Assembly (NCBI GenBank): GCA_003279855.1 | Contig: QCGO01000004.1 | Location: 1 to 64,000, forward strand | From: Prochlorococcus sp. AG-388-E21 | GTDB taxonomy: Bacteria; Cyanobacteriota; Cyanobacteriia; PCC-6307; Cyanobiaceae | DNA: 64,000 bases | Reading direction: 5' to 3' | Part shown: positions 1 to 64,000 of the stretch, in pieces | Numbering within the stretch: position 1 is the first letter of the stretch | Layout: each line of letters starts with the position of its first letter | Made by a program: the position numbers and the translations under genes | Notes under the pieces: model-generated | The model's database searches: none | Told to the model about the DNA's origin: nothing | What the model saw: only the letters and a program-made list of their open reading frames with translations

Positions 1-2
1 TG

Positions 3-155
3 GTTCATCTTTTGAAACCTATTTATAAAGTTCTTGAGGAAGGAAATCAATCTATGAAATGGATAAAACAGTATAAAGAAGGATTTTCCATTGAGGATAT
101 TATGAAATATGCTGTTCAGGATATGATTCAAAGTGAAGAAGAAAGAATTTTATAA
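3..155 (+). CDS. gshA: 3' end of probable glutamate-cysteine ligase (partial)
   Basis: Only the last 50 codons of this gene lie in the window, ending in TAA. The frame is read back from EEERIL-stop and stays open to the left edge. The tail contains GNQSMKW and GFSIEDIMKYAVQDM, which resemble the C-terminus of the cyanobacterial glutamate-cysteine ligase that makes gamma-glutamylcysteine for glutathione. It lies directly upstream of ppc, where I recall gshA in picocyanobacteria. The name is inferred from this tail and the context; too little protein is visible to see catalytic residues. Some other protein of the same region is possible. Confidence 0.55.
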   Translation, partial: VHLLKPIYKVLEEGNQSMKWIKQYKEGFSIEDIMKYAVQDMIQSEEERIL

Positions 156-205
156 TATAAACAAATATTTGATCCCAATATATTTACGTATGACATAATA
201 ATTAT

Positions 206-3175
206 ATGGAATCTATGAAACAGTTTAAAAATAATCATGTGGATCTTATTAGAAACAATGATCCGTTGGATAAAAATCGTGCATTGATAGAAGATTTGTG
301 GGAATCTGTATTGAGAGAAGAATGTCCTGATGATCAAGCAAATCGTTTAATACAGCTGAAGGAATTAAGTTATTCACATCAAGTTGAAGAATATAGTTCA
401 AAAAATTCTAAAAATGAAATAGTTGATATTGTTAATTCTATGGATTTAGCTGAATCAATTTCTGCAGCCAGAGCTTTTTCATTATATTTCCAGCTAGTTA
501 ATATTTTGGAACAAAGAGTTGAGGAAGATAGATATATACAGAGCTTTACTAATCAGAATGTTCAAAAATCACAAGATAATCTAGATCCATTTGCTCCTCC
601 TTTAGCAAGGCAAAATGCTCCCGTAACATTTAAAGAATTATTCTTTAGGCTTAGAAGATTAAATGTTCCTCCAGGAAAACTAGAGAAATTATTACAAGAG
701 ATGGATATCCGCTTAGTTTTTACCGCACATCCTACAGAGATAGTTAGACATACAATTAGGCATAAGCAAACCAGAGTAGCTAATCTACTGCAAAAAATAC
801 AAGTTGAAAAATTTTTAACACTTGAAGATATTAAATCTCTCAAAATACAATTAAAAGAAGAGATAAGACTTTGGTGGAGAACAGATGAGTTACATCAGTT
901 CAAACCATCAGTAATAGATGAAGTTGATTATGCACTACATTATTTTCAACAAGTTCTCTTTGATGCAATGCCTCAGTTAAGAGGGAGAATTTCTTCAGCT
1001 CTTACTGAAAATTATCCAGACGTTCAGATGCCAACTGAATCTTTTTGTACATTTGGATCTTGGGTAGGCTCTGATAGAGATGGGAATCCATCAGTTACTC
1101 CTGAAATTACTTGGAGGACTGCCTGTTACCAAAGACAATTAATGTTAGAGAGATATATCAAAGCGACCTCTAATCTTAGTGATCAACTAAGCGTCTCAAT
1201 GCAATGGAGCCAAGTAAGCTCATCTCTTTTGGAATCACTAGAAACAGATAGGGTTAAGTTTCCTGAAATTTATGAAGCAAGGGCAACAAGATATAGATCA
1301 GAGCCTTATAGATTGAAATTGAGTTATATTTTAGAAAAATTAAGATTGACCCACGAACGAAATAATTTACTAGCTGAAGGCGGATGGAAGTTATCTTTAG
1401 AAAGGGAATCTGATAACAAAAATTTAGAGCTAGTTGAAAAATTACATTATAAGTCTGTTGATGAATTTACTTATGATCTAGAATTAATAAAAAATAGTCT
1501 TAATAGTACAGATTTAACTTGTGAGGCAGTAAATAAGTTATTAACTCAGGTACATATTTTCGGCTTTTCTTTAGCAAGTTTGGATATACGTCAGGAGAGT
1601 ACTAGACATAGTGACGCAATACAAGAATTAACTAAATACCTTGAGTTGCCAAAACAATACGATCAAATGTCTGAAAAAGAGAGAATGCAATGGCTTACTG
1701 ATGAATTAAAGACAAAAAGGCCCTTGATTCCCTCTGAAGTTGACTGGAATAAAAGTACTGAAGAAACGTTCTCAGTATTTAAAATGGTCAAAAGATTACA
1801 AGAAGAATTTGGGAGTCGTATTTGTCATTCATATGTCATTTCAATGAGTCACAGTCCATCTGATTTGCTTGAAGTCCTTCTTTTGGCAAAAGAGATGGGA
1901 CTTATTGATCAAGGTTCTCAGAAATCGACATTGCTGGTCGTCCCTCTTTTTGAAACAGTTGAAGATCTCCAAAGAGCTCCGGAAGTAATGGAGCAATTAT
2001 TTCAATTAGATTTTTATAAATCACTATTACCAAAAGTTGGAGAAAGTTTTAAACCTCTCCAAGAGTTAATGTTAGGTTATTCAGATAGCAATAAAGATTC
2101 AGGATTCTTATCTAGCAACTGGGAAATTCATAGAGCTCAAATTGCTCTTCAAAATCTTTCAAGCAACAATAATATACTTTTAAGACTTTTTCACGGTAGG
2201 GGAGGTTCTGTAGGAAGAGGAGGAGGTCCTGCTTATCAAGCGATATTGGCTCAACCAAGTGGGACGCTCAAAGGCAGAATAAAAATTACAGAACAAGGGG
2301 AGGTTTTGGCTTCTAAATATAGTCTTCCTGAATTGGCTTTATATAATTTGGAGACTGTCACAACAGCAGTTATTCAGAATAGTTTGGTTATCAACAGACT
2401 TGATGCTACCCCAGAATGGAATGACTTAATGACTAGGTTGGCAGAAACATCCAGAATTCAATATAGAAAATTAGTACATGAGAATCCAAATTTGCTAACT
2501 TTTTTTCAAGAGGTCACTCCAATTGAAGAAATTAGTAAATTACAAATATCAAGTAGACCAGCAAGAAGAAAAAAAGGCGCAAAGGATTTATCAAGTTTAA
2601 GAGCAATCCCCTGGGTCTTTGGATGGACACAGAGTAGATTTCTTTTGCCAAGCTGGTTTGGAGTTGGTACGGCTTTATCCGTGGAATTAAAATCAGATCC
2701 AAAGCAAATTGAATTACTAAGAGTACTTCATCAAAGATGGCCCTTTTTTAGAATGCTCATATCTAAGGTAGAAATGACATTATCTAAAGTTGATTTAGAA
2801 GTAGCGAAATATTATGTTGACACACTTGGAAGTAAAGAAAATTCAAAGTCGTTTGAAGAGATTTTTGATGTTATCTCTAAAGAATATAATCTTACTAAAT
2901 CTTTAGTGCTTGAAATAACTGGTAAAAGTAAGCTTCTAGAATCTGATAAAGACCTAAGATCATCTGTTAACTTAAGAAATAAAACTATTATTCCTTTGGG
3001 GTTTTTACAAGTCTCACTTTTAAGAAGACTTCGAGATCAAACAAGACAACCACCAATTAGTGAGTTTCTGGAGGATAGGATTGAGTCTAAAAGAGCTTAT
3101 AGTCGTAGTGAATTATTAAGAGGAGCACTTTTAACAATTAATGGAATTGCGGCAGGGATGAGAAATACAGGATAA
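206..3175 (+). CDS. ppc: Phosphoenolpyruvate carboxylase
   Basis: Catalyses carboxylation of phosphoenolpyruvate by bicarbonate to oxaloacetate, feeding the incomplete TCA cycle and amino-acid synthesis in the cytoplasm. At 989 residues it has the usual bacterial length. Visible signatures in order are FTAHPTE (catalytic His, about residue 172), [22 protein letters not shown] (second active-site stretch), [14 protein letters not shown] (glycine-rich phosphate loop) and a C-terminal AAGMRNTG tail in which the last residue is the family's conserved C-terminal Gly. Met4 is an alternative start. The next gene begins 3 bp after the stop, so the two are probably cotranscribed. Nothing is broken. 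Confidence 0.98.
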
Positions 3176-3178
3176 TCA

Positions 3179-3625
3179 TTGCAATATTTTTCTAAAAAAA
3201 AACTAATTCTTCCAGAGGGTTATTTTATAAATTCTTCACAAGTTCCAACTGCTAAGGATTTAAATAGACTTTTGATAAATAGTGGTTGTGAGTCATTTCC
3301 TACGCAAAAGATATCTCTTGCTATTGAGAATAGTGATTTTTTCTTCACGATTCAAAATGAATCTAAAAATAAGCTCTATGGTTTTGTAAGGGTCACCTCA
3401 GATAGAGGACTCAACGCTAACTTATGGAATCTAAGCGCTGAAAAAGGTAATAATCAAAATCTTTTTTACTCAATATTACTTCAAGTGACTCTTGAAAAAA
3501 TAAATAGGGAAATGCCAGGATGTAGTATTTCTGTTCAAGCTCCAGTATCTTCATTTAAAAGTTTAGAAGACAGTGGATTTATTCTAGATCCAAATGGTAT
3601 TAGGGTAATGGGCTTTAAACTTTAA
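3179..3625 (+). CDS. GNAT-like acetyltransferase-fold protein
   Basis: A 148-residue protein starting at TTG, 3 nt after the ppc stop, so probably in the ppc operon. The stretch LYGFVRVTSDRG, followed by a helix-rich segment and ending with SFKSLEDSGFILDPNG, resembles the core beta strands and closing helix-strand of GCN5-type acetyltransferases. I do not see a clean acetyl-CoA pyrophosphate loop (Q/R-x-x-G-x-G/A), so activity is uncertain. No signal peptide or membrane helix is present. The substrate is unknown. The fold assignment is inference from pattern only. Confidence 0.6.
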   Translation: MQYFSKKKLILPEGYFINSSQVPTAKDLNRLLINSGCESFPTQKISLAIENSDFFFTIQNESKNKLYGFVRVTSDRGLNANLWNLSAEKGNNQNLFYSILLQVTLEKINREMPGCSISVQAPVSSFKSLEDSGFILDPNGIRVMGFKL

Positions 3626-3636
3626 ATCTTTTATGA

Positions 3637-3710
3637 CGAGCATGGAGGGAGTCGAACCCCCGACTCTCAGAACCGGAATCTGATGCTCTATCCAACTGAG
3701 CTACATGCTC
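3637..3710 (-). tRNA. tRNA-Arg (CCG)
   Basis: The reverse strand folds into a complete cloverleaf. The acceptor stem is GAGCATG paired with CATGCTC plus discriminator G. The D arm is GCTC/GAGC, the anticodon stem TCAGA/TCTGA encloses loop TTCCGGT with anticodon CCG, and the T arm contains TTCGACT. No CCA is encoded. It separates the ppc operon from recF and lies antisense to both. Confidence 0.96.
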
Positions 3711-3777
3711 TTAATTTTTCAATTTCTTTAAAGAAATTCTAAATATTTTAAATTTAGCTAATTTAACTAAGGAATGC

Positions 3778-4875
3778 ATTAAAAAAATTTTTTTAAATAA
3801 CTTAAAAATTAATAATTTTCGAAATCATAAAAATTTTGAGATCGACCTTAGTGAGCAAAGAGCTATTGTTCTTGGTTGTAATGGTGTTGGCAAGTCAAAT
3901 TTACTTGAATCTGTAGAAGTTCTTAGTCAATTAAAATCTAATAGAGCATTAAGTGATAAAGATTTAATAGAAAACGATAGTGATATGGCAGCTATTTTTG
4001 GTCAAATTGATTTCACTGATAATTTGAAAGTGAATTTATTTAGGAAAGGAGCTAAAAAGATTTATGTTAATGATACTTTATTGAAAAAGCAGACTGAAAT
4101 ACAAAATTATATTAGGAGTGTATGTTTCTGTTCTAATGATATTTATATTGTCAAAAGTGAACCTGGTTACAGAAGATCTTGGATTGATAAAGTTGTATCT
4201 CAGCTTGAACCAGTATATGTAGAGCTGATTCATAGATTTAATAGACTTTTAAAACAACGAAGTCATTTTTGGCGTTCAGAAAGCTTTCAAAAAGATATAT
4301 CTTCAGAAGTTATTGAAAGTTTTGATATTCAAATGTCATTAATTAGTACAAGAATTTTTAGAAGGAGAAGGAGAGCTTTATCAAAAATTAAACCATATGT
4401 TGAATATTGGCATAATCATTTAAGTAAATCCAGAGAGCAAATTGGTATAAATTATCTTTCTGGTTTAGAAAATATCAATCAAGAAGAAGAAGAAGAAGTC
4501 ATAAGTAGGAAAATAGTGGAACAACTGCAAAAGCAAAGGTCATTAGAGGCGGTAACTGGCAAATGTAATTTTGGTCCTCATCGTGATGATATAGAGTTTC
4601 TGATTAATAATATCTCCATAAGAAAGTATGGATCATCAGGTCAGCAAAGGACTTTTATTTTGGCTTTAAAAATGGCCGAACTGGATTTATTACGTAATAT
4701 GATTAATTTACCTCCTCTTCTTATATTGGATGACGTTTTGGCTGAGCTTGATATCACTAGACAAAATTTATTACTGAATTCGGTAGGGAAAGATAGTCAA
4801 TGTTTTATAAGTGCAACGCATTTGGATAAATTCAATCAATCTTTTTTAAGCTCTTCACAAATGATATACTTGTAA
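3778..4875 (+). CDS. recF: DNA replication and repair protein RecF (non-canonical start)
   Basis: RecF is an SMC-like ATPase that loads RecA at gapped DNA. The ORF track begins at ATG 3985, but the same frame upstream encodes the essential N-terminus: LKINNFRNHKNFEI, then a Walker A loop GCNGVGKS (normally GxNGxGKT). Downstream are YGSSGQQRT (signature motif) and LLILDDVLAELD (Walker B). No ATG, GTG or TTG exists in frame between the tRNA and the Walker A, so initiation probably uses ATT. ATT 3778 lies 4 nt after an AAGGA ribosome-binding site; ATT 3787 gives a more typical N-terminus. The total of about 365 residues fits the family. The gene is real; the exact start is inferred. Confidence 0.9.
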   Translation: MKKIFLNNLKINNFRNHKNFEIDLSEQRAIVLGCNGVGKSNLLESVEVLSQLKSNRALSDKDLIENDSDMAAIFGQIDFTDNLKVNLFRKGAKKIYVNDTLLKKQTEIQNYIRSVCFCSNDIYIVKSEPGYRRSWIDKVVSQLEPVYVELIHRFNRLLKQRSHFWRSESFQKDISSEVIESFDIQMSLISTRIFRRRRRALSKIKPYVEYWHNHLSKSREQIGINYLSGLENINQEEEEEVISRKIVEQLQKQRSLEAVTGKCNFGPHRDDIEFLINNISIRKYGSSGQQRTFILALKMAELDLLRNMINLPPLLILDDVLAELDITRQNLLLNSVGKDSQCFISATHLDKFNQSFLSSSQMIYL

Positions 4876-4924
4876 ATAAATTTAGTAATTTTTAGTTAAT
4901 CTATAATTCAAGTACAGTTGATTA

Positions 4925-5353
4925 ATGGAAGTTCCCAAAAAAATTCAAACTTTCAAAGCACTAAATGATGAGAAGAAATTAATTAATAACAGTAAGCATT
5001 TTTTGTTAGAACTATATAGATGTGATTACGAAAAATTAAATGACGAATCTTTTTTGCGATGTATGTTAAATAATGCTGCCAAATTAGCTAATGCAACAGT
5101 TTTGAATCTAATAAGTAATAAATTTGAACCTCAGGGAGTTACAGCAATTGCTTTACTAGCTGAATCGCATATTTCAATACATTCATGGCCTGAAGCACAT
5201 TATTCGGCAGTGGATATTTTTACATGCGGTCAAAATATGAAGCCAGAAATATCTTGTAAATACTTAATTCAAGCTTTAAAGGCTAAAGAACATCTCTTGC
5301 GTATAATTGATAGAAATCCACCTTCAGAAGTCTATAGTCAAATAAAAAAATAA
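4925..5353 (+). CDS. speD: S-adenosylmethionine decarboxylase proenzyme
   Basis: Pyruvoyl-dependent enzyme that decarboxylates S-adenosylmethionine to provide the aminopropyl donor for spermidine synthesis. The short bacterial form is about 125-140 residues, and this one is 142. The self-cleavage site is visible in LLAESHISIHSWPE, where processing between Glu and Ser creates the pyruvoyl group. The downstream AVDIFTCG contains the conserved catalytic Cys. The gene starts 49 nt after recF on the same strand and is convergent with the LarE-like gene. Confidence 0.93.
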   Translation: MEVPKKIQTFKALNDEKKLINNSKHFLLELYRCDYEKLNDESFLRCMLNNAAKLANATVLNLISNKFEPQGVTAIALLAESHISIHSWPEAHYSAVDIFTCGQNMKPEISCKYLIQALKAKEHLLRIIDRNPPSEVYSQIKK

Positions 5354-5368
5354 ATTAAATGTTGAAAC

Positions 5369-6193
5369 TTATCTATTTAGCTTGCCGCTTATTAAACCCT
5401 CAAGATCCAAGCTTGTGCAATTGAATCCTAGATTAGAGAAATAGTTAACTAATTCATTAAAATCATATTCTTTACAAAATATTTGTAATTCATTTTTGGG
5501 AATTTCAATTCTTGCTGTTGAACCATGACATCTAACTCTGACTTCTGATATGCTCCCTTTCTTAATATATTCTTCAGCTTTTTCTACCATGTTTAGTCTT
5601 TCATTTGTTATTTGATTTCCATAAGGAAATCTTGATGATAAACAAGGTTGAGCAGGTTTATCCCACCAAGGGAATCCCAATGCTCGTGATATATCCCTTA
5701 TATCTTTTTTTGTAAACTTAAATAACGCTAAGGGAGATAAAACTCCTGCTTCTTTAGCTGCTTGAATCCCAGGCCTGTAATCGTTAAGATCGTCAAGATT
5801 AACTCCGTCACAGACAATTTTGTAATTAAGTTTTTTAGATAAAAATGTAGTGTGTTTGTGAAGCTCTTTTTTGCATGCATAACATCTATTTTTAGGATTT
5901 TCACTATAACTTGATTGATCTAATTCTGAAGTCTCAATTTCTAAATGTTGTATGCCAATCCATCTTGCTTGAGTTTTTGCCTCTTCAAGTAATGTTTTAG
6001 CTAATGCGGGTGAAACTCCTGTAATTGCGATCGCATTGCTTCCTAATTGCTCAAACGCCAAAGAGGCTACCAATGTACTATCAACTCCGCCTGAATAAGC
6101 CACGCAAACGCTATTGAGATTTTTAATAAAATTTCTAATTTCCTTTAGTTTTTCATTTTGTTCATCAGAGAGGATTTCAAGTTGATAGAACAT
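5369..6193 (-). CDS. LarE-like ATP-dependent sulfur transferase (PP-loop)
   Basis: A 274-residue PP-loop ATPase of the adenine nucleotide alpha-hydrolase superfamily. VAYSGGVDSTLVA (about residues 31-43) is the pyrophosphate-binding loop. PAQPCLSSRFPYG matches the LarE active-site segment, including the cysteine position that in LarE donates sulfur to the nickel-pincer cofactor of lactate racemase. CYACKKEL adds a further Cys pair. Homologs are widespread in bacteria lacking larA, so the cellular role here is not certain; a tRNA or cofactor thiolation role is an alternative. It is convergent with speD. Confidence 0.8.
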   Translation of the reverse strand: MFYQLEILSDEQNEKLKEIRNFIKNLNSVCVAYSGGVDSTLVASLAFEQLGSNAIAITGVSPALAKTLLEEAKTQARWIGIQHLEIETSELDQSSYSENPKNRCYACKKELHKHTTFLSKKLNYKIVCDGVNLDDLNDYRPGIQAAKEAGVLSPLALFKFTKKDIRDISRALGFPWWDKPAQPCLSSRFPYGNQITNERLNMVEKAEEYIKKGSISEVRVRCHGSTARIEIPKNELQIFCKEYDFNELVNYFSNLGFNCTSLDLEGLISGKLNR

Positions 6194-6302
6194 ATGACTG
6201 TTATTAAAATTTAAATTAAGATATGAATAGGTTGAGTTTATTATTAAAGTTTTAATAATATTATTAACTATATCCTAGATTAAATTTACTCACTTTTCTC
6301 AA

Positions 6303-7463
6303 TTGACAAACACTGGTAGAAATAGAGGTATTGGTATTGTTACCGCAAGTGACAGTCAAGAAAGATCCAAAGGTCAATTACATATTTACGATGGGGAAGG
6401 AAAAGGAAAAAGTCAGGCTGCCTTGGGAGTGGTACTTAGAACAATAGGTTTAGGGATATGTGAAAAGAAACAGTCTAGAGTTTTATTGCTTAGATTCTTA
6501 AAAGGCCCTGAGAGGTCATATGATGAAGACTCTGCAATAGAAGCATTACAAAGAGGTTTTCCTCACTTGATTGACCATGTAAGGACTGGGAGATCTGAAT
6601 TTTTTAATGCTGATCAAGTAACAAAATCTGATATTACTGAGGCTGAGAGAGGTTGGAATATTGCTAAAGGAGCAATTGCTAGTTCCCTTTATTCTGTCGT
6701 TGTTCTTGATGAATTGAATCCTGTTTTGGATTTAGGGATGCTTAATATTGAGGAAGTGGTTAATTCACTTCAAAATCGACCTGATGATTTGGAAATAATT
6801 ATTACAGGAAGAGCAGCACCTTCTTCATTGATATGCATATCTCAACTTCATTCAGAAATGAGATCCCGCTTAAGAGGGGATTTTAATAAATCTCATAGAA
6901 AAATGAATAATTCTGGTGGTATTGAAGTTTATACTGGCGAAGGCAAAGGTAAATCCACAAGTGCATTGGGTAAAGCTTTGCAAGCTATCGGTAAAGGAAT
7001 ATCTCAAGATAAAAGTCATAGAGTTTTAATATTACAATGGCTAAAAGGTGGTAATGGTTATACCGAAGATGCTGCAATAGAAGCTTTGAGAGAGAGTTAC
7101 CCACATTTAGTCGACCACCTACGTTCTGGGAGAGATGCCATAGTTTGGAGGGGGCAACAACAGCCAATTGATTATGTTGAAGCTGAACGAGCATGGGAAA
7201 TTGCAAAAGCGGCTATTTTGAGTGGTTTATATAAAACTATTATTTTGGATGAATTAAATCCAACTGTTGATTTAGAACTTTTACCTGTTGAATCTATATA
7301 TCAAACTCTCATAAAAAAACCTGCAGATACAGAAGTTGTTATTACTGGGAGATGTAAAAATGAACCATCATACTTTCAATTAGCGGATGTATATTCTGAA
7401 ATGGTTTGTCATAAGCATTACGCAAATCTTGGAGTTGATTTAAAGAGAGGTGTGGATTATTAA
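6303..7463 (+). CDS. cobO: Corrinoid (cob(I)yrinate/cob(I)alamin) adenosyltransferase, tandem two-domain form
   Basis: CobA/BtuR/CobO-type P-loop enzyme that transfers the adenosyl group of ATP to reduced corrinoids during cobamide synthesis. It starts at TTG. The 386 residues contain two homologous copies of the roughly 190-residue domain: the first has YDGEGKGKSQAALG and VVLDELNPVLDL, the second YTGEGKGKSTSALG and IILDELNPTVDL. Ordinary family members have one domain and are about half as long. Both Walker A loops and both DELNP motifs are intact, so both halves may bind ATP. The window also encodes CbiG-CobJ, fitting a genome that makes its own pseudocobalamin. Confidence 0.9.
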   Translation: MTNTGRNRGIGIVTASDSQERSKGQLHIYDGEGKGKSQAALGVVLRTIGLGICEKKQSRVLLLRFLKGPERSYDEDSAIEALQRGFPHLIDHVRTGRSEFFNADQVTKSDITEAERGWNIAKGAIASSLYSVVVLDELNPVLDLGMLNIEEVVNSLQNRPDDLEIIITGRAAPSSLICISQLHSEMRSRLRGDFNKSHRKMNNSGGIEVYTGEGKGKSTSALGKALQAIGKGISQDKSHRVLILQWLKGGNGYTEDAAIEALRESYPHLVDHLRSGRDAIVWRGQQQPIDYVEAERAWEIAKAAILSGLYKTIILDELNPTVDLELLPVESIYQTLIKKPADTEVVITGRCKNEPSYFQLADVYSEMVCHKHYANLGVDLKRGVDY

Positions 7464-7478
7464 ATTTTTTTTAAAGAA

Positions 7479-8627
7479 TTAACCTATTAGTATTTGATTG
7501 ATTCTTTTAATTCCCCCTTCTATAGATTTTGAGGGAATACTAAATTTCATCAAAATCTTTGATGCTTTTTCTGAACGTATTCCTAATTGGCACAATGTAA
7601 AAATTTCTTTAACTAAACTTTCTCGTTTAATAAATTCTAGGTGAGACTTTTGTTCGAGATTATTGATGGGTATAGATATCGAACCTTTTATAGAGCATTT
7701 ATTAAACTCTTCTTTTTCTCTAACATCAATTAAAAGTATTTTATTTACTTTTGTTTTGTATAGAGTATTAAATTCTTTAGCGTTAATTTTATTGATTTTA
7801 ATATTATCCTGGCATTCTATGTCTTTGTAAAAATCTCTATATTGAGAAAGGTTTTTAATATTTTTATTTAACTTGTCAGATTTTAAATTTAAAGTTTTTA
7901 TATTCATATTTAGTAGATCAAAAATCATAATCTTGCCGTCTAGAATCTTCCCTTTTTTTAGAATAATTTTTATTATCTCATTGACTTGTAAAATCCCTAT
8001 AAGACCGGTTGAAACTCCTACAACCCCGAACTCTTCACAGCTTGGAATATTATTTTTTACAGGGGATTCTGGTATTAAGTCTCTTAAATTAGGACTCTTT
8101 CTATTTAGATTGAAGACACTTATTTGGCCCTCAAAACCCTGAACACTTCCAAAAACTAAAGTCTTATTAAGCATTAAACAGGCATCGTTTATTAAATATC
8201 GAGTACCAAAGTTATCTGAACAATCACAAATAATATCAAAGTCTTGAAGGATTTCAATAACATTTTCGGAATTTATTCTTTCACTAAATGTTAATACTTC
8301 AATATTAGGATTAAATCTTTTAATTCTTTCTTGGGCAGAATTAATTTTTAAATTTCCAACCGTATTTGTTTCATGAATTATTTGTCTTTGTAGATTCGAC
8401 TTCTCAACTTGATCATTATCAACTATTCCAATTCTTCCTACTCCTGCAGCGGCAAGATAAAGTAAAACTGAAGAACCCAGTCCGCCTGCTCCAATACATA
8501 CAACTGAACTACTTTTTAGTTTTAATTGTCCTTTAAATCCTATTTCTTTTAATGATAGATGCTTTTCGTATCTTTCCTTTTCATCTAAAGATAAGAAATC
8601 AGAATTTAGATCAGCTGATATTGCCAT
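7479..8627 (-). CDS. moeB: MoeB/ThiF/HesA-family adenylyltransferase with C-terminal rhodanese domain
   Basis: E1-like enzyme that activates the C-terminal Gly of a ubiquitin-like sulfur carrier (MoaD or ThiS type). The N-terminal half has the nucleotide-binding GAGGLGSSVLLYLAAAGVG, then VEKSNLQRQ and CDCSDNFGTRYLIND. From about residue 290 a rhodanese domain follows (LLIDVREKEEFN) with the sulfur-accepting loop LCQLGIRS. The paired CxxC zinc motifs usual in MoeB and ThiF are not visible; the only nearby Cys is in PSCEEFG. It is convergent with the adenosyltransferase gene. Whether it serves molybdopterin, thiamine or both is not decided by sequence. Confidence 0.85.
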   Translation of the reverse strand: MAISADLNSDFLSLDEKERYEKHLSLKEIGFKGQLKLKSSSVVCIGAGGLGSSVLLYLAAAGVGRIGIVDNDQVEKSNLQRQIIHETNTVGNLKINSAQERIKRFNPNIEVLTFSERINSENVIEILQDFDIICDCSDNFGTRYLINDACLMLNKTLVFGSVQGFEGQISVFNLNRKSPNLRDLIPESPVKNNIPSCEEFGVVGVSTGLIGILQVNEIIKIILKKGKILDGKIMIFDLLNMNIKTLNLKSDKLNKNIKNLSQYRDFYKDIECQDNIKINKINAKEFNTLYKTKVNKILLIDVREKEEFNKCSIKGSISIPINNLEQKSHLEFIKRESLVKEIFTLCQLGIRSEKASKILMKFSIPSKSIEGGIKRINQILIG

Positions 8628-8639
8628 TTTTTATTACAA

Positions 8640-8913
8640 AGAATAATCTATGAAAATATAATAATTTAAATAATAATCTTAGTCTTTTTATTTTTTATGT
8701 TGATGAAGTTTTTAAGTGTTTTTTGTTAGAACAAGATGATATTGTGAAGTTTTTGTAAATAAAATTTTGGGCGAAATATCTTAAAACTTTACCAGTATCA
8801 ATATATTTTGCAGAATACAAAATGTTTCGGTTCGGAATTATGCATAACAAAAAGGTAGTCAACAGACAATTTTTCCGATACTGTCTGGTTCATATATTAA
8901 GTTGACTGAATTC
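8640..8913. other. AT-rich divergent intergenic region
   Basis: This stretch of about 270 bp lies between the divergent moeB-like and CAAD-domain genes and should carry both promoters. I see no open reading frame of note. Close to the CAAD gene, CATATATTAA could form a -10 element and GACAATTT upstream a weak -35, but neither is decisive. Confidence 0.4.
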
Positions 8914-9279
8914 ATGAGTGATAACACTCCTGAGTCAAATCAAGACTCCGGCTCCGAAACAAACTCTGTAAGTAAAAGCTTTTCAGAGAAGTATTCTGAT
9001 GTAATGGGAAAAATCAATGAAACACTTGGAACTATTGATTGGACCCAAATGGGAAAATATGGTAAAGCAGCAGGCATAATTGCTGTCGTAGTTATCGCTC
9101 AAATAATAATTAAAGTTATTATTGACACGATTAATTTTTTCCCAATTCTACCTGGGCTACTAGAATTACTAGGAGTAGTGGTTGTAGGTCAATGGAGTTG
9201 GCAAAATCTCCGTACAAGTGAAAATCGTGAAGCAGTTCTAGAAAAGGTTCAAAATCTCAAAAAAACATATTTAGGATAA
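8914..9279 (+). CDS. CAAD-domain thylakoid membrane protein
   Basis: A roughly 121-residue protein with an acidic, Ser-rich N-terminal tail. An amphipathic segment and two hydrophobic helices follow (AAGIIAVVVIAQIIIKVII and FFPILPGLLELLGVVVVG), then a short basic C-terminus with QWSWQNLRTSENR. This is the layout of the cyanobacterial CAAD domain, first described as an appended membrane anchor of aminoacyl-tRNA synthetases and also found as stand-alone thylakoid proteins related to plant CURT1. I prefer ATG 8914 over the TTG at 8902 used in the ORF track because it gives the usual MSDN-type start. The role in membrane shaping is inferred from the family. Confidence 0.85.
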   Translation: MSDNTPESNQDSGSETNSVSKSFSEKYSDVMGKINETLGTIDWTQMGKYGKAAGIIAVVVIAQIIIKVIIDTINFFPILPGLLELLGVVVVGQWSWQNLRTSENREAVLEKVQNLKKTYLG

Positions 9280-9286
9280 AGTTAAT

Positions 9287-10165
9287 TTACATATTCAATA
9301 TATTCCTGATGTAGCTCTGGACTTGATGACAATATGAACCACCAAACATATTGGCATGATTTAATATGTGATAAAAATTATAAATGATAGTTCTTTTTTC
9401 ATAACCTTTTTTAATTGGAATAATTTTATGGTAATTTTCATAAAATTCATTTTGAAAATTACCAAATAATCTGGTCATAGCAATATCTACTTCGCAATCT
9501 GCCCACCAAGATGCAGGGTCAAATATTACTCCTTTATTCATAACAGTTACTCCGATATTTCCCGCCCATAAATCACCATGAACAAGAGATTTCATTGGTT
9601 CATGGTCAAATAGTACTGATTCAATTTTTGACTTTATTTTATTTTTAATATCAATTTCTAAAAAATCTTTTTCTAAGAGTGCTAATTGAGGCTCAATTCT
9701 TAAATTAATAAAACATCTAATCCAATTCTTTTCCCATCCTTTTTTTTGATTTGTGGTTCCAATATAACCATGAATGGGATATCCAAAACATGGTTGATTG
9801 AATTTATTTGATTCAAGATGCATTTCTCCTAAACCTCTTCCTAATTTTTCCTGATCACTATTCGTCATATCTATCCATTCCAATAATAAAAGTTCTACAT
9901 TATTAACCTCTAAGTAGGAAATGATTTTAGGAACGATTAAGTTTTCATAATTAATATATTTTTGTAGATTCTTAAGGCAAGATTTTTCAAATTCTAGAAA
10001 TCTTTCTTCTCTCGCATTTCTTTTAAGAAAGAATTTGGCATTTTTAAATTCTATTTGCCACGACTCATGAATATCTCCCCCAAAAACTTGTTTTATACTT
10101 TGTGGTGATCCTTCACCTAATTGATCACAAATTTCGTTAAGTTCATTATGTGGTATTTTTTGCAT
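9287..10165 (-). CDS. Fructosamine/ketosamine-3-kinase family protein
   Basis: A 292-residue protein of the FN3K family, which has a protein-kinase-like fold. It phosphorylates sugar adducts on protein lysines so that they detach. Visible motifs are the N-terminal IHESWQIEF (nucleotide loop region), the catalytic LVHGDLWAGNIG (HGDLW with Asp and Asn) and FDPASWWADCEVDIAMT (metal-binding DPA). The length equals typical bacterial members. It is convergent with the CAAD gene, and its start codon lies 4 bp from the divergent CrtD-like start. Confidence 0.9.
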   Translation of the reverse strand: MQKIPHNELNEICDQLGEGSPQSIKQVFGGDIHESWQIEFKNAKFFLKRNAREERFLEFEKSCLKNLQKYINYENLIVPKIISYLEVNNVELLLLEWIDMTNSDQEKLGRGLGEMHLESNKFNQPCFGYPIHGYIGTTNQKKGWEKNWIRCFINLRIEPQLALLEKDFLEIDIKNKIKSKIESVLFDHEPMKSLVHGDLWAGNIGVTVMNKGVIFDPASWWADCEVDIAMTRLFGNFQNEFYENYHKIIPIKKGYEKRTIIYNFYHILNHANMFGGSYCHQVQSYIRNILNM

Positions 10166-10169
10166 TTAA

Positions 10170-11675
10170 ATGTCAAAGACTGAAATTGTTGTTGTTGGTG
10201 CTGGTATAGCAGGGCTAACTTCTGCAGCAATTTTATCAAAACTAGGGCTTTCAGTCACTTTGATTGAGTCGCATACCCAATCGGGAGGTTGTGCAGGAAC
10301 CTTTAAAAGAAAAAGATATATCTTTGATGTTGGAGCAACTCAAGTCGCCGGTTTGGAAGAAGGGGGAATACACTCTAAGATTTTTAAATTTTTAGATATT
10401 CCTCTTCCTGAAGCATCCATCTTAAATCCAGCTTGCATTGTTGATTTAAAAGATGGCAGCAAGCCAATACCTATTTGGTATGACAAAAATGAATGGATTA
10501 AGGAGAGGGAGATTCAGTTTCCAGGTAGTCGTCAATTTTGGCAAATATCTAATTTAATTCATCAGAGTAATTGGACTTTTGCTAATAATAACCCTGTATT
10601 ACCAGTCAAGAATTTTTGGGATTTTTCGCAACTTCTTAAAGCATTAGTTCCAACGAATTTAGTTACAGGAATATTGATTAAATCTACTATCTTTGATCTT
10701 TTACGTTTTTGTGGATTATCTAATGATGAAAGATTAATTAAGTTTCTTAATTTGCAATTAAAGCTTTATTCACAAGAAGATGTTTATAACACTGCAGCTC
10801 TATATGGTTCTACAGTGTTGCAAATGTGTCAAAAACCACATGGTTTATGGCATTTAAAAAAATCAATGCAGGCTTTAAGTGATGCTTTAGAAGATTCATT
10901 AAAAAAAAAGGGAGTTAATATTGTTTTCGGGCAAAAAGTAAATTCCATTAATTTTGATGATGTAAAAAAGAGTTGGAAAGTTTGTGCAAAATCTAAGCTA
11001 GATAAGATGGTTTACTTCGCCGATGATGTAATTTTTACACCCCCTCCACAATCTCTCTTGAAATATCTAGAAGTTCCTCTAGATAATAATAAAAATTATA
11101 AAAAAAGAATACAAAGTCTTCCTGATCCAAGCGGTGCGTTGGTCTTTTATTCAGCTTTAAAAAAAGAACATATTAAAGCAATCTCTTCCAATCATTATCA
11201 GTTTGTTTCAAATGAATTGGGTTCACTTTTTGTATCCATAAGTGAGGAGGGAGATGGAAGAGCTCCAAAAGGGGAGATTACCTTGATAGCGAGTATTTTT
11301 ACAAAAACTAACGACTGGTTTAGTTTAGGTAAACATGACTATATAAAGAAAAAAAAGGAGTATTTACAAAAAATATCAATGGTACTTGAAAACCAATTTG
11401 ATATTGCTTCTGAAAATTGGCTTCATAAGGAATTGGCTACCCCATTAGGATTTGAAAAGTGGACTAATAGGCCAAATGGGATAGTAGGTGGTCTAGGTCA
11501 AAATCCTGATATTTTTGGATTATTTGGGTTATCAAGTAGAACTCCTTTTAAAGGTTTATGGTTATGTGGCGATTCTATTTATCCAGGAGAAGGGACAGCG
11601 GGTGTTAGTCAGTCAGCAGTAATGGTTTCAAGGCAACTTTTAGCTTCTAAAGGAATTAATGATTTTTATTTATAA
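10170..11675 (+). CDS. crtD: CrtD-like carotenoid desaturase (FAD-dependent amine-oxidase fold)
   Basis: A 501-residue flavoprotein. The N-terminal VVVGAGIAGLTSAAILSKLG is a dinucleotide-binding fold and ESHTQSGGCAGTF completes the FAD site. DVGATQVAGLEEGGIH resembles the cyanobacterial C-3',4' desaturase CrtD. The C-terminal GLWLCGDSIYPGEGTAGVSQS is the family's FAD-closing motif. CrtH carotenoid isomerase is the main alternative, as both belong to the same superfamily; I favour CrtD from the N-terminal motif. Expected substrates are carotenoids in membranes. It is head-to-head with the fructosamine kinase gene. Confidence 0.7.
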   Translation: MSKTEIVVVGAGIAGLTSAAILSKLGLSVTLIESHTQSGGCAGTFKRKRYIFDVGATQVAGLEEGGIHSKIFKFLDIPLPEASILNPACIVDLKDGSKPIPIWYDKNEWIKEREIQFPGSRQFWQISNLIHQSNWTFANNNPVLPVKNFWDFSQLLKALVPTNLVTGILIKSTIFDLLRFCGLSNDERLIKFLNLQLKLYSQEDVYNTAALYGSTVLQMCQKPHGLWHLKKSMQALSDALEDSLKKKGVNIVFGQKVNSINFDDVKKSWKVCAKSKLDKMVYFADDVIFTPPPQSLLKYLEVPLDNNKNYKKRIQSLPDPSGALVFYSALKKEHIKAISSNHYQFVSNELGSLFVSISEEGDGRAPKGEITLIASIFTKTNDWFSLGKHDYIKKKKEYLQKISMVLENQFDIASENWLHKELATPLGFEKWTNRPNGIVGGLGQNPDIFGLFGLSSRTPFKGLWLCGDSIYPGEGTAGVSQSAVMVSRQLLASKGINDFYL

Positions 11676-11681
11676 GATTTT

Positions 11682-12521
11682 TTAATTTGTAAAATTTGAT
11701 CTTATTTCTATCGATTCTGTAAGTTTTTCAGATAACAATTCCCACTTATTGTTTTTGATAAGAGATTCGATTTCATTAATATTTTTTTTAAATTCTTTAA
11801 TTGCTTTTAAGATATTTGTCTGATTATTTATAGCCAAATCCAAACCTAAATTCGGATTTCCACCTCCCACTCTTGTTGTATCCGCATATCCTGTAGCGGC
11901 AAGTCTTTGAGTTAGAGCCAATAGCGATTCATTTCTCTCTGCATTGGCAGTTTTTATTAATGAAGAAGCAACAAATATCGGCAAATGAGATATTAAAGAA
12001 ACTGCTTCATCATGTTCTTTTGGTGATGCTTTATAAATCTCACATTGCATAGAAGTTATTAATTTACTTAGCGTTTTTAATGAATGTGAATTGGTTGTCG
12101 AAGTAGGAGTGATAATCCATTTTGTATTTTCTAATAAACTTTCGAAACCTGATTCAACTCCTTTTTCTTCTGTACCTGCCATAGGATGAGAACCAATAAA
12201 TAATGGATGTATTTTTCCCCATGTGTTAATTATTGGTTCTTTTATAGAACCGACATCTGTTACTATCGCATTTTTTGGAATCGCATTTATTAGATCGTTA
12301 GAGGGATGGATTAGATCTTTAATCGGTAGTGCCAATATAATTAGAGAACATTCTTTTAGGATGCCTAAATCGCAGCTAATAACGTTTGCAAGATTTCTCT
12401 CTATTGCCTTTTTTTTATTAAGGTTATTGTTCGTTACTCCATAAATCGTGTGTTTTAATCTTTGGAGTTTTAATCCTATCGAACCACCAATAAGTCCTAG
12501 ACCTACAATTCCAATATTCAT
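11682..12521 (-). CDS. tyrA: Prephenate/arogenate dehydrogenase
   Basis: NAD(P)-dependent dehydrogenase in tyrosine synthesis, 279 residues. The Rossmann motif IGIVGLGLIGGSIGLKL is at the N-terminus. Active-site segments GSHPMAGTEEKGVESG and ISHLPIFVASSL are intact, as is the C-terminal AATGYADTTRVGGGNP. The short form lacks a fused chorismate mutase or ACT domain, matching cyanobacterial arogenate-specific enzymes. It is convergent with the CrtD-like gene (6 bp between stops) and divergent from the DinG-like gene. Confidence 0.93.
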   Translation of the reverse strand: MNIGIVGLGLIGGSIGLKLQRLKHTIYGVTNNNLNKKKAIERNLANVISCDLGILKECSLIILALPIKDLIHPSNDLINAIPKNAIVTDVGSIKEPIINTWGKIHPLFIGSHPMAGTEEKGVESGFESLLENTKWIITPTSTTNSHSLKTLSKLITSMQCEIYKASPKEHDEAVSLISHLPIFVASSLIKTANAERNESLLALTQRLAATGYADTTRVGGGNPNLGLDLAINNQTNILKAIKEFKKNINEIESLIKNNKWELLSEKLTESIEIRSNFTN

Positions 12522-12615
12522 TGATTTATTTAGTTTGAGGCTTCTTTATATTGATACCAATTTTTTATATATTAAGATCATGTTTTTTTCAATTTGATAC
12601 TACTAGAATTATATA

Positions 12616-14064
12616 ATGCTTGAAATTTTAAGTCATCAGTACTTAAAAAGATTTATTAGATCCAATGAGATAGATTGGGATCATATTTATTCTTTTGGGA
12701 GAATAATTTCAAAGTGTCTTCAAACAAATGAAACTTATCTGATTAACTCAGAAATTTTTTCTACTAATATTTGGCTGCCTGCTCTGTTGATTTCTATATT
12801 TTTATTCGAAGAAAATTCGACTTTTGTTTTATCTCAAGACAAAATAGAATTTTTAAAAAAAAATTACTTAGGAGAATTAAAAAGTCTTGGGTTAGATTTT
12901 ATTTTAGAAAAAGATCAAATAATTTTTTCAAATCATCGAGTTTGTTTTATCTCTCTGGAAAAACTGCTAGGTGATGTAAATATTTTTCATGCTAGAAATC
13001 ATCGCATTATTTTTTCTGGGATTGAAAATATAAAAGAAGATTTAAAAAGCTATTTTAGAATTTCATTTTTGAAAAAAAATTGGTTTCATAAATTTGAACA
13101 ATCATCATCTAAAAGTCAAAAGATAATTAGTACGTACAACCTACTTAAAAAGAAGTTTTTCTTGAGAAAAGGTTTAGATAGTAGGAGTATTTTTTTAGAT
13201 AAAGAAGAAATAAATTTTCTTTCTAATTTCTTTTTTGAAAACTCTTCATATTCTGAAGAATTTTTGAGGGTAAGTAATGCTCTTTCTGCAGGTTGGGCGT
13301 GCTGGGTAACTCTAGATGATATAAATTTTGAGTGGAATTTTTATTTAGAACCTATAGATGAACTATCACAGATAAAACATTTACTAATTAATAATAAATT
13401 TGTTTTTTTGTCCGCATTAAGAGAAGATAATTTTTTTCAAAAGTATCTCAAAAAAGAAAGTTTAAACATTGACTTGGTAATGAACTTTAGGAGTAATTTT
13501 ATTGAAAATAAAATCTTAGTATACGTTCCGCCTAGACAAATGCTTCCAAATAATCCAATGTTTATAAAAAATATTTTAGATAAGTCTAAAAAATTAATAA
13601 TTTTCTCAAAAGGTGTGACTTTATTTTTATCTGATGATGTTGATTTGAAGCTTAAATTTGCTACAGAATTAGCCTCTATCTATGGAAAGCGAGTTTTGCT
13701 AGAGAATATTCCATTGTTTAATAATGAAATTCTATGTGCTAGCTATTCCTGGTGGATCAATAATTCTTATTGTATAAAAAGTCCAGAACAAATAATTATT
13801 CCATTACTGCCAATCCCAAGCATTGAAGAGCCTATCAATGCATTGACTGTTTCTCATAACAGAAATCTTTCTAAAGATTGGTTCAGAGAATTTTTACTTC
13901 CTGAGGCAATACAAAAATTAGAAAGATCTATTTCACCGCTAAGAAAAAACGCTGGTAAATTAATAATTCTTGATGGAAGAGCACATAAAAGAAAATGGGG
14001 TAGATTACTTTTAAAAAGTATTCAACCTTCAAAACAAATAAATTATATGCTTCCTTACGATTAG
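12616..14064 (+). CDS. Degenerate DinG-type helicase-like protein
   Basis: A 482-residue protein without recognisable Walker A or DEAH motifs. Its C-terminal 60 residues (LPEAIQKLERSISPLRK, then GKLIILDGRAHKRKWG) match the motif VI region of DinG/XPD-family helicases, which normally reads LPEA-x5-Q-x2-GR-x2-R followed by V-x2-LD-x-R. In the N-terminal part, WLPALLISIFLFEE corresponds to the segment after the P-loop, and NHRIIFSGIENI to the region around the DEAH box. The gene is rich in Phe, Lys and Ile and is long and uninterrupted, so it is probably expressed. Its function is unknown; ATP-driven unwinding seems unlikely. Confidence 0.6.
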   Translation: MLEILSHQYLKRFIRSNEIDWDHIYSFGRIISKCLQTNETYLINSEIFSTNIWLPALLISIFLFEENSTFVLSQDKIEFLKKNYLGELKSLGLDFILEKDQIIFSNHRVCFISLEKLLGDVNIFHARNHRIIFSGIENIKEDLKSYFRISFLKKNWFHKFEQSSSKSQKIISTYNLLKKKFFLRKGLDSRSIFLDKEEINFLSNFFFENSSYSEEFLRVSNALSAGWACWVTLDDINFEWNFYLEPIDELSQIKHLLINNKFVFLSALREDNFFQKYLKKESLNIDLVMNFRSNFIENKILVYVPPRQMLPNNPMFIKNILDKSKKLIIFSKGVTLFLSDDVDLKLKFATELASIYGKRVLLENIPLFNNEILCASYSWWINNSYCIKSPEQIIIPLLPIPSIEEPINALTVSHNRNLSKDWFREFLLPEAIQKLERSISPLRKNAGKLIILDGRAHKRKWGRLLLKSIQPSKQINYMLPYD

Positions 14065-14091
14065 GTTATTATTTAGGAAATATCTATAAAT

Positions 14092-14337
14092 ATGGGAGAA
14101 GCAAAAAGGAGAAAATCATTAGGTCTTCCTCCTAAACAAAAAAATACTAAATCTAAATCAGACGAATCACCTAGAATATTTGATTGGTTGCCTCTTACTA
14201 TTAATCAGAGAGACAGATTAATGCAATTAAGTATAAAAGCTAGTTGGTATGGAATTGGAGGTTTAGTTATCTTGTGGGTAATTGTTAGATTTATTGGACC
14301 AGCTGCAGGTTGGTGGACTCCAGCTGATTCATTATGA
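14092..14337 (+). CDS. DUF2839 small membrane protein
   Basis: An 81-residue protein beginning MGEAKRRKSLGLPPK, the hallmark N-terminus of DUF2839 proteins in cyanobacteria and plastids. A single hydrophobic helix (GIGGLVILWVIVRFIGPA) lies near the C-terminus, so the basic N-terminal half probably faces the cytoplasm. It starts 27 bp after the DinG-like gene on the same strand. The family has no established function. Confidence 0.85.
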   Translation: MGEAKRRKSLGLPPKQKNTKSKSDESPRIFDWLPLTINQRDRLMQLSIKASWYGIGGLVILWVIVRFIGPAAGWWTPADSL

Positions 14338-14420
14338 AGCTGAGAATTTTTTGTTTATAAACATAAAAAGCCTGTTGCAGTAATCGTTTATGAAGTAAAT
14401 TACTTATTAATTATTAGGTG

Positions 14421-14472
14421 TGCCTTACCAGTATGCCTTACCAATTTGCCTCTCCAACCTGCCTTACCAAGT
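14421..14472. repeat. Four tandem copies of a 13-bp unit
   Basis: The unit TGCCTTACCAATT occurs four times head to tail with few changes (TGCCTTACCAGTA, TGCCTTACCAATT, TGCCTCTCCAACC, TGCCTTACCAAGT). The 13-bp period is not a multiple of three, so it is not a coding repeat. It sits between the DUF2839 gene and the zinc-ribbon microprotein, at the left edge of the accessory region. There are no spacers, so it is not CRISPR. Confidence 0.85.
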
Positions 14473-14484
14473 TATTATTTTGAA

Positions 14485-14637
14485 ATGAAAAAATGTGATG
14501 TCTGCAATAAGTCAGGTAAAGTCCATTACAGGTGTAAATCTATTAACTATAAAACTTGGATATTTTCTTGCAAAGAGTGCTGGGATATTATTTCTAAGCA
14601 AGAGAAATACTGTTATGGCGGAACAAGAAAATCTTAA
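14485..14637 (+). CDS. Small zinc-ribbon-like protein
   Basis: A 50-residue protein starting MKKCDVCNKSG. It has two CxxC knuckles (CDVC and CKEC) 28 residues apart, separated by basic and aromatic residues, which is a rubredoxin-type zinc ribbon spacing. The C-terminus is YCYGGTRKS. The ORF track starts at TTG 14446, inside the 13-bp repeat; ATG 14485 is a better start because the repeat is non-coding. No membrane segment is present. A nucleic-acid or protein-binding role is possible but not shown. Confidence 0.65.
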   Translation: MKKCDVCNKSGKVHYRCKSINYKTWIFSCKECWDIISKQEKYCYGGTRKS

Positions 14638-14823
14638 AATGTATATCAACAGATCGAGAAATATAAAAATTATCTGAATCCTATAGATTTACCTTTCCTT
14701 TGCAGCTTGTTCAAAGAGAAAAAGCTAGAGAATGCCTCACAATCACATTACTTAAAATGATTGTTAAAGAAGCTATTAAGAGCCATAGCTTGGCAAAGCA
14801 TACATAATCGTATTTTTAATAGT
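14638..14823. other. Gap without convincing gene
   Basis: The frame of the zinc-ribbon gene stays open for about 40 codons after its stop (YQQIEKYKNYLNPIDLP), which could be a read-through tail lost by a nonsense mutation. Otherwise I see nothing coding. Confidence 0.3.
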
Positions 14824-15006
14824 TCAGCCTATCCAGGGCTTATTGAGAAGGGATTTGTACCAATTGAAAGTCATTTCTTGACCTCCTTTCATGCATCCTC
14901 CTGATGGATAGCTGATAACCTTTTTTGATATAGCTCCAATTCCAATAGCTAATACTCCAATACCTAATATTGCTTTAGATCTATTACTTGCAAGAAGAGA
15001 TTTCAT
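14824..15006 (-). CDS. Hypothetical small membrane protein
   Basis: A 60-residue ORF starting MKSLLASNRSKAILGIG. One hydrophobic helix (AILGIGVLAIGIGAI) lies near the N-terminus, followed by a polar tail with a single Cys and a WYKSLLNKPWIG end. It is in the same orientation as the secreted-protein genes downstream, but does not share their cysteine pattern. I do not recognise the family. The hydrophobic, glycine-periodic helix looks selected rather than random. Confidence 0.45.
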   Translation of the reverse strand: MKSLLASNRSKAILGIGVLAIGIGAISKKVISYPSGGCMKGGQEMTFNWYKSLLNKPWIG

Positions 15007-15236
15007 TAGAGGTTTGTATTTATTTTTATATTAGAAGCGTTGTCTTTTGTTCTGTGGATTTCAAGTCAGCTAACTACTCTATGAGAGATTTCGAGGGGTG
15101 GTATGGGGTTAATCGTCCTTACCTATACGTATATATGACCCCTCACAAATTTCTGCCAAAAGTTTAGAGCTGATTAATTTAATAGATAGGGGTTGGATGC
15201 GGGCTTCTATAGCTGGACTGCAGATCCCTTACAAAT
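15007..15236. other. Gene-free stretch with inverted repeat; possible small RNA or decayed gene
   Basis: This 230-bp gap is visibly more GC-rich than its surroundings. GAGGGGT (15093-15099) pairs with ACCCCTC (15138-15144). The plus strand carries a 28-codon ORF (15081-15167, MRDFEGWYGVNRP). The minus strand near 15200 has an open tail reading LQSSYRSPHPTPIY. Either could be real; neither is decisive. Confidence 0.35.
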
Positions 15237-15464
15237 TTATTTACCCTTAAGACATTTAAAACTCATTCCTCTTATAAAGCCATCACCTTTAGTACGAAAA
15301 TATTCACCTTGTTCTCTGCATTGGTCCATACTTTCAACTTCAATTTTTTCTAATTCAGCAGTATAGCCATTCCAGCTCCAACCAAGAATCAACCAATAAC
15401 TTTCAGCATTAACAGAAGTAGTTAGAGCGAGAGCATCTAGTATTGGGAGTAGGAAACTTTTCAT
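15237..15464 (-). CDS. Small secreted protein, two-cysteine paralog A
   Basis: A 75-residue protein with a signal peptide MKSFLLPILDALALTTSVNA and a likely cut after ANA-type residues before ESYWLILGW. The mature part, about 55 residues, has Cys in MDQCREQGEYF and again in SFKCLKGK at the C-terminus. These could form a disulfide. The neighbouring 82-residue protein has the same order: signal peptide, W-LI, C..aGe, C-x-KGK, stop. Both genes end in GGGTAAATAA. The function is unknown; it is probably periplasmic or secreted. Confidence 0.75.
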   Translation of the reverse strand: MKSFLLPILDALALTTSVNAESYWLILGWSWNGYTAELEKIEVESMDQCREQGEYFRTKGDGFIRGMSFKCLKGK

Positions 15465-15512
15465 TAATATCAGACGGGTTTTTAATACTAGAAAATCAAA
15501 AATATTTTACCT

Positions 15513-15806
15513 TTATTTGACCTCTATACATTGAAAATCTCTTAATCCTTTTTCAAATGGTGAAGGGGTTGAAACCCACTTTCTTCCTTCTTCAATACAT
15601 CCCTTCATTATTTTCATGGGGATTGTAGCCATAGCAGAACCATCAGCACTATACTTTTTCCCTCCTCCAAAACCCGTTTCTCTTCCTTCTGTTCCATGAA
15701 GGATGACTAGCCAAGCTTCATTTGCGAAGGTTGGTATTGGTAAAGATATTCCAAAAGCGATGAAAGTAATAAAAAGTTTCTTAATAATTTGAATATTATC
15801 TTTCAT
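15513..15806 (-). CDS. Small secreted protein, paralog B
   Basis: A 97-residue protein read from internal Met8 of the ORF-track entry, because sequence upstream of that Met aligns with the non-coding leader of the neighbouring cupin gene. The signal peptide is KKLFITFIAFGISLPIPTFA; the mature chain begins NEAWLVILHG. It shares with paralogs A and C an aromatic-LIxx start, an internal Cys followed by a Gly-rich segment (KGCIEEGRKW), and a second Cys near the end (DFQCIEVK). The function is unknown. Confidence 0.7.
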   Translation of the reverse strand: MKDNIQIIKKLFITFIAFGISLPIPTFANEAWLVILHGTEGRETGFGGGKKYSADGSAMATIPMKIMKGCIEEGRKWVSTPSPFEKGLRDFQCIEVK

Positions 15807-15854
15807 AAAAGAGGAGCTAATTGGCATTTATTGTAGCTCAACTGTAAATATAAA
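15807..15854 (-). promoter_or_regulatory. Leader copy 1 shared with the cupin gene
   Basis: Reading on the minus strand, AATAAATGCCAATTAGCTCC before paralog B aligns with AATAAAGGGCAATTAACTTCC before the cupin gene, and ATATTTA...CAGT upstream also matches. The similarity covers about 50 bp and stops at the start codons, so it looks like a duplicated promoter or 5' leader rather than a duplicated protein. Confidence 0.6.
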
Positions 15855-15866
15855 AGTATTGAAATT

Positions 15867-16295
15867 TTACTTATTAATAGTTGTAGGAAGTCCGACAGCA
15901 GATGCCGCAACTACATAAAGTACTGCTGGTTCATTTCCTATATTTTCAACAAAATGTTCATCACCATTATTACTCTCTATTAATGATTGCTTTGATGAAA
16001 AGTAATTAATAACATCCCCTCTCGTATGCTTCAATTCTCCCTGAGCAAGATAAACAACCATTGGTGCTGGGTGTGTGTGAATTGGAGTCTTTCCACCAAC
16101 AGGGATAACTACCTTGAAAAATCTAAGCTCAGCTTGCTTCCACCTAGGATAAGAAATCTTTTTCCCTCCTAAACCTTTAGTACTTTGAATAAGAGGTATT
16201 ACTTCAATCTTTTCTTGAGCCTTAGTAATTTCCAAAGGTAGAAGAACTGATGAAATTGTTATTGCGGAGATTAAAAGATTTCTAAATTTTTGCAT
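15867..16295 (-). CDS. Secreted cupin-domain protein
   Basis: A 142-residue protein with a signal peptide MQKFRNLLISAITISSVLLP and a likely cut near TKAQ. A single cupin barrel follows: PVGGKTPIHTHPAPMVVYLAQGEL is cupin motif 1 with the two His ligands (HTH), and GDEHFVENIGNEPAVLYVV is motif 2 with the third His. A metal-dependent periplasmic enzyme or binding protein is likely; the substrate is unknown. It lies among the small secreted proteins and shares a leader with paralog B. Confidence 0.85.
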   Translation of the reverse strand: MQKFRNLLISAITISSVLLPLEITKAQEKIEVIPLIQSTKGLGGKKISYPRWKQAELRFFKVVIPVGGKTPIHTHPAPMVVYLAQGELKHTRGDVINYFSSKQSLIESNNGDEHFVENIGNEPAVLYVVAASAVGLPTTINK

Positions 16296-16347
16296 AAAAA
16301 AGGAAGTTAATTGCCCTTTATTTTAGATCGACTGTCAATAAATATCT
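16296..16347 (-). promoter_or_regulatory. Leader copy 2 upstream of the cupin gene
   Basis: Partner of the leader upstream of paralog B. The minus strand reads ATATTTATTGACAGTCGATC and then AATAAAGGGCAATTAACTTCC before the cupin start. The two copies differ by small indels, but the alignment is continuous. Confidence 0.6.
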
Positions 16348-16376
16348 TTTAGCGGTTCAAGTAGTAAGCGTTTCAT
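16335..16376 (-). pseudogene. Signal-peptide remnant of a fourth secreted paralog
   Basis: Directly after the stop of paralog C, the minus strand reads ATGAAACGCTTACTACTTGAA, nearly identical to paralog C's first codons (ATGAAACGTTTATTACTTCCA). It encodes MKRLLLEPLKDIY and then TGA. This looks like the stump of another copy of the family, ended within the signal peptide. Confidence 0.6.
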
Positions 16377-16625
16377 TTATTTACCCTTAATGCACTCATA
16401 TGCAACTAATCCAGACCAAAAGACCTCGCCATTTAATTTTTTATTTGTAAGTATTTTTTCTCCTGCATCTTTACATTCTTTCAAAGAATTAGTAGGAACT
16501 TGCCAACTCGTTGTAGCTGGCTTCACCCTGGCAAATCTTGCTCCAACAATTAACCACCAAGTTTCAGCATTAACAGCAGTAGGTAAAGCAAGGACTGCTA
16601 GTAGTGGAAGTAATAAACGTTTCAT
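16377..16625 (-). CDS. Small secreted protein, two-cysteine paralog C
   Basis: An 82-residue protein with the clear signal peptide MKRLLLPLLAVLALPTAVNA cut before ETWWLIVGARF. The mature chain has Cys in LKECKDAGEKIL and in AYECIKGK at the C-terminus, the same plan as paralog A. Its start codon overlaps the stop of the upstream 52-residue ORF (TAATG), suggesting coupled translation. Small proteins with this signal peptide are, to my knowledge, numerous in Prochlorococcus; no function is established. Confidence 0.78.
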   Translation of the reverse strand: MKRLLLPLLAVLALPTAVNAETWWLIVGARFARVKPATTSWQVPTNSLKECKDAGEKILTNKKLNGEVFWSGLVAYECIKGK

Positions 16626-16783
16626 TAATTTCCCCTTTTAAATAAATTTTGTATGACATAAATATTTTCTGCCTTTGGATATTTCTGCTGAAATACCTTT
16701 ATTGCATGATTAGGAGAAATTGCGAAAAGATTAGTTTTGATTCTGTATTCATCTATCAAACCTGAAATTAGATAACTTTTCAC
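16625..16783 (-). CDS. 52-residue ORF coupled to paralog C (GTG start)
   Basis: Too short for the ORF track. It reads VKSYLISGLIDEYRIKTNLF to a stop that overlaps the next start as TAATG. The composition is protein-like, with NHAIKVFQQKYPKAENIYVI suggesting a helix-strand pattern. The start is GTG at 16783; no strong ribosome-binding site is visible. The one-base overlap with a well-supported gene is the best evidence that it is translated. The function is unknown. Confidence 0.55.
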   Translation of the reverse strand: MKSYLISGLIDEYRIKTNLFAISPNHAIKVFQQKYPKAENIYVIQNLFKRGN

Positions 16784-16944
16784 AGAAGATTAATGAACTA
16801 GCTTTTAAATATTTTAGAATAGCTGTCAATTAAAAGATTCTTTACTTTAAATTAATTTTAAAATTTCAAGACCATTAAGAAAAATTAAATATAATTTGCA
16901 AGTGATTGTGAATTGAGCTTACTTAAGAGTCCGACTTTTTATAA

Positions 16945-17847
16945 ATGGACCAGAAGAACAATCTCGAAAAAGATGAAGATAAAACAGTTGAGTTCCAAAG
17001 TTTAAAAGATCTACTTCACAGAAACTTTACTGAAATTAAGAATATTTCATTAGGTAATGCTTCCGCTGGTATACCTACTTCTTTCTATGATTTTGATGCG
17101 ATGACTCAAGGGTTAAGAAGGGGAGATTTAATTGCTTTTGCAGGACGCCCATCTATGGGTAAAACCTCATTGGCTTTGCAGTTTGCTAGAAATGTTGCAG
17201 GTCAAAATCTTCCAGTATGTTTCTTCGGTTTCGATTTGAATAAAGAAGAATTGGCATACAGGATATTAGGAATGGAGGTTGGTATTGAAATTGGTCGAAT
17301 AAGAACCGGAAGATTTACTTCTGAGGAGTGGCAACTAGTTTATGAAAAGAATACAAAACTTGAATCTCTTCCAATATTTATAGAAGATAAAAAAGCTATC
17401 TCAATTGATGAAATAAAAAATAGATGTAGAGATATATCGATGAAAAATAATGAGACAAGTTTAGGGCTAATAGTAATTGATTCTTATCAATTGATGGAGT
17501 ATTCAAACGTGGATGATTATCAAGCCCAATTAGAGAGAAATACTAAAGAGCTTAAGAATCTTGCAAAAGAGCTAAATGTACCTGTTTTAATTACTGCACC
17601 AATATCTGGAAGAGTAGAAGAAAGAGAAAATTGCAGACCAATGTTATCTGATATCAGAGATTCTGATGTACTTGAAGATTATGGAGATATTATCGTAATG
17701 CTTTACAGAGATGAATATTATGATCCAGAAACAGAGGATAGGGGTATAGCAGAGTTAATAGTCACTACTCATAGAAATGGTCCGGTGGGAACTGTAAAAA
17801 TGTTATTTGAACCTCAATTTGGGAGGTATAGGAATTTAGCTGCATAA
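16945..17847 (+). CDS. DnaB C-terminal-domain-only helicase-like protein
   Basis: A 300-residue RecA-fold protein matching only the C-terminal motor of replicative helicase DnaB (normally about 450-470 residues). Visible are AGRPSMGKTSLALQ (Walker A), LGLIVIDSYQLM (Walker B), PMLSDIRDSDVLEDYGDIIV and THRNGPVGTVKMLFEPQ (motif H4). Differences from DnaB are FGFDL where DnaB has FSLEM, ITAPISGR where DnaB has SQLSR, and THRNG where DnaB has KHRNG. The N-terminal DnaG-interacting domain is absent. It may be a DnaB paralog with a regulatory or recombination role; it lies next to integrase debris. Confidence 0.85.
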   Translation: MDQKNNLEKDEDKTVEFQSLKDLLHRNFTEIKNISLGNASAGIPTSFYDFDAMTQGLRRGDLIAFAGRPSMGKTSLALQFARNVAGQNLPVCFFGFDLNKEELAYRILGMEVGIEIGRIRTGRFTSEEWQLVYEKNTKLESLPIFIEDKKAISIDEIKNRCRDISMKNNETSLGLIVIDSYQLMEYSNVDDYQAQLERNTKELKNLAKELNVPVLITAPISGRVEERENCRPMLSDIRDSDVLEDYGDIIVMLYRDEYYDPETEDRGIAELIVTTHRNGPVGTVKMLFEPQFGRYRNLAA

Positions 17848-17913
17848 TAAAAAAACAGCCAACTATACTTATAAAGTTTTTAAATGAAGAGTTTTATCTT
17901 AATTAGTATTTAT

Positions 17914-18147
17914 TCAAAAAGGAAAAGGTGATTTAGCAATATTTTCAGTCATTAATCTTCTATTAATCCATTGGTGGTAACTCGTTTGACCATCTAGTGC
18001 TTGCCACAGTGCAGCTTCTTTTGGAGTTGTTGGATTGCCTAATAAGTCATAGTCGACTTGATGAACATCTCTAAGCATTTCTTTTTCTTTTGCTGGTATT
18101 TCAGCGATAGATTTGATGCCTTTATAGTTTGGATCGTTCTCATACAT
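17914..18147 (-). CDS. Hypothetical protein downstream of integrase remnant
   Basis: A 77-residue polar protein, MYENDPNYKGIKSIAEIPAK at the N-terminus and a WINRRLMTENIAKSPFPF tail. It has no signal peptide, membrane helix or cysteine. Its start lies 9 nt after the stop of the integrase fragment on the same strand, so the two may have shared a transcript. I do not recognise the family. Confidence 0.5.
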   Translation of the reverse strand: MYENDPNYKGIKSIAEIPAKEKEMLRDVHQVDYDLLGNPTTPKEAALWQALDGQTSYHQWINRRLMTENIAKSPFPF

Positions 18148-18156
18148 TGCTGTTAC

Positions 18157-18365
18157 TTACTCAACCAAACTCAAACTTTTAAGTTCTACACCAAACGATC
18201 TCTGGATTTCAGCTTCCATTTTAGATTTGTTAATCCTTGCTTCTGCATGAGTATTACCAACTTTCTTATGAACTTCGTTTTTGCCTAATTTCTTTCTAAG
18301 AGATTTTGAACTGAAACACCTAAGTACCATCCTGATCTTCCAGCTCTTTGAAATACTCTTGACAT
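18157..18365 (-). pseudogene. Frameshifted N-terminal fragment of a tyrosine recombinase (phage-type integrase)
   Basis: Two overlapping frames together read like the N-terminal arm-binding domain of an integrase. Frame one starts at 18365: MSRVFQRAGRSGWYLGVSV, then stops at 18285. Frame two continues SKSLRKKLGKNEVHKKVGNT and HAEARINKSKMEAEIQRSFG to a stop at 18157. The join is best placed in the TTTCAGTTCAAAATC stretch. GR-x-GWYL-x-VSV and R-KLGK-E-x-KVG-T are familiar from integrase N-termini of picocyanobacteria. The core-binding and catalytic domains are missing, so this is a relic. Confidence 0.65.
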
Positions 18366-18450
18366 TAGTGCCTTACCAGTCTACATCTGGGAAGCCTTGA
18401 AATCATACGGTTATTGAGGTTAGCTTATCTAAAAGCTTTCCATTATGAAA

Positions 18451-19563
18451 CTAAGCTATTTTCTTGATGTTATTAGCAATCACAGCATTTTCTGGATTAT
18501 TATTTAATGCTTTCATCGAATTAGAACTTACTTCAGTACCCTCTGTTAGTTTCGTTTTGACAATATTTTCTACTTTATTCTTTATTTCTAAGTTCTGATC
18601 CAACCAAATAATTGTGTTATCTCTTCCTTGGCCAATATTTTCTCCTTCGTAACTATACCAAGCACCTCTCCTAATTATTATATTAGTCTCTTCTGCTAAA
18701 TCTAATAAACATCCTGTCGTACTGATCCCTTTGCCGAATAGAATATCAAACTCTGCAATTCTAAATGGAGGAGCTACTTTATTTTTTGCTACTTTTACTT
18801 TTGCTCTTATTCCATATTCTTCTGTACCTCTTTTAAGAGTCTGAATTCTTCTGATATCAAGTCTTACTGAAGCATAAAACTTTAATGCATTACCTCCTGT
18901 AGTTGTCTCTGGATTTCCATATGTAACTCCGATTTTTAAGCGTAATTGATTGAGGAATATCACCGTACATCCTGATTTACCAATATTACCAGTTATTTTT
19001 CTCATTGCTTGACTCATTAGTCTTGCCTGGCTTCCTATAACGTGATCTCCCATTTCACCTTCTATTTCTGCTCTAGGAGTTAATGCTGCTACTGAATCAA
19101 CAACAACGAGGTCTACAGCAGTTGATCTTATGAGTTGATCAACTATTTCTAAAGCCATTTCACCTGTATCTGGCTGCGAAACTAGTAAATTTTCGACATC
19201 CACTCCCAGAGAGGCGGCATAGACTGGATCTAAAGCATGTTCAGCATCAACAAATGCTGCTATACCCCCATTTCTCTGTACTTCTGCTATTGCGTGAAGA
19301 GTTAGGGTTGTTTTACCTGAACTTTCAGGTCCGTAAACTTCAACCACTCTTCCCTTTGGATATCCTCCTCCTAATGCTAAGTCTAATGTAAGAGCTCCTG
19401 TAGATATTGTTTCTACTTTCATTCTGGAGGCATCTCCAAGCCTCATTATTGATCCTCTACCAAAGTTTCTTTCTATTTGTCCTAAGACTAGATTTAAGGC
19501 TTTGTTTTTCTCTTCAGATGAGGATTCTTTTGAATCCTTTTTTCTTTTTTCTTCTAAACTCAT
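18451..19563 (-). CDS. recA: Recombinase RecA
   Basis: DNA-dependent ATPase that forms the strand-exchange filament and triggers LexA self-cleavage. 370 residues. Motifs are [17 protein letters not shown] (Walker A), [20 protein letters not shown] (Walker B and L1) and [20 protein letters not shown] (L2), where most bacteria have NQLRMKIGV. The N-terminal region is Lys/Ser/Glu-rich ([15 protein letters not shown]). A LexA-type operator lies 81 bp upstream of the start. The HAD gene upstream is in the same direction. Confidence 0.99.
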
Positions 19564-19643
19564 TTTAATTTATTGATAAGTCCTCATAATTATTTTAAAT
19601 CTATAATTGTTAAATAAATTTAAAATCAATAATTACAATTCAT

Positions 19644-19657
19644 AGTACATGTGTACT
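19644..19657. promoter_or_regulatory. LexA (SOS) box upstream of recA
   Basis: The palindrome AGTACATGTGTACT fits the cyanobacterial SOS-box consensus RGTAC-NNN-D-GTWC-B at every position. It lies 81-94 bp upstream of the recA start codon and 15 nt before the HAD gene's stop region ends, i.e. in the intergenic gap. It predicts LexA repression of recA with DNA-damage induction. Confidence 0.85.
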
Positions 19658-19671
19658 TTAGCTGAAGATAA

Positions 19672-20448
19672 CTAAATTGCAAGTAAATCTTCTAAACTTT
19701 TCAACTTTAATAATTTAATTTCAAGTGGCAAATTAAGTCGATCTATATTTTTTAAATAGCCCCAATCAGCCAAATAGCAAGGAATATTACTTGTCAAAGG
19801 GTTTTGCTTTATATCAAGAAGTGTATTTCTCCTATCTTCGATAAAGCCCATGATTTCATATTCTCTCCAGAGTTCTGAAATAATCTCAACTTTTGTTCCC
19901 GATTCATAGCCAAAAATTAACTCCGGGAAAATATTTAATTTTTCAAGAATTTTGCCTGCAAATATTTTTCCTTTCGTTGTTATGATTCCCGTATGGATTT
20001 TTTCTTTCTTTAATTTTTCTATAAAAACTATAACTTCATAAAATGGGCGATGTAACCTTATCCAATTGTCAAAATCATTTTCTATTTGATATTTTCTTGC
20101 TTTATCAAGACATTTTTGTAAATCTTCAGCCACCCAAGAATTTTCTAATAAAACTTTCTGACAATTTTGATGATATTTATTTAGGAAATTGATTTTGTTT
20201 TGATCGTTTATTGGATCTTCATTTTTGATAATTTGGTGGGCAATGATTAACATCTCCCATCCATATTTAACCCAGGGTCTCATTTCTATAAAAGTATTTG
20301 GAACTTGTTTGTAAAGATTTTGATCAATTAAGATTTTTGGAGAATTTATAAATTTTTCAAAAGCGAATAATGAACTGTGCCAGTATTCATTCATTCCATC
20401 AACAATAACCCCATCAAAATCAAATAGAAATAATTTATTAGAGCTCAC
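19672..20448 (-). CDS. HAD-superfamily hydrolase
   Basis: A 258-residue haloacid-dehalogenase-fold protein. Motif I is FLFDFDGVIVDG (nucleophile Asp and acid/base Asp), motif II is IHTGIITTKG, and motif IV is IMGFIEDRRNTLL. A helical cap of about 100 residues lies between motifs I and II. It is probably a phosphatase; the substrate is unknown. It is immediately downstream of tRNA-Gln on the same strand and upstream of recA. Confidence 0.82.
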   Translation of the reverse strand: MSSNKLFLFDFDGVIVDGMNEYWHSSLFAFEKFINSPKILIDQNLYKQVPNTFIEMRPWVKYGWEMLIIAHQIIKNEDPINDQNKINFLNKYHQNCQKVLLENSWVAEDLQKCLDKARKYQIENDFDNWIRLHRPFYEVIVFIEKLKKEKIHTGIITTKGKIFAGKILEKLNIFPELIFGYESGTKVEIISELWREYEIMGFIEDRRNTLLDIKQNPLTSNIPCYLADWGYLKNIDRLNLPLEIKLLKLKSLEDLLAI

Positions 20449-20465
20449 TCAACTAATTTTTAGAA

Positions 20466-20537
20466 CTGGGCCGCTAGGATTCGAACCTAGGAATGTCGAG
20501 ACCAAAACCCGATGCCTTACCACTTGGCGACGGCCCA
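20466..20537 (-). tRNA. tRNA-Gln (TTG)
   Basis: The reverse strand folds as a cloverleaf with acceptor TGGGCCG paired with CGGCCCA and discriminator G. The anticodon stem TCGGG/CTCGA encloses TTTTGGT with anticodon TTG. The T loop is TTCGAAT. No CCA is encoded. Confidence 0.96.
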
Positions 20538-20641
20538 ATGAAATTTTATTTTAATACATTACTAGATTTTTTTCTATCAAAAATATAAATTTTTATTCTA
20601 GATTTTCTGAAATTGTTTTTTAATTTAATTAAACAGTCGGA

Positions 20642-21652
20642 TTAGCTGGTTTTCCATGGGTTAAGCAATTTTTGTGCTTTTTTTATAGCTAAATCCATTT
20701 TTTCTGGATATTCATATAATTTTTTATTATTTTTGTTGGCATCTTCAATAAGTGGTTGCATTATCTTTCTGGCAGAACTCCCAAAGGCAATTCCATCAGG
20801 AAAATTATTTATTTTCAAAAATTCATGAGTTTTTCCATTTGTTCCTCCTGCTAATTGAATTAAACCTGGGGGAAGATGAGATCCTATATTGTTCCATAAT
20901 TTAACTGTATCCTTACCTGTTGCTGGAGATAGATCCCCAGACATAGGTCTTCCATCTAGTTGCCAAATAAGCGGCACTTTATGTTCGACAAGAATTTCAT
21001 ATCTTTCCCAGAGAGCTTTTAAAAGATCTTTTGGACCTTTTTGGGATTGATTTAATCCACAACTTACAGATATTTTTTTTAATTTTACTCCTGAAGTTTT
21101 GAGAATATTTGCAACTTGTATAAAAGAATCTAGTCGATTGATTTCCGTATGAATTTCTACTGCATCAGGTTTTAATGTTTGTAGAGTTTGTGGTAAGTCA
21201 TTATTTGATAATTTATATTCATATTCAGAAATTAAATTTAGGGGACAACTATTTATACATCTTCCACATCCATAACATTTATTTTCCTTTACACCAGAAT
21301 AATCAATTGCAAAGGTAGGGCAAATCCTTTCGCATGGCCTAGGACAATTAGAGGGGCATTTCAACGGATCAAATTTAGCTTTGCGAAAATGTATATCCTT
21401 TCCATCACTAATGCTTATCATCAATCCAGGAGAGGCACCATAGAGTTTTTTGGCCCATTTAATACCATTTCTCGCTGCTTCAACTATAGATTCGTCAGCA
21501 GCAACATCAATATAGTCAACTCCAGCAGCGGAATAAATAGCACTTAAATCTTCAATGGCAACAATATCTTCATTGCTTGCCCCGCAAATTAATTTAACCC
21601 ATTTATCTGATCCCTTTTTATTTTTTTTTAACAACTCAATTTCAGAATTCAT
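20642..21652 (-). CDS. ldpA: Light-dependent period protein LdpA (Fe-S, circadian input)
   Basis: A 336-residue iron-sulfur protein of the LdpA family, known in Synechococcus as a redox-sensing input to the circadian clock. Two ferredoxin-type clusters are visible: [14 protein letters not shown] and [12 protein letters not shown]. The N-terminal [20 protein letters not shown] is typical. Its start overlaps the end of ndhN by 11 nt, so the two are cotranscribed and coupled. Its retention is notable because Prochlorococcus lacks kaiA. Confidence 0.92.
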
Positions 21653-22112
21653 TCATTATGTAATCATTTAATGTTTGCCATTCAAGTTTTCTAGAACCAC
21701 CCATTTCAACAACAATTTTTAGTTTGTTATCTGAAGTACAGATTTTAATTAAGCTTTCTAGCTCAGATTGAGATAAGACTTGACCTTCCAATAGCCATAA
21801 TAATTTATCCTCATCATTCTCATTAAATAGTTCAGACGCTTGAGGGATTACTTGTTGAACTTCTCCAAGAGCACCATTTCTGCCAATACTTTGATGACCG
21901 AGATGAGGTGGCCTTATACCATGTAATTTTAGTAAAAATACTTCAGGATCTCCTAATCCTCTAGCAGAGGTAATGTAAGTTTTAAAACCTTTAGCTCGCA
22001 TTCTTCTTAAAAGACGGGTTTCATACCCCCCCTCTAGAGGTGCAAACATTGCTAAGCACTTATTTTTATTTAAATCATTATGAAACTTTTTTCCTGTCAG
22101 AAGTAATGGCAT
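21642..22112 (-). CDS. ndhN: NAD(P)H-quinone oxidoreductase subunit N
   Basis: A 156-residue subunit of the cyanobacterial NDH-1 complex in the thylakoid, which acts in cyclic electron flow and respiration. The N-terminal [14 protein letters not shown] and the segments [19 protein letters not shown] and [20 protein letters not shown] are the family's conserved core, with a C-terminal [15 protein letters not shown]. It is soluble and sits on the hydrophilic arm. It overlaps ldpA. Confidence 0.96.
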
Positions 22113-22405
22113 AAAGATTCTCTTTAACTATATATTATTTCATTTTATGGTACTTGATGATGTACAATTTATATTCGGTGAATTTTTTTATGCTCGCAAG
22201 CTAGCCGAGCCTCTTGAATATTCACGTTTTTTAGCGTTTCGTTAAAGAAATTTGGGATAGGTTGAACCCTATGAGAAACTTTCTAATCTTAGAAAAGTCT
22301 CACTCCTACATTTAAATTAAATTTTTGATTGATAACATTGTTGAAACTTTTAAGAGGTTTGACAATTAACCAAAAATTTTTTATGAGCTAGCCTACTCAA
22401 GTCTT
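22113..22405 (+). promoter_or_regulatory. Promoter and structured leader of the ribosomal-protein operon
   Basis: This 293-bp divergent gap should hold the promoters of both ndhN and the rplC operon. TGATGTACAATTTATATT (about 22158-22175) is a good extended -10 region with TACAAT. Downstream are short hairpins: GCTCG/CGAGC (22192-22210), then ATAGG/CCTAT and ACTTTCTA/TAGAAAAGT. A long, structured 5' leader would suit ribosomal-protein autoregulation, but no known leader class was recognised. Confidence 0.5.
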
Positions 22406-23059
22406 ATGTCTATAGGAATTTTAGGAAAAAAATTGGGCATGTCTCAATTATTCGATGAGGATGGTAATGCAGTACCGGTTACTCTTATAGAGGCTGGCCC
22501 TTGTCGAGTCACGCAATTAAAAACACAACCTTTGGATGGTTATAGTGCTATTCAAATAGGCTATGGAATATCAAAGGATAAGCATTTAAGTAAGCCTGCG
22601 AAAGGACATCTACTAAAATCAGGTGAAATACTCTTAAAACACTTAAAGGAATATAGAGTCGAAGAGACTTCTTCTTATGAGATTGGAAAGGAAATAACTG
22701 TCACAAATTTTGAGGTTGGTCAGAAAGTTGATATTAGTGGGAAATCAATGGGTAGAGGTTTTTCTGGATATCAAAAAAGACATGGTTTTAGTAGAGGACC
22801 TATGAGTCATGGTTCAAAAAATCATAGAGCTCCTGGATCAACAGGTGCTGGAACAACTCCAGGGAGAATTTACCCTGGCAAAAGGATGGCAGGAAGATAT
22901 GGAGGTAAAAAAATCACGACAAAGGGTTTACTAGTGGTCAAAATTGATGATCAGAAAAATTTACTTGTAGTAAAGGGTTCTGTACCAGGCAAACCTGGCT
23001 CGATAGTTAATATAAAGCCTAATAATGTTGTAGGTAACAAGGGAGGAGCAAAATCATGA
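22406..23059 (+). CDS. rplC: 50S ribosomal protein L3
   Basis: First gene of the large ribosomal cluster; 217 residues, normal length. L3 binds 23S rRNA early in assembly and reaches toward the peptidyl-transferase centre. [20 protein letters not shown] contains the extended loop, with the Gln that is methylated in other bacteria lying in the SHGSKNHR-x6-TGAG vicinity. The gene starts [16 protein letters not shown]. The stop overlaps the rplD start by 4 bp (ATGA). rpsJ, which precedes rplC in many bacteria, lies 41 kb away after tuf. Confidence 0.98.
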
Positions 23060-23688
23060 CAACCCTAGAAACTTTAAAATGGGATGGCAAAAAAGCTGGT
23101 AAGGTCTCAATTGAGTTAAAAGTTGCCAAAGAGACTTCTTCTGCCGATTTAATTCATAGAGCTGTTCTTAGACAATTAGCTAACAAAAGACAGGGAACTG
23201 CATCTACTTTGACAAGATCTGAAGTTCGTGGAGGAGGTAGGAAGCCATATAAGCAAAAGGGTACGGGTAGAGCTCGTCAAGGATCAATTAGGACCCCATT
23301 AAGACCTGGAGGAGGGGTAATTTTTGGCCCTAAACCACGTTCGTATAATTTAGATATGAACCGAAAAGAAAGAAGATTAGCACTTAGAACAGCCTTGATG
23401 TCTAGGATTGCTGATATCAAAACTGTTGAAGATTTTGGTTCAACATTAAACCAACCAAAAACGAGTGAGATAATTAATGGTCTTTCTAGACTAGGAATAG
23501 AAAAAACAGAAAAGGTTTTAATTATTCTTGATGATCCCTCTGATATCATCAAAAAATCTATTAACAATATTGAAAAGGTAAAATTAATTGCTGCTGATCA
23601 ATTAAATGTTTTTGATATTCTCAATGCTAATAAGTTAGTTATTGGTCAATCAGCAATCAATAAAATTCAGGAGGTTTATGGATCATGA
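23056..23688 (+). CDS. rplD: 50S ribosomal protein L4
   Basis: L4 lines the nascent-peptide exit tunnel and binds 23S domain I; 210 residues. The tunnel loop is visible as [19 protein letters not shown] with the conserved [13 protein letters not shown] after it. It overlaps rplC (ATGA) and rplW (ATGA) by 4 bp on either side, so all three are translationally coupled. In E. coli L4 represses its own operon; whether that holds here is unknown. Confidence 0.98.
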
Positions 23689-23987
23689 GTAGATTATTTG
23701 ATTCTCGTTTAGCAGATATAATCCGCAAACCTGTAATTACAGAAAAAGCGACAAATGCTCTAGATCTTAACCAATATACTTTTGAGGTAGATCATAGGGC
23801 TGCAAAGCCTCAGATAAAGGCAGCAATTGAGGCCTTGTTTAGTGTTAAAGTTATAGGAATAAACACTATGAATCCTCCAAGGAGAACAAGAAGAGTCGGT
23901 AAATTCTCCGGGAAACGTTCTCAAATTAAAAAGGCAATTGTCCGTCTTGCTGAAGGAGACAAAATTCAACTATTCCCAGAATCTTAA
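23685..23987 (+). CDS. rplW: 50S ribosomal protein L23
   Basis: L23 lies at the tunnel exit and docks trigger factor and SRP. 100 residues with [18 protein letters not shown] at the N-terminus and [18 protein letters not shown] in the rRNA-binding half. The start overlaps rplD by 4 bp; 12 bp separate it from rplB, with an AAGGAG ribosome-binding site in between. Confidence 0.97.
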
Positions 23988-23999
23988 GGAGTATTTATT

Positions 24000-24863
24000 A
24001 TGGCTATTCGTAAATTCAAACCCTATACACCTGGAACTAGACAAAGAGTTGTTACTGACTTTAGTGAGATTACAGGTTCAAAACCAGAAAGATCATTAAT
24101 AGTTTCTAAGCATAGGAATAAAGGTAGAAATAATAGAGGAGTTATAACCTGTCGTCACAGAGGAGGCGGACACAAAAGACAATACAGATTAGTAGATTTC
24201 AGAAGAGACAAAAAAAATATTAATGCAAAGGTTGCAGCTATTCATTATGATCCTCATAGAAATGCGAGACTTGCACTTTTATTTTATGAAGATGGAGAGA
24301 AAAGATATATAATCGCACCAGCGGGAATAAAAGTTGGTCAAAATGTAATTTCTGGTGAAGATGTTCCAATTGAAGAAGGGAATGCAATGCCCCTATCTTC
24401 CATGCCATTAGGATCGAGTGTTCATTGTGTAGAACTGTATGCTGGCAGAGGTGCTCAAATGGTCAGATCTGCAGGAGCTAGTGCCCAACTAATGGCTAAA
24501 GAAGGAGAGTATGTCGCCCTAAAACTCCCATCTACTGAAGTTAGACTAGTACGCAAGGAATGTTATGCAACTTTAGGCGAAGTGGGTAATTCTGAAATAC
24601 GTAATACTAGCTTAGGAAAAGCAGGAAGAAGAAGATGGTTAGGTAGAAGACCTCAAGTAAGAGGTAGTGTTATGAACCCATGTGATCATCCACATGGAGG
24701 AGGAGAGGGAAAAGCTCCGATTGGTAGGGCAGGCCCTGTAACTCCATGGGGTAAGGCTGCACTTGGATTAAAGACACGTAAGAAAAACAAGCCAAGTAAC
24801 AAATTAGTTGTTCGAAGACGTCGTCGTGTTTCTAAGAGAAGTAGAGGAGGAAGAGATTCTTGA
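24000..24863 (+). CDS. rplB: 50S ribosomal protein L2
   Basis: L2 is a primary 23S rRNA binder needed for subunit joining and peptidyl transfer. 287 residues. [17 protein letters not shown] and the peptidyl-transferase-adjacent [19 protein letters not shown], with the essential His of DHPHGGG, are present. The C-terminus is Arg/Lys-rich ([15 protein letters not shown]). It is preceded by AAGGAGTATTTATT. Confidence 0.98.
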
Positions 24864-24901
24864 TTACTACTATTTCTATTTCTATTTCTATTTTATAAAT
24901 T

Positions 24902-25177
24902 ATGGGACGCTCATTAAAAAAAGGACCTTTTATAGCAGATAGTTTGCTTAAAAAGGTAGAAAAACAAAATACTGATAATGATAAATCAGTCATCAAAACA
25001 TGGTCTAGATCTTCGACTATTCTTCCTGTTATGATTGGCCATACTATTGCTGTTCACAATGGTAAGGCCCATATACCAGTATTTATTACTGAACAAATGA
25101 TTGGCCATAAATTAGGTGAATTTGCTCCTACAAGAACCTATCGTGGTCACTTAAGAGACAAGAAGGGGGCAAGATAA
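24902..25177 (+). CDS. rpsS: 30S ribosomal protein S19
   Basis: S19 sits in the 30S head, contacting S13 and A-site tRNA. 91 residues, starting [20 protein letters not shown]; the conserved VYNGK-like segment appears as [11 protein letters not shown] and the end as [10 protein letters not shown]. The upstream 38-bp gap contains a TTTCTA repeat. The stop abuts the rplV start directly. Confidence 0.97.
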
Positions 25178-25564
25178 ATGACAAAAACACCTGAAATGAC
25201 AAAAACAGCTATTGCTCACGGTAAGTATATTCGTGGTTCTGCATCAAAAGTAAGAAGAGTTCTCGATCAAATTAGAGGCAAATCTTATAGAGACGCACTT
25301 ATTATGTTGGAATTTATGCCATATAGATCTACTGATCCTATTACCAAAGTTTTAAGATCTGCAGTAGCTAATGCAGAACATAACTTGGGTATGGAACCCT
25401 CGTCTCTAGTAATATCTTCAGCTTCGGCTGATAACGGTCCGGTGATGAAAAGGTTCAGACCAAGAGCTCAAGGTAGAGCTTTCTCTATCAAAAAGCAGAC
25501 TTGCCATATAAGTATTTCTGTTGAATCTGCTCCTAATCAAATTAATACGGAGGCACAAAACTAA
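25178..25564 (+). CDS. rplV: 50S ribosomal protein L22
   Basis: L22 lines the exit tunnel with a long beta hairpin. 128 residues. [20 protein letters not shown] is the globular core and [20 protein letters not shown] is the hairpin tip plus adjacent loop. The start (ATGACAAAAACACC) immediately follows the rpsS stop. The stop shares a base with the rpsC start (TAATG). Confidence 0.97.
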
Positions 25565-26295
25565 TGGGTAATAAAATTAATCCAACAGGGTTTAGGTTAG
25601 GTATTACACAAGAACACCGTTCAAAATGGTTCGCTACTTCTAAAACTTATCCAACTCTTCTTCAAGAAGATCATAAAATTCGTACTTTTATCCAAAAGAA
25701 ATATAGTTCAGCTGGAATCAGTGATGTTCTAATTGCTAGAAAAGCCGATCAGTTAGAACTTGAATTGAAAACAGCCAGACCTGGAGTGATTGTAGGAAGG
25801 CAAGGAAGTGGTATTGAAGAATTGAGATCAGGTATACAAAAAACTATAGGAGATAGAACAAGACAAGTTCGAATTAATGTAGTTGAAGTGGAGAGAGTTG
25901 ATGCGGATGCATATTTACTTGCTGAATACATAGCACAACAATTAGAAAAAAGAGTTGCTTTTAGAAGAACTATAAGGATGGCTTTGCAAAGAGCACAAAG
26001 GGCTGGAGTTCTAGGCTTGAAAGTACAAGTAGGAGGAAGACTCAATGGTGCAGAAATAGCTAGAACAGAGTGGACTAGAGAAGGTAGGGTTCCTCTTCAT
26101 ACTTTGAGAGCTGAGGTTGATTATGCACTGCGCGAAGCAAATACAACTTATGGTGTATTAGGAATTAAAGTTTGGGTTTTTAAAGGGGAGGTTCTTCCTA
26201 AAGAAGAACAAACTATTCCTGTTGGTGCTATTCCAAGAAGGAAAGGTAGTCGAAAACCTCAGCAATTTGAGGATCGTTCAAATGAGAATTCATAG
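25564..26295 (+). CDS. rpsC: 30S ribosomal protein S3
   Basis: S3 forms part of the mRNA entry channel. 243 residues with the N-terminal [18 protein letters not shown]. The KH domain includes [15 protein letters not shown] (GxxG loop, with R-Q), and the C-terminal domain includes [13 protein letters not shown] and [11 protein letters not shown]. The TAATG overlap couples it to rplV, and 11 bp separate it from rplP. Confidence 0.98.
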
Positions 26296-26306
26296 GAGGT
26301 ATAACA

Positions 26307-26789
26307 ATGCTTAGTCCAAAACGTACTAAATTCCGAAAACAGCATAGAGGCAGAATGAAAGGTATTGCCTCTAAGGGCAACACCATTGCATTTGGTCAGT
26401 TTGCACTCCAAGCTCAAGATTGTGGGTGGGTAACTGCTCGACAGATTGAAGCAAGTAGAAGAGCAATGACAAGATATGTTAAACGTGGTGGAAAAATATG
26501 GATTCGTATTTTCCCAGACAAACCAGTCACTATGAGACCAGCTGAAACTAGGATGGGATCAGGAAAAGGAAATCCAGAGTTTTGGGTAGCTGTTGTAAAA
26601 CCTGGAAGAATATTATTTGAAATGGGCGGTGATGAGATTACAGAAGAAATTGCAAAAGAAGCTATGCGTTTAGCCCAATATAAATTACCAGTAAAAACAA
26701 AATTTATTTCTGGTGATATAAATCTAAGTAGTGATTCATCAGTAGAAGTTAAGACAGGGAAAAATTCAAATGAGGAGGTTAAAAAATGA
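26307..26789 (+). CDS. rplP: 50S ribosomal protein L16
   Basis: L16 helps place A-site tRNA. 160 residues, some 20 longer than E. coli L16 through a polar C-terminal tail ([20 protein letters not shown]). The core [19 protein letters not shown] and [20 protein letters not shown] is intact; the site hydroxylated in E. coli lies in the conserved MRPAETRMG region. AGGAGG precedes the start. It overlaps rpmC by 4 bp. Confidence 0.97.
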
Positions 26790-27004
26790 AAAATTCAGAA
26801 TCTATAAAAGAATTTAAAAAGTTAAATTCTTCTCAAATTAGTGAAAAAATTGATCAACTTAGAAAAGATCTTTTTGACTTAAGATTCAAACAGGCAACAA
26901 GACAGCTTAATGAAACTCATCAATTCAAAATCATTAAGAAACAAGTTGCACAATTACTTACTCTTAGTAAAAGTCAATCCACTTCTCAAAAACCCGCTGA
27001 TTAA
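26786..27004 (+). CDS. rpmC: 50S ribosomal protein L29
   Basis: Small helical-hairpin protein near the tunnel exit. 72 residues; [18 protein letters not shown] is the signature helix and [16 protein letters not shown] the second helix. The start overlaps rplP (ATGA), and AGGAGG lies just upstream. Confidence 0.96.
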
Positions 27005-27012
27005 TTATTGCT

Positions 27013-27279
27013 ATGGCACTTAAAGAAAGAATTGGTACTGTTGTAAGCGACAAAATGGACAAAACAGTTGTTGTTGCCGTAATCAATAGATACCCACATC
27101 CAACTTATAAAAAGATTGTAAGTAAAACTACTCGCTACAAGGCACATGATCCAGAAAACACATGTGTTTTGGGAGATCGAGTTAAAATTAAAGAAACAAG
27201 GCCACTAAGTGCTCATAAAAGATGGGCAATAGAGGAAATTCTTAATAAAACAATAATGAGTAAGGAGGATAAAAAATGA
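27013..27279 (+). CDS. rpsQ: 30S ribosomal protein S17
   Basis: S17 is a primary 16S rRNA 5'-domain binder with an OB fold. 88 residues: [18 protein letters not shown] opens the barrel, and [18 protein letters not shown] is the conserved C-terminal signature. The stop overlaps the rplN start by 4 bp. Confidence 0.97.
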
Positions 27280-27641
27280 TTCAACAAGAAACTTATTTAA
27301 CTGTTGCTGATAACAGTGGAGCTAAAAGACTTCAATGTATAAGAGTGCTTGGTTCAAATAGAAGATATGCACATGTGGGAGATGTTGTAGTTGCATCAGT
27401 AAAAGACGCTTTGCCAAATATGGGAGTTAAAAAATCAGATGTCGTTAAAGCCGTTATTGTAAGGACAAAGCATACTTTAAGAAGAAATACAGGTAACTCA
27501 ATTCGTTTCGATGATAATGCAGCCGTTTTGATTAATGAAGATAAAAATCCAAAAGGTACAAGAGTCTTTGGTCCAGTAGCAAGGGAATTACGCGATAAGA
27601 ATTTTACAAAGATAGTTTCTTTAGCTCCGGAGGTTATTTAA
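27276..27641 (+). CDS. rplN: 50S ribosomal protein L14
   Basis: L14 bridges to the 30S subunit. 121 residues starting [20 protein letters not shown]; the segment [20 protein letters not shown] and the C-terminal [20 protein letters not shown] are intact. AAGGAGG upstream. The next gene, rplX, starts immediately after the stop. Confidence 0.98.
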
Positions 27642-27998
27642 ATGTTGGACTCACTTAAACAAAAGAAAAATTTCAAACGAATAAAAATGAGAATAAAAAC
27701 AGGAGACTTAGTCAAAGTTATTAACGGTAAAGAAAAGGGTAAGACTGGTGAAGTATTAAAAACAATCCCTCTAGAAAATAGAGTAGTGGTGAAGGGAGTA
27801 AATCTTAGAACAAAACACATAAAACCTACTCAAGAAGGTGAAAGTGGGAGAATATTGACAGAAGAAGCATCATTACACGCTTCTAATGTAATGTTTTTTT
27901 CAAAGGATAAAAATCTAATAAGTAAAATAGAATATTTTATTGATAAAGAGGGAGTTAAAAAAAGAAGATTAAAAAAAACTGGTGAACTAATTGATTAA
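27642..27998 (+). CDS. rplX: 50S ribosomal protein L24
   Basis: L24 starts 50S assembly and has a KOW fold. 118 residues with the KOW stretch [21 protein letters not shown] beginning near residue 16 and [15 protein letters not shown] following. There is a 15-residue basic N-terminal extension from ATG 27642; ATG 27687 would give the usual bacterial start, but the upstream ATG abuts the rplN stop and has AGGAGG before it, so I keep it. Confidence 0.95.
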
Positions 27999-28038
27999 AT
28001 TCTTCATCAAAAACGAGATTTCAATTTTCTTATTACAC

Positions 28039-28060
28039 AATTCTGACAAAGACCAGAATT
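28039..28060 (+). promoter_or_regulatory. Small hairpin between rplX and rplE
   Basis: AATTCTG and CAGAATT form a 7-bp stem with an 8-base loop in the 75-bp gap, the longest gap within this part of the operon. No U-tract follows, so it is not a clear terminator. It could moderate translation or mRNA processing. Confidence 0.35.
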
Positions 28061-28073
28061 AATTACAAAAATC

Positions 28074-28610
28074 ATGACTCTTAAAACTCGCTACAAAGAA
28101 GCAATAAGACCAAAGCTTTTAAAAGAACTTGGCCTTAAAAATATTCATCAAGTACCCAAGGTTATCAAAGTTAACGTAAATAGAGGCCTTGGAGAAGCTG
28201 CTTCAAATTCAAAGGCTTTAGAGGCCTCTTTAAATGAAATGGCAACTATTACGGGACAAAAAGCTTTAGTTACAAGATCCAAAAAAGCAATTGCTGGCTT
28301 TAAAATAAGGGAAGGAATGCCAATTGGCTGTACTGTTACCCTTAGGGGAGATAGAATGTATTCTTTTTTAGAAAGATTTATAAATCTAGCCTTACCAAGA
28401 ATTAGAGACTTCAGAGGTGTTAATCCAAAAAGCTTTGATGGAAGAGGTAACTATACTTTAGGAGTTAAAGAACAATTGATATTCCCTGAAATCTCATTTG
28501 ATAAAATTGATTCCATTAGAGGAATGGACATCACAATTGTCACTAGTGCCTCAACAGATCAAGAAGGTAAAGCTCTCCTGAAAGAGCTAGGAATGCCTTT
28601 TAGTAATTAA
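28074..28610 (+). CDS. rplE: 50S ribosomal protein L5
   Basis: L5 binds 5S rRNA and contacts P-site tRNA. 178 residues with [40 protein letters not shown] and the end [20 protein letters not shown]. Length is normal. rpsN, which follows rplE in many bacteria, is not here; rpsH is next. Confidence 0.97.
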
Positions 28611-28620
28611 CTTTATAAAC

Positions 28621-29022
28621 ATGTCAAATCACGATCCTATTTCAGATATGCTTACTCGTATAAGAAATGCGAGTCAAAAAAAGCATACATCCACCGCGAT
28701 CCCAGCTTCTAAAATGTCTCTTAGCATAGCTAAAGTTCTTCAAAAAGAAGGCTTCATTAATGATATTAATGAGGAAGGTGAAGGTTACAAGTCTCAAATC
28801 GTTTTAGGACTTAAATATAGTGGTAAAAATAAATTTCCTACTATCAGATCAATGCAAAGAGTAAGTAAGCCTGGATTGAGAGTTTATAAAAATACAAAGG
28901 GCTTACCAAAAGTTCTTGGGGGTCTTGGAGTTGCTATAGTATCAACTTCAAAGGGTGTAATGAGTGACCGTGACGCAAGGAAACAAGGCATCGGTGGCGA
29001 AGTTCTTTGTTATGTTTATTAA
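28621..29022 (+). CDS. rpsH: 30S ribosomal protein S8
   Basis: S8 binds helix 21 of 16S rRNA and in E. coli represses the spc operon. 133 residues: [19 protein letters not shown] at the N-terminus and the C-terminal [20 protein letters not shown] with GEVLCYVY. It is preceded by a 10-bp gap after rplE. Confidence 0.97.
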
Positions 29023-29034
29023 GGAGTATTAATT

Positions 29035-29575
29035 ATGTCAAGAATAGGAAAATCTCCAGTACAAATACCAGAAAAGGTATCTGTTGATATTAATGGATTA
29101 AGCATTACCGTAAAGGGTCCAAAAGGGGAACTTAAAAGACTTATGCCTGAAGGTGTGAATTTTGATCAGAAAGAAAATATGATTGTTGTTACTCCAGCAA
29201 CTACGAAAAGATATTCACGGGAAAGGCATGGTCTTTGTAGAACATTGATTTCAAATATGGTTCAAGGAGTTACTGAAGGTTACTCAAAGAAATTGGAAAT
29301 AGTTGGTGTTGGATCTAGGGCTCAAGTGAAAGGAAAAAATTTAGTAGTAAGTGCTGGATATAGTCATCCAGTAGAAATGAGCCCCCCCCGATGGTATAAC
29401 ATACAAAGTTGAAAGTAATACAAATGTAACTGTATCTGGAATTGATAAAGAAATTGTTGGAAATGAAGCAGCAAAAATCAGATCAATCAGACCTCCAGAA
29501 CCCTATAAAGGTAAAGGTATCAAATACCAAGATGAGAGAATCATCAGAAAAGCTGGTAAATCCGGCAAAAAATAA
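29035..29575 (+). pseudogene. rplF: 50S ribosomal protein L6, frameshifted at a C8 run
   Basis: The first 119 codons encode normal L6 ([20 protein letters not shown] onward). At 29382-29389 there is a run of eight C's. With seven C's the frame would continue [20 protein letters not shown] and end [10 protein letters not shown] at 29575, giving 179 residues, the usual length. As printed it diverts into PRWYNIQS and stops at 29412. L6 is required for growth in most bacteria, so this is probably a homopolymer error in sequencing or assembly; slippage or a real mutation are less likely. The downstream part is otherwise perfect, including the C-terminal [15 protein letters not shown]. Confidence 0.93.
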
Positions 29576-29588
29576 TTGATTTAAAATC

Positions 29589-29957
29589 ATGGCTAAAATT
29601 TCAAGGAAACTTCAAACTCAAAAAAGACATAAAAGATTAAGGCGTTACTTAATCGGTAGTAGCGTACGCCCAAGATTAGCTGTTTTCCGTTCAAATAATC
29701 ATATTTACGCTCAAGTTATTGACGACGATGCACAACAAACCATATGTTCTGCATCTACGGTAGATAAAGAACTCAAGGAAGATAAAGAAAAACTCTCTTC
29801 TAACTGCAGCTCCTCTTCAATTGTTGGTAAATTATTAGCTAAAAGAGCAATTAAGAAAGGTGTTAAACAAGTAATTTTTGATAGAGGTGGGAATCTATAT
29901 CATGGGAGAGTTAAAGCTCTAGCAGATGCGGCCCGTGATGCAGGCTTGAATTTCTAA
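29589..29957 (+). CDS. rplR: 50S ribosomal protein L18
   Basis: L18 delivers 5S rRNA to the large subunit. 122 residues: [20 protein letters not shown] at the core and the C-terminal [20 protein letters not shown] are standard. A basic N-terminal tail ([13 protein letters not shown]) is present. Confidence 0.97.
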
Positions 29958-29972
29958 ATATTTATTTTTATC

Positions 29973-30593
29973 ATGACAGACACTCCAACAAAACAAGAAA
30001 ATCAATCAATGAATGAGAATGTACCTTCATCTAATGCTAATGAGCAGAGGAGAGGTAATCGTAATAATGATCGAAAAAGAAATCGGAGAGGTGACTCTAA
30101 AAATGAGAGGGATTCTGAGTGGCAAGAAAGAGTTGTTCAAATTAGAAGAGTATCTAAAACAGTAAAAGGTGGTAAAAAAATGAGTTTTAGAGCAATTGTT
30201 GTTGTTGGGAATGAGAAAGGTCAAGTAGGAGTAGGAGTAGGGAAGGCAGGAGATGTTATTGGAGCAGTAAGGAAAGGAGTCTCAGACGGTAAAAAACATC
30301 TTGTTAGAGTTCCTTTAACTCCAAATAATTCAATACCTACCTTATCTAAAGGGAGAGATGGAGCAGCGAATGTACTTATTAGACCTGCTGCACCTGGTAC
30401 GGGTGTAATTGCTGGTGGGTCAATTAGGACAGTTTTAGAATTAGCAGGTATAAAAAACGTCTTAGCTAAAAGATTAGGTAGTAAAACTCCCTTAAATAAT
30501 GCGAGAGCTGCAATGGTGGCTCTTTCTCAATTAAGAACCCACAAATCTGCCTCTAGAGAGAGAGGTATTTCTCTTGAACAGCTTTACTCTTAA
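29973..30593 (+). CDS. rpsE: 30S ribosomal protein S5
   Basis: S5 helps with mRNA entry and decoding fidelity. 206 residues, longer than E. coli S5 because of a polar N-terminal extension rich in Asn, Arg and Glu ([20 protein letters not shown]). The folded part starts near [20 protein letters not shown] and holds [17 protein letters not shown] and the C-terminal [20 protein letters not shown]. The first third is low-complexity. Confidence 0.96.
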
Positions 30594-30597
30594 AATC

Positions 30598-31056
30598 ATG
30601 ACTTCAACTTTAAATACACTAAAATCAAACACAGGTTCAAGAAAGAAAAAATTAAGAAAAGGTAGAGGCATCGCAGCAGGGCAGGGAGCTTCTTGTGGTT
30701 TTGGTATGAGAGGACAGAAATCTCGATCCGGTAGACCTACACGGCCTGGATTTGAAGGTGGTCAAATGCCCCTCTACAGGAGAGTTCCCAAGTTAAAGCA
30801 TTTTGAAATTATTAATCAAAAAAAATTTTCAATAGTTAATCTAAGCAAATTAAGTGAATTTAAAGAAAGTGAAGTTGTCAATATAGATTCGCTTGTGAAA
30901 AAAAAGTTGTTATTTAAGCCGAAATTTCCTCTCAAAATTCTAGGTAATGGAGAAGTTAAGGTGAAATTAAAAGTTCAAGCTCATGCATTCACTAAAGTTG
31001 CCAAGGAAAAAATAGAAGCTGCAGGGGGATCTTGCGAAATTATTAATAATAAATAA
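30598..31056 (+). CDS. rplO: 50S ribosomal protein L15
   Basis: L15 is a late assembly protein of the large subunit. I start at ATG 30598 (152 residues, [18 protein letters not shown]). The ORF-track TTG start at 30574 would overlap rpsE without a ribosome-binding site. [20 protein letters not shown] and [18 protein letters not shown] are conserved. rpmD (L30), often between rpsE and rplO, is absent. Confidence 0.96.
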
Positions 31057-31086
31057 ATTTACTTATAAATTTAATTTTACTTGCCG

Positions 31087-32406
31087 ATGTTAATTAACAA
31101 AAGTAGAAATCCTAGTGCTTCAGAAATTGTCACTCAATTATTTTTAAATAAAGAGTTAAGGAATCGAGTTTTAACAACTTTAGGTCTTCTACTTTTGGTC
31201 CGACTGGGGATTTATATACCAATGCCTGGAATTGATAGAGTTGCGTTTAAAAGTTTTATTGACCAGGGTGGTCAATTAATTGGTTTTCTAGATATTTTTA
31301 CTGGAGGAGGAATTTCAACCTTAGGAATATTTGCACTTGGAATTTTACCCTTTATTAATGCTTCAATTATTATTCAACTTTTGACGGCTTCATTACCTGT
31401 CCTTGAAGATTTGCAAAAAAATGAGGGTGAAGCAGGTAGGAGAAAAATAGCTCAGATTACCAGATATGTTTCTTTGGGATGGGGTTTTTTACAAAGTATC
31501 ATATTCTCTTTAATTCTTAGACAGTATGCTATCGAGGGTATAAGTGAAACCGCTTTTGTTTTGCAAACATCTATTGCCCTTGTGACAGGCTCAATGATAG
31601 TAATGTGGTTTAGTGAAATTATTACGGAGAAAGGAATAGGTCAAGGAGCCTCATTGGTGATCTTCTTAAATATTGTTGCAACCTTGCCAAAAGCTTTGAG
31701 TTCAACTATTGAAAAAGCACAAACTGGCGATCGTGGAGATGTTCTCGGTATAGCCGTTTTACTCGGAGTCTTTTTACTAACAATTGTAGGAATAATTTTT
31801 GTTCAAGAAGGAGCAAGACGTATACCAATTGTTAGTGCAAAAAGACAGATAGGTAATTCTTCATTACTTCCAACAAGACAAAGTTATTTGCCATTAAAAT
31901 TGAATGCTGGAGGAGTTATGCCAATTATCTTTGCATCTGCCTTGATATTTTTACCAATAACAGTTGCAAATGTTACTGGGAATCCAATTCTAATTAAATT
32001 AGCTAGTAGTTTAAATCCGAGTTCTTCCAATCCATGGCCATATGCACTAACATTTTTTGCTTTAATTTTAGGTTTCTCATACTTTTATGCTTCTCTTACC
32101 ATTAATCCAGTAGATGTAGCATCTAATTTAAAAAAGGGGGGAGTTGCTATTCCTGGAGTAAGACCTGGTTCTAATACAGCAAATTACTTGTCAGGTATTC
32201 AAAATAGGCTAACACTATTAGGAGGATTATTTTTAGGTTCAGTAGCCATAATTCCTGCGGCTGTAGAAAGAGCAACTAATGTTCAAACTTTTCAAGGTTT
32301 AGGAGCCACTTCTCTATTAATTCTTGTAGGAGTTGCTATCGATACGGCTAAACAAATTCAAACTTATGTTATTTCTCAGAGGTATGAGGGATTAGTTAAT
32401 AATTAA
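31087..32406 (+). CDS. secY: Protein translocase subunit SecY
   Basis: Channel of the Sec translocon in plasma and thylakoid membranes. About 439 residues from ATG 31087, with ten hydrophobic helices. [13 protein letters not shown] starts TM1, the plug region and [19 protein letters not shown] follow, and the cytosolic loops include [28 protein letters not shown] and the late [19 protein letters not shown] are typical. TTG 31081 is an alternative start. The stop overlaps the adk start by 1 bp. Confidence 0.98.
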
Positions 32407-32954
32407 TGAAAAAACATTTACTATTTTTAGGACCACCTGGAGCAGGTAAAGGTACTCAAGCTGCCCTTTTGAGTGAAGCTAACTCTTATTTACATTTATC
32501 TACTGGAGAATTATTAAGAAAGGAAATTGATTTGGATACTGATTTGGGTAAACAAGTAAAAGATATTATGAATAAGGGGGAACTTGTAAGTGATCAATTA
32601 GTTTTAGAAATTGTTAAAAAAAATTTGGATAAAGATAATAATGGTTGGATTTTAGATGGTTATCCTAGAAATTTGTCTCAAGTGCATTCTCTTAATGATG
32701 TATTAATTAAAATAAATCAACCTTTAGAGATCGTATTTTATTTAGATATACCCGACGAAGTTTTAATAAAGCGTTTACTTATTAGGGGTAGAAAAGATGA
32801 TAATGAAAAAACTATTAAAACAAGATTAAAAATTTATAAGGAAACTACAGAGCCATTAATTGAATACTATAAAGATCTCTCCTTATTAGAAAATATAAAG
32901 GCTGATGAAGATCTAAAAACAATTTCTGCTGATATAAAACAAAAAATGGCTTGA
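32406..32954 (+). CDS. adk: Adenylate kinase (short form)
   Basis: Interconverts ATP plus AMP with 2 ADP. 182 residues. [16 protein letters not shown] is the P-loop, [13 protein letters not shown] the AMP site, and [17 protein letters not shown] the conserved DGYPR region. The LID is short ([17 protein letters not shown]), as in non-zinc short-type enzymes. It overlaps secY by 1 bp, the usual secY-adk arrangement. Confidence 0.97.
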
Positions 32955-32960
32955 TGATGA

Positions 32961-32972
32961 TGTACAATATGG
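32961..32972 (+). promoter_or_regulatory. Possible internal promoter before rpmJ
   Basis: TGATGATGTACAAT here is identical to a 14-nt block in the leader region of the rplC operon (22155-22168). Both contain TACAAT as a possible -10. This may be an internal promoter for rpmJ-rpsM-rpsK-rpoA. The evidence is the shared sequence only. Confidence 0.35.
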
Positions 32973-32998
32973 AATTAACATTTTAATGAGAAGACCTT

Positions 32999-33115
32999 AT
33001 GAAGGTTAGAGCCTCAGTAAAAAAAATGTGTGACAAATGTCGTGTTATTCGTAGACATGGCAGGGTAATGGTTATTTGCACCGCTAGCCCTAGACACAAA
33101 CAGCGTCAAGGTTAA
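32999..33115 (+). CDS. rpmJ: 50S ribosomal protein L36
   Basis: 38 residues, missed by the ORF track because of size. Sequence begins [20 protein letters not shown] and ends PRHKQRQG. The zinc ligands CDKC, a third Cys in VICTA and His in PRHK are all kept, so this is the zinc-binding (C+) form. It lies between adk and rpsM, the normal position. Confidence 0.97.
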
Positions 33116-33160
33116 TCTTTGACGACATTAAATTAAAAACCTTTTACTAATTCGAAACAA

Positions 33161-33526
33161 GTGGCCAGGATTGCAGGAATTGACATACCTCGTGAAAAAC
33201 GAGTTGAAATTGCACTTACATACATCTATGGAGTTGGTCTAACAAGATCAAAATTGATCCTTTCAAATACAGGAGTTAATCCTGATACCCGTGTCAAAGA
33301 TTTATCAGATAGTGATGTACAGAAATTGAGAGGTGCTACAGAAGACTTTACTGTAGAGGGTGATTTACGCAGAAAAGAAGGTATGGCGATGAAACGCTTG
33401 CAAGATATTGGTTGTGTTAGAGGGAGAAGGCATAGAATGAGTCTTCCTGTAAGAGGTCAGAGAACAAGAACAAATGCTAGAACGAGAAGAGGCTCAAGAA
33501 AAACAGTCGCTGGAAGAAAAAAATAA
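33161..33526 (+). CDS. rpsM: 30S ribosomal protein S13
   Basis: S13 contacts P-site tRNA and the 50S head bridge. 121 residues from [23 protein letters not shown] and the C-terminal basic [20 protein letters not shown]. The start codon GTG is the only in-frame choice that keeps the full N-terminus. Confidence 0.97.
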
Positions 33527-33573
33527 TTAATTAACTATAAAAAATGACACTAAATTTATTTATCTAAATTGTT

Positions 33574-33966
33574 ATGGCAGCTCCAGTAAAAAAAACAGGT
33601 TCAAAGAAATCAAAAAAAAATGTACCAAATGGCGTAGTACACATTCAAAGTACCTTTAATAACACTATCGTATCTATCGCTGATACTTCGGGGCATGTAA
33701 TTTCTTGGTCTTCTGCAGGAGCAAGTGGATTCAAAGGTGCTCGAAAAGGGACTCCATTTGCTGCTCAAACAGCTGCTGAAGCTGCGGCTAAAAGAGCTCT
33801 TGATCAAGGCATGAGACAAATAGAAGTATTAGTTAGAGGCCCTGGCTCAGGTAGGGAAACCGCCATAAGAGCTTTACAAGTGGCCGGTTTAGAAATAACT
33901 CTAATAAGAGATGTAACTCCATTACCTCATAATGGATGCAGAAGACCTAAACGTAGACGCGTTTAG
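33574..33966 (+). CDS. rpsK: 30S ribosomal protein S11
   Basis: S11 shapes the 30S platform and the E-site. 130 residues with [20 protein letters not shown], the [20 protein letters not shown] core and the C-terminal [18 protein letters not shown]8 run (33979-33986) follows the gene in the gap to rpoA. Confidence 0.97.
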
Positions 33967-34009
33967 AACTTAACCACTCCCCCCCCAAACTTTCAACCTT
34001 TTTTTTTCC

Positions 34010-34948
34010 GTGTTGCAATACCAGATTGACAGAATCGATCATCAAATATCAGATGATCGCTCCCAAACAGGAACATTTTTAATTGGCCCCTTAGAAAGAG
34101 GACAAGCTACAACCCTCGGTAATTCTTTAAGAAGAGTTCTTATGGGAGGACTTGAAGGAAGTGCTGTTACTGCTGTAAGAATTGCAGGAATTAATCATGA
34201 ATATGCCACTATCCCAGGAGTTAGAGAAGACGTTCTAGATATTCTTTTAAATTGTAAGCAACTCTCTATTAATAGTTCCAACCCAGAGACTGAGATTGGA
34301 AGATTAGTGGTTAATGGCCCAATGGAAGTAAAGGCAAATGACATACAATTTTCTTCTCAAGTTGAAATAGTTGATGGTGAAAAACCTATCGCAACTATTC
34401 AAGAGGGACATAATCTAGAGCTAGAAATTCATGTAGAAAGAGGGGTTGGTTATAGACCTGTAGATCGAAGAAATCAAGAAACTACAGCTATAGACTTGCT
34501 TCAAATTGATGCTGTTTTTATGCCTGTAAAAAGAGTTAATTTCACAATAGATGAAACTGCTGTTGCAGAAGGAGCAACAGGTAGAGAAAGATTAACAATG
34601 GAAGTTGTTACAGATGGTTCAACAAGCCCTGATGATGCAATTGCTGAAGCAGCAAACCAGTTAATTGAACTCTTTCAGCCCCTAGCAACCGTCACAATGG
34701 TTGAAGAAATACCCGAAGAACCAGAACCTTCTCCTGAAGCTCAAATTCCATTAGAGGAACTAAACTTGTCCGTTAGAGCGTATAATTGCTTGAAAAGAGC
34801 ACAAGTTAATTCTGTCTCAGATTTAATGGGATTCAGTTACGAAGATCTTTTAGAAATTAAGAACTTCGGCTCGAAATCTGCAGATGAGGTTATTGAAGCT
34901 CTTGAGCGAATAGGAATTTCAATTCCACAAAGCAGGACATCTGTTTAA
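34010..34948 (+). CDS. rpoA: RNA polymerase subunit alpha
   Basis: Assembly platform of RNA polymerase. 312 residues, starting GTG-TTG-CAA. The N-terminal domain includes [20 protein letters not shown] (dimerisation and beta binding). The C-terminal domain includes [20 protein letters not shown] and [20 protein letters not shown], which contacts UP elements and activators. The linker is Glu/Pro-rich. Confidence 0.98.
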
Positions 34949-34963
34949 CAAACTATTGAGATT

Positions 34964-35314
34964 ATGAGACACCAACTTAGAGTTCCTCTTTTAAGTAAAC
35001 CAGCTGATCAAAGAAAAGCTCTTCTTAGAGCTTTAACTACGCAACTTATTCGAGAAGGTAGAATAACTACTACCAAAGCAAGAGCTAAAGCTTTAAGAAA
35101 TGAGGCCGAAAGAATGATCTCCTTAGCAAAGGAGGGCACTTTATCTGCTAGAAGAAGAGCTCTTGGTTATATTTATGATAAAAAGTTAGTTCACTCACTG
35201 TTTGAAAAAGCTCAAGAAAGATATGGAGAAAGAAACGGTGGTTATACCCGAATTGTTAGAACTGTTGCTAGAAAAGGTGATAACGCCCAAATGGCTATCA
35301 TTGAACTAGTTTGA
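34964..35314 (+). CDS. rplQ: 50S ribosomal protein L17
   Basis: L17 sits near the tunnel exit. 116 residues with [40 protein letters not shown] and the end [20 protein letters not shown]. Spacing of 15 bp to rpoA is typical of the alpha operon. Confidence 0.97.
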
Positions 35315-35355
35315 ATATAGAAAAATAAAACTTGAAAATAATATAATAATAACTT

Positions 35356-36162
35356 TTGAAAAGAGTAGCTTTAGTTATCCAATATGATGGATCCTATTAT
35401 TCAGGTTGGCAAAGACAGAAAAATGCAATAAGTGTTCAAGAGACAATAGAAAATTGCCTATTTAAAATATCAAATCGAATTATAAAAACATTTGCTTCAG
35501 GAAGAACAGACGCTGGAGTTCACGCTTCTGGCCAAGTAATTCATTTTGATATTGATTACGTAATACCAATTGATCGTTATGCAGATGTACTAAATAGTAG
35601 GTTACCTCATACAATTAGAATCTTAGAATCAGTAGAAGTAAAAAGTAGCTGGCATGCTTGCTATTCTGCAGTTTATAGACATTATCGATATGTAATAAAT
35701 AATAGTAAGATACCTAATTTGTTTTTAAATAAGTGGTCATGGCATAGATATCAGAAATATCTTGATGAGTTTTCAATGTCAATTGCTTTAGATGGAATGA
35801 TTGGAGAGCATGATTTTTTTGCTTTTCAAAAGAGTGGAAGTAATAGATCAACTTCAGTGACAACAATAAAATATATAAAATTAGAAAGGACTGAGGATTT
35901 GATACTGATAGATATAAAAGCTACAGGGTTTCTTTATGGAATGGTCCGTTCAATAGTGGGTCAACTTGTTTTAGTAGGAGAAAAGAAAATAACACCAGAT
36001 ATTTTTAAAGATAGATGGGTTTTAAAAAAGAAACATGATGTTCGAGAATCAGCGCCAGCCAAAGGGTTATGTTTTGTAAATTCTGTATACGAAGAGAATA
36101 TTTTTAAAAGGATCAATAAAAATGATCTTTTTCCGAAATTTGTAATTAGAGGTTACTCCTAG
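35356..36162 (+). CDS. truA: tRNA pseudouridine(38-40) synthase
   Basis: Converts uridines 38-40 in the anticodon stem-loop to pseudouridine. 268 residues from TTG. The catalytic Asp lies in ASGRTDAGVHASGQVIHF. QYDGSYYSGWQRQKNAISVQ and FLYGMVRSIVGQLVLVGE are conserved. It follows rplQ, the usual cyanobacterial and E. coli-like position near the alpha operon. Confidence 0.96.
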   Translation: MKRVALVIQYDGSYYSGWQRQKNAISVQETIENCLFKISNRIIKTFASGRTDAGVHASGQVIHFDIDYVIPIDRYADVLNSRLPHTIRILESVEVKSSWHACYSAVYRHYRYVINNSKIPNLFLNKWSWHRYQKYLDEFSMSIALDGMIGEHDFFAFQKSGSNRSTSVTTIKYIKLERTEDLILIDIKATGFLYGMVRSIVGQLVLVGEKKITPDIFKDRWVLKKKHDVRESAPAKGLCFVNSVYEENIFKRINKNDLFPKFVIRGYS

Positions 36163-36279
36163 CTTGGAAGATTTTATAAACTTAAATAATATATTTAGAT
36201 AATCAAAATAATTGTTTATTCCTCCTTCAATAAGGTAGAATTCAATATTGATTTAAATTTATTCTAGTAAAATTAATAA

Positions 36280-36711
36280 ATGAATAAAACTATCACTCCC
36301 TCTATAGAAACTATCAAAAGAAATTGGTTTTTAGTTGACGCTAAAGATAAGACACTTGGCAGGCTTTCTACAGAGATAGCTGCTGTTTTGAGAGGAAAGA
36401 ATAAACCAACATTTACCCCTCATTTGGACACAGGTGATTTTGTTATTGTTGTTAATGCCGAAAAAGTAGAGGTAACAGGTAAAAAAGCATCACAGAAATT
36501 ATACAGAAGGCATTCTGGTAGACCAGGTGGAATGAAAGTTGAAAAATTTGAATCACTTCAAGAAAGAATTCCTGAGAGAATAATTGAGCAAGCTGTTAAA
36601 GGAATGCTTCCTCATAATTCATTAGGAAGACAGCAATTCAAGAAATTAAAAGTTTATAAAGGTTCAGATCATCCTCATGCTGCACAAAATCCTGTATTAT
36701 TAAATAGTTAA
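36280..36711 (+). CDS. rplM: 50S ribosomal protein L13
   Basis: Early assembly protein. 143 residues: [19 protein letters not shown] and the conserved [21 protein letters not shown] 117-bp AT-rich gap upstream may hold an internal promoter; it has a CCTCC/ATAAGG-like stretch but no clear -10. It forms a pair with rpsI. Confidence 0.97.
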
Positions 36712-36721
36712 AATATAATAA

Positions 36722-37132
36722 ATGAATAGTCAAATAAAAAACAAAGCAGTTTATTGGGGTACCGGAAGAAGAAAAACTTCTGTGGCAAGAGTTCGTTTAA
36801 TTCCGGGCAATGGACAAATTAAAATAAATGGTCGTTCTGGTGATGATTACTTAAACTTTAATCCATCACACTTAAATTCAGTTAAAGCACCTTTGCTAAC
36901 TCTAGGCCTTGAAAATTCATACGATATTTTTGTAAATGTTTTTGGTGGTGGTTTAACAGGGCAGGCAGATGCTATCAAGCAAGGAGCAGCCAGAGCTCTT
37001 TGTGGTTTATCTCCTGATAATAGGAAGCCTTTAAAAACAGAAGGACACCTTAGTAGAGACCCTAGATCAAAAGAAAGAAAAAAATATGGTCTTAAAAAAG
37101 CTAGGAAAGCTGGTCAATTCTCTAAACGTTAA
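36722..37132 (+). CDS. rpsI: 30S ribosomal protein S9
   Basis: S9 reaches the P-site with its C-terminal tail. 136 residues: [40 protein letters not shown] and the basic tail ending [11 protein letters not shown], whose terminal Arg contacts P-site tRNA. It follows rplM by 10 bp, as in most bacteria. Confidence 0.97.
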
Positions 37133-37145
37133 AACATCTTTTATT

Positions 37146-37415
37146 ATGCCTAAATCAGAAATTCATCCTAAATGGTATCCAGACGCAAAAGTTATTTGTA
37201 ATGGAGAAGTCGTAATGACTACAGGTTCAACTAAGCCTGAATTACATGTTGATGTTTGGAGTGGTAATCATCCTTTCTTTACTGGTACGCAAAAAATACT
37301 TGATACTGAAGGTAGAGTTGATAGATTTATGAAAAAATATGGAATGGGTTCAGCCGATTCAGCTACTTCAAAAGAATCAAAAGAATCAAAAGAATCTAAA
37401 GAATTAGATAAATAA
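37146..37415 (+). CDS. rpmE: 50S ribosomal protein L31 with KES-repeat tail
   Basis: 89 residues from ATG 37146 (MPKSEIHPKWYPDAKVICNG); the ORF track extends upstream into rpsI without support. The conserved HVDVWSGNHPFFTGTQKIL is present. Of the four zinc cysteines of the C+ form only one (VICNG) remains, so this is mostly the C-minus type. The C-terminal tail repeats KES three times (SKESKESKESKE), encoded by a 9-bp direct repeat (AAAGAATCA). It forms a bridge between subunits. Confidence 0.93.
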   Translation: MPKSEIHPKWYPDAKVICNGEVVMTTGSTKPELHVDVWSGNHPFFTGTQKILDTEGRVDRFMKKYGMGSADSATSKESKESKESKELDK

Positions 37416-37449
37416 AATTTTAATAACCAAAAACTAAGCAAATCTTCAA

Positions 37450-38544
37450 TTGGAATATATAACATTAATTGCAAGGTTAAAAAACGCTTCAGAAAGTTTT
37501 GTCAATTTGGAAATGCAGTTGGCTGATCCGGATATTGCAAATAATCCTAAGAAACTAGAATCAATAGCAAGAGAAAGAGCCAAGCTAGAACCTTTAGTTC
37601 TTGATTACAATCAATTGCTTGATACTGATAAAGAAATTGGTGACTCCAAACAATTACTTAAAGATAATAGAAATGATAAAGATATGGAATCATTGATCAA
37701 TGAAGAATTATTAAGTCTAGAAGATCTTAAGAATAAACTAATTGAAAAATTAACAATTGCTTTATTACCAAAAGATCCACGAGATGAAAGAAGTGTAATG
37801 TTGGAAATTAGAGCTGGAGCAGGAGGAAATGAAGCTTGTATCTGGGCTGGTGATTTAGCAAGAATGTATGAAAGGTATGGACAAAAAATTGGTTGGTCAG
37901 TTAAACCTATTAGTGCTTCTGAATCAGATATGGGAGGATTTAAAGAATTAGTTATTTCTGTAAAAGGAGATTCTGTTTATAGCCAATTAAAATTTGAGGC
38001 AGGTGTTCATAGAGTTCAAAGAGTTCCAGCAACTGAATCTCAAGGCAGAGTTCATACTTCTACTGCAACAGTTGCGGTTATGCCTGAGGCTGATCCAGTA
38101 GAAGTTAAGATTGATCCAACTGAGATAGAAATTGGTACAGCTAGATCAGGAGGTGCTGGAGGTCAAAATGTTAATAAGGTAGAGACTGCTATTGATCTAA
38201 TTCATAAGCCAACAGGTATAAGAGTATTTTGTACACAAGAAAGATCTCAGCTACAAAATCGTGAGCGAGCTATGGAAATTTTAAGAGCTAAATTATATGA
38301 TATTCAATTAAAAGAAGCTAATGCTAAGGAGAGGTCCCAAAGGCTAATGCAAGTTGGAAGTGGAGATAGAAGCGAAAAAATTAGAACTTATAATTTTAAG
38401 GATAATAGAACTACTGATCATAGGTTGGGATCAAATTTTTCGTTAGAGCCAATTCTGGCAGGACAATTAGATGAAGTTATTGATGCTTGTTTAGCACAGG
38501 AACAAAAAAGGATGTTAGAAGATTTTAATGAGAGTGAAAATTAA
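37450..38544 (+). CDS. prfA: Peptide chain release factor 1
   Basis: Recognises UAA and UAG. 364 residues from TTG. The stop-codon-reading PAT-type motif is in [19 protein letters not shown], and the catalytic GGQ is in [20 protein letters not shown]-terminal coiled domain present. It closes the ribosomal cluster 34 bp after rpmE and is convergent with the HNH gene. Confidence 0.97.
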
Positions 38545-38550
38545 TTGATT

Positions 38551-39057
38551 TTAAGCAGCTAAACCAATCACATATTTACTCCATTCTTTGTGTTTTCCAG
38601 AGTCTATTTGCCTTGTCGCTTCAAAATTTAGATTACTTAATGGACGATACGGCTTTCGTTTTAAAGGCATATTTGCTTCTTCAGGGGTCCTATTACCTTT
38701 TTGGACATTACATCTAAGGCATGCAGTTGTTACATTTTCCCAATTGTCAGTTCCACCTCTGCTTCTTGGTAAAACATGATCTATTGATAAATCACTACCA
38801 CTATGGTTACAGTATTGACATGAGTTATTATCTCTAAGAAGTATATTTTTTCTTGTAAGTGCGACCTCTCTGAAGGGAACTTTAACGTAGTAGCGAAGCC
38901 TAATAACAGTAGGGAGGTTATGCCCAGAATGTATGGCATATGATTGATCTTCTTCTAAACTTTCAGCTTTACCTTTGATCATTAAAATTACAGCTCTTCG
39001 CCAAGAAGTAATGTTTAAAGGTTCATAAGATGCATTTAAAACAAGTGTCTGGCCCAT
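38551..39057 (-). CDS. HNH endonuclease family protein
   Basis: About 168 residues from the internal ATG at 39057 (MGQTLVLNASYEPLNITSWR), the start usual for this cyanobacterial family; the ORF track extends 21 codons further. Zinc-finger Cys pairs CQYC and CLRC flank the HNH core LSIDHVLPRSRGGTDNWENV. The C-terminus is NRTPEEANMPLKRKPYRPLS. Members are stand-alone, chromosomal and conserved, with no known target; a repair or RNA role is possible. It is convergent with prfA and divergent from alr. Confidence 0.85.
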   Translation of the reverse strand: MGQTLVLNASYEPLNITSWRRAVILMIKGKAESLEEDQSYAIHSGHNLPTVIRLRYYVKVPFREVALTRKNILLRDNNSCQYCNHSGSDLSIDHVLPRSRGGTDNWENVTTACLRCNVQKGNRTPEEANMPLKRKPYRPLSNLNFEATRQIDSGKHKEWSKYVIGLAA

Positions 39058-39137
39058 GCCAAAAATCAATTTACATGTCATGCTAGCGGTATATTTAAAT
39101 AAGCGCATATAATCGCGCAATTATTAATTCCAATTCT

Positions 39138-40325
39138 TTGAATAATCGAAAAAATAAGTTTGATACTCTTCCAAGTTTTGAAGGAGAAATAGATCCAACT
39201 CAAAGAGCTTGGATAGAAGTCAGTGGTAAAGCAATAGAGTCAAACGTAAGGCAATTAAGATCAAAATTAAAAAATAATTGTGAATTCATGGCAGTTGTTA
39301 AGGCTGATGGATATGGACATGATGCAAAAGTAGTATCTGAAAATGCGATTAAGGGTGGCGCCTCTCAATTAGGAGTAGCAACCTTAAAGGAAGGTATAAA
39401 GCTTCGTTCTTTTGGGATAAGTGCCCCAATTCTTGTACTTGGTAATCTTTATACAAAAAAAGATCTATTAATATGTTTTAGAAACGATTTGATGCCAACC
39501 GTTAGTACTATCAGGGAGTGCTTGATTTGTAATAACATTGGAGAGCTTAATAATTTTAAATTCTCGTTGCATCTAAAAGTTGATACTGGGATGTCAAGAT
39601 TAGGATTTGAATGTGATCAGTTTGTTCAACAATTTAATAATATTAAATCACTTGAAAATATTTCTATTAAGGGAATATATAGTCATCTGGCCTGCGCAGA
39701 TGAAAAGAATGCATTGAATCCTAAAAGCAGTACACAATTACAAAGAGAAAAATTTCAAGAATTATTGAAACTTATAAATATTCATAATACACAAAATATT
39801 AAAATTCATCTTGCTAATTCTGCTGGCATGATACTTGGCAAGGATTTTCAATTTGATATGGTACGTGTTGGCCTTTCAATGTATGGCTATGAACCATTAC
39901 TAAAGATAAATGAAAAGTTATTTCTTAAACCTGCTTTATTTTTAAAGGCTAAAGTAACTTTTGTTCGCACTATTGAAAAAGGTATTGGAGTTAGTTATGG
40001 AAATAAATTTGTTAGTGATAGAAAAACAAAGTTAGCAGTTTTAAGTATTGGTTATGCTGATGGCATCATTAGAAATCTTTCTGGCAAAATAAGTTTGATT
40101 CATAATAAAAAACTTTATCCTCAAGTTGGATCTATAACAATGGATCAAATGATGGTAGATATTACAGATTCTAATGATATTAATGTTGGGAGTACGATGC
40201 TATTACTAGGGTCTGATGGAGACAAATCAATTTCTCCGATTGACTGGGCAGACAAATGTAATAGCATACCTTGGGAAATTCTTTGCTCTTTTAAAAATAG
40301 ATTGCCAAGAGTCCAAGTTGATTAG
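39138..40325 (+). CDS. alr: Alanine racemase
   Basis: PLP enzyme making D-Ala for peptidoglycan. 395 residues from TTG. The PLP lysine is in CEFMAVVKADGYGHDAKVV; the opposite catalytic Tyr is in GVSYGNKF; LKVDTGMSRLGFE and LSIGYADGIIR are also intact. No signal peptide, so it is cytoplasmic. Confidence 0.96.
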   Translation: MNNRKNKFDTLPSFEGEIDPTQRAWIEVSGKAIESNVRQLRSKLKNNCEFMAVVKADGYGHDAKVVSENAIKGGASQLGVATLKEGIKLRSFGISAPILVLGNLYTKKDLLICFRNDLMPTVSTIRECLICNNIGELNNFKFSLHLKVDTGMSRLGFECDQFVQQFNNIKSLENISIKGIYSHLACADEKNALNPKSSTQLQREKFQELLKLINIHNTQNIKIHLANSAGMILGKDFQFDMVRVGLSMYGYEPLLKINEKLFLKPALFLKAKVTFVRTIEKGIGVSYGNKFVSDRKTKLAVLSIGYADGIIRNLSGKISLIHNKKLYPQVGSITMDQMMVDITDSNDINVGSTMLLLGSDGDKSISPIDWADKCNSIPWEILCSFKNRLPRVQVD

Positions 40326-40386
40326 ACATTTCGATTAAATAAATAATTTTGAATGTTTGCTCAAAAATTGATAATGTAGAAGAACT

Positions 40387-40475
40387 GGAGAGGTGGCTGA
40401 GTGGTTGAAAGCGGCTCCCTGCTAAGGAGTTACAGGAGGTAACTTTTGTCGAGGGTTCGAATCCCTCCCTCTCCG
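40387..40475 (+). tRNA. tRNA-Ser (GCT)
   Basis: An 89-nt class II cloverleaf: acceptor GGAGAGG with CCTCTCC plus G, anticodon stem GCTCC/GGAGT around CTGCTAA with anticodon GCT, a long variable arm (TACAGGAGGTAACTTTTGTC) and T loop TTCGAAT. No CCA is encoded. Confidence 0.96.
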
Positions 40476-40503
40476 TAATTATTTATAAGAATTATTTTAA
40501 TTC

Positions 40504-41301
40504 TTAGAATTTTTTAAAAAAATCAATATCTATATTTTTAAGATCATTTACTGTATTTAGAACTAAATCAGCTCCTGCCTCTTTAAGTTTTAATTCATAA
40601 GAAATACGCTCTTCCATCCTGGATTCTAAATGGAGATGAGGAGGAGCTACTCCAATGCTTATAAATTTTTGACTTGGAATTATTTTTTTTGCATTAGAGA
40701 CGGTATTGATATCAGCAATTGTGTCACCGACATATGCAATGGGTACATTCTCGCCACCTAAACTTCTTTCTGAAAGCTTGCTTGATAAGTAAAGAAAACC
40801 TTGGGGATCTGGCTTATCAGGAGCATCACCCATTGCTATTAAAGGGGGAGATATTAATTTAAGTCTATTTTCTAAAACAAATTTGGCAGATGCAGATTCA
40901 GCTCCACTTACAAATCCCCAAATAATTCTATTGGAACTTAATGTAGTAAAAAATTCTTTTTCCACTAATAACTCCTCATTTCTTATGAAACCTGACCAGT
41001 TATTACAATCTTTATTTGGATTTCCGCCAAAGTAGAAGTCTTCAAAACATTGAATTATATTTTCTCTTTGAGGTGGTTTAAGTTTTAGATTCTTGCTCTT
41101 AATATGCCTCTTTATTAGTTCTAAACTTAAATCCCAATCGTTATTCCAGATACCTTCGTTTTTTGCATTATCTATATCTCGATAACTAGGATCCCAACCG
41201 CAAAATCGATAAACTGTTTTTTTAAGTGAAAGTCTATAACTGTTTTCTACGCTTCGTATAACACCATCTATATCAAATAAAATTACACCAATATTATTCA
41301 A
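40504..41301 (-). CDS. HAD-superfamily hydrolase, IA family
   Basis: A 265-residue HAD protein. Motif I is ILFDIDGVIRSVENSYRLSL; the Ile-Val-type segment and GAESASAKFVLENRL form motif II, with MGDAPDKPDPQGFLYLSSK holding the motif III Lys and IAYVGDTIADINTVSNA motif IV. A helical cap lies between motifs I and II. It probably acts as a phosphatase; substrate unknown. It overlaps nothing and stands alone near tRNA-Ser. Confidence 0.85.
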   Translation of the reverse strand: MNNIGVILFDIDGVIRSVENSYRLSLKKTVYRFCGWDPSYRDIDNAKNEGIWNNDWDLSLELIKRHIKSKNLKLKPPQRENIIQCFEDFYFGGNPNKDCNNWSGFIRNEELLVEKEFFTTLSSNRIIWGFVSGAESASAKFVLENRLKLISPPLIAMGDAPDKPDPQGFLYLSSKLSERSLGGENVPIAYVGDTIADINTVSNAKKIIPSQKFISIGVAPPHLHLESRMEERISYELKLKEAGADLVLNTVNDLKNIDIDFFKKF

Positions 41302-41406
41302 GGAATTAATCTAGATACTATTTATTAAACATTAATATTCTCTTGCAAAAAAAGCAAAAACTTAATATTTAATGATCAATATTAAGATGTAGTTTGAAAT
41401 TACTTT

Positions 41407-43221
41407 TTATAAATATCCTCTTGGAGTTAAGAATATTTCATCAACCAAAGTGGTTTTAGAATTACCAATAATAATGATTGATAGCATATCTATATCATCT
41501 AAAGGTATGCTATCCAAACTAAAAAAGCTCTTGGATTGGTTTTCCCTCCCTAATTGTCTTCCTACTAAGACTGGAGTATTTCCTGGTCTATATCCTAAGC
41601 ATAGTTCTATAGCTCTTCTCAATTGCCAATTTCTCTCAATCGATTGTGGATTGAAAATGGTAATAACAAAGTCTCCCAATAAAGCGCCTGCAATTCTTTT
41701 TTCTATAGATTCCCAGGGTGTTAACTTATCGCTCAAGCTTATTGAACAGAAGTCATTCATCAAGGGAGCTCCACTAAGTGCCGCAGCCAACTGCATGCTA
41801 CTTATTCCTGGATGTACTTCAAATGAAGGCCTAAAATCTTTATGAACTTTTTGAATTAACTCTAAAAGTAGGCCAGCCATCCCATAAAAACCTGAATCGC
41901 CAGAGGATATTAGTGCCACTTTAATTCCCCCTTCAGCAAGTTTTATAGCTTTCTCACATCTCTTTTTCTCTTCAGTAAGATTGCTCTCAATCATTACTTG
42001 GTCTTTTCTTTTAAGAGGTTTAATTAGATCCAAATACATTTTGTATCCAATCCAAATAGAACATTTTGATAAAGCTTTTCTAGCATCATTTGTTAAATAG
42101 GAAATATCTCCTGGCCCACTACCAACAATATGAATCTCACCAGTTAATGGGGAATATTGATTTTTTGATTCAGAGACTGCAATAGTTACTGCGCCAACCA
42201 TACTTTTTGAAGAATCAACGCTTTTAAAAATTTTTTTTTCTTTCAATAGTTTTGAACCTTGTCCTGCAGCCAGAATGCAAGCTGCCTCAGCAACTGAAGG
42301 TGTGCCAATTTCATTGAGTACTACATTCGATGGGTTTGGGGTATTGATTGAAGAGAGCTCTTCAGATGTAAAAAATTTTATAGGTAAATTTTTTTCTTTT
42401 GAGATCTCTAAAATTGCCTTCTCATCTTTTTTTAAATCAACAGTTGCAAAACCTGCAATTGATAATGGAGATAAATTATTAGTGGCTAAAAAACTTTGTA
42501 AAGAGTCTTCAATTAATTCTTTGCTAGTATTCCTCTCACAACCTAAACCGATCCATAAAGTTGGAGGATGCCAAGTATTTTTATGATTATCGAATATAGA
42601 TATATGAAAAATTGATTTCTTCTGTTCATAATCTTTGTCTGATAATTGAGTAATAGTATTTCCTACTTCAGAAGTTTTCCATAAATTGTTCCCTGATAAT
42701 TGGCTACAAAAAATCTCTTTTTTATTAGATTGCTTGATTACTAATTTTGACCAGTCCTTTATATCTCCAGATCTTCTCCATCCCCATTGATTTCCAAATG
42801 AGTCAATATTTAAGTAATTCTGATCAATTGAATTATTAGTCTCGATTATTTCACCACCGAATAAATTACATATCTGAAATGCAATGTTTTGGATATTTGA
42901 TTGATGAGCGCCAATGATAGGGACAATTTTTGATCCTTTCTTATCAATAACAACTACTCCAGGATCTTTATCTTTGGAGGATAATAAAGGAGAAATAAGT
43001 CTAATTGATGCACCTACTGATCCTATAAAGATAATCAAATCCAATTTGTCCCATTTTTCTCGCAGAATTGATTGTGGCTTTATTGATAAAATATTATGGT
43101 CTTTCTTTAAATTTTTAAGAGATGAACTCGCGAAATAAATCTCATTGATAAATTCTGTTTTTTTTAGTCTCTTTAAAATCTCTTGTGAAGTATCTGAAAA
43201 ACCTATTGCAATTCCTTTCAA
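41407..43221 (-). CDS. cobJ: CbiG-CobJ fusion (cobalt-precorrin hydrolase and precorrin-3B C17-methyltransferase)
   Basis: 604 residues carrying two steps of corrin-ring contraction. The N-terminal part is CbiG-like: DLIIFIGSVGASIRLISPLL and VVVIDKKGSKIVPIIGAHQS, with a mid domain GLGCERNTSKELIEDSLQSF. From about residue 364 a SAM-dependent tetrapyrrole methylase follows (IHIVGSGPGDISYLTNDARK, ALISSGDSGFYGMAGLLLEL and FEVHPGISSMQLAAALSGAP). Fusion of the two is recurrent in cyanobacteria. It lies alone, with psaA divergent. Confidence 0.92.
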   Translation of the reverse strand: MKGIAIGFSDTSQEILKRLKKTEFINEIYFASSSLKNLKKDHNILSIKPQSILREKWDKLDLIIFIGSVGASIRLISPLLSSKDKDPGVVVIDKKGSKIVPIIGAHQSNIQNIAFQICNLFGGEIIETNNSIDQNYLNIDSFGNQWGWRRSGDIKDWSKLVIKQSNKKEIFCSQLSGNNLWKTSEVGNTITQLSDKDYEQKKSIFHISIFDNHKNTWHPPTLWIGLGCERNTSKELIEDSLQSFLATNNLSPLSIAGFATVDLKKDEKAILEISKEKNLPIKFFTSEELSSINTPNPSNVVLNEIGTPSVAEAACILAAGQGSKLLKEKKIFKSVDSSKSMVGAVTIAVSESKNQYSPLTGEIHIVGSGPGDISYLTNDARKALSKCSIWIGYKMYLDLIKPLKRKDQVMIESNLTEEKKRCEKAIKLAEGGIKVALISSGDSGFYGMAGLLLELIQKVHKDFRPSFEVHPGISSMQLAAALSGAPLMNDFCSISLSDKLTPWESIEKRIAGALLGDFVITIFNPQSIERNWQLRRAIELCLGYRPGNTPVLVGRQLGRENQSKSFFSLDSIPLDDIDMLSIIIIGNSKTTLVDEIFLTPRGYL

Positions 43222-43559
43222 TTTTAAAAAGTTCTTTTATATCTTCTAAAAATTATATCTTGTTGCTGTAATTAAAGAATATGGAATGAAATATAAAAAG
43301 AAATTTAAGATTTATTCGAGCTTGATGAGTAAATATACTTAGACCCTTGTTATGTTAAGGGATTTAATAGAAATATTGAAAAGTAACAATCAATGAAACA
43401 TTTGTTACTTTCCTGCATGATCAAAGAATCTTTAGCCTATTATTTTTGGTAACGAAAATCTTAAGTTTTGATTCGCTCGTTCCTTAAAAGCCTACTATTA
43501 ATTAGTAGCTTTATAGGTGTGATAAATCTACTTAAGGGCCAATTATTTAGAGGTGCTAG
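43222..43559 (+). promoter_or_regulatory. Promoter and structured leader of psaAB
   Basis: A 338-bp gene-free region between the divergent cobJ and psaA. It contains a 10-bp inverted repeat AAAGTAACAA (43380-43389)/TTGTTACTTT (43402-43411) with a 12-base loop, a second hairpin CTACTA/TAGTAG (43492-43508) and a longer-range CCTTAA...TTAAGG pairing. GAGGTGCTAG just before ATG holds the ribosome-binding site. No ORF is seen. psaA is light-regulated in cyanobacteria; the hairpins are candidates for that, but no known element was recognised. Confidence 0.5.
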
Positions 43560-45863
43560 ATGACCATTAGCCCACCAGAAAGTGGAGAAAAAGACAAAAA
43601 GATTTTGGAATCTCCCGTCAAGGCTGATCCCAGACCTATTGATTTTGCCAAATTAGATAAACCAGGTTTCTGGTCTAGTAAATTATCCAAAGGTCCAAAA
43701 ACCACAACTTGGATTTGGAATCTGCATGCAGATGCCCATGATTTTGATGTACACACAGGAGATGCTGAAGAAGCTACAAGAAAAATATTCTCAGCTCATT
43801 TCGGACATCTTGCGGTTATTTTTATATGGATGAGTGCTGCATTTTTCCATGGAGCAAGATTTTCAAATTATTCAGGATGGTTAGCTGATCCTACCCATGT
43901 AAAACCTGGAGCTCAACAAGTTTGGGCAATAGTTGGGCAAGAGATGCTTAATGGTGATTTGGGTGCTAACTATAACGGTATTCAAATAAGTTCTGGAATA
44001 TTCCATATGTGGCGAGCTTGGGGTATTACAAATGAAAGTGAATTGATGGCATTAGCTATTGGGGCAGTAGTAATGGCTGCACTAATGCTTCATGCAGGTA
44101 TCTTTCACTATCATAAAGCTGCTCCAAAAATGGAATGGTTCCAAGATGTTGAGTCAATGATGAATCATCATCTCGCGGGTCTCTTAGGACTTGGTTCTTT
44201 AGCTTGGGCGGGTCATATTATTCATATCGGTGCTCCTACAGCAGCTCTTTTAGATGCTATTGATGCTGGTAGCCCACTACTTATTAATGGTAAAGAGATA
44301 GCGACAATTGCTGACATGCCAATGCCTCATCAATTGTGTGATCCTCAAATCGTTGGTCAAATATTTCCAGGACTTGCAAGCGGTACAGGTAATTTCTTTA
44401 GTTTAAACTGGTTTGCTTTTTCAGATTTCTTAACTTTCAAAGGAGGACTTAATCCAGTAACAGGAAGTTTATGGATGACTGATATTGCACACCATCATGT
44501 TGCAATTGCTGTTTTATTTATAATTGCTGGTCATATGTATAGGACTAACTATGGAATTGGTCATAGTATGAAAGAAATATTAGATTCACAACAAGGAGAT
44601 CCTATTCTTTTCCCAGCACCTAAGGGGCACCAAGGTCTTTTTGACTTTATGGCTGAAAGTAGACACGCACAGCTTTCTGTCAACTTAGCAATGCTCGGTT
44701 CTCTTAGTATCTTGATCTCTCATCATATGTATGCGATGCCTCCCTATCCATATATTGCGACTGATTACATGACTGTGCTTGGTTTATTTACTCATCATAT
44801 GTGGATAGGTGGATTATTTATAGTTGGGGCTGGTGCTCATGCAGGCATAGCGATGGTAAGAGATTACGATCCAGCAAAACATATAGATAATGTTTTAGAC
44901 AGGATTTTAAAAGCTAGAGATGCGTTAATAAGTCACCTTAATTGGGTTTGTATGTGGTTAGGCTTCCATAGTTTTGGACTCTATATTCATAACGACACAA
45001 TGAGAGCTTTAGGAAGACCTCAAGATATGTTTAGTGATTCTGCAATTCAGCTTCAACCAATATTTGCTCAATGGGTTCAAAGCATTCAAGCTTCCGCGGT
45101 TGGTACTTCAATATTGGCAGGTACAGCAGAAGCCTTACCTCATAAAGCTATAAGTGAAGTATTTAACGGAAGTTTAGTTGAAGTAGGTGGCAAGGTTGCG
45201 ATTGCCCCAATTCCTTTGGGAACAGCTGATTTGATGATTCACCACATACACGCATTCCAAATACATGTAACAGTTTTGATTCTTCTTAAAGGTGTCCTTT
45301 ATGCTAGAAGCTCAAGATTAATCCCTGATAAAGCATCACTAGGATTTAGATTCCCATGTGATGGCCCTGGTAGAGGAGGTACATGTCAAGTTTCCTCTTG
45401 GGACCATGTTTTCTTAGCACTTTTCTGGATGTATAACTGTCTATCAATTGTTATTTTCCATTTTTCTTGGAAAATGCAAAGTGATGTTTGGGGGCTAACA
45501 GGAGGGAATTTTGCACAAAGTGCAATCACTATAAACGGATGGTTACGAGACTTTTTATGGGCTCAGGCAGCACAAGTATTGACAAGTTATGGTCAAGCAA
45601 TAAGTATGTATGGCTTAATGTTCTTAGGTGCTCACTTTATTTGGGCATTTAGCTTAATGTTCCTTTTCAGTGGAAGAGGTTACTGGCAAGAGCTATTTGA
45701 ATCAATTGTTTGGGCACATAATAAATTGAAGGTTGCTCCAACAATTCAGCCAAGAGCACTATCAATTACTCAAGGTCGTGCAGTTGGTGTAACTCACTTC
45801 TTAGTGGGCGGCATAGCTACTACTTGGGCATTCTTCCATGCTCGCCTTTTCGGGATTGGCTAA
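43560..45863 (+). CDS. psaA: Photosystem I P700 apoprotein A1
   Basis: Core reaction-centre protein binding half of P700, A0, A1 and the FX cluster. 767 residues with 11 membrane helices. FX ligand segment [11 protein letters not shown] is present, as is [20 protein letters not shown]. The antenna part carries many His ligands ([27 protein letters not shown]). Starts [14 protein letters not shown]. It is followed after 28 bp by psaB. Confidence 0.99.
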
Positions 45864-45891
45864 ATAACCTGAACTTCACCTTTTTAATTCA

Positions 45892-48120
45892 ATGGCAACA
45901 AAATTTCCAGCATTTAACCAGGGTCTAGCTCAGGACCCAACAACCCGCCGAATATGGTACGGCATAGCTACCGCTCATGATTTTGAGAGTCATGATGGGA
46001 TGACCGAAGAAAAACTTTATCAGAAGTTATTTTCTACACATTTCGGACATTTAGCAATAATTGCCCTTTGGGTAGCCGGTAATCTTTTTCATATTGCTTG
46101 GCAAGGTAATTTTGAGCAATTTGTACTTGATCCTACTCATGTTCGTCCAATAGCTCATGCTATTTGGGATCCTCATTTTGGATCAGGTATTACGGAAGCA
46201 ATGACACAGGCAGGAGCTAGTGGACCTGTAAATATAGCTTATTCAGGCTTGTACCATTGGTGGTACACAATTGGAATGAGAACCAATGAGCAACTGTTCC
46301 AGGCCTCAATCTTTATGAGTATTTTGGCTTGTTGGACTTTATTTGCAGGATGGTTACATTTACAGCCAAAATTCAGACCATCACTTGCATGGTTTAAAAA
46401 TAATGAATCTAGATTAAATCATCATCTTGCTGTTTTATTTGGATTTAGTAGTATTGCCTGGACAGGACATTTAGTTCACGTTGCAATTCCTGAGTCTAGA
46501 GGTATTCATGTAGGTTGGGATAATTGGTTGACAGTTCTGCCTCACCCCGCAGGTTTAGCTCCTTTCTTTACACTTAACTGGGGAGCATATGCTCAGAACC
46601 CAGATACATTAGAGCAAGTATTTGGGACAACAGAGGGTGCTGGTACAGCGATATTTACTTTTTTAGGGGGACTACATCCTCAAAGTGAAGCATTATGGTT
46701 AACTGACATAGCTCATCATCATATTGCAATAGGTACTGTATTTATAATTGCCGGACATATGTATAGAAATACATTCGGTATTGGACATAGTTTAAAAGAA
46801 ATTACAGAAGCACATAATACAAGACATCCACTTGATCCTCATAAAGGAAGTTTTGGAATTAATCATGATGGTATTTATGAAACTGTTACTAATTCACTAC
46901 ACTTTCAACTAGGTTTAGCGTTGGCGGCTCTTGGTGTAGCCACTTCATTAGTAGCACAACATATGGGAGCTCTTCCTTCGTATGCTTTCATTGCGAGAGA
47001 TTATACGACACAGTCAGCTTTATATACCCATCATCAGTACATAGCCATGTTTTTAATGGTTGGTGCTTTTGCTCATGGAGCAATATTCTTTGTTAGAGAT
47101 TACGATCCTGAACTTAATAAAGATAATGTATTGGCTCGAGTATTAGGTACAAAAGAAGCGCTTATCAGTCATTTAAGCTGGGTGACTATGATCCTAGGTT
47201 TTCATACATTAGGCATATATGTCCATAACGATGTTGTCGTAGCTTTTGGAAATCCTGAAAAACAAATTTTGATCGAACCTGTATTTGCTCAGTTTGTTCA
47301 GGCTGCTCAAGGAAAGATGATGTATGGATTTAACGCACTGCTTTCGGATCCTAGTAGTGCAGCTAGTGTTGCCGCCAACTCTTTGCCAGGAAATCATTAC
47401 TGGATGGATTTAATTAATAGACAAGATGCATTAAGTGCTTTTTTACCAATTGGACCAGCCGATTTCTTAGTTCATCATGCTATAGCTCTTGGACTTCATA
47501 CAACTGCACTTATCCTTATTAAAGGAGCTTTAGATGCTAGAGGAACAAAATTAATTCCTGATAAAAAAGATTTGGGTTATGCATTTCCTTGTGATGGACC
47601 TGGTCGTGGGGGTACATGCGATAGCTCATCATGGGATGCTATGTATCTTGCAATGTTCTGGGCTTTGAACTTAATAGCATGGGTAACTTTCTACTGGCAT
47701 TGGAAACATTTAGCCATATGGCAAGGTAATGTAGCTCAATTTAACGAGTCTGGGACTTATTTAATGGGTTGGTTTAGGGATTATCTATGGTTAAACTCTG
47801 CTCAGCTAATTAATGGGTACAATCCTTTCGGTGTGAATTCACTTTCTGTCTGGGCTTGGATGTTCTTGTTCGGCCACCTAGTATGGGCTACTGGATTCAT
47901 GTTCTTGATTTCATGGCGTGGTTACTGGCAAGAATTAATTGAGACTTTAGTTTGGGCACACCAGCGTACCCCAATTGCTAACCTTGTAGGCTGGAGAGAT
48001 AAGCCGGTTGCACTTTCAATTGTTCAAGCAAGACTAGTTGGATTAGCCCATTTCACAATTGGAAACATCCTTACTTTCGGAGCATTTGTAATAGCATCTA
48101 CTTCAGGTAAGTTTGGATAA
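45892..48120 (+). CDS. psaB: Photosystem I P700 apoprotein A2
   Basis: Second core subunit, 742 residues, 11 helices. The FX ligand segment [20 protein letters not shown] is present. [20 protein letters not shown] is the standard start. [20 protein letters not shown] and the C-terminal [20 protein letters not shown] are conserved. Cotranscribed with psaA; a clear terminator follows. Confidence 0.99.
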
Positions 48121-48138
48121 ATTTTTATCAAATAATTT

Positions 48139-48167
48139 AAATCACCACATTTGTGGTGATTTTTTTT
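48139..48167 (+). terminator. Rho-independent terminator after psaB
   Basis: AAATCACCAC and GTGGTGATTT form a perfect 10-bp stem around ATTT, followed by a run of T's. It lies 18 bp after the psaB stop and ends the psaAB transcript. Confidence 0.93.
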
Positions 48168-48225
48168 GTTTATTTTTATTGTTCTAGTTTAAGTTAAAAT
48201 TATAAGATTATTAATCGTCAATCAA

Positions 48226-49188
48226 ATGACCAATATTACTCAGTTGATTTCTATTATTATTCCTGTTTTTAATGAAGGTGAGAGTATTGGTTACTTATTA
48301 GATGAAGTTTTGAATGTCATGCAAAATAATAAATTAAATTGTGAGTTAATAGTAGTTAATGACGGCTCGAATGATAATACTTCAACAGTATTGGATGAAT
48401 TAACTAAAAAAATTAAGGAATTATCAGTTATTTCACTTCGAAAAAATTACGGACAAACTGCCGCAATGGCTGCAGGGTTTGATAATTCTAAGGGAGCAAT
48501 TGTTATTACATTAGATGGTGACTTACAAAATGATCCTAATGATATTCCAAAATTAATTTCACATATAAATGAAGGTTATGATTTAATTTGTGGATGGAGA
48601 TATGAACGAAAAGATAAATTAATTAGTAGGCGCATACCATCAAAAATGGCTAATAAATTGATAGCTAATATTACTGGCCTTAAGTTGCATGATTATGGAT
48701 GTTCATTAAAGGCTTTTAAAAAAGAGATTGTAGATGACATTAAACTATATGGAGAACTTCATAGGTTTTTACCAGTTTTAGCGAATATAGAGGGTGCTAA
48801 AATTAAGGAAATCAAAGTTAATCATCGAAGTCGCAAATACGGTTCTAGTAAATATGGGATTGACAGAACTTTTAGGGTTTTAATGGATTTATTTACTGTT
48901 TGGTTTATGACTAAATTTTTAACAAGACCTATGTATGCATTTGGTTTCTTTGGGATTGTGAGTATTTTAATAAGTTTTGGAATGACATCTTACTTATTTA
49001 TTATCAAACTTCTAGGAAATGATATTGGCAATCGGCCGATGTTAATGTTTGCTTTGTTATTGGGAATTGCTGGAGTTCAATTATTTAGTTTTGGATTATT
49101 GGGTGAACTATTAATTAGAACTTATCACGAGAGTCAAAATAGGCCAATTTATAGGATTAGAAAAATTCAAAGTACTTCTAATGACTAA
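48226..49188 (+). CDS. Family 2 glycosyltransferase, polyprenyl-phosphate type
   Basis: A 320-residue GT2 enzyme. SIIIPVFNEGESIGYLL opens the Rossmann fold, LDGDLQNDPNDIPKLI contains the DxD-type metal site, and HRSRKYGSSKYG the acceptor loop. Two C-terminal hydrophobic helices (FGFFGIVSILISFGMTSYLF and MLMFALLLGIAGVQLFSFG) anchor it in the membrane. Relatives transfer sugars to dolichyl or undecaprenyl phosphate (DPM1, ArnC, GtrB). The acceptor is unknown. Confidence 0.92.
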   Translation: MTNITQLISIIIPVFNEGESIGYLLDEVLNVMQNNKLNCELIVVNDGSNDNTSTVLDELTKKIKELSVISLRKNYGQTAAMAAGFDNSKGAIVITLDGDLQNDPNDIPKLISHINEGYDLICGWRYERKDKLISRRIPSKMANKLIANITGLKLHDYGCSLKAFKKEIVDDIKLYGELHRFLPVLANIEGAKIKEIKVNHRSRKYGSSKYGIDRTFRVLMDLFTVWFMTKFLTRPMYAFGFFGIVSILISFGMTSYLFIIKLLGNDIGNRPMLMFALLLGIAGVQLFSFGLLGELLIRTYHESQNRPIYRIRKIQSTSND

Positions 49189-49192
49189 ATCT

Positions 49193-49582
49193 TTACTTAA
49201 ACTTTCTAATAAGTTCAGCAGAACGTTCAACTATCTGTAGATTCATATCTTTTAAACCACGTTTGAGTATTGGTAATGTAGATTTATCTGCTAATTCTTC
49301 TGCAATCTTTAAAGATTGTAATTTATCTGCTGTACTCCCTTTTGATAGTTTTAACATTTTTTCTCTAAGAGTTCTTTTATAAAACTCTGAGTACTTATTA
49401 GAGCAATTTTGATAATGATTATGTTTTGTTAATGAAGGCTTAATTATATGATTTTTATTATGTATTTCTTGTCTTAGATATAATTTCTTTTTATTCAAAG
49501 CATTGGATATATATTTTCTCTTGAAAATTACTATAAAAATTAGTATTAAAATAATGAGAACTATTGCGAGAAAATTCAGCAT
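49193..49582 (-). CDS. Membrane-anchored HEAT-like protein
   Basis: 129 residues. An N-terminal helix LNFLAIVLIILILIFIVIF anchors it. The C-terminal 60 residues (KLQSLKIAEELADKSTLPIL and KRGLKDMNLQIVERSAELIR) look like a single HEAT-repeat pair. The middle is polar and basic. It is convergent with the glycosyltransferase and divergent from psaI. Function unknown. Confidence 0.65.
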   Translation of the reverse strand: MLNFLAIVLIILILIFIVIFKRKYISNALNKKKLYLRQEIHNKNHIIKPSLTKHNHYQNCSNKYSEFYKRTLREKMLKLSKGSTADKLQSLKIAEELADKSTLPILKRGLKDMNLQIVERSAELIRKFK

Positions 49583-49674
49583 ATAAAAAGTTAATAATTT
49601 TTATATCATCCAGTAATAAAATTAACACTATTTCTCCTTTAAATATTAGAGTGTTTCAAGAAGTTTAAAGAATT

Positions 49675-49788
49675 ATGCCATCTGATTTAGCAAATCTCCT
49701 TCCTCCGATCTTTGTTCCATTAATTGGGATAGCTATGCCTGCAGTATTTATCGTACTGATAGGAAGATTAATTACTGCAACTGATTAA
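49675..49788 (+). CDS. psaI: Photosystem I subunit VIII
   Basis: 37 residues, missed by the ORF track. Sequence opens MPSDLANLLPPIFVPLIGIA, with one membrane helix (PLIGIAMPAVFIVLIGRLI). PsaI stabilises PsaL in the trimer interface. It lies 27 bp upstream of psaL, as in other cyanobacteria. Confidence 0.95.
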   Translation: MPSDLANLLPPIFVPLIGIAMPAVFIVLIGRLITATD

Positions 49789-49815
49789 ATTAACTCAAAA
49801 TAACTATCAAAAAAA

Positions 49816-50415
49816 ATGAGCGACTTTCAAAAATCATTCTCAGAATCAACAAATTCTATTAAATTTGATGATAAATATATAGATAACTCTGTCCAGCCTG
49901 ATGACATTGGTGTGGCAAACCAATGGGCTGTTAAGACTGTTTCTGATCCATGTGTTGGAAATTTAGCCACGCCAGTCAATAGTGGTTATTTCACAAAAGC
50001 TTTTATTAATAACTTACCTTTTTATAGGGAAGGGATTTCTCCAAACTTTAGAGGTTTAGAGACAGGCGCAGCATTTGGTTATCTGCTATATGGACCATTT
50101 ACAATGACAGGTCCACTAAGAAATTCTGAGTTTGCAATAACTGCAGGACTTCTGGCAGCTATTGGAGCGGTTCACATAATGACAGCACTTTTAGTTCTTT
50201 ATAATGCACCAGGAAAGGCACCTAATGTTCAGCCTCCAGATGCTACCGTATATAATCCTCCCGCAGACTTGTTTACTAGAACAGGTTGGGCTGATTTTAC
50301 AAGTGGATTTTGGTTAGGTGGTTGCGGTGGAGCCGTATTTGCATGGCTTCTTGTGGGTACTCTTCATTTAGATACCATAATGCCAATTATTAAAAATATT
50401 TGGACTGCAGGTTAA
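49816..50415 (+). CDS. psaL: Photosystem I reaction centre subunit XI
   Basis: 199 residues with three hydrophobic helices; needed for PSI trimer formation. [20 protein letters not shown] and [20 protein letters not shown] are conserved, with [20 protein letters not shown] next. It has an N-terminal extension of about 35 polar residues. It is cotranscribed with psaI. Confidence 0.98.
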
Positions 50416-50456
50416 CTTCAGATCCAAAAAATTAAAAATAAAAATTCTATAAAAAA

Positions 50457-51212
50457 TTATCTAATAGCTTTATTCCATCTGTATGATCTAGTAATCCTTC
50501 CTGCTGAAATAAGTTTTGATTGATAATGTAGAGAAATTTGATCATTAGTTACTTTTAAGGTGTCTATTCCTATGCCATTTCTTCCGTAATCTTTACCTGA
50601 ACTATGGTAATAAAATCCCTCTCCTTTATAAATACCAACATGATCACATTTATTTTTGTTTCCAAAAAATAAAATATCTCCTTTTTTAAGTGATTTATTG
50701 GTTTCTTTGAAATTGAAAAGATGCCTACAAAAACTTTTAATTTGATAAGAATCTCTTGGTATATAAATTCCATGATTTAAAAAAGCCGTTTGAATTAAGC
50801 CAGAACAGTCAAAATTAGGACCCAAAGTACCACCCCAAAGATATATATTTTTTACCTTAGATCGATCTTGGATCCAATTAAGAATCAATGGAATTTTTGC
50901 TTGTATTAACTTTTGATCAGATTCAACAAAACTATTTTTAATATCAAATCTCTCAATAAATAATTTATCTAAATCAATCCAGCATATATAACCATCTTCA
51001 TAAAATTGAACTAATATCCTCGATAATTTATTTTTACTTTGATAAAGACTTGGATAAATAAGTCTAAAAATTCTATTTCTGACTATTTCCGTCACTAAAT
51101 TATTTTCAGTTTCATTTTGATATCCAGAAATATTAATTTTTACTTTCCACCAAATAGTGTTTGAAAAATTAGTTTGCTTAAATAGTGAGATAGGGTCTAT
51201 ATATTCTTTCAT
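50457..51212 (-). CDS. NlpC/P60-family cell-wall hydrolase
   Basis: 251 residues. The catalytic Cys is in LGPNFDCSGLIQTAF and the His in NKCDHVGIYKGEGFYYHSSG. The N-terminal half (about 110 residues) resembles the SH3-like portion of cyanobacterial NlpC/P60 proteins; no signal peptide is obvious. It probably cuts peptide cross-links (D-Glu to diaminopimelate). Start codon lies 3 bp from the divergent serine hydrolase start. Confidence 0.88.
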   Translation of the reverse strand: MKEYIDPISLFKQTNFSNTIWWKVKINISGYQNETENNLVTEIVRNRIFRLIYPSLYQSKNKLSRILVQFYEDGYICWIDLDKLFIERFDIKNSFVESDQKLIQAKIPLILNWIQDRSKVKNIYLWGGTLGPNFDCSGLIQTAFLNHGIYIPRDSYQIKSFCRHLFNFKETNKSLKKGDILFFGNKNKCDHVGIYKGEGFYYHSSGKDYGRNGIGIDTLKVTNDQISLHYQSKLISAGRITRSYRWNKAIR

Positions 51213-51215
51213 AAA

Positions 51216-52115
51216 ATGTCTTTTTATTATTTACAAGAAGAAATGGGTTTAGCCTTAAATGATATCTTAGAGAGAGTTTGCTCTAACAATATAGAAAATT
51301 TAAGGAATGATATCGCAATAACTTGGATTAATTATAAAAGTGAAAGTAATCATATAAATAAAGGCTGTGGATTTGGAATCAATAATAGAAAACTCATTTA
51401 TCCTGCAAGCATCGTAAAGCTAATTTATGGCCTTGCTGCATACTCATGGATTGATACAAAAAAAATATTATTAACCCAAGAAATAAGTGATGCAGTCAAT
51501 AAAATGCTTTTTTACTCAAGTAATGATGCAACAAGCTTTTTAATCGATATTATCACTGGGACTACAAGCGGTCCATGTATAGAAGGTGATCCTTGGGAGA
51601 ATTGGAAATATCAAAGATCAATAATCAATGATTGGTTAAAAGAGCTTAATTGGAATGAATTAAATGAAATAAATTGCTGCCAAAAAACTTGGGATGATGG
51701 ACCATTTGGTCGAGAAAAAGAATTTTACGGAACTGAAAACAGCAATAGAAATATGATGACAACTGATGCTACTGCTAGGATTCTGGAGGAAATAATGATA
51801 AAGCTTGATTATCAAAAAGATAATTTAAATCTAAGAAGTTTTTTAAAAAGAAATTTAAATAAGGATGTTCTTAATAATGATCCTCTTAATCAAGTAGATG
51901 GTTTTTTAGGAGAGGGATTACCGGAGAATATTAATTTATGGAGTAAAGCTGGTCTCATGTCTCAAGCTAGACATGATGCTGCCTGGTGGGTTAATAACGA
52001 ATCAGTACAGACTTTATTAGTTGTTTTTGGTAATGGAGAAAAATACTTCAAAAATGAGACCTTATTTCCCGAAATAGCCAAGGCTGTGTACAAATATAAT
52101 AATAATTTTGTTTGA
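51216..52115 (+). CDS. Class A beta-lactamase-like serine hydrolase
   Basis: 299 residues. The SxxK nucleophile motif is IYPASIVKLIYGLA and the SxN motif is MLFYSSNDATSFLID. The third KTG-type motif is replaced by SKAGLMSQARHDAAWWV. No signal peptide is clear from ATG 51216; ATG 51243 is an alternative start. It may trim or sense peptidoglycan rather than confer resistance. Head-to-head with an NlpC/P60 hydrolase. Confidence 0.85.
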   Translation: MSFYYLQEEMGLALNDILERVCSNNIENLRNDIAITWINYKSESNHINKGCGFGINNRKLIYPASIVKLIYGLAAYSWIDTKKILLTQEISDAVNKMLFYSSNDATSFLIDIITGTTSGPCIEGDPWENWKYQRSIINDWLKELNWNELNEINCCQKTWDDGPFGREKEFYGTENSNRNMMTTDATARILEEIMIKLDYQKDNLNLRSFLKRNLNKDVLNNDPLNQVDGFLGEGLPENINLWSKAGLMSQARHDAAWWVNNESVQTLLVVFGNGEKYFKNETLFPEIAKAVYKYNNNFV

Positions 52116-52117
52116 TA

Positions 52118-52348
52118 TTAATTTAAATCATCTAAGAAATCTCTATCTAATTTATTTGTATAGGCTTCATAAGGTAACATCATAACCTCATCAAAATCGA
52201 AGTGATTAAGAATCCATTCCTTATATTCAGCTATTAAGCTATTTCTATCTTTATTATCTAATTCATGAATGCGTAATGCAGTATCTTTAAGGTTTTCTTT
52301 AATCAGGTTTTCAAGTTCTTTTTTATTCATGTTAGCTAGCTTCTCCAT
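52118..52348 (-). CDS. Small acidic partner of the resolvase-like protein
   Basis: 76 residues, highly charged and probably helical (NKKELENLIKENLKDTALRI). It ends in an acidic tail (LDRDFLDDLN). Its start overlaps the end of the resolvase-like gene by 17 bp, or begins 2 bp after it if read from Met7 (MNKKE). The overlap suggests coupled expression and a related function. I do not recognise the family. Confidence 0.6.
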   Translation of the reverse strand: MEKLANMNKKELENLIKENLKDTALRIHELDNKDRNSLIAEYKEWILNHFDFDEVMMLPYEAYTNKLDRDFLDDLN

Positions 52349-53054
52349 CTAAAATTATTCTTCTAATTGTTGATAAGGCAATCCCAGTTTGAGTTCTGAT
52401 TGATCTATATGAGCAACCCTCATTACGTAATCTCATCACTAATGATTCTTTTAAAGGACTAATTTTCGGTCTGCCACCTAAATTATTTCCATTTAATCTT
52501 CTTTGCAAAATAAGTTCTTTTTTCCTTTCGCCCAAAGACTCATTATCTAAATTATCTAACTCATATAAAATATTAAAGACTGACAAAGATATCTCTGATG
52601 AATATTCGGGAGACAAAAAACCAGATAAAGTTCTTAACTTAACATCATTATTCAAGAGTTTATGGATTGTCTTTATACATTCAGTCCTATTAGAAAATGC
52701 CCGATCTAGTTTTGTAACGACTAACTCATCTCCTTTTGATAAATAATTTAGAGCTTTTCTAAATTCGGGTTTTATTTCTTCATCTAAATTTATGATTTCA
52801 GAAAATATTAAGCTGCAACCCTCATTTTTTAGGCAATTTATTTGTTCTTTTAAGTAATCAAATTCACTATCTATAGCTCTTGCATATCCAATAGATTTAC
52901 ATTTTTTATTTTTTTCAGATAAAAGAAAACGTTTTCTTTTAAATTTGAAGGTCAAGGTTTTAATACATATATTTTTAACTGTATCAAATACTATTGAAAA
53001 AAACACTTTATAGAACATCAAATTGTAATAATATAATGAAATATTACTAATCAA
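52332..53054 (-). CDS. Resolvase-like protein with degenerate serine-recombinase catalytic site
   Basis: 240 residues. Residues from about 54 match serine recombinases: IGYARAIDSEFDYLKEQINC at the N-terminal end of the catalytic domain, and ELVVTKLDRAFSNRTECIKT corresponding to the KLDR region. Active enzymes read YARVS; here the Ser position is Ile/Asp, and the second Arg of the KLDR-x2-R motif is displaced. The C-terminal HTH (GGRPKISPLKESLVMRLRNE, then RSIRTQTGIALSTIRRII) is intact. The first 50 residues look unlike the family, so the start may be internal. Probably a DNA-binding protein without recombinase activity. Confidence 0.7.
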   Translation of the reverse strand: MISNISLYYYNLMFYKVFFSIVFDTVKNICIKTLTFKFKRKRFLLSEKNKKCKSIGYARAIDSEFDYLKEQINCLKNEGCSLIFSEIINLDEEIKPEFRKALNYLSKGDELVVTKLDRAFSNRTECIKTIHKLLNNDVKLRTLSGFLSPEYSSEISLSVFNILYELDNLDNESLGERKKELILQRRLNGNNLGGRPKISPLKESLVMRLRNEGCSYRSIRTQTGIALSTIRRIILDGEAS

Positions 53055-53317
53055 CGAACATATTATATCGTTTTAAAACTATATTAAAAATAACGTTCTA
53101 TATATTGTCCTGGTTTATGTTATTAGAACATTTTTGTTTACTGTATAATTAGTTTTTGTGGAAAAATGTTTAAAAATTGCCAAATTTTATCTAAAAGTAA
53201 GATTTAAATTAATTCGAGCGTTAATTAGAAATTTAATTTCTTTAGTGAATTAAATAAAAATAGTAAAGTTAAATTATTTTGATTAAAATTAGAAATGATT
53301 GGGTTGAATAAATTAAT
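53055..53317. promoter_or_regulatory. AT-rich divergent region between resolvase-like gene and lipA
   Basis: 263 bp, nearly all A/T. Several half-sites of type GAACAT or AACGTTC occur: GAACATATT (53056), AACGTTCTAT (53091) and AGAACATTTTTGTTT (53123). These spaced elements could be an operator for the resolvase-like protein. TATAAT is at 53142-53147, a good -10 for lipA. There is no ORF. Confidence 0.4.
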
Positions 53318-54211
53318 TTGACAAATACTTCTGAAAATACAGTTATGAAGCCTGACTGGTTAAGAGTAAAAGCACCTCAAGTTGAGCGAATAGGTAATAC
53401 TGCAAATTTATTGAGTGATTTAAAATTAAATACTGTATGTCAAGAAGCAAGCTGTCCTAATATTGGCGAATGTTTTGCTAGCGGGACTGCAACTTTTTTA
53501 ATTATGGGCCCAGGTTGTACTAGAGCATGTCCATATTGTGATATTGATTTTGATAGATCCAAGAGAGATTTAGATCCAACAGAATCTGATCGTTTAGCAG
53601 AGGCTGTTTTTAGATTGAAACTTAAACATGTTGTGATTACCTCTGTTAATAGAGATGATCTAGATGATGGTGGAGCTTCGCAGTTTTATAAATGTGTTTC
53701 GGAAGTTAGAAAAAAATCCCCTGAAACAACTATTGAATTATTAATTCCAGATTTATGTGGTAACTGGGCAGCACTTGAAAAGATTTTAGATTCTAGACCA
53801 AATGTTTTAAATCATAATATTGAAACCGTCTCAACTTTGTATAAGAAAGTAAGGCCACAAGGAAACTATCAAAGAACTTTAGAGTTACTAAAAAGAACAA
53901 GAGAATATCTCCCAAGTGTCTATACTAAATCTGGATTTATGTTGGGATTAGGAGAAAAGGATGATGAAGTTCTTACTCTTCTTATGGATTTAAGAAAAAA
54001 TGATGTAGATATAGTTACTATTGGTCAATATTTATCTCCAGGTCCAAAACATCTTCAGGTACAAAGATTTGTTACCCCTTCGAAATTTAATTATTTTAAA
54101 TTATTTGGAGAAAATGAATTAGGGTTTATGCAAATTGTCAGTTCTCCTTTAACTCGTAGTAGTTATCATGCTGAAGAGATTCAGAAACTCATGAAAAAGT
54201 TTCCAAGATAA
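53318..54211 (+). CDS. lipA: Lipoyl synthase
   Basis: Radical-SAM enzyme inserting two sulfurs into octanoyl groups. 297 residues from TTG. The auxiliary cluster motif is [13 protein letters not shown] and the radical-SAM motif is [10 protein letters not shown]. The tail RSSYHAEEI contains the conserved C-terminal Ser ligand RSSYHA. Normal length. Confidence 0.98.
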
Positions 54212-54220
54212 TTAAATTAT

Positions 54221-54514
54221 CTATTGATTAATATTAATCCATTCATTTAATTTCCATTCGACAATATTATTTTTTATCATTGGATCTTTTTTTATAATTT
54301 CTAAGGCTTCTTTATACGTTCCAATTTCAAGAATTAGTAACCCACCAGATCCTGATTGTTTGAATTCATCGACTAGAAACCCACTTTTGATATTTATTCC
54401 TTTTCCCTTTAAATTTTCTACCCATCGAATATGTTCATTGATTATTCTCTTCCTTATCTCTTTTTGAATTAAGTATTCTTTTTTTATGAGTTCAGTCTTA
54501 ATAAAAATAGGCAT
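54221..54514 (-). CDS. YciI-family protein
   Basis: 97 residues with the YciI ferredoxin-like fold: an H-x-R-W-type motif is in NEHIRWVENLKGKGINIKSG, where the conserved His sits in the first helix, and GGLLILEIGTYKEALEIIKK and DPMIKNNIVEWKLNEW form the rest. Convergent with lipA and 9 bp downstream of gltB. Function unknown. Confidence 0.85.
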   Translation of the reverse strand: MPIFIKTELIKKEYLIQKEIRKRIINEHIRWVENLKGKGINIKSGFLVDEFKQSGSGGLLILEIGTYKEALEIIKKDPMIKNNIVEWKLNEWININQ

Positions 54515-54523
54515 TCATTTACT

Positions 54524-57500
54524 TTACAAACCCAGCATTTCTTCTTCACTCGGAGGAACAATTATTTTAAAAATTTCTTTAAAATCAGACCAATTATTGA
54601 TTATTTTGGATGCTTTTAAACTCTTTGTTTTTTCTTGATATTCACTAAGGATTCTTAATAAAATTTCTTCTTGCTTAAGGTTAGTTATTTGATGCATACT
54701 GACTATTTCCTTATTCACTTTATTTTCTATATCATTATTTTCGTCAAGTATATAAGCTATTCCTCCAGTCATTCCCGCGCCAATATTTCTTCCTGTTGAA
54801 CCTAAAATTACTATCTTGCCACCTGTCATATATTCACAACAATGGTCGCCGGAACCCTCTGTGACCGCAGTGGCTCCACTGTTTCTAACGGCAAATCTTT
54901 CTCCGGATTTACCTAAAGCAAACAACTTGCCACCTGTTGCTCCATAAAGACAGGTATTTCCTAATATTACTTGCTCTGAAGATTTCTCATCTACTTGTGG
55001 AGGAACAATAGTAAGTACACCTCCATTCATTCCTTTGCAAACATAATCATTAGCTTCTCCAATTAATTGGACATGCATTCCTTTTAATAAAAAAGCACCA
55101 AAACTTTGTCCTGCGTATCCTTTGAAATTGAGATTTAGTTCACCATTAAAACCATTATTTCCATAAAGTCCCGCAATTTCACCTGATATTTTTGCACATA
55201 CACTTCTGTCAGTGTTCTTGATTTCTATTTCTTTAACTAATTTCCCATGATTCTTAATAGAGTTCATGAATTCATTATCAGATAAAAATTGATCCTCTAA
55301 TACATATCCATTATTATGTGCAGTTTTGGAATGCTTTAACCATGACCTATCTTTATTTTGAGTCCCTTTTTGAATTAGAGAACTAAGATCAATATTTGCA
55401 GTTTTTGGAAGATTAATATCTCTTGCTGTTAGAAATTCCTGATTGCCAATCAATTCATCCATATTAGATACTCCAATGCTACTCATTATTTGTCTTATCT
55501 CTTCAGCAATATATAAGAAAAAGTTCACTACATTTTCAGGTAAACCTTTAAACCTTTTTCTTAATTCTTCTTTTTGAGTAGCTACACCCACAGGGCATTT
55601 GTTTGTATGACAAACACGCGCCATTATGCAGCCTTCAGCAATCATTGCTACTGAACCAAAGCCAAATTCTTCCGCACCTAGAAGAGCTGCAATTACTACG
55701 TCCCATCCTGTTTTAAGTCCGCCATCAGTTCTCAAAAGTACTCTCTCTCTAAGATTATTTTCGATAAGGGATTTATGGACCTCTGCAACACCTAATTCCC
55801 AAGGTAAACCAGCATGTTTAATAGAACTTAGAGGTGAAGCCCCAGTACCTCCATCATGCCCGGAAATTTGTATTACATCAGCATTCGCTTTGCTAACTCC
55901 AGCAGCGATAGTACCTATCCCAATTTCAGAAACGAGCTTTACACTTACCTTCGCTTTTGGATGAACTTGGTGCAAGTCATGAATTAACTGAGCCAAGTCT
56001 TCAATAGAGTAAATATCATGATGTGGGGGTGGAGATATTAAGGCTACTCCAGGTTTGCTGTTTCTTAGCTTTGCAATATATGAATCAACTTTTGGTCCTG
56101 GTAATTGGCCACCTTCACCTGGCTTAGCTCCTTGAGCCATTTTTATTTCAAGTTGTTTCCCACTTCTTAGATATTCTGGAGTAACCCCAAATCTTCCAGA
56201 GGCTATTTGTTTAATAGCGGAGCAAGCAGTGTCCCCATTTTCTAGGCCTTTTATAGATGGTAATATTGCCGATTGAGTATTTTCATCAATATCATTCAAT
56301 ACATTAAAGCGAGCAGGATCTTCTCCTCCTTCCCCGCTATTACTTTTCCCACCAATTCTATTCATTGCAACGGCCAAAACTTCATGAGCTTCTCTTGATA
56401 ATGCTCCTAAACTCATTCCTCCAGTACAAAACCTTTTACATATTGATTCAACACTCTCAACCTCATCAATGGGGATACTTTTTCTTGTCGAATTAATTGA
56501 GAGTAAATCTCTTAAAGAAGTAATTGGCCTGTTGCGAATAAGTTTTTTATAAGTCTCAAAATGATCGTATCCTGGCCCTTGCTTTAGGGCGGAATGTAAA
56601 ACCTTTGACATTTCAGGATTATTAGAATGATATTCCCCATTATTTCTAAATTGAACAAATCCTAAAAACTCTAATTTTTTTAAATTGATTTCTGGAAAAG
56701 CTTTGGTATGAATTAGGAGTGATTCATTTGCGAGTTCTTTTAGTGTGATCCCTGCAATTCGACTTGTTGTTCCATCGAAAGCTATTTTAATTAAGTCAGA
56801 ACCGAGACCCACAGCTTCAAATATTTGAGCACCATGATAGCTAGATAATAGAGAAATTCCTATCTTAGAAAGAATTTTTCTTAATCCATCTTCCAAAGCT
56901 TTTTTGATATTTTTCTGAACGTCATCGATTGATAGTGGATCGATTTTCTTACTATCAATAAGCTTTTGAGTTTTTGGATGTCGTAACCAATGTCTTCCAG
57001 ATTCGAGCGCTAACCAAGGGCATACAGCACTAACTCCATAACCAATTAAACATGCTAAGTGATGTGTGCTCCAACATTGACCAGTTTCAATAATTAGTGA
57101 TGCTTTTAATCTTATTTCTTTTTTAAGAAGATAATGATGAATTGCACCTACAGCTAATAAAGGAGGAATAAAACCTTGTTTCGAATTAACTCCTTTGTCA
57201 GAAATGATTATTAAAGAGCAGCATTCATTTATTGCTTTTTCGCTTAATTTACAAATATCATCTAACTTTGTTTCAAATCCTTTTATTCCTTCTTCAATTT
57301 CAAATAAACTTGAAATAGTAGTTGATTTAATTTCTGATTCTTTTAATGAAATTAATTCTTGTTCATTAATAATTGGACTCTTCAAATGAATAAAAGGCTT
57401 AATATCATTAGATTCAAAGGGAGAGCACCTTTCACCTAAATGCATCTCTAAACTCATTACTAATTTCTCTCTTAAGGGATCTATGGGAGGATTAGTAACC

Positions 57501-59089
57501 TGTGCAAATCTTTGTTTGAAGTAGTCGTATAAAATATGAGGTTTTGAAGAGAGGACTGCTAATGGTATATCGTCACCCATACAATATGTTGGCTCCTTAG
57601 AAAGAGAAGCCATTGAATCAAGAATGAGGTCATTATCTTCTGAAGAAAAACCAAAAGCAGTTTGCTGTTGGAGTAATTCAAAATCTTTTAAATTACAAGT
57701 ATTGGACCATTCATTATTGTTGAGTTTTACTATTCTTTTTTGTAGCAGATTTTTATAGTTTTTTCTTTTTGAAGCTTCTGCTTTGACTTGCCAGTTTCTT
57801 AAAATTTTGTTCTGAGAAAGATCCACTGCAAGCATTTGGCCTGGCCCCAAACGTCCTTTTTCTATAACTCTGTTTTCTTCAATATCCACTACCCCTGTTT
57901 CTGAACCCATTATCACAAAACCATCATTGGTAATTGAATATCTAGCAGGTCTTAATCCATTCCTATCAAGAGTCGCTCCAACATAATTTCCGTCTGCAAA
58001 TACTAAGAGAGCAGGACCGTCCCAAGCTTCTTGGAGAGTAGCTGAATATTCATAAAAAGCTTTAATATCTTCTCTGTTTTCAAGTTCTGGTTGATCTCGA
58101 AATGCTTCAGGAACGAGTTTTAATAAGGAATCGGTTATCGGTTTTCCTGAACGAATATTAATTTCTAGAGTTGCATCAAGATTTGATGAATCACTTTTAT
58201 TTATATCTACTATTGGCTTGATCTCATGAGATAACTCTCCCCAGTATTCATCAATATGTGTTTCTGATGCTTTCGCCCAATTGATATTGCCTAAAAGAGT
58301 ATTAATTTCTCCATTATGACCCAAATATCTCATTGGCTGGGCAAGAGGCCATTTTGGTAAGGTGTTTGTGCTAAATCTTCGATGGTAAACAGAAAAAGAT
58401 ACTTTAAAATCTTCTTTCCTTAAGTCTTCGTAAAATTCTGATAAAACTTCAGATCTAACCATACCTTTATAGACAACAGTTTTGGAACTCAATGATGCGA
58501 AATAAAATTCGCATTCACCAATAGCATTTTTTGTATTATCTCTTATCCTTTTTTCAATTCTTTTTCTTAATTGAAATAAGAGCATCTCGATATCTCTAGT
58601 ATCTTCTTTATCTATGCAAACGATCCATTGATTTATGAATGGTGCATTTGCTTTTGCTAAAACCCCTAGGGTTTCATTTTTAATAGGCACATTTCTCCAA
58701 AATGTTTCTTTAAAATTTAATTTTTTAGCTTCTTCGTCGCATATAAGTTTTGATTCTTTAACTTTTAATTCATTATTGGGCATGAAAATCATACCTAAAC
58801 CTCGTTTTTCGTAGTTTTCAGTATTTAAATTTATTTCTCTATCTAAAAATTCCCATGGAATTGAACATAAAATTCCTGCCCCATCACCAGAATCACTATC
58901 TCCTCCGCATCCTCCTCTATGCTCCATACAATTAAGACCTTTTAAAGATTGCTTCAATATCCAATTACTTTCTTTGCCATCAATATTTGCTATGAAGCCA
59001 ACACCACAAGCATCTTTCTCTCCAATAATTCCATTTGGAGAATAACTATCTTGATATGGCTCGTTGCTTCTTTTGATACTCCCTCGCAT
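54524..59089 (-). CDS. gltB: Ferredoxin-dependent glutamate synthase
   Basis: Main step of nitrogen assimilation: uses 2-oxoglutarate, glutamine and ferredoxin. 1521 residues. The N-terminal amidotransferase starts after a short propeptide with Cys in EKDACGVGFIANIDG. The central and FMN domains include PPPHHDIYSIEDLAQLIHDL and QISGHDGGTGASPLSSIKHA. The 3Fe-4S ligands are CIMARVCHTNKCPVGVATQ. The C-terminal GXGXG domain contains GDHCCEYMTGGKIVILGSTG. No NADPH small subunit lies nearby, matching the ferredoxin type (also called glsF). Confidence 0.98.
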   Translation of the reverse strand: MRGSIKRSNEPYQDSYSPNGIIGEKDACGVGFIANIDGKESNWILKQSLKGLNCMEHRGGCGGDSDSGDGAGILCSIPWEFLDREINLNTENYEKRGLGMIFMPNNELKVKESKLICDEEAKKLNFKETFWRNVPIKNETLGVLAKANAPFINQWIVCIDKEDTRDIEMLLFQLRKRIEKRIRDNTKNAIGECEFYFASLSSKTVVYKGMVRSEVLSEFYEDLRKEDFKVSFSVYHRRFSTNTLPKWPLAQPMRYLGHNGEINTLLGNINWAKASETHIDEYWGELSHEIKPIVDINKSDSSNLDATLEINIRSGKPITDSLLKLVPEAFRDQPELENREDIKAFYEYSATLQEAWDGPALLVFADGNYVGATLDRNGLRPARYSITNDGFVIMGSETGVVDIEENRVIEKGRLGPGQMLAVDLSQNKILRNWQVKAEASKRKNYKNLLQKRIVKLNNNEWSNTCNLKDFELLQQQTAFGFSSEDNDLILDSMASLSKEPTYCMGDDIPLAVLSSKPHILYDYFKQRFAQVTNPPIDPLREKLVMSLEMHLGERCSPFESNDIKPFIHLKSPIINEQELISLKESEIKSTTISSLFEIEEGIKGFETKLDDICKLSEKAINECCSLIIISDKGVNSKQGFIPPLLAVGAIHHYLLKKEIRLKASLIIETGQCWSTHHLACLIGYGVSAVCPWLALESGRHWLRHPKTQKLIDSKKIDPLSIDDVQKNIKKALEDGLRKILSKIGISLLSSYHGAQIFEAVGLGSDLIKIAFDGTTSRIAGITLKELANESLLIHTKAFPEINLKKLEFLGFVQFRNNGEYHSNNPEMSKVLHSALKQGPGYDHFETYKKLIRNRPITSLRDLLSINSTRKSIPIDEVESVESICKRFCTGGMSLGALSREAHEVLAVAMNRIGGKSNSGEGGEDPARFNVLNDIDENTQSAILPSIKGLENGDTACSAIKQIASGRFGVTPEYLRSGKQLEIKMAQGAKPGEGGQLPGPKVDSYIAKLRNSKPGVALISPPPHHDIYSIEDLAQLIHDLHQVHPKAKVSVKLVSEIGIGTIAAGVSKANADVIQISGHDGGTGASPLSSIKHAGLPWELGVAEVHKSLIENNLRERVLLRTDGGLKTGWDVVIAALLGAEEFGFGSVAMIAEGCIMARVCHTNKCPVGVATQKEELRKRFKGLPENVVNFFLYIAEEIRQIMSSIGVSNMDELIGNQEFLTARDINLPKTANIDLSSLIQKGTQNKDRSWLKHSKTAHNNGYVLEDQFLSDNEFMNSIKNHGKLVKEIEIKNTDRSVCAKISGEIAGLYGNNGFNGELNLNFKGYAGQSFGAFLLKGMHVQLIGEANDYVCKGMNGGVLTIVPPQVDEKSSEQVILGNTCLYGATGGKLFALGKSGERFAVRNSGATAVTEGSGDHCCEYMTGGKIVILGSTGRNIGAGMTGGIAYILDENNDIENKVNKEIVSMHQITNLKQEEILLRILSEYQEKTKSLKASKIINNWSDFKEIFKIIVPPSEEEMLGL

Positions 59090-59283
59090 AGATTATTTAA
59101 CTATATAAGAAAATTTATTTATTTCTATTATAAAAATGAATTTCAAAATACAAAGTAAAAATAATGAAGAATTACTAAACAAATTAAAATTTTATTTATA
59201 AATCAAAAAAAATCAAAAATGCTTTAGATATGACTCGTAAAAGGTTATGATAATGAGATATTTATTTTTATCTATCAATATAG
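59090..59283. promoter_or_regulatory. Divergent promoter region of gltB and the str operon
   Basis: 194-bp AT-rich gap between divergent transcription units. GGTTATGATAATGAGA (59241-59256) is a reasonable -10 region for rpsL. No operator was recognised, though NtcA control of gltB would be expected; no GTA-N8-TAC site was found. Confidence 0.4.
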
Positions 59284-59661
59284 ATGCCGACCATTTCCCA
59301 ATTAATTGGATCAGAAAGAAAACGTCTGACAAGAAAAACAAAATCTCCTGCACTAAAATCTTGTCCAGAGAGAAGAGGAGTATGTACAAGAGTTTATACA
59401 TCTACTCCTAAGAAACCTAATTCTGCCTTAAGAAAAGTTGCCAGGGTTAGACTAACTTCGGGTTTTGAAGTTACCGCATATATTCCAGGAATCGGACATA
59501 ATTTACAGGAACACTCTGTAGTTCTACTCAGGGGAGGAAGAGTTAAAGATCTTCCGGGGGTAAGATACCATATAATAAGAGGAACTTTAGATACTGCAGG
59601 AGTCAAAGATAGACGTCAATCCAGATCTAAATATGGTGCAAAAGCTCCTAAAAATGATTAA
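59284..59661 (+). CDS. rpsL: 30S ribosomal protein S12
   Basis: S12 controls decoding accuracy. 125 residues: [39 protein letters not shown] (the streptomycin-resistance Lys in KKPNSALRK) and [20 protein letters not shown] (second site). Start of the str operon. Wild-type residues at both sites suggest streptomycin sensitivity. Confidence 0.98.
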
Positions 59662-59687
59662 TTTTTCAACTTCAATTTTTATCTAAA

Positions 59688-60158
59688 ATGTCACGTCGTA
59701 ATGCAGCAGTAAAAAGACCGGTTTTACCAGATCCTCAATTTAATAGTCGTCTTGCCTCTATGATGATTTCTAGATTGATGAAACATGGAAAAAAATCTAC
59801 TGCGCAAAAAATATTATCAGATGCTTTCTCTCTAATAAGTGAAAGAACAGGTGGAAATGCTGTGGAGTTATTTGAAACAGCTGTAAAAAATGCAACTCCC
59901 TTAGTAGAGGTGAGAGCCAGAAGAGTTGGAGGTGCTACTTATCAAGTTCCTATGGAAGTTCGTCAAGAGAGAGGAACTGCTATGGCACTAAGATGGCTTG
60001 TTACTTTTTCAAGAGGAAGAAATGGAAAGAGTATGTCACAAAAATTAGCAGGTGAATTAATGGATGCAGCTAATGAAACTGGCAGCGCAGTTAAGAAGAG
60101 AGAAGACACTCATAAAATGGCAGAAGCCAATAAAGCTTTTGCACACTACAGATACTAA
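59688..60158 (+). CDS. rpsG: 30S ribosomal protein S7
   Basis: S7 starts 3'-domain assembly of the 30S head. 156 residues: [40 protein letters not shown] and the end [14 protein letters not shown]. Standard str-operon position, 26 bp after rpsL. Confidence 0.98.
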
Positions 60159-60262
60159 TTTCGACCCAAAATGGTCCTTATTTAGTTTATTATTAAACAA
60201 AAGTTTATTTGATTAAACAAAACGTTGCTATTTAGCAATTCATTCTATTTGGAGTTTTAACA

Positions 60263-62338
60263 TTGGCACGCGACTTTCCCCTTGAACGAGTAAGGAATAT
60301 AGGTATAGCCGCTCATATTGACGCTGGTAAAACAACTACTACTGAAAGAATACTTTTTTATTCAGGTGTTGTTCACAAAATCGGAGAAGTACACGATGGA
60401 GCTGCAGTAACAGATTGGATGGCCCAAGAAAGAGAGAGAGGAATTACTATCACAGCTGCTGCTATTTCTACAAGCTGGCAAGATCACAGAATTAATATTA
60501 TTGATACTCCAGGCCACGTTGATTTCACAATTGAAGTTGAAAGATCAATGAGAGTTTTAGATGGTGTTATAGCTGTGTTTTGTGCGGTAGGAGGAGTTCA
60601 GCCACAATCAGAGACTGTTTGGAGACAAGCTGATAGATACTCTGTTCCAAGAATGGTTTTCGTCAATAAGATGGATAGAACAGGCGCAGATTTTCTAAAA
60701 GTTAATCAACAAATTAAAGACCGTCTTAAAGCAAATGCTTTTCCTATTCAACTTCCAATAGGAGCTGAAGGTGATCTTTCAGGAATTATTGATTTAGTAA
60801 GTAACAAGGCCTATTTATACAAAAATGATTTAGGAACTGATATTGAAGAAGCTCCAATACCAGATGACATGAAAGACGAGGCATTGGAATGGAGAAGTAA
60901 ATTAATGGAAAGTGTCGCAGAAAATGATGAAGAATTAATTGAAATATTTTTGGATAAGGGAGAATTAACTGAAGATCAATTAAAAAAAGGGATTAGAGAA
61001 GGAGTACTCAAACATGGTTTAGTACCAGTTTTATGCGGATCAGCCTTTAAAAATAAAGGGGTTCAATTAGTTCTTGATGCAGTAGTTGATTATTTACCAG
61101 CTCCAATTGATGTAAAACCAATTCAAGGTGTTTTACCGGATGGTAAGGAAGATGTTAGACCTTCGGATGATAATGCTCCTTTCAGTGCACTTGCTTTCAA
61201 AGTCATGTCTGATCCTTATGGAAAACTAACTTTTGTAAGAATGTATTCTGGAGTGCTTTCTAAAGGCAGTTATGTTATGAATTCAACTAAGGATGCTAAA
61301 GAGAGAATTTCAAGGTTAGTCATCTTAAAGGCCGATGAAAGGGAAGAAGTTGATGAATTAAGAGCAGGTGATTTAGGTGCTGTGTTGGGATTGAAGAATA
61401 CAACAACAGGAGACACCTTATGTAATACCGATGACCCAATAGTTCTAGAAACTTTATTTATCCCCGAACCTGTTATCTCAGTTGCTGTAGAACCAAAAAC
61501 TAAAGGAGATATGGAGAAACTTTCTAAGGCCTTACAAGCCTTGTCTGAAGAAGACCCGACCTTTAGGGTAAGTACAGATCAAGAGACAAATCAGACTGTT
61601 ATAGCCGGCATGGGGGAACTACATCTTGAAATTCTTGTAGACAGAATGTTGAGAGAGTTTAAAGTTGAGGCAAATATAGGCGCCCCTCAGGTTTCTTACA
61701 GAGAAACAATTAGATCAAGTTCCAAGGGTGAAGGTAAATATGCAAGACAAACAGGAGGTAAAGGACAATATGGACACGTAGTTATTGAAATGGAACCAGC
61801 TGAAGTCGGTAAAGGGTTTGAATTTGTTAACAAAATTGTGGGTGGAACTGTGCCAAAAGAATATATTGGACCAGCATCAAATGGAATGAAAGAAACCTGT
61901 GAATCAGGGGTTCTTGCCGGTTATCCGCTGATTGATGTAAAAGTAACACTAGTCGATGGTTCGTTCCACGATGTAGACTCATCTGAAATGGCCTTCAAAA
62001 TTGCAGGTTCAATGGCTTTTAAAGATGGGGTTAAAAAATGCAATCCTGTCCTCTTAGAGCCTATGATGAAAGTCGAGGTCGAAAGTCCTGATGATTTTCT
62101 TGGATCTGTAATTGGTGATCTCTCTTCAAGGAGAGGTCAAGTCGAAGGACAATCTGTCGATGATGGATTGTCTAAAGTACAGGCCAAAGTGCCTTTAGCC
62201 GAAATGTTCGGTTATGCCACTCAACTCCGATCAATGACTCAAGGTCGGGGTATATTCTCAATGGAGTTCGCAAATTATGAGGAAGTTCCTCGTAACGTTG
62301 CTGAAGCTATCATTTCCAAGAATCAGGGCAACTCCTGA
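60263..62338 (+). CDS. fusA: Elongation factor G
   Basis: Translocase GTPase, 691 residues from TTG. G1 is [21 protein letters not shown]2/G3 are [10 protein letters not shown] and [14 protein letters not shown]4 is [12 protein letters not shown]. Domain IV includes [20 protein letters not shown]. Length and order are normal. It lies 104 bp after rpsG, a gap that may hold an internal promoter or attenuator (AAACAAAAGTTTATTTGATTAAAC has dyad character). Confidence 0.98.
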
Positions 62339-62381
62339 TCTCTAAACTAAACACTCTTTAACCCTCGATTCTTTAATTCAA

Positions 62382-63581
62382 ATGGCTCGCGAGAAGTTCG
62401 AAAGGAACAAACCACATGTCAACATAGGTACTATTGGCCACGTTGATCATGGAAAAACAACCCTGACTGCTGCTATTACTAATGTTTTAGCTAAAAAAGG
62501 TCAAGCACAAGCTCAAGACTATGGAGACATCGATGGTGCTCCAGAAGAAAGAGAGCGTGGTATTACAATTAATACTGCTCACGTTGAATACGAAACAGCC
62601 GACAGACATTATGCTCACGTTGACTGTCCAGGTCACGCTGATTATGTGAAAAACATGATCACTGGTGCAGCTCAAATGGATGGTGCAATTTTAGTTTGTG
62701 CTGCAACAGATGGTCCTATGGCTCAAACAAAAGAACATATTCTTTTAGCAAAACAAGTTGGAGTTCCTGCTTTGGTTGTTGCTTTGAATAAATGTGACAT
62801 GGTAGATGATGAAGAAATCATTGAACTTGTTGAAATGGAAATTAGAGAACTCCTTGATAGTTATGATTTCCCAGGTGATGATATACCCATTGTTCAAGTT
62901 TCAGGTCTTAAAGCTTTAGAAGGAGATTCTACTTGGGAGTCTAAAATTGAAGAATTAATGACTGCCGTAGATGCTAGTATTCCTGAACCTGAAAGAGAAA
63001 TTGACAAGCCATTTTTGATGGCAGTTGAAGATGTTTTTTCTATCACAGGTCGAGGAACAGTTGCAACTGGAAGAATAGAGAGAGGAAAAGTCAAAGTTGG
63101 GGAAGAAGTTGAAATAGTTGGAATAAGAGATACAAGATTGACTACTGTCACGGGCGTTGAAATGTTCCGTAAACTACTTGATGAAGGTATGGCAGGAGAC
63201 AATGTTGGACTACTTTTACGTGGTGTTCAGAAAGAAGATATCGAAAGAGGTATGGTTCTTGTTAAAAAAGGTTCGATTACTCCTCATACAAAATTTGAGG
63301 GTGAAGTTTATGTCCTCAAGAAAGAAGAGGGTGGTAGACATACACCTTTCTTTGCTGGTTACCGACCACAATTTTATATAAGAACAACAGATGTAACTGG
63401 ACAAATCACTGCATTCACATCTGATGATGGAGCCAATGTTGAAATGGTAATGCCAGGTGACAGGATAAAAATGACTGGAGAATTAATTTGTCCAGTTGCG
63501 ATTGAACAAGGTATGCGCTTTGCTATTCGCGAAGGTGGTCGTACTATTGGAGCTGGTGTTGTTTCTAAAATTATTGAATAA
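62382..63581 (+). CDS. tuf: Elongation factor Tu
   Basis: GTPase delivering aminoacyl-tRNA; 399 residues. G1 [21 protein letters not shown]3 [21 protein letters not shown]4 [13 protein letters not shown]-terminal [15 protein letters not shown] is intact. The 10-bp terminator stem after it separates it from rpsJ. Codon choice is strong, as expected for a highly expressed gene. Confidence 0.98.
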
Positions 63582-63640
63582 TTTTCTTTATTTTATAAAG
63601 TTAACCTTTGATAATCTAAAATAGTTAAATAAAGAGATAT

Positions 63641-63667
63641 GGGTTATTGATTATCAATAACCCTTTT
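63641..63667 (+). terminator. Terminator between tuf and rpsJ
   Basis: GGGTTATTGA and TCAATAACCC form a perfect 10-bp stem with a TTA loop, followed by TTTTA. It lies 59 bp after the tuf stop. Only four U's follow, so partial read-through into rpsJ is possible. Confidence 0.75.
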
Positions 63668-63689
63668 ATAAAGAGATTAATTTAAACTT

Positions 63690-64000
63690 ATGACAGCTTC
63701 ACTTACTCAACAAAAAATACGAATCAGATTAAAAGCCTTCGATAGAAGAATGCTAGACCTGTCTTGTGACAAAATAATTCAAACGGCAGATACAACGGCT
63801 GCGTCAGCTATAGGACCTATTCCACTACCAACTAAAAGAAAAATTTATTGTGTTTTAAGATCACCCCACGTAGATAAAGATTCTAGAGAGCATTTTGAGA
63901 CCAGAACTCATAGAAGAATAATTGATATTTATAGTCCTTCTGCTAAAACTATAGATGCTTTAATGAAATTGGATCTTCCAAGTGGTGTAGATATAGAAGT
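63690..64000 (+). CDS. rpsJ: 30S ribosomal protein S10 (partial, runs off the window)
   Basis: ATG 63690 opens [20 protein letters not shown]. 103 codons are visible, with [20 protein letters not shown] and [20 protein letters not shown], then [13 protein letters not shown] at the edge, so only a few residues are missing. S10 also serves as NusE in antitermination. In this genome it follows tuf rather than preceding rplC. Confidence 0.97.

Follow-up and report, generated by a model that had tools for sequence, protein, structure and literature searches.

The window analysed here, a stretch of 64,000 nucleotides of Prochlorococcus sp. AG-388-E21, contains a resolvase-like gene whose catalytic serine seemed to be missing, raising the question of whether its product can still recombine DNA and, if it cannot, what the gene has been kept for. 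A PF00239 resolvase domain was detected in the gene product (E = 5.7e-14, 52.9 bits against a curated cut-off of 23.3), and the closest solved relatives were the DNA invertase 4m6f, Sin, and the Tn3 and gamma-delta resolvases. The C-terminal region aligns closely with the HTH of active homologues, and with 4m6f over its length; its HTH_7 score was 13.1 bits, under the cut-off of 23.8, as was that of the active homologues (20.1 bits). An AF2 model made from a shallow alignment was unreliable in the catalytic domain and usable in the HTH alone, where pLDDT was about 90 in blocks 171-190. By sequence family, with an N-terminal resolvase domain and a C-terminal HTH, the gene can be assigned to the small serine recombinases, and it resembles Tn3/gamma-delta resolvase, Sin and the DNA invertases (PF00239 plus HTH_7) in domain order, fold as judged by sequence and C-terminal HTH. 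The preliminary description, in which the resolvase fold and HTH are kept, was thus upheld, the HTH being nearly invariant among orthologues. The gene probably starts at TTG 52955, a codon (GTG in L058) from which all full-length copies tested have an ORF of 207 codons. A start at 53054, with 'DTVKNICIK' read as protein, was rejected because the frame is broken in L049 though the DNA there is strongly conserved. The features of the locus are listed in Table 1.

Table 1. Features of the resolvase-like locus in the window, and serine-less copies in other genera
Feature	Position or locus	Strand	Basis
Resolvase-like gene, 207 aa; predicted catalytically dead serine recombinase with intact HTH	52332..52955	-	PF00239, active-site columns, start by comparison, pN/pS
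Catalytic-type domain, approximate, residues 21-145	52521..52895	-	Positions Ile28=Ser10, Lys62=Arg45, Arg85=Arg68, Ser88=Arg71
C-terminal HTH, approximate, residues 157-203	52347..52487	-	Near invariant, common to active homologues
Small acidic partner ORF, 70 aa from conserved ATG 52330	52118..52330	-	48/48 HL loci, alignment, helical model
Element B, TTGATACAGTTAAAAATATATGTATTAAAAC, adjoining the start codon; promoter-like and/or candidate operator	52957..52987	-	Conserved across HL
Candidate half-site A, TGTTCTATAAAG	53006..53017	-	Upstream alignment, pattern counts, genome count
Conserved block C, AGAACGTTATTTTTAATATAG, with GAAC half-site in reverse orientation	53079..53099	-	Upstream alignment
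Candidate half-site D, TGTTCTAATAAC	53119..53130	-	Upstream alignment, pattern counts, genome count
Other serine-less copies	L066/L101, L069/L103, L106, L107, L108, L182 (copy at 3049)

Active-site columns were read from an alignment of 105 sequences at the positions homologous to R8/S10/R45/D67/R68/R71/E124. The window protein carries R8-I10-K45-D67-R68-S71-D124, while same-type homologues of other genera show R-S-R-D/S-R-R-E in nearly all cases, the exceptions being the named dead or degenerate copies. A phmmer alignment likewise placed the Ile of YARAID on the Ser of YVRVS, confirming the earlier observation that the serine of YARVS had been lost. A nucleophile recovered by a shift in register, which would have restored a serine, was ruled out, as other orthologues have Asn in place of the Ser that lies two positions further along. 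Within the genus, position 10 holds I, T, V, A or L, and Ser in a single orthologue (L052); Lys occupies position 45 throughout, while S, A, C, K or Y stands at position 71, apart from two divergent members with Arg. With position 10 drifting and the Arg45 and Arg71 columns lost in all main HL copies, the catalytic set is therefore broken and the nucleophile position itself is drifting: of the residues that a functional serine recombinase has by alignment (Ser10 with Arg8, Arg45, Arg68 and Arg71), Ser10, Arg45 and Arg71 are replaced. The proposed displacement of the second catalytic Arg of the KLDR motif was not borne out, since the KLDR Arg is kept and the residues lost are Arg71, three residues on, and Arg45. 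In two homologues, L071 and L154, the start of the catalytic domain has an insertion after the serine (GYARTSGGGDTKQAAG) and ALSR instead of KLDR.

Matches to the gene were found in 211 of 266 genomes of the high-light (HL) genus and in 83 of the 87 near-complete ones, counts that include a few merely distant copies. The spacing between landmark motifs was constant in all 49 orthologues. The suggested dN/dS comparison was run as pN/pS, and pooled values were 0.27 in the catalytic domain and 0.045 in the HTH, from 328 pairs with catalytic dS below 0.6 that are not independent of each other. By these sequence measures the gene is under purifying selection and is not a pseudogene; since the altered active site is also fixed across the genus, the catalytic loss is more than chance. 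Relatives as distant as about 50% identity retain the gene order resolvase-like gene, small ORF, PF13354 protein, NlpC/P60 protein, and lipA adjoins the pair in nearer clades; the gene across the upstream gap, divergent from the resolvase-like gene, reads as lipoyl-synthase-like (lipA). In the window, the beta-lactamase-fold PF13354 protein lies at 51216-52115 (+) and the NlpC/P60 protein at 50457-51212 (-). In a second genome (G033, 1,657,990 bp) the gene was matched at 1,456,978-1,457,676, and from this position and the encoded peptide we infer that it is MED4 PMM1515. That gene, at 1,457,449, has been called a 'Site-specific recombinase' and was used there merely as a PCR locus (PMC7852597).

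The HL copies form one clade (support 100) on a stem of 1.15 changes per site. Six more copies, in five other genera (g10, g14, g17 twice, g30 and g33), have lost the nucleophile and kept the HTH; an AU comparison of one against several losses of catalysis gave p = 0.42, on long branches. Further copies with an intact catalytic set, from a branch that has diverged, are present in some HL genomes, whether or not the dead core copy is there too (L125, L126, L135, L136, L169, L171, L173, L176 and L178; G043 has two).

The small acidic ORF was found directly downstream in 48 of 48 HL loci with enough downstream sequence, so that the proposed pair is present in other strains and absent from none of these relatives. 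It had also been described as a 76-aa gene overlapping the resolvase-like gene by 17 bp. Its downstream position stands, but the ATG at 52348 needed for that length and overlap is absent from many relatives. As the shared start (MNKKELEN) lies 1 bp past the TAA of the resolvase-like gene, and 3-11 bp past its stop in divergent relatives and HLII, the overlap probably results from a misassigned start codon. The small protein is highly conserved in an alignment of relatives and is predicted to be all-helical (pLDDT 75). It gave no usable match in Pfam, NCBIfam or PHROGs, its predicted fold had no PDB match below E 0.001, and no phage relatives were detected among 50,697 records. A profile of the small protein did find, among 6284 ORFs, a 64-aa ORF after L060, L061 and L165 (E 8.6e-6 to 2e-3), which overlaps the stop codon of these active homologues from another genus. 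Because a related ORF directly follows active recombinases there, as the small ORF follows the dead copies in HL, the association of small ORF and recombinase probably predates the HL clade. Unlinked paralogues of the partner were also seen in genus g32 (L090-L096), with up to 14 first-look candidates per genome. Behind the active-type recombinases L060-L072, L097-L102 and L144-L181 there are varying ORFs of 50-70 aa, often with ATGA-type overlaps, which fall into a few recurring families (GGLSDYIVLK.., WKEEFKQLK.., IQYQDQFGKWRHL.., LVGVGLGFLLFTNPEARQITADLLRS..), as if the small genes beside an active-type recombinase had been exchanged over time.

The gap upstream of the resolvase-like gene consists of conserved islands D, C, A and B amid drifting AT-rich filler, and in the upstream alignment island A reads TGTTCTATAAAGTGTTTTTTT and island C AGAACGTTATTTTTAATAYAG. 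Even relatives at about 53% identity retain the core of element B, and no second copy of the element was found in the genome at up to 3 mismatches; this element may be an ordinary promoter. GAACAT half-sites had been suggested in the gap, and the words at about 53012-53017 and 53125-53130 do fall in conserved half-sites, while the word at 53057 lacks such conservation. Where an active homologue has the same recognition helix, TGTTCCAAWAAS half-sites are found at regular positions in front of its gene. An exact search of the 1.66-Mb genome gave six copies of the half-site TGTTCTAWWAAS, against 11 for the reversed control; this gap holds two of them, and the remaining four are isolated sites within or close to ORFs. 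Matches to GTTCYAHHAAS (H standing for A, C or T) were present upstream of 28 of 49 HL copies (0.32 in dinucleotide shuffles), 13 of 42 active copies (0.28) and 4 of the 6 other dead copies (0.08), ratios that are generous because the pattern was picked after the alignments were seen and the sequences are related. The exact pattern is missing in 21 of the 49 HL copies, and site A of HLII is TGTACTA. In one of the other dead copies, L106, tandem TGTTCTAATAAC half-sites lie 12 bp apart. A search of the genome for a regulon with the strict inverted pair GTTCT-N13-AGAAC returned one unrelated place, fewer than the control. Such conserved, specific candidate sites at the gene's own promoter are what would be expected of an autoregulatory DNA-binding protein.

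A crossover site should also show dyad symmetry. At the first half-site, a 32-bp dyad scored 7.1 of 14 in Synechococcus-type active genes against 3.4 in shuffled sequences, a sharp signal as expected of such a site. In HL genes the score was 3.8 against 4.6 when shuffled, so the dyad appears to be absent, and the lesser peaks that the scan gave, at 27 and 39 bp, are consistent with a tandem pair of GAAC half-sites. However, the dyad was also weak in five low-light-type active genes (4.6 against 3.7), and its absence from HL is therefore by itself no proof of lost recombination; the contrast with active genes is suggestive.

Taken together, a dead protein, a fixed pair, purifying selection and half-sites matching those of active relatives make a DNA-binding regulatory role the best reading of the locus. 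The earlier proposal of a regulatory pair, as opposed to a recombination system, agrees with these four points, even though its 17-bp overlap and its account of the KLDR Arg did not hold. We consider it reasonably probable that this is a domesticated resolvase, no longer able to cleave DNA but retained as a core DNA-binding protein on a relict res/operator region by its own gene. A small resolvase-type serine recombinase would have lost DNA cleavage and stayed on, its HTH binding GTTCTA-type half-sites that would be the remains of the recombination/operator region upstream. Binding at or beside its own promoter would then control, and probably repress, transcription of the gene and of the small partner that runs in the same direction, and the divergent lipA-like gene may be controlled as well. 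The small helical acidic protein, probably encoded on the same mRNA, may modulate the resolvase-like protein. Transposon resolvases of the Tn3 family repress their own promoter by binding res there, and in the res regions of known resolvases the half-sites lie upstream of the resolvase's own gene, as here.

An architectural role, in which the protein, seated on the upstream half-sites, would bend or bridge DNA and shape chromosome topology while controlling no particular promoter, is unlikely by comparison. At site II, where the half-sites are arranged head to tail, Sin is catalytically inactive and its DNA-binding domains mediate synapsis (PMC2428073), and S10A subunits of Tn3 resolvase, in which catalysis is abolished, still serve at accessory sites II/III (PMC9943657). 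Some HL copies have two GAAC half-sites 12 bp apart, and purifying selection still acts on the catalytic-type domain, the part of a resolvase that holds the dimer interface. Sin and Tn3 resolvase at accessory sites are like the regulator proposed here in being non-catalytic, DNA-bound scaffolds. They support an active site I, however, whereas the single PF00239 match in the 1.66-Mb genome (17 contigs) is the resolvase-like gene itself; an active serine recombinase that could serve as partner was looked for elsewhere in the genome, and none was found. More sites would also be expected of an architectural protein, but the genome search found paired sites at the gene's own promoter only. A toxin-antitoxin-like or similar pair, with the dead resolvase as the autorepressing DNA-binding component and the small protein as effector, or the reverse, seems less probable again. 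The small, tightly spaced operon, its DNA-binding autoregulator, the partner's presence at every HL locus scored and its unlinked paralogues would suit such a pair, but a single-copy core gene in fixed synteny is unlike most mobile toxin-antitoxin pairs, and no known family was matched in NCBIfam or PHROGs. It is very improbable that the protein is still a recombinase working through other residues, for although fold, Arg8, Arg68, half-sites and the Ser of L052 are kept, position 10 varies, Arg45 is lost in all orthologues and Arg71 in nearly all, and S10A by itself kills Tn3 resolvase (PMC9943657). An equally remote reading is that of a functionless, decaying remnant: its active site is dead and truly broken copies do exist in genus g32 (L073, L110), but against decay stand the constant motif spacing, pN/pS well below 1, retention in nearly all near-complete streamlined genomes and conserved non-coding elements.

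The proposed regulator differs from known small serine recombinases in its lost Ser10, Arg45 and Arg71, in having no recognisable 32-bp crossover dyad, and in being a fixed chromosomal core gene instead of part of a mobile element. Its picocyanobacterial active homologues (L060-L072, L144, L150, L154; 40-46% identity) share a near identical HTH and upstream GTTCYA half-sites, but have a complete catalytic set, a scattered distribution and, in Synechococcus-type members, a crossover dyad. Inactive serine recombinases are already a known kind, vaccinia F16 being a predicted example (Senkevich et al. 2011, cited in PMC11980589). Like the HL protein, F16 keeps a serine recombinase domain after loss of the active site; unlike it, F16 is a viral nucleolar protein, and the passage on it describes no operator (PMC11980589). 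The openly accessible literature searched yielded no regulator of the kind proposed, namely a dead core resolvase that has retained its sites and has a fixed small partner.

Regulators are few in the streamlined genome of high-light Prochlorococcus. Tentatively, a resolvase and its res region may have become a regulator and its operator in the Prochlorococcus lineage, possibly repeatedly, and the result in HL may be a core circuit with the small protein as co-factor. If the protein is a regulator, the label 'site-specific recombinase' on this core protein (MED4 PMM1515, by our inferred matching) would be a mis-annotation of a DNA-binding protein with a regulatory role. With one DNA-reading head and one kind of half-site in both active and dead relatives, the passage from recombinase to regulator would be testable step by step.
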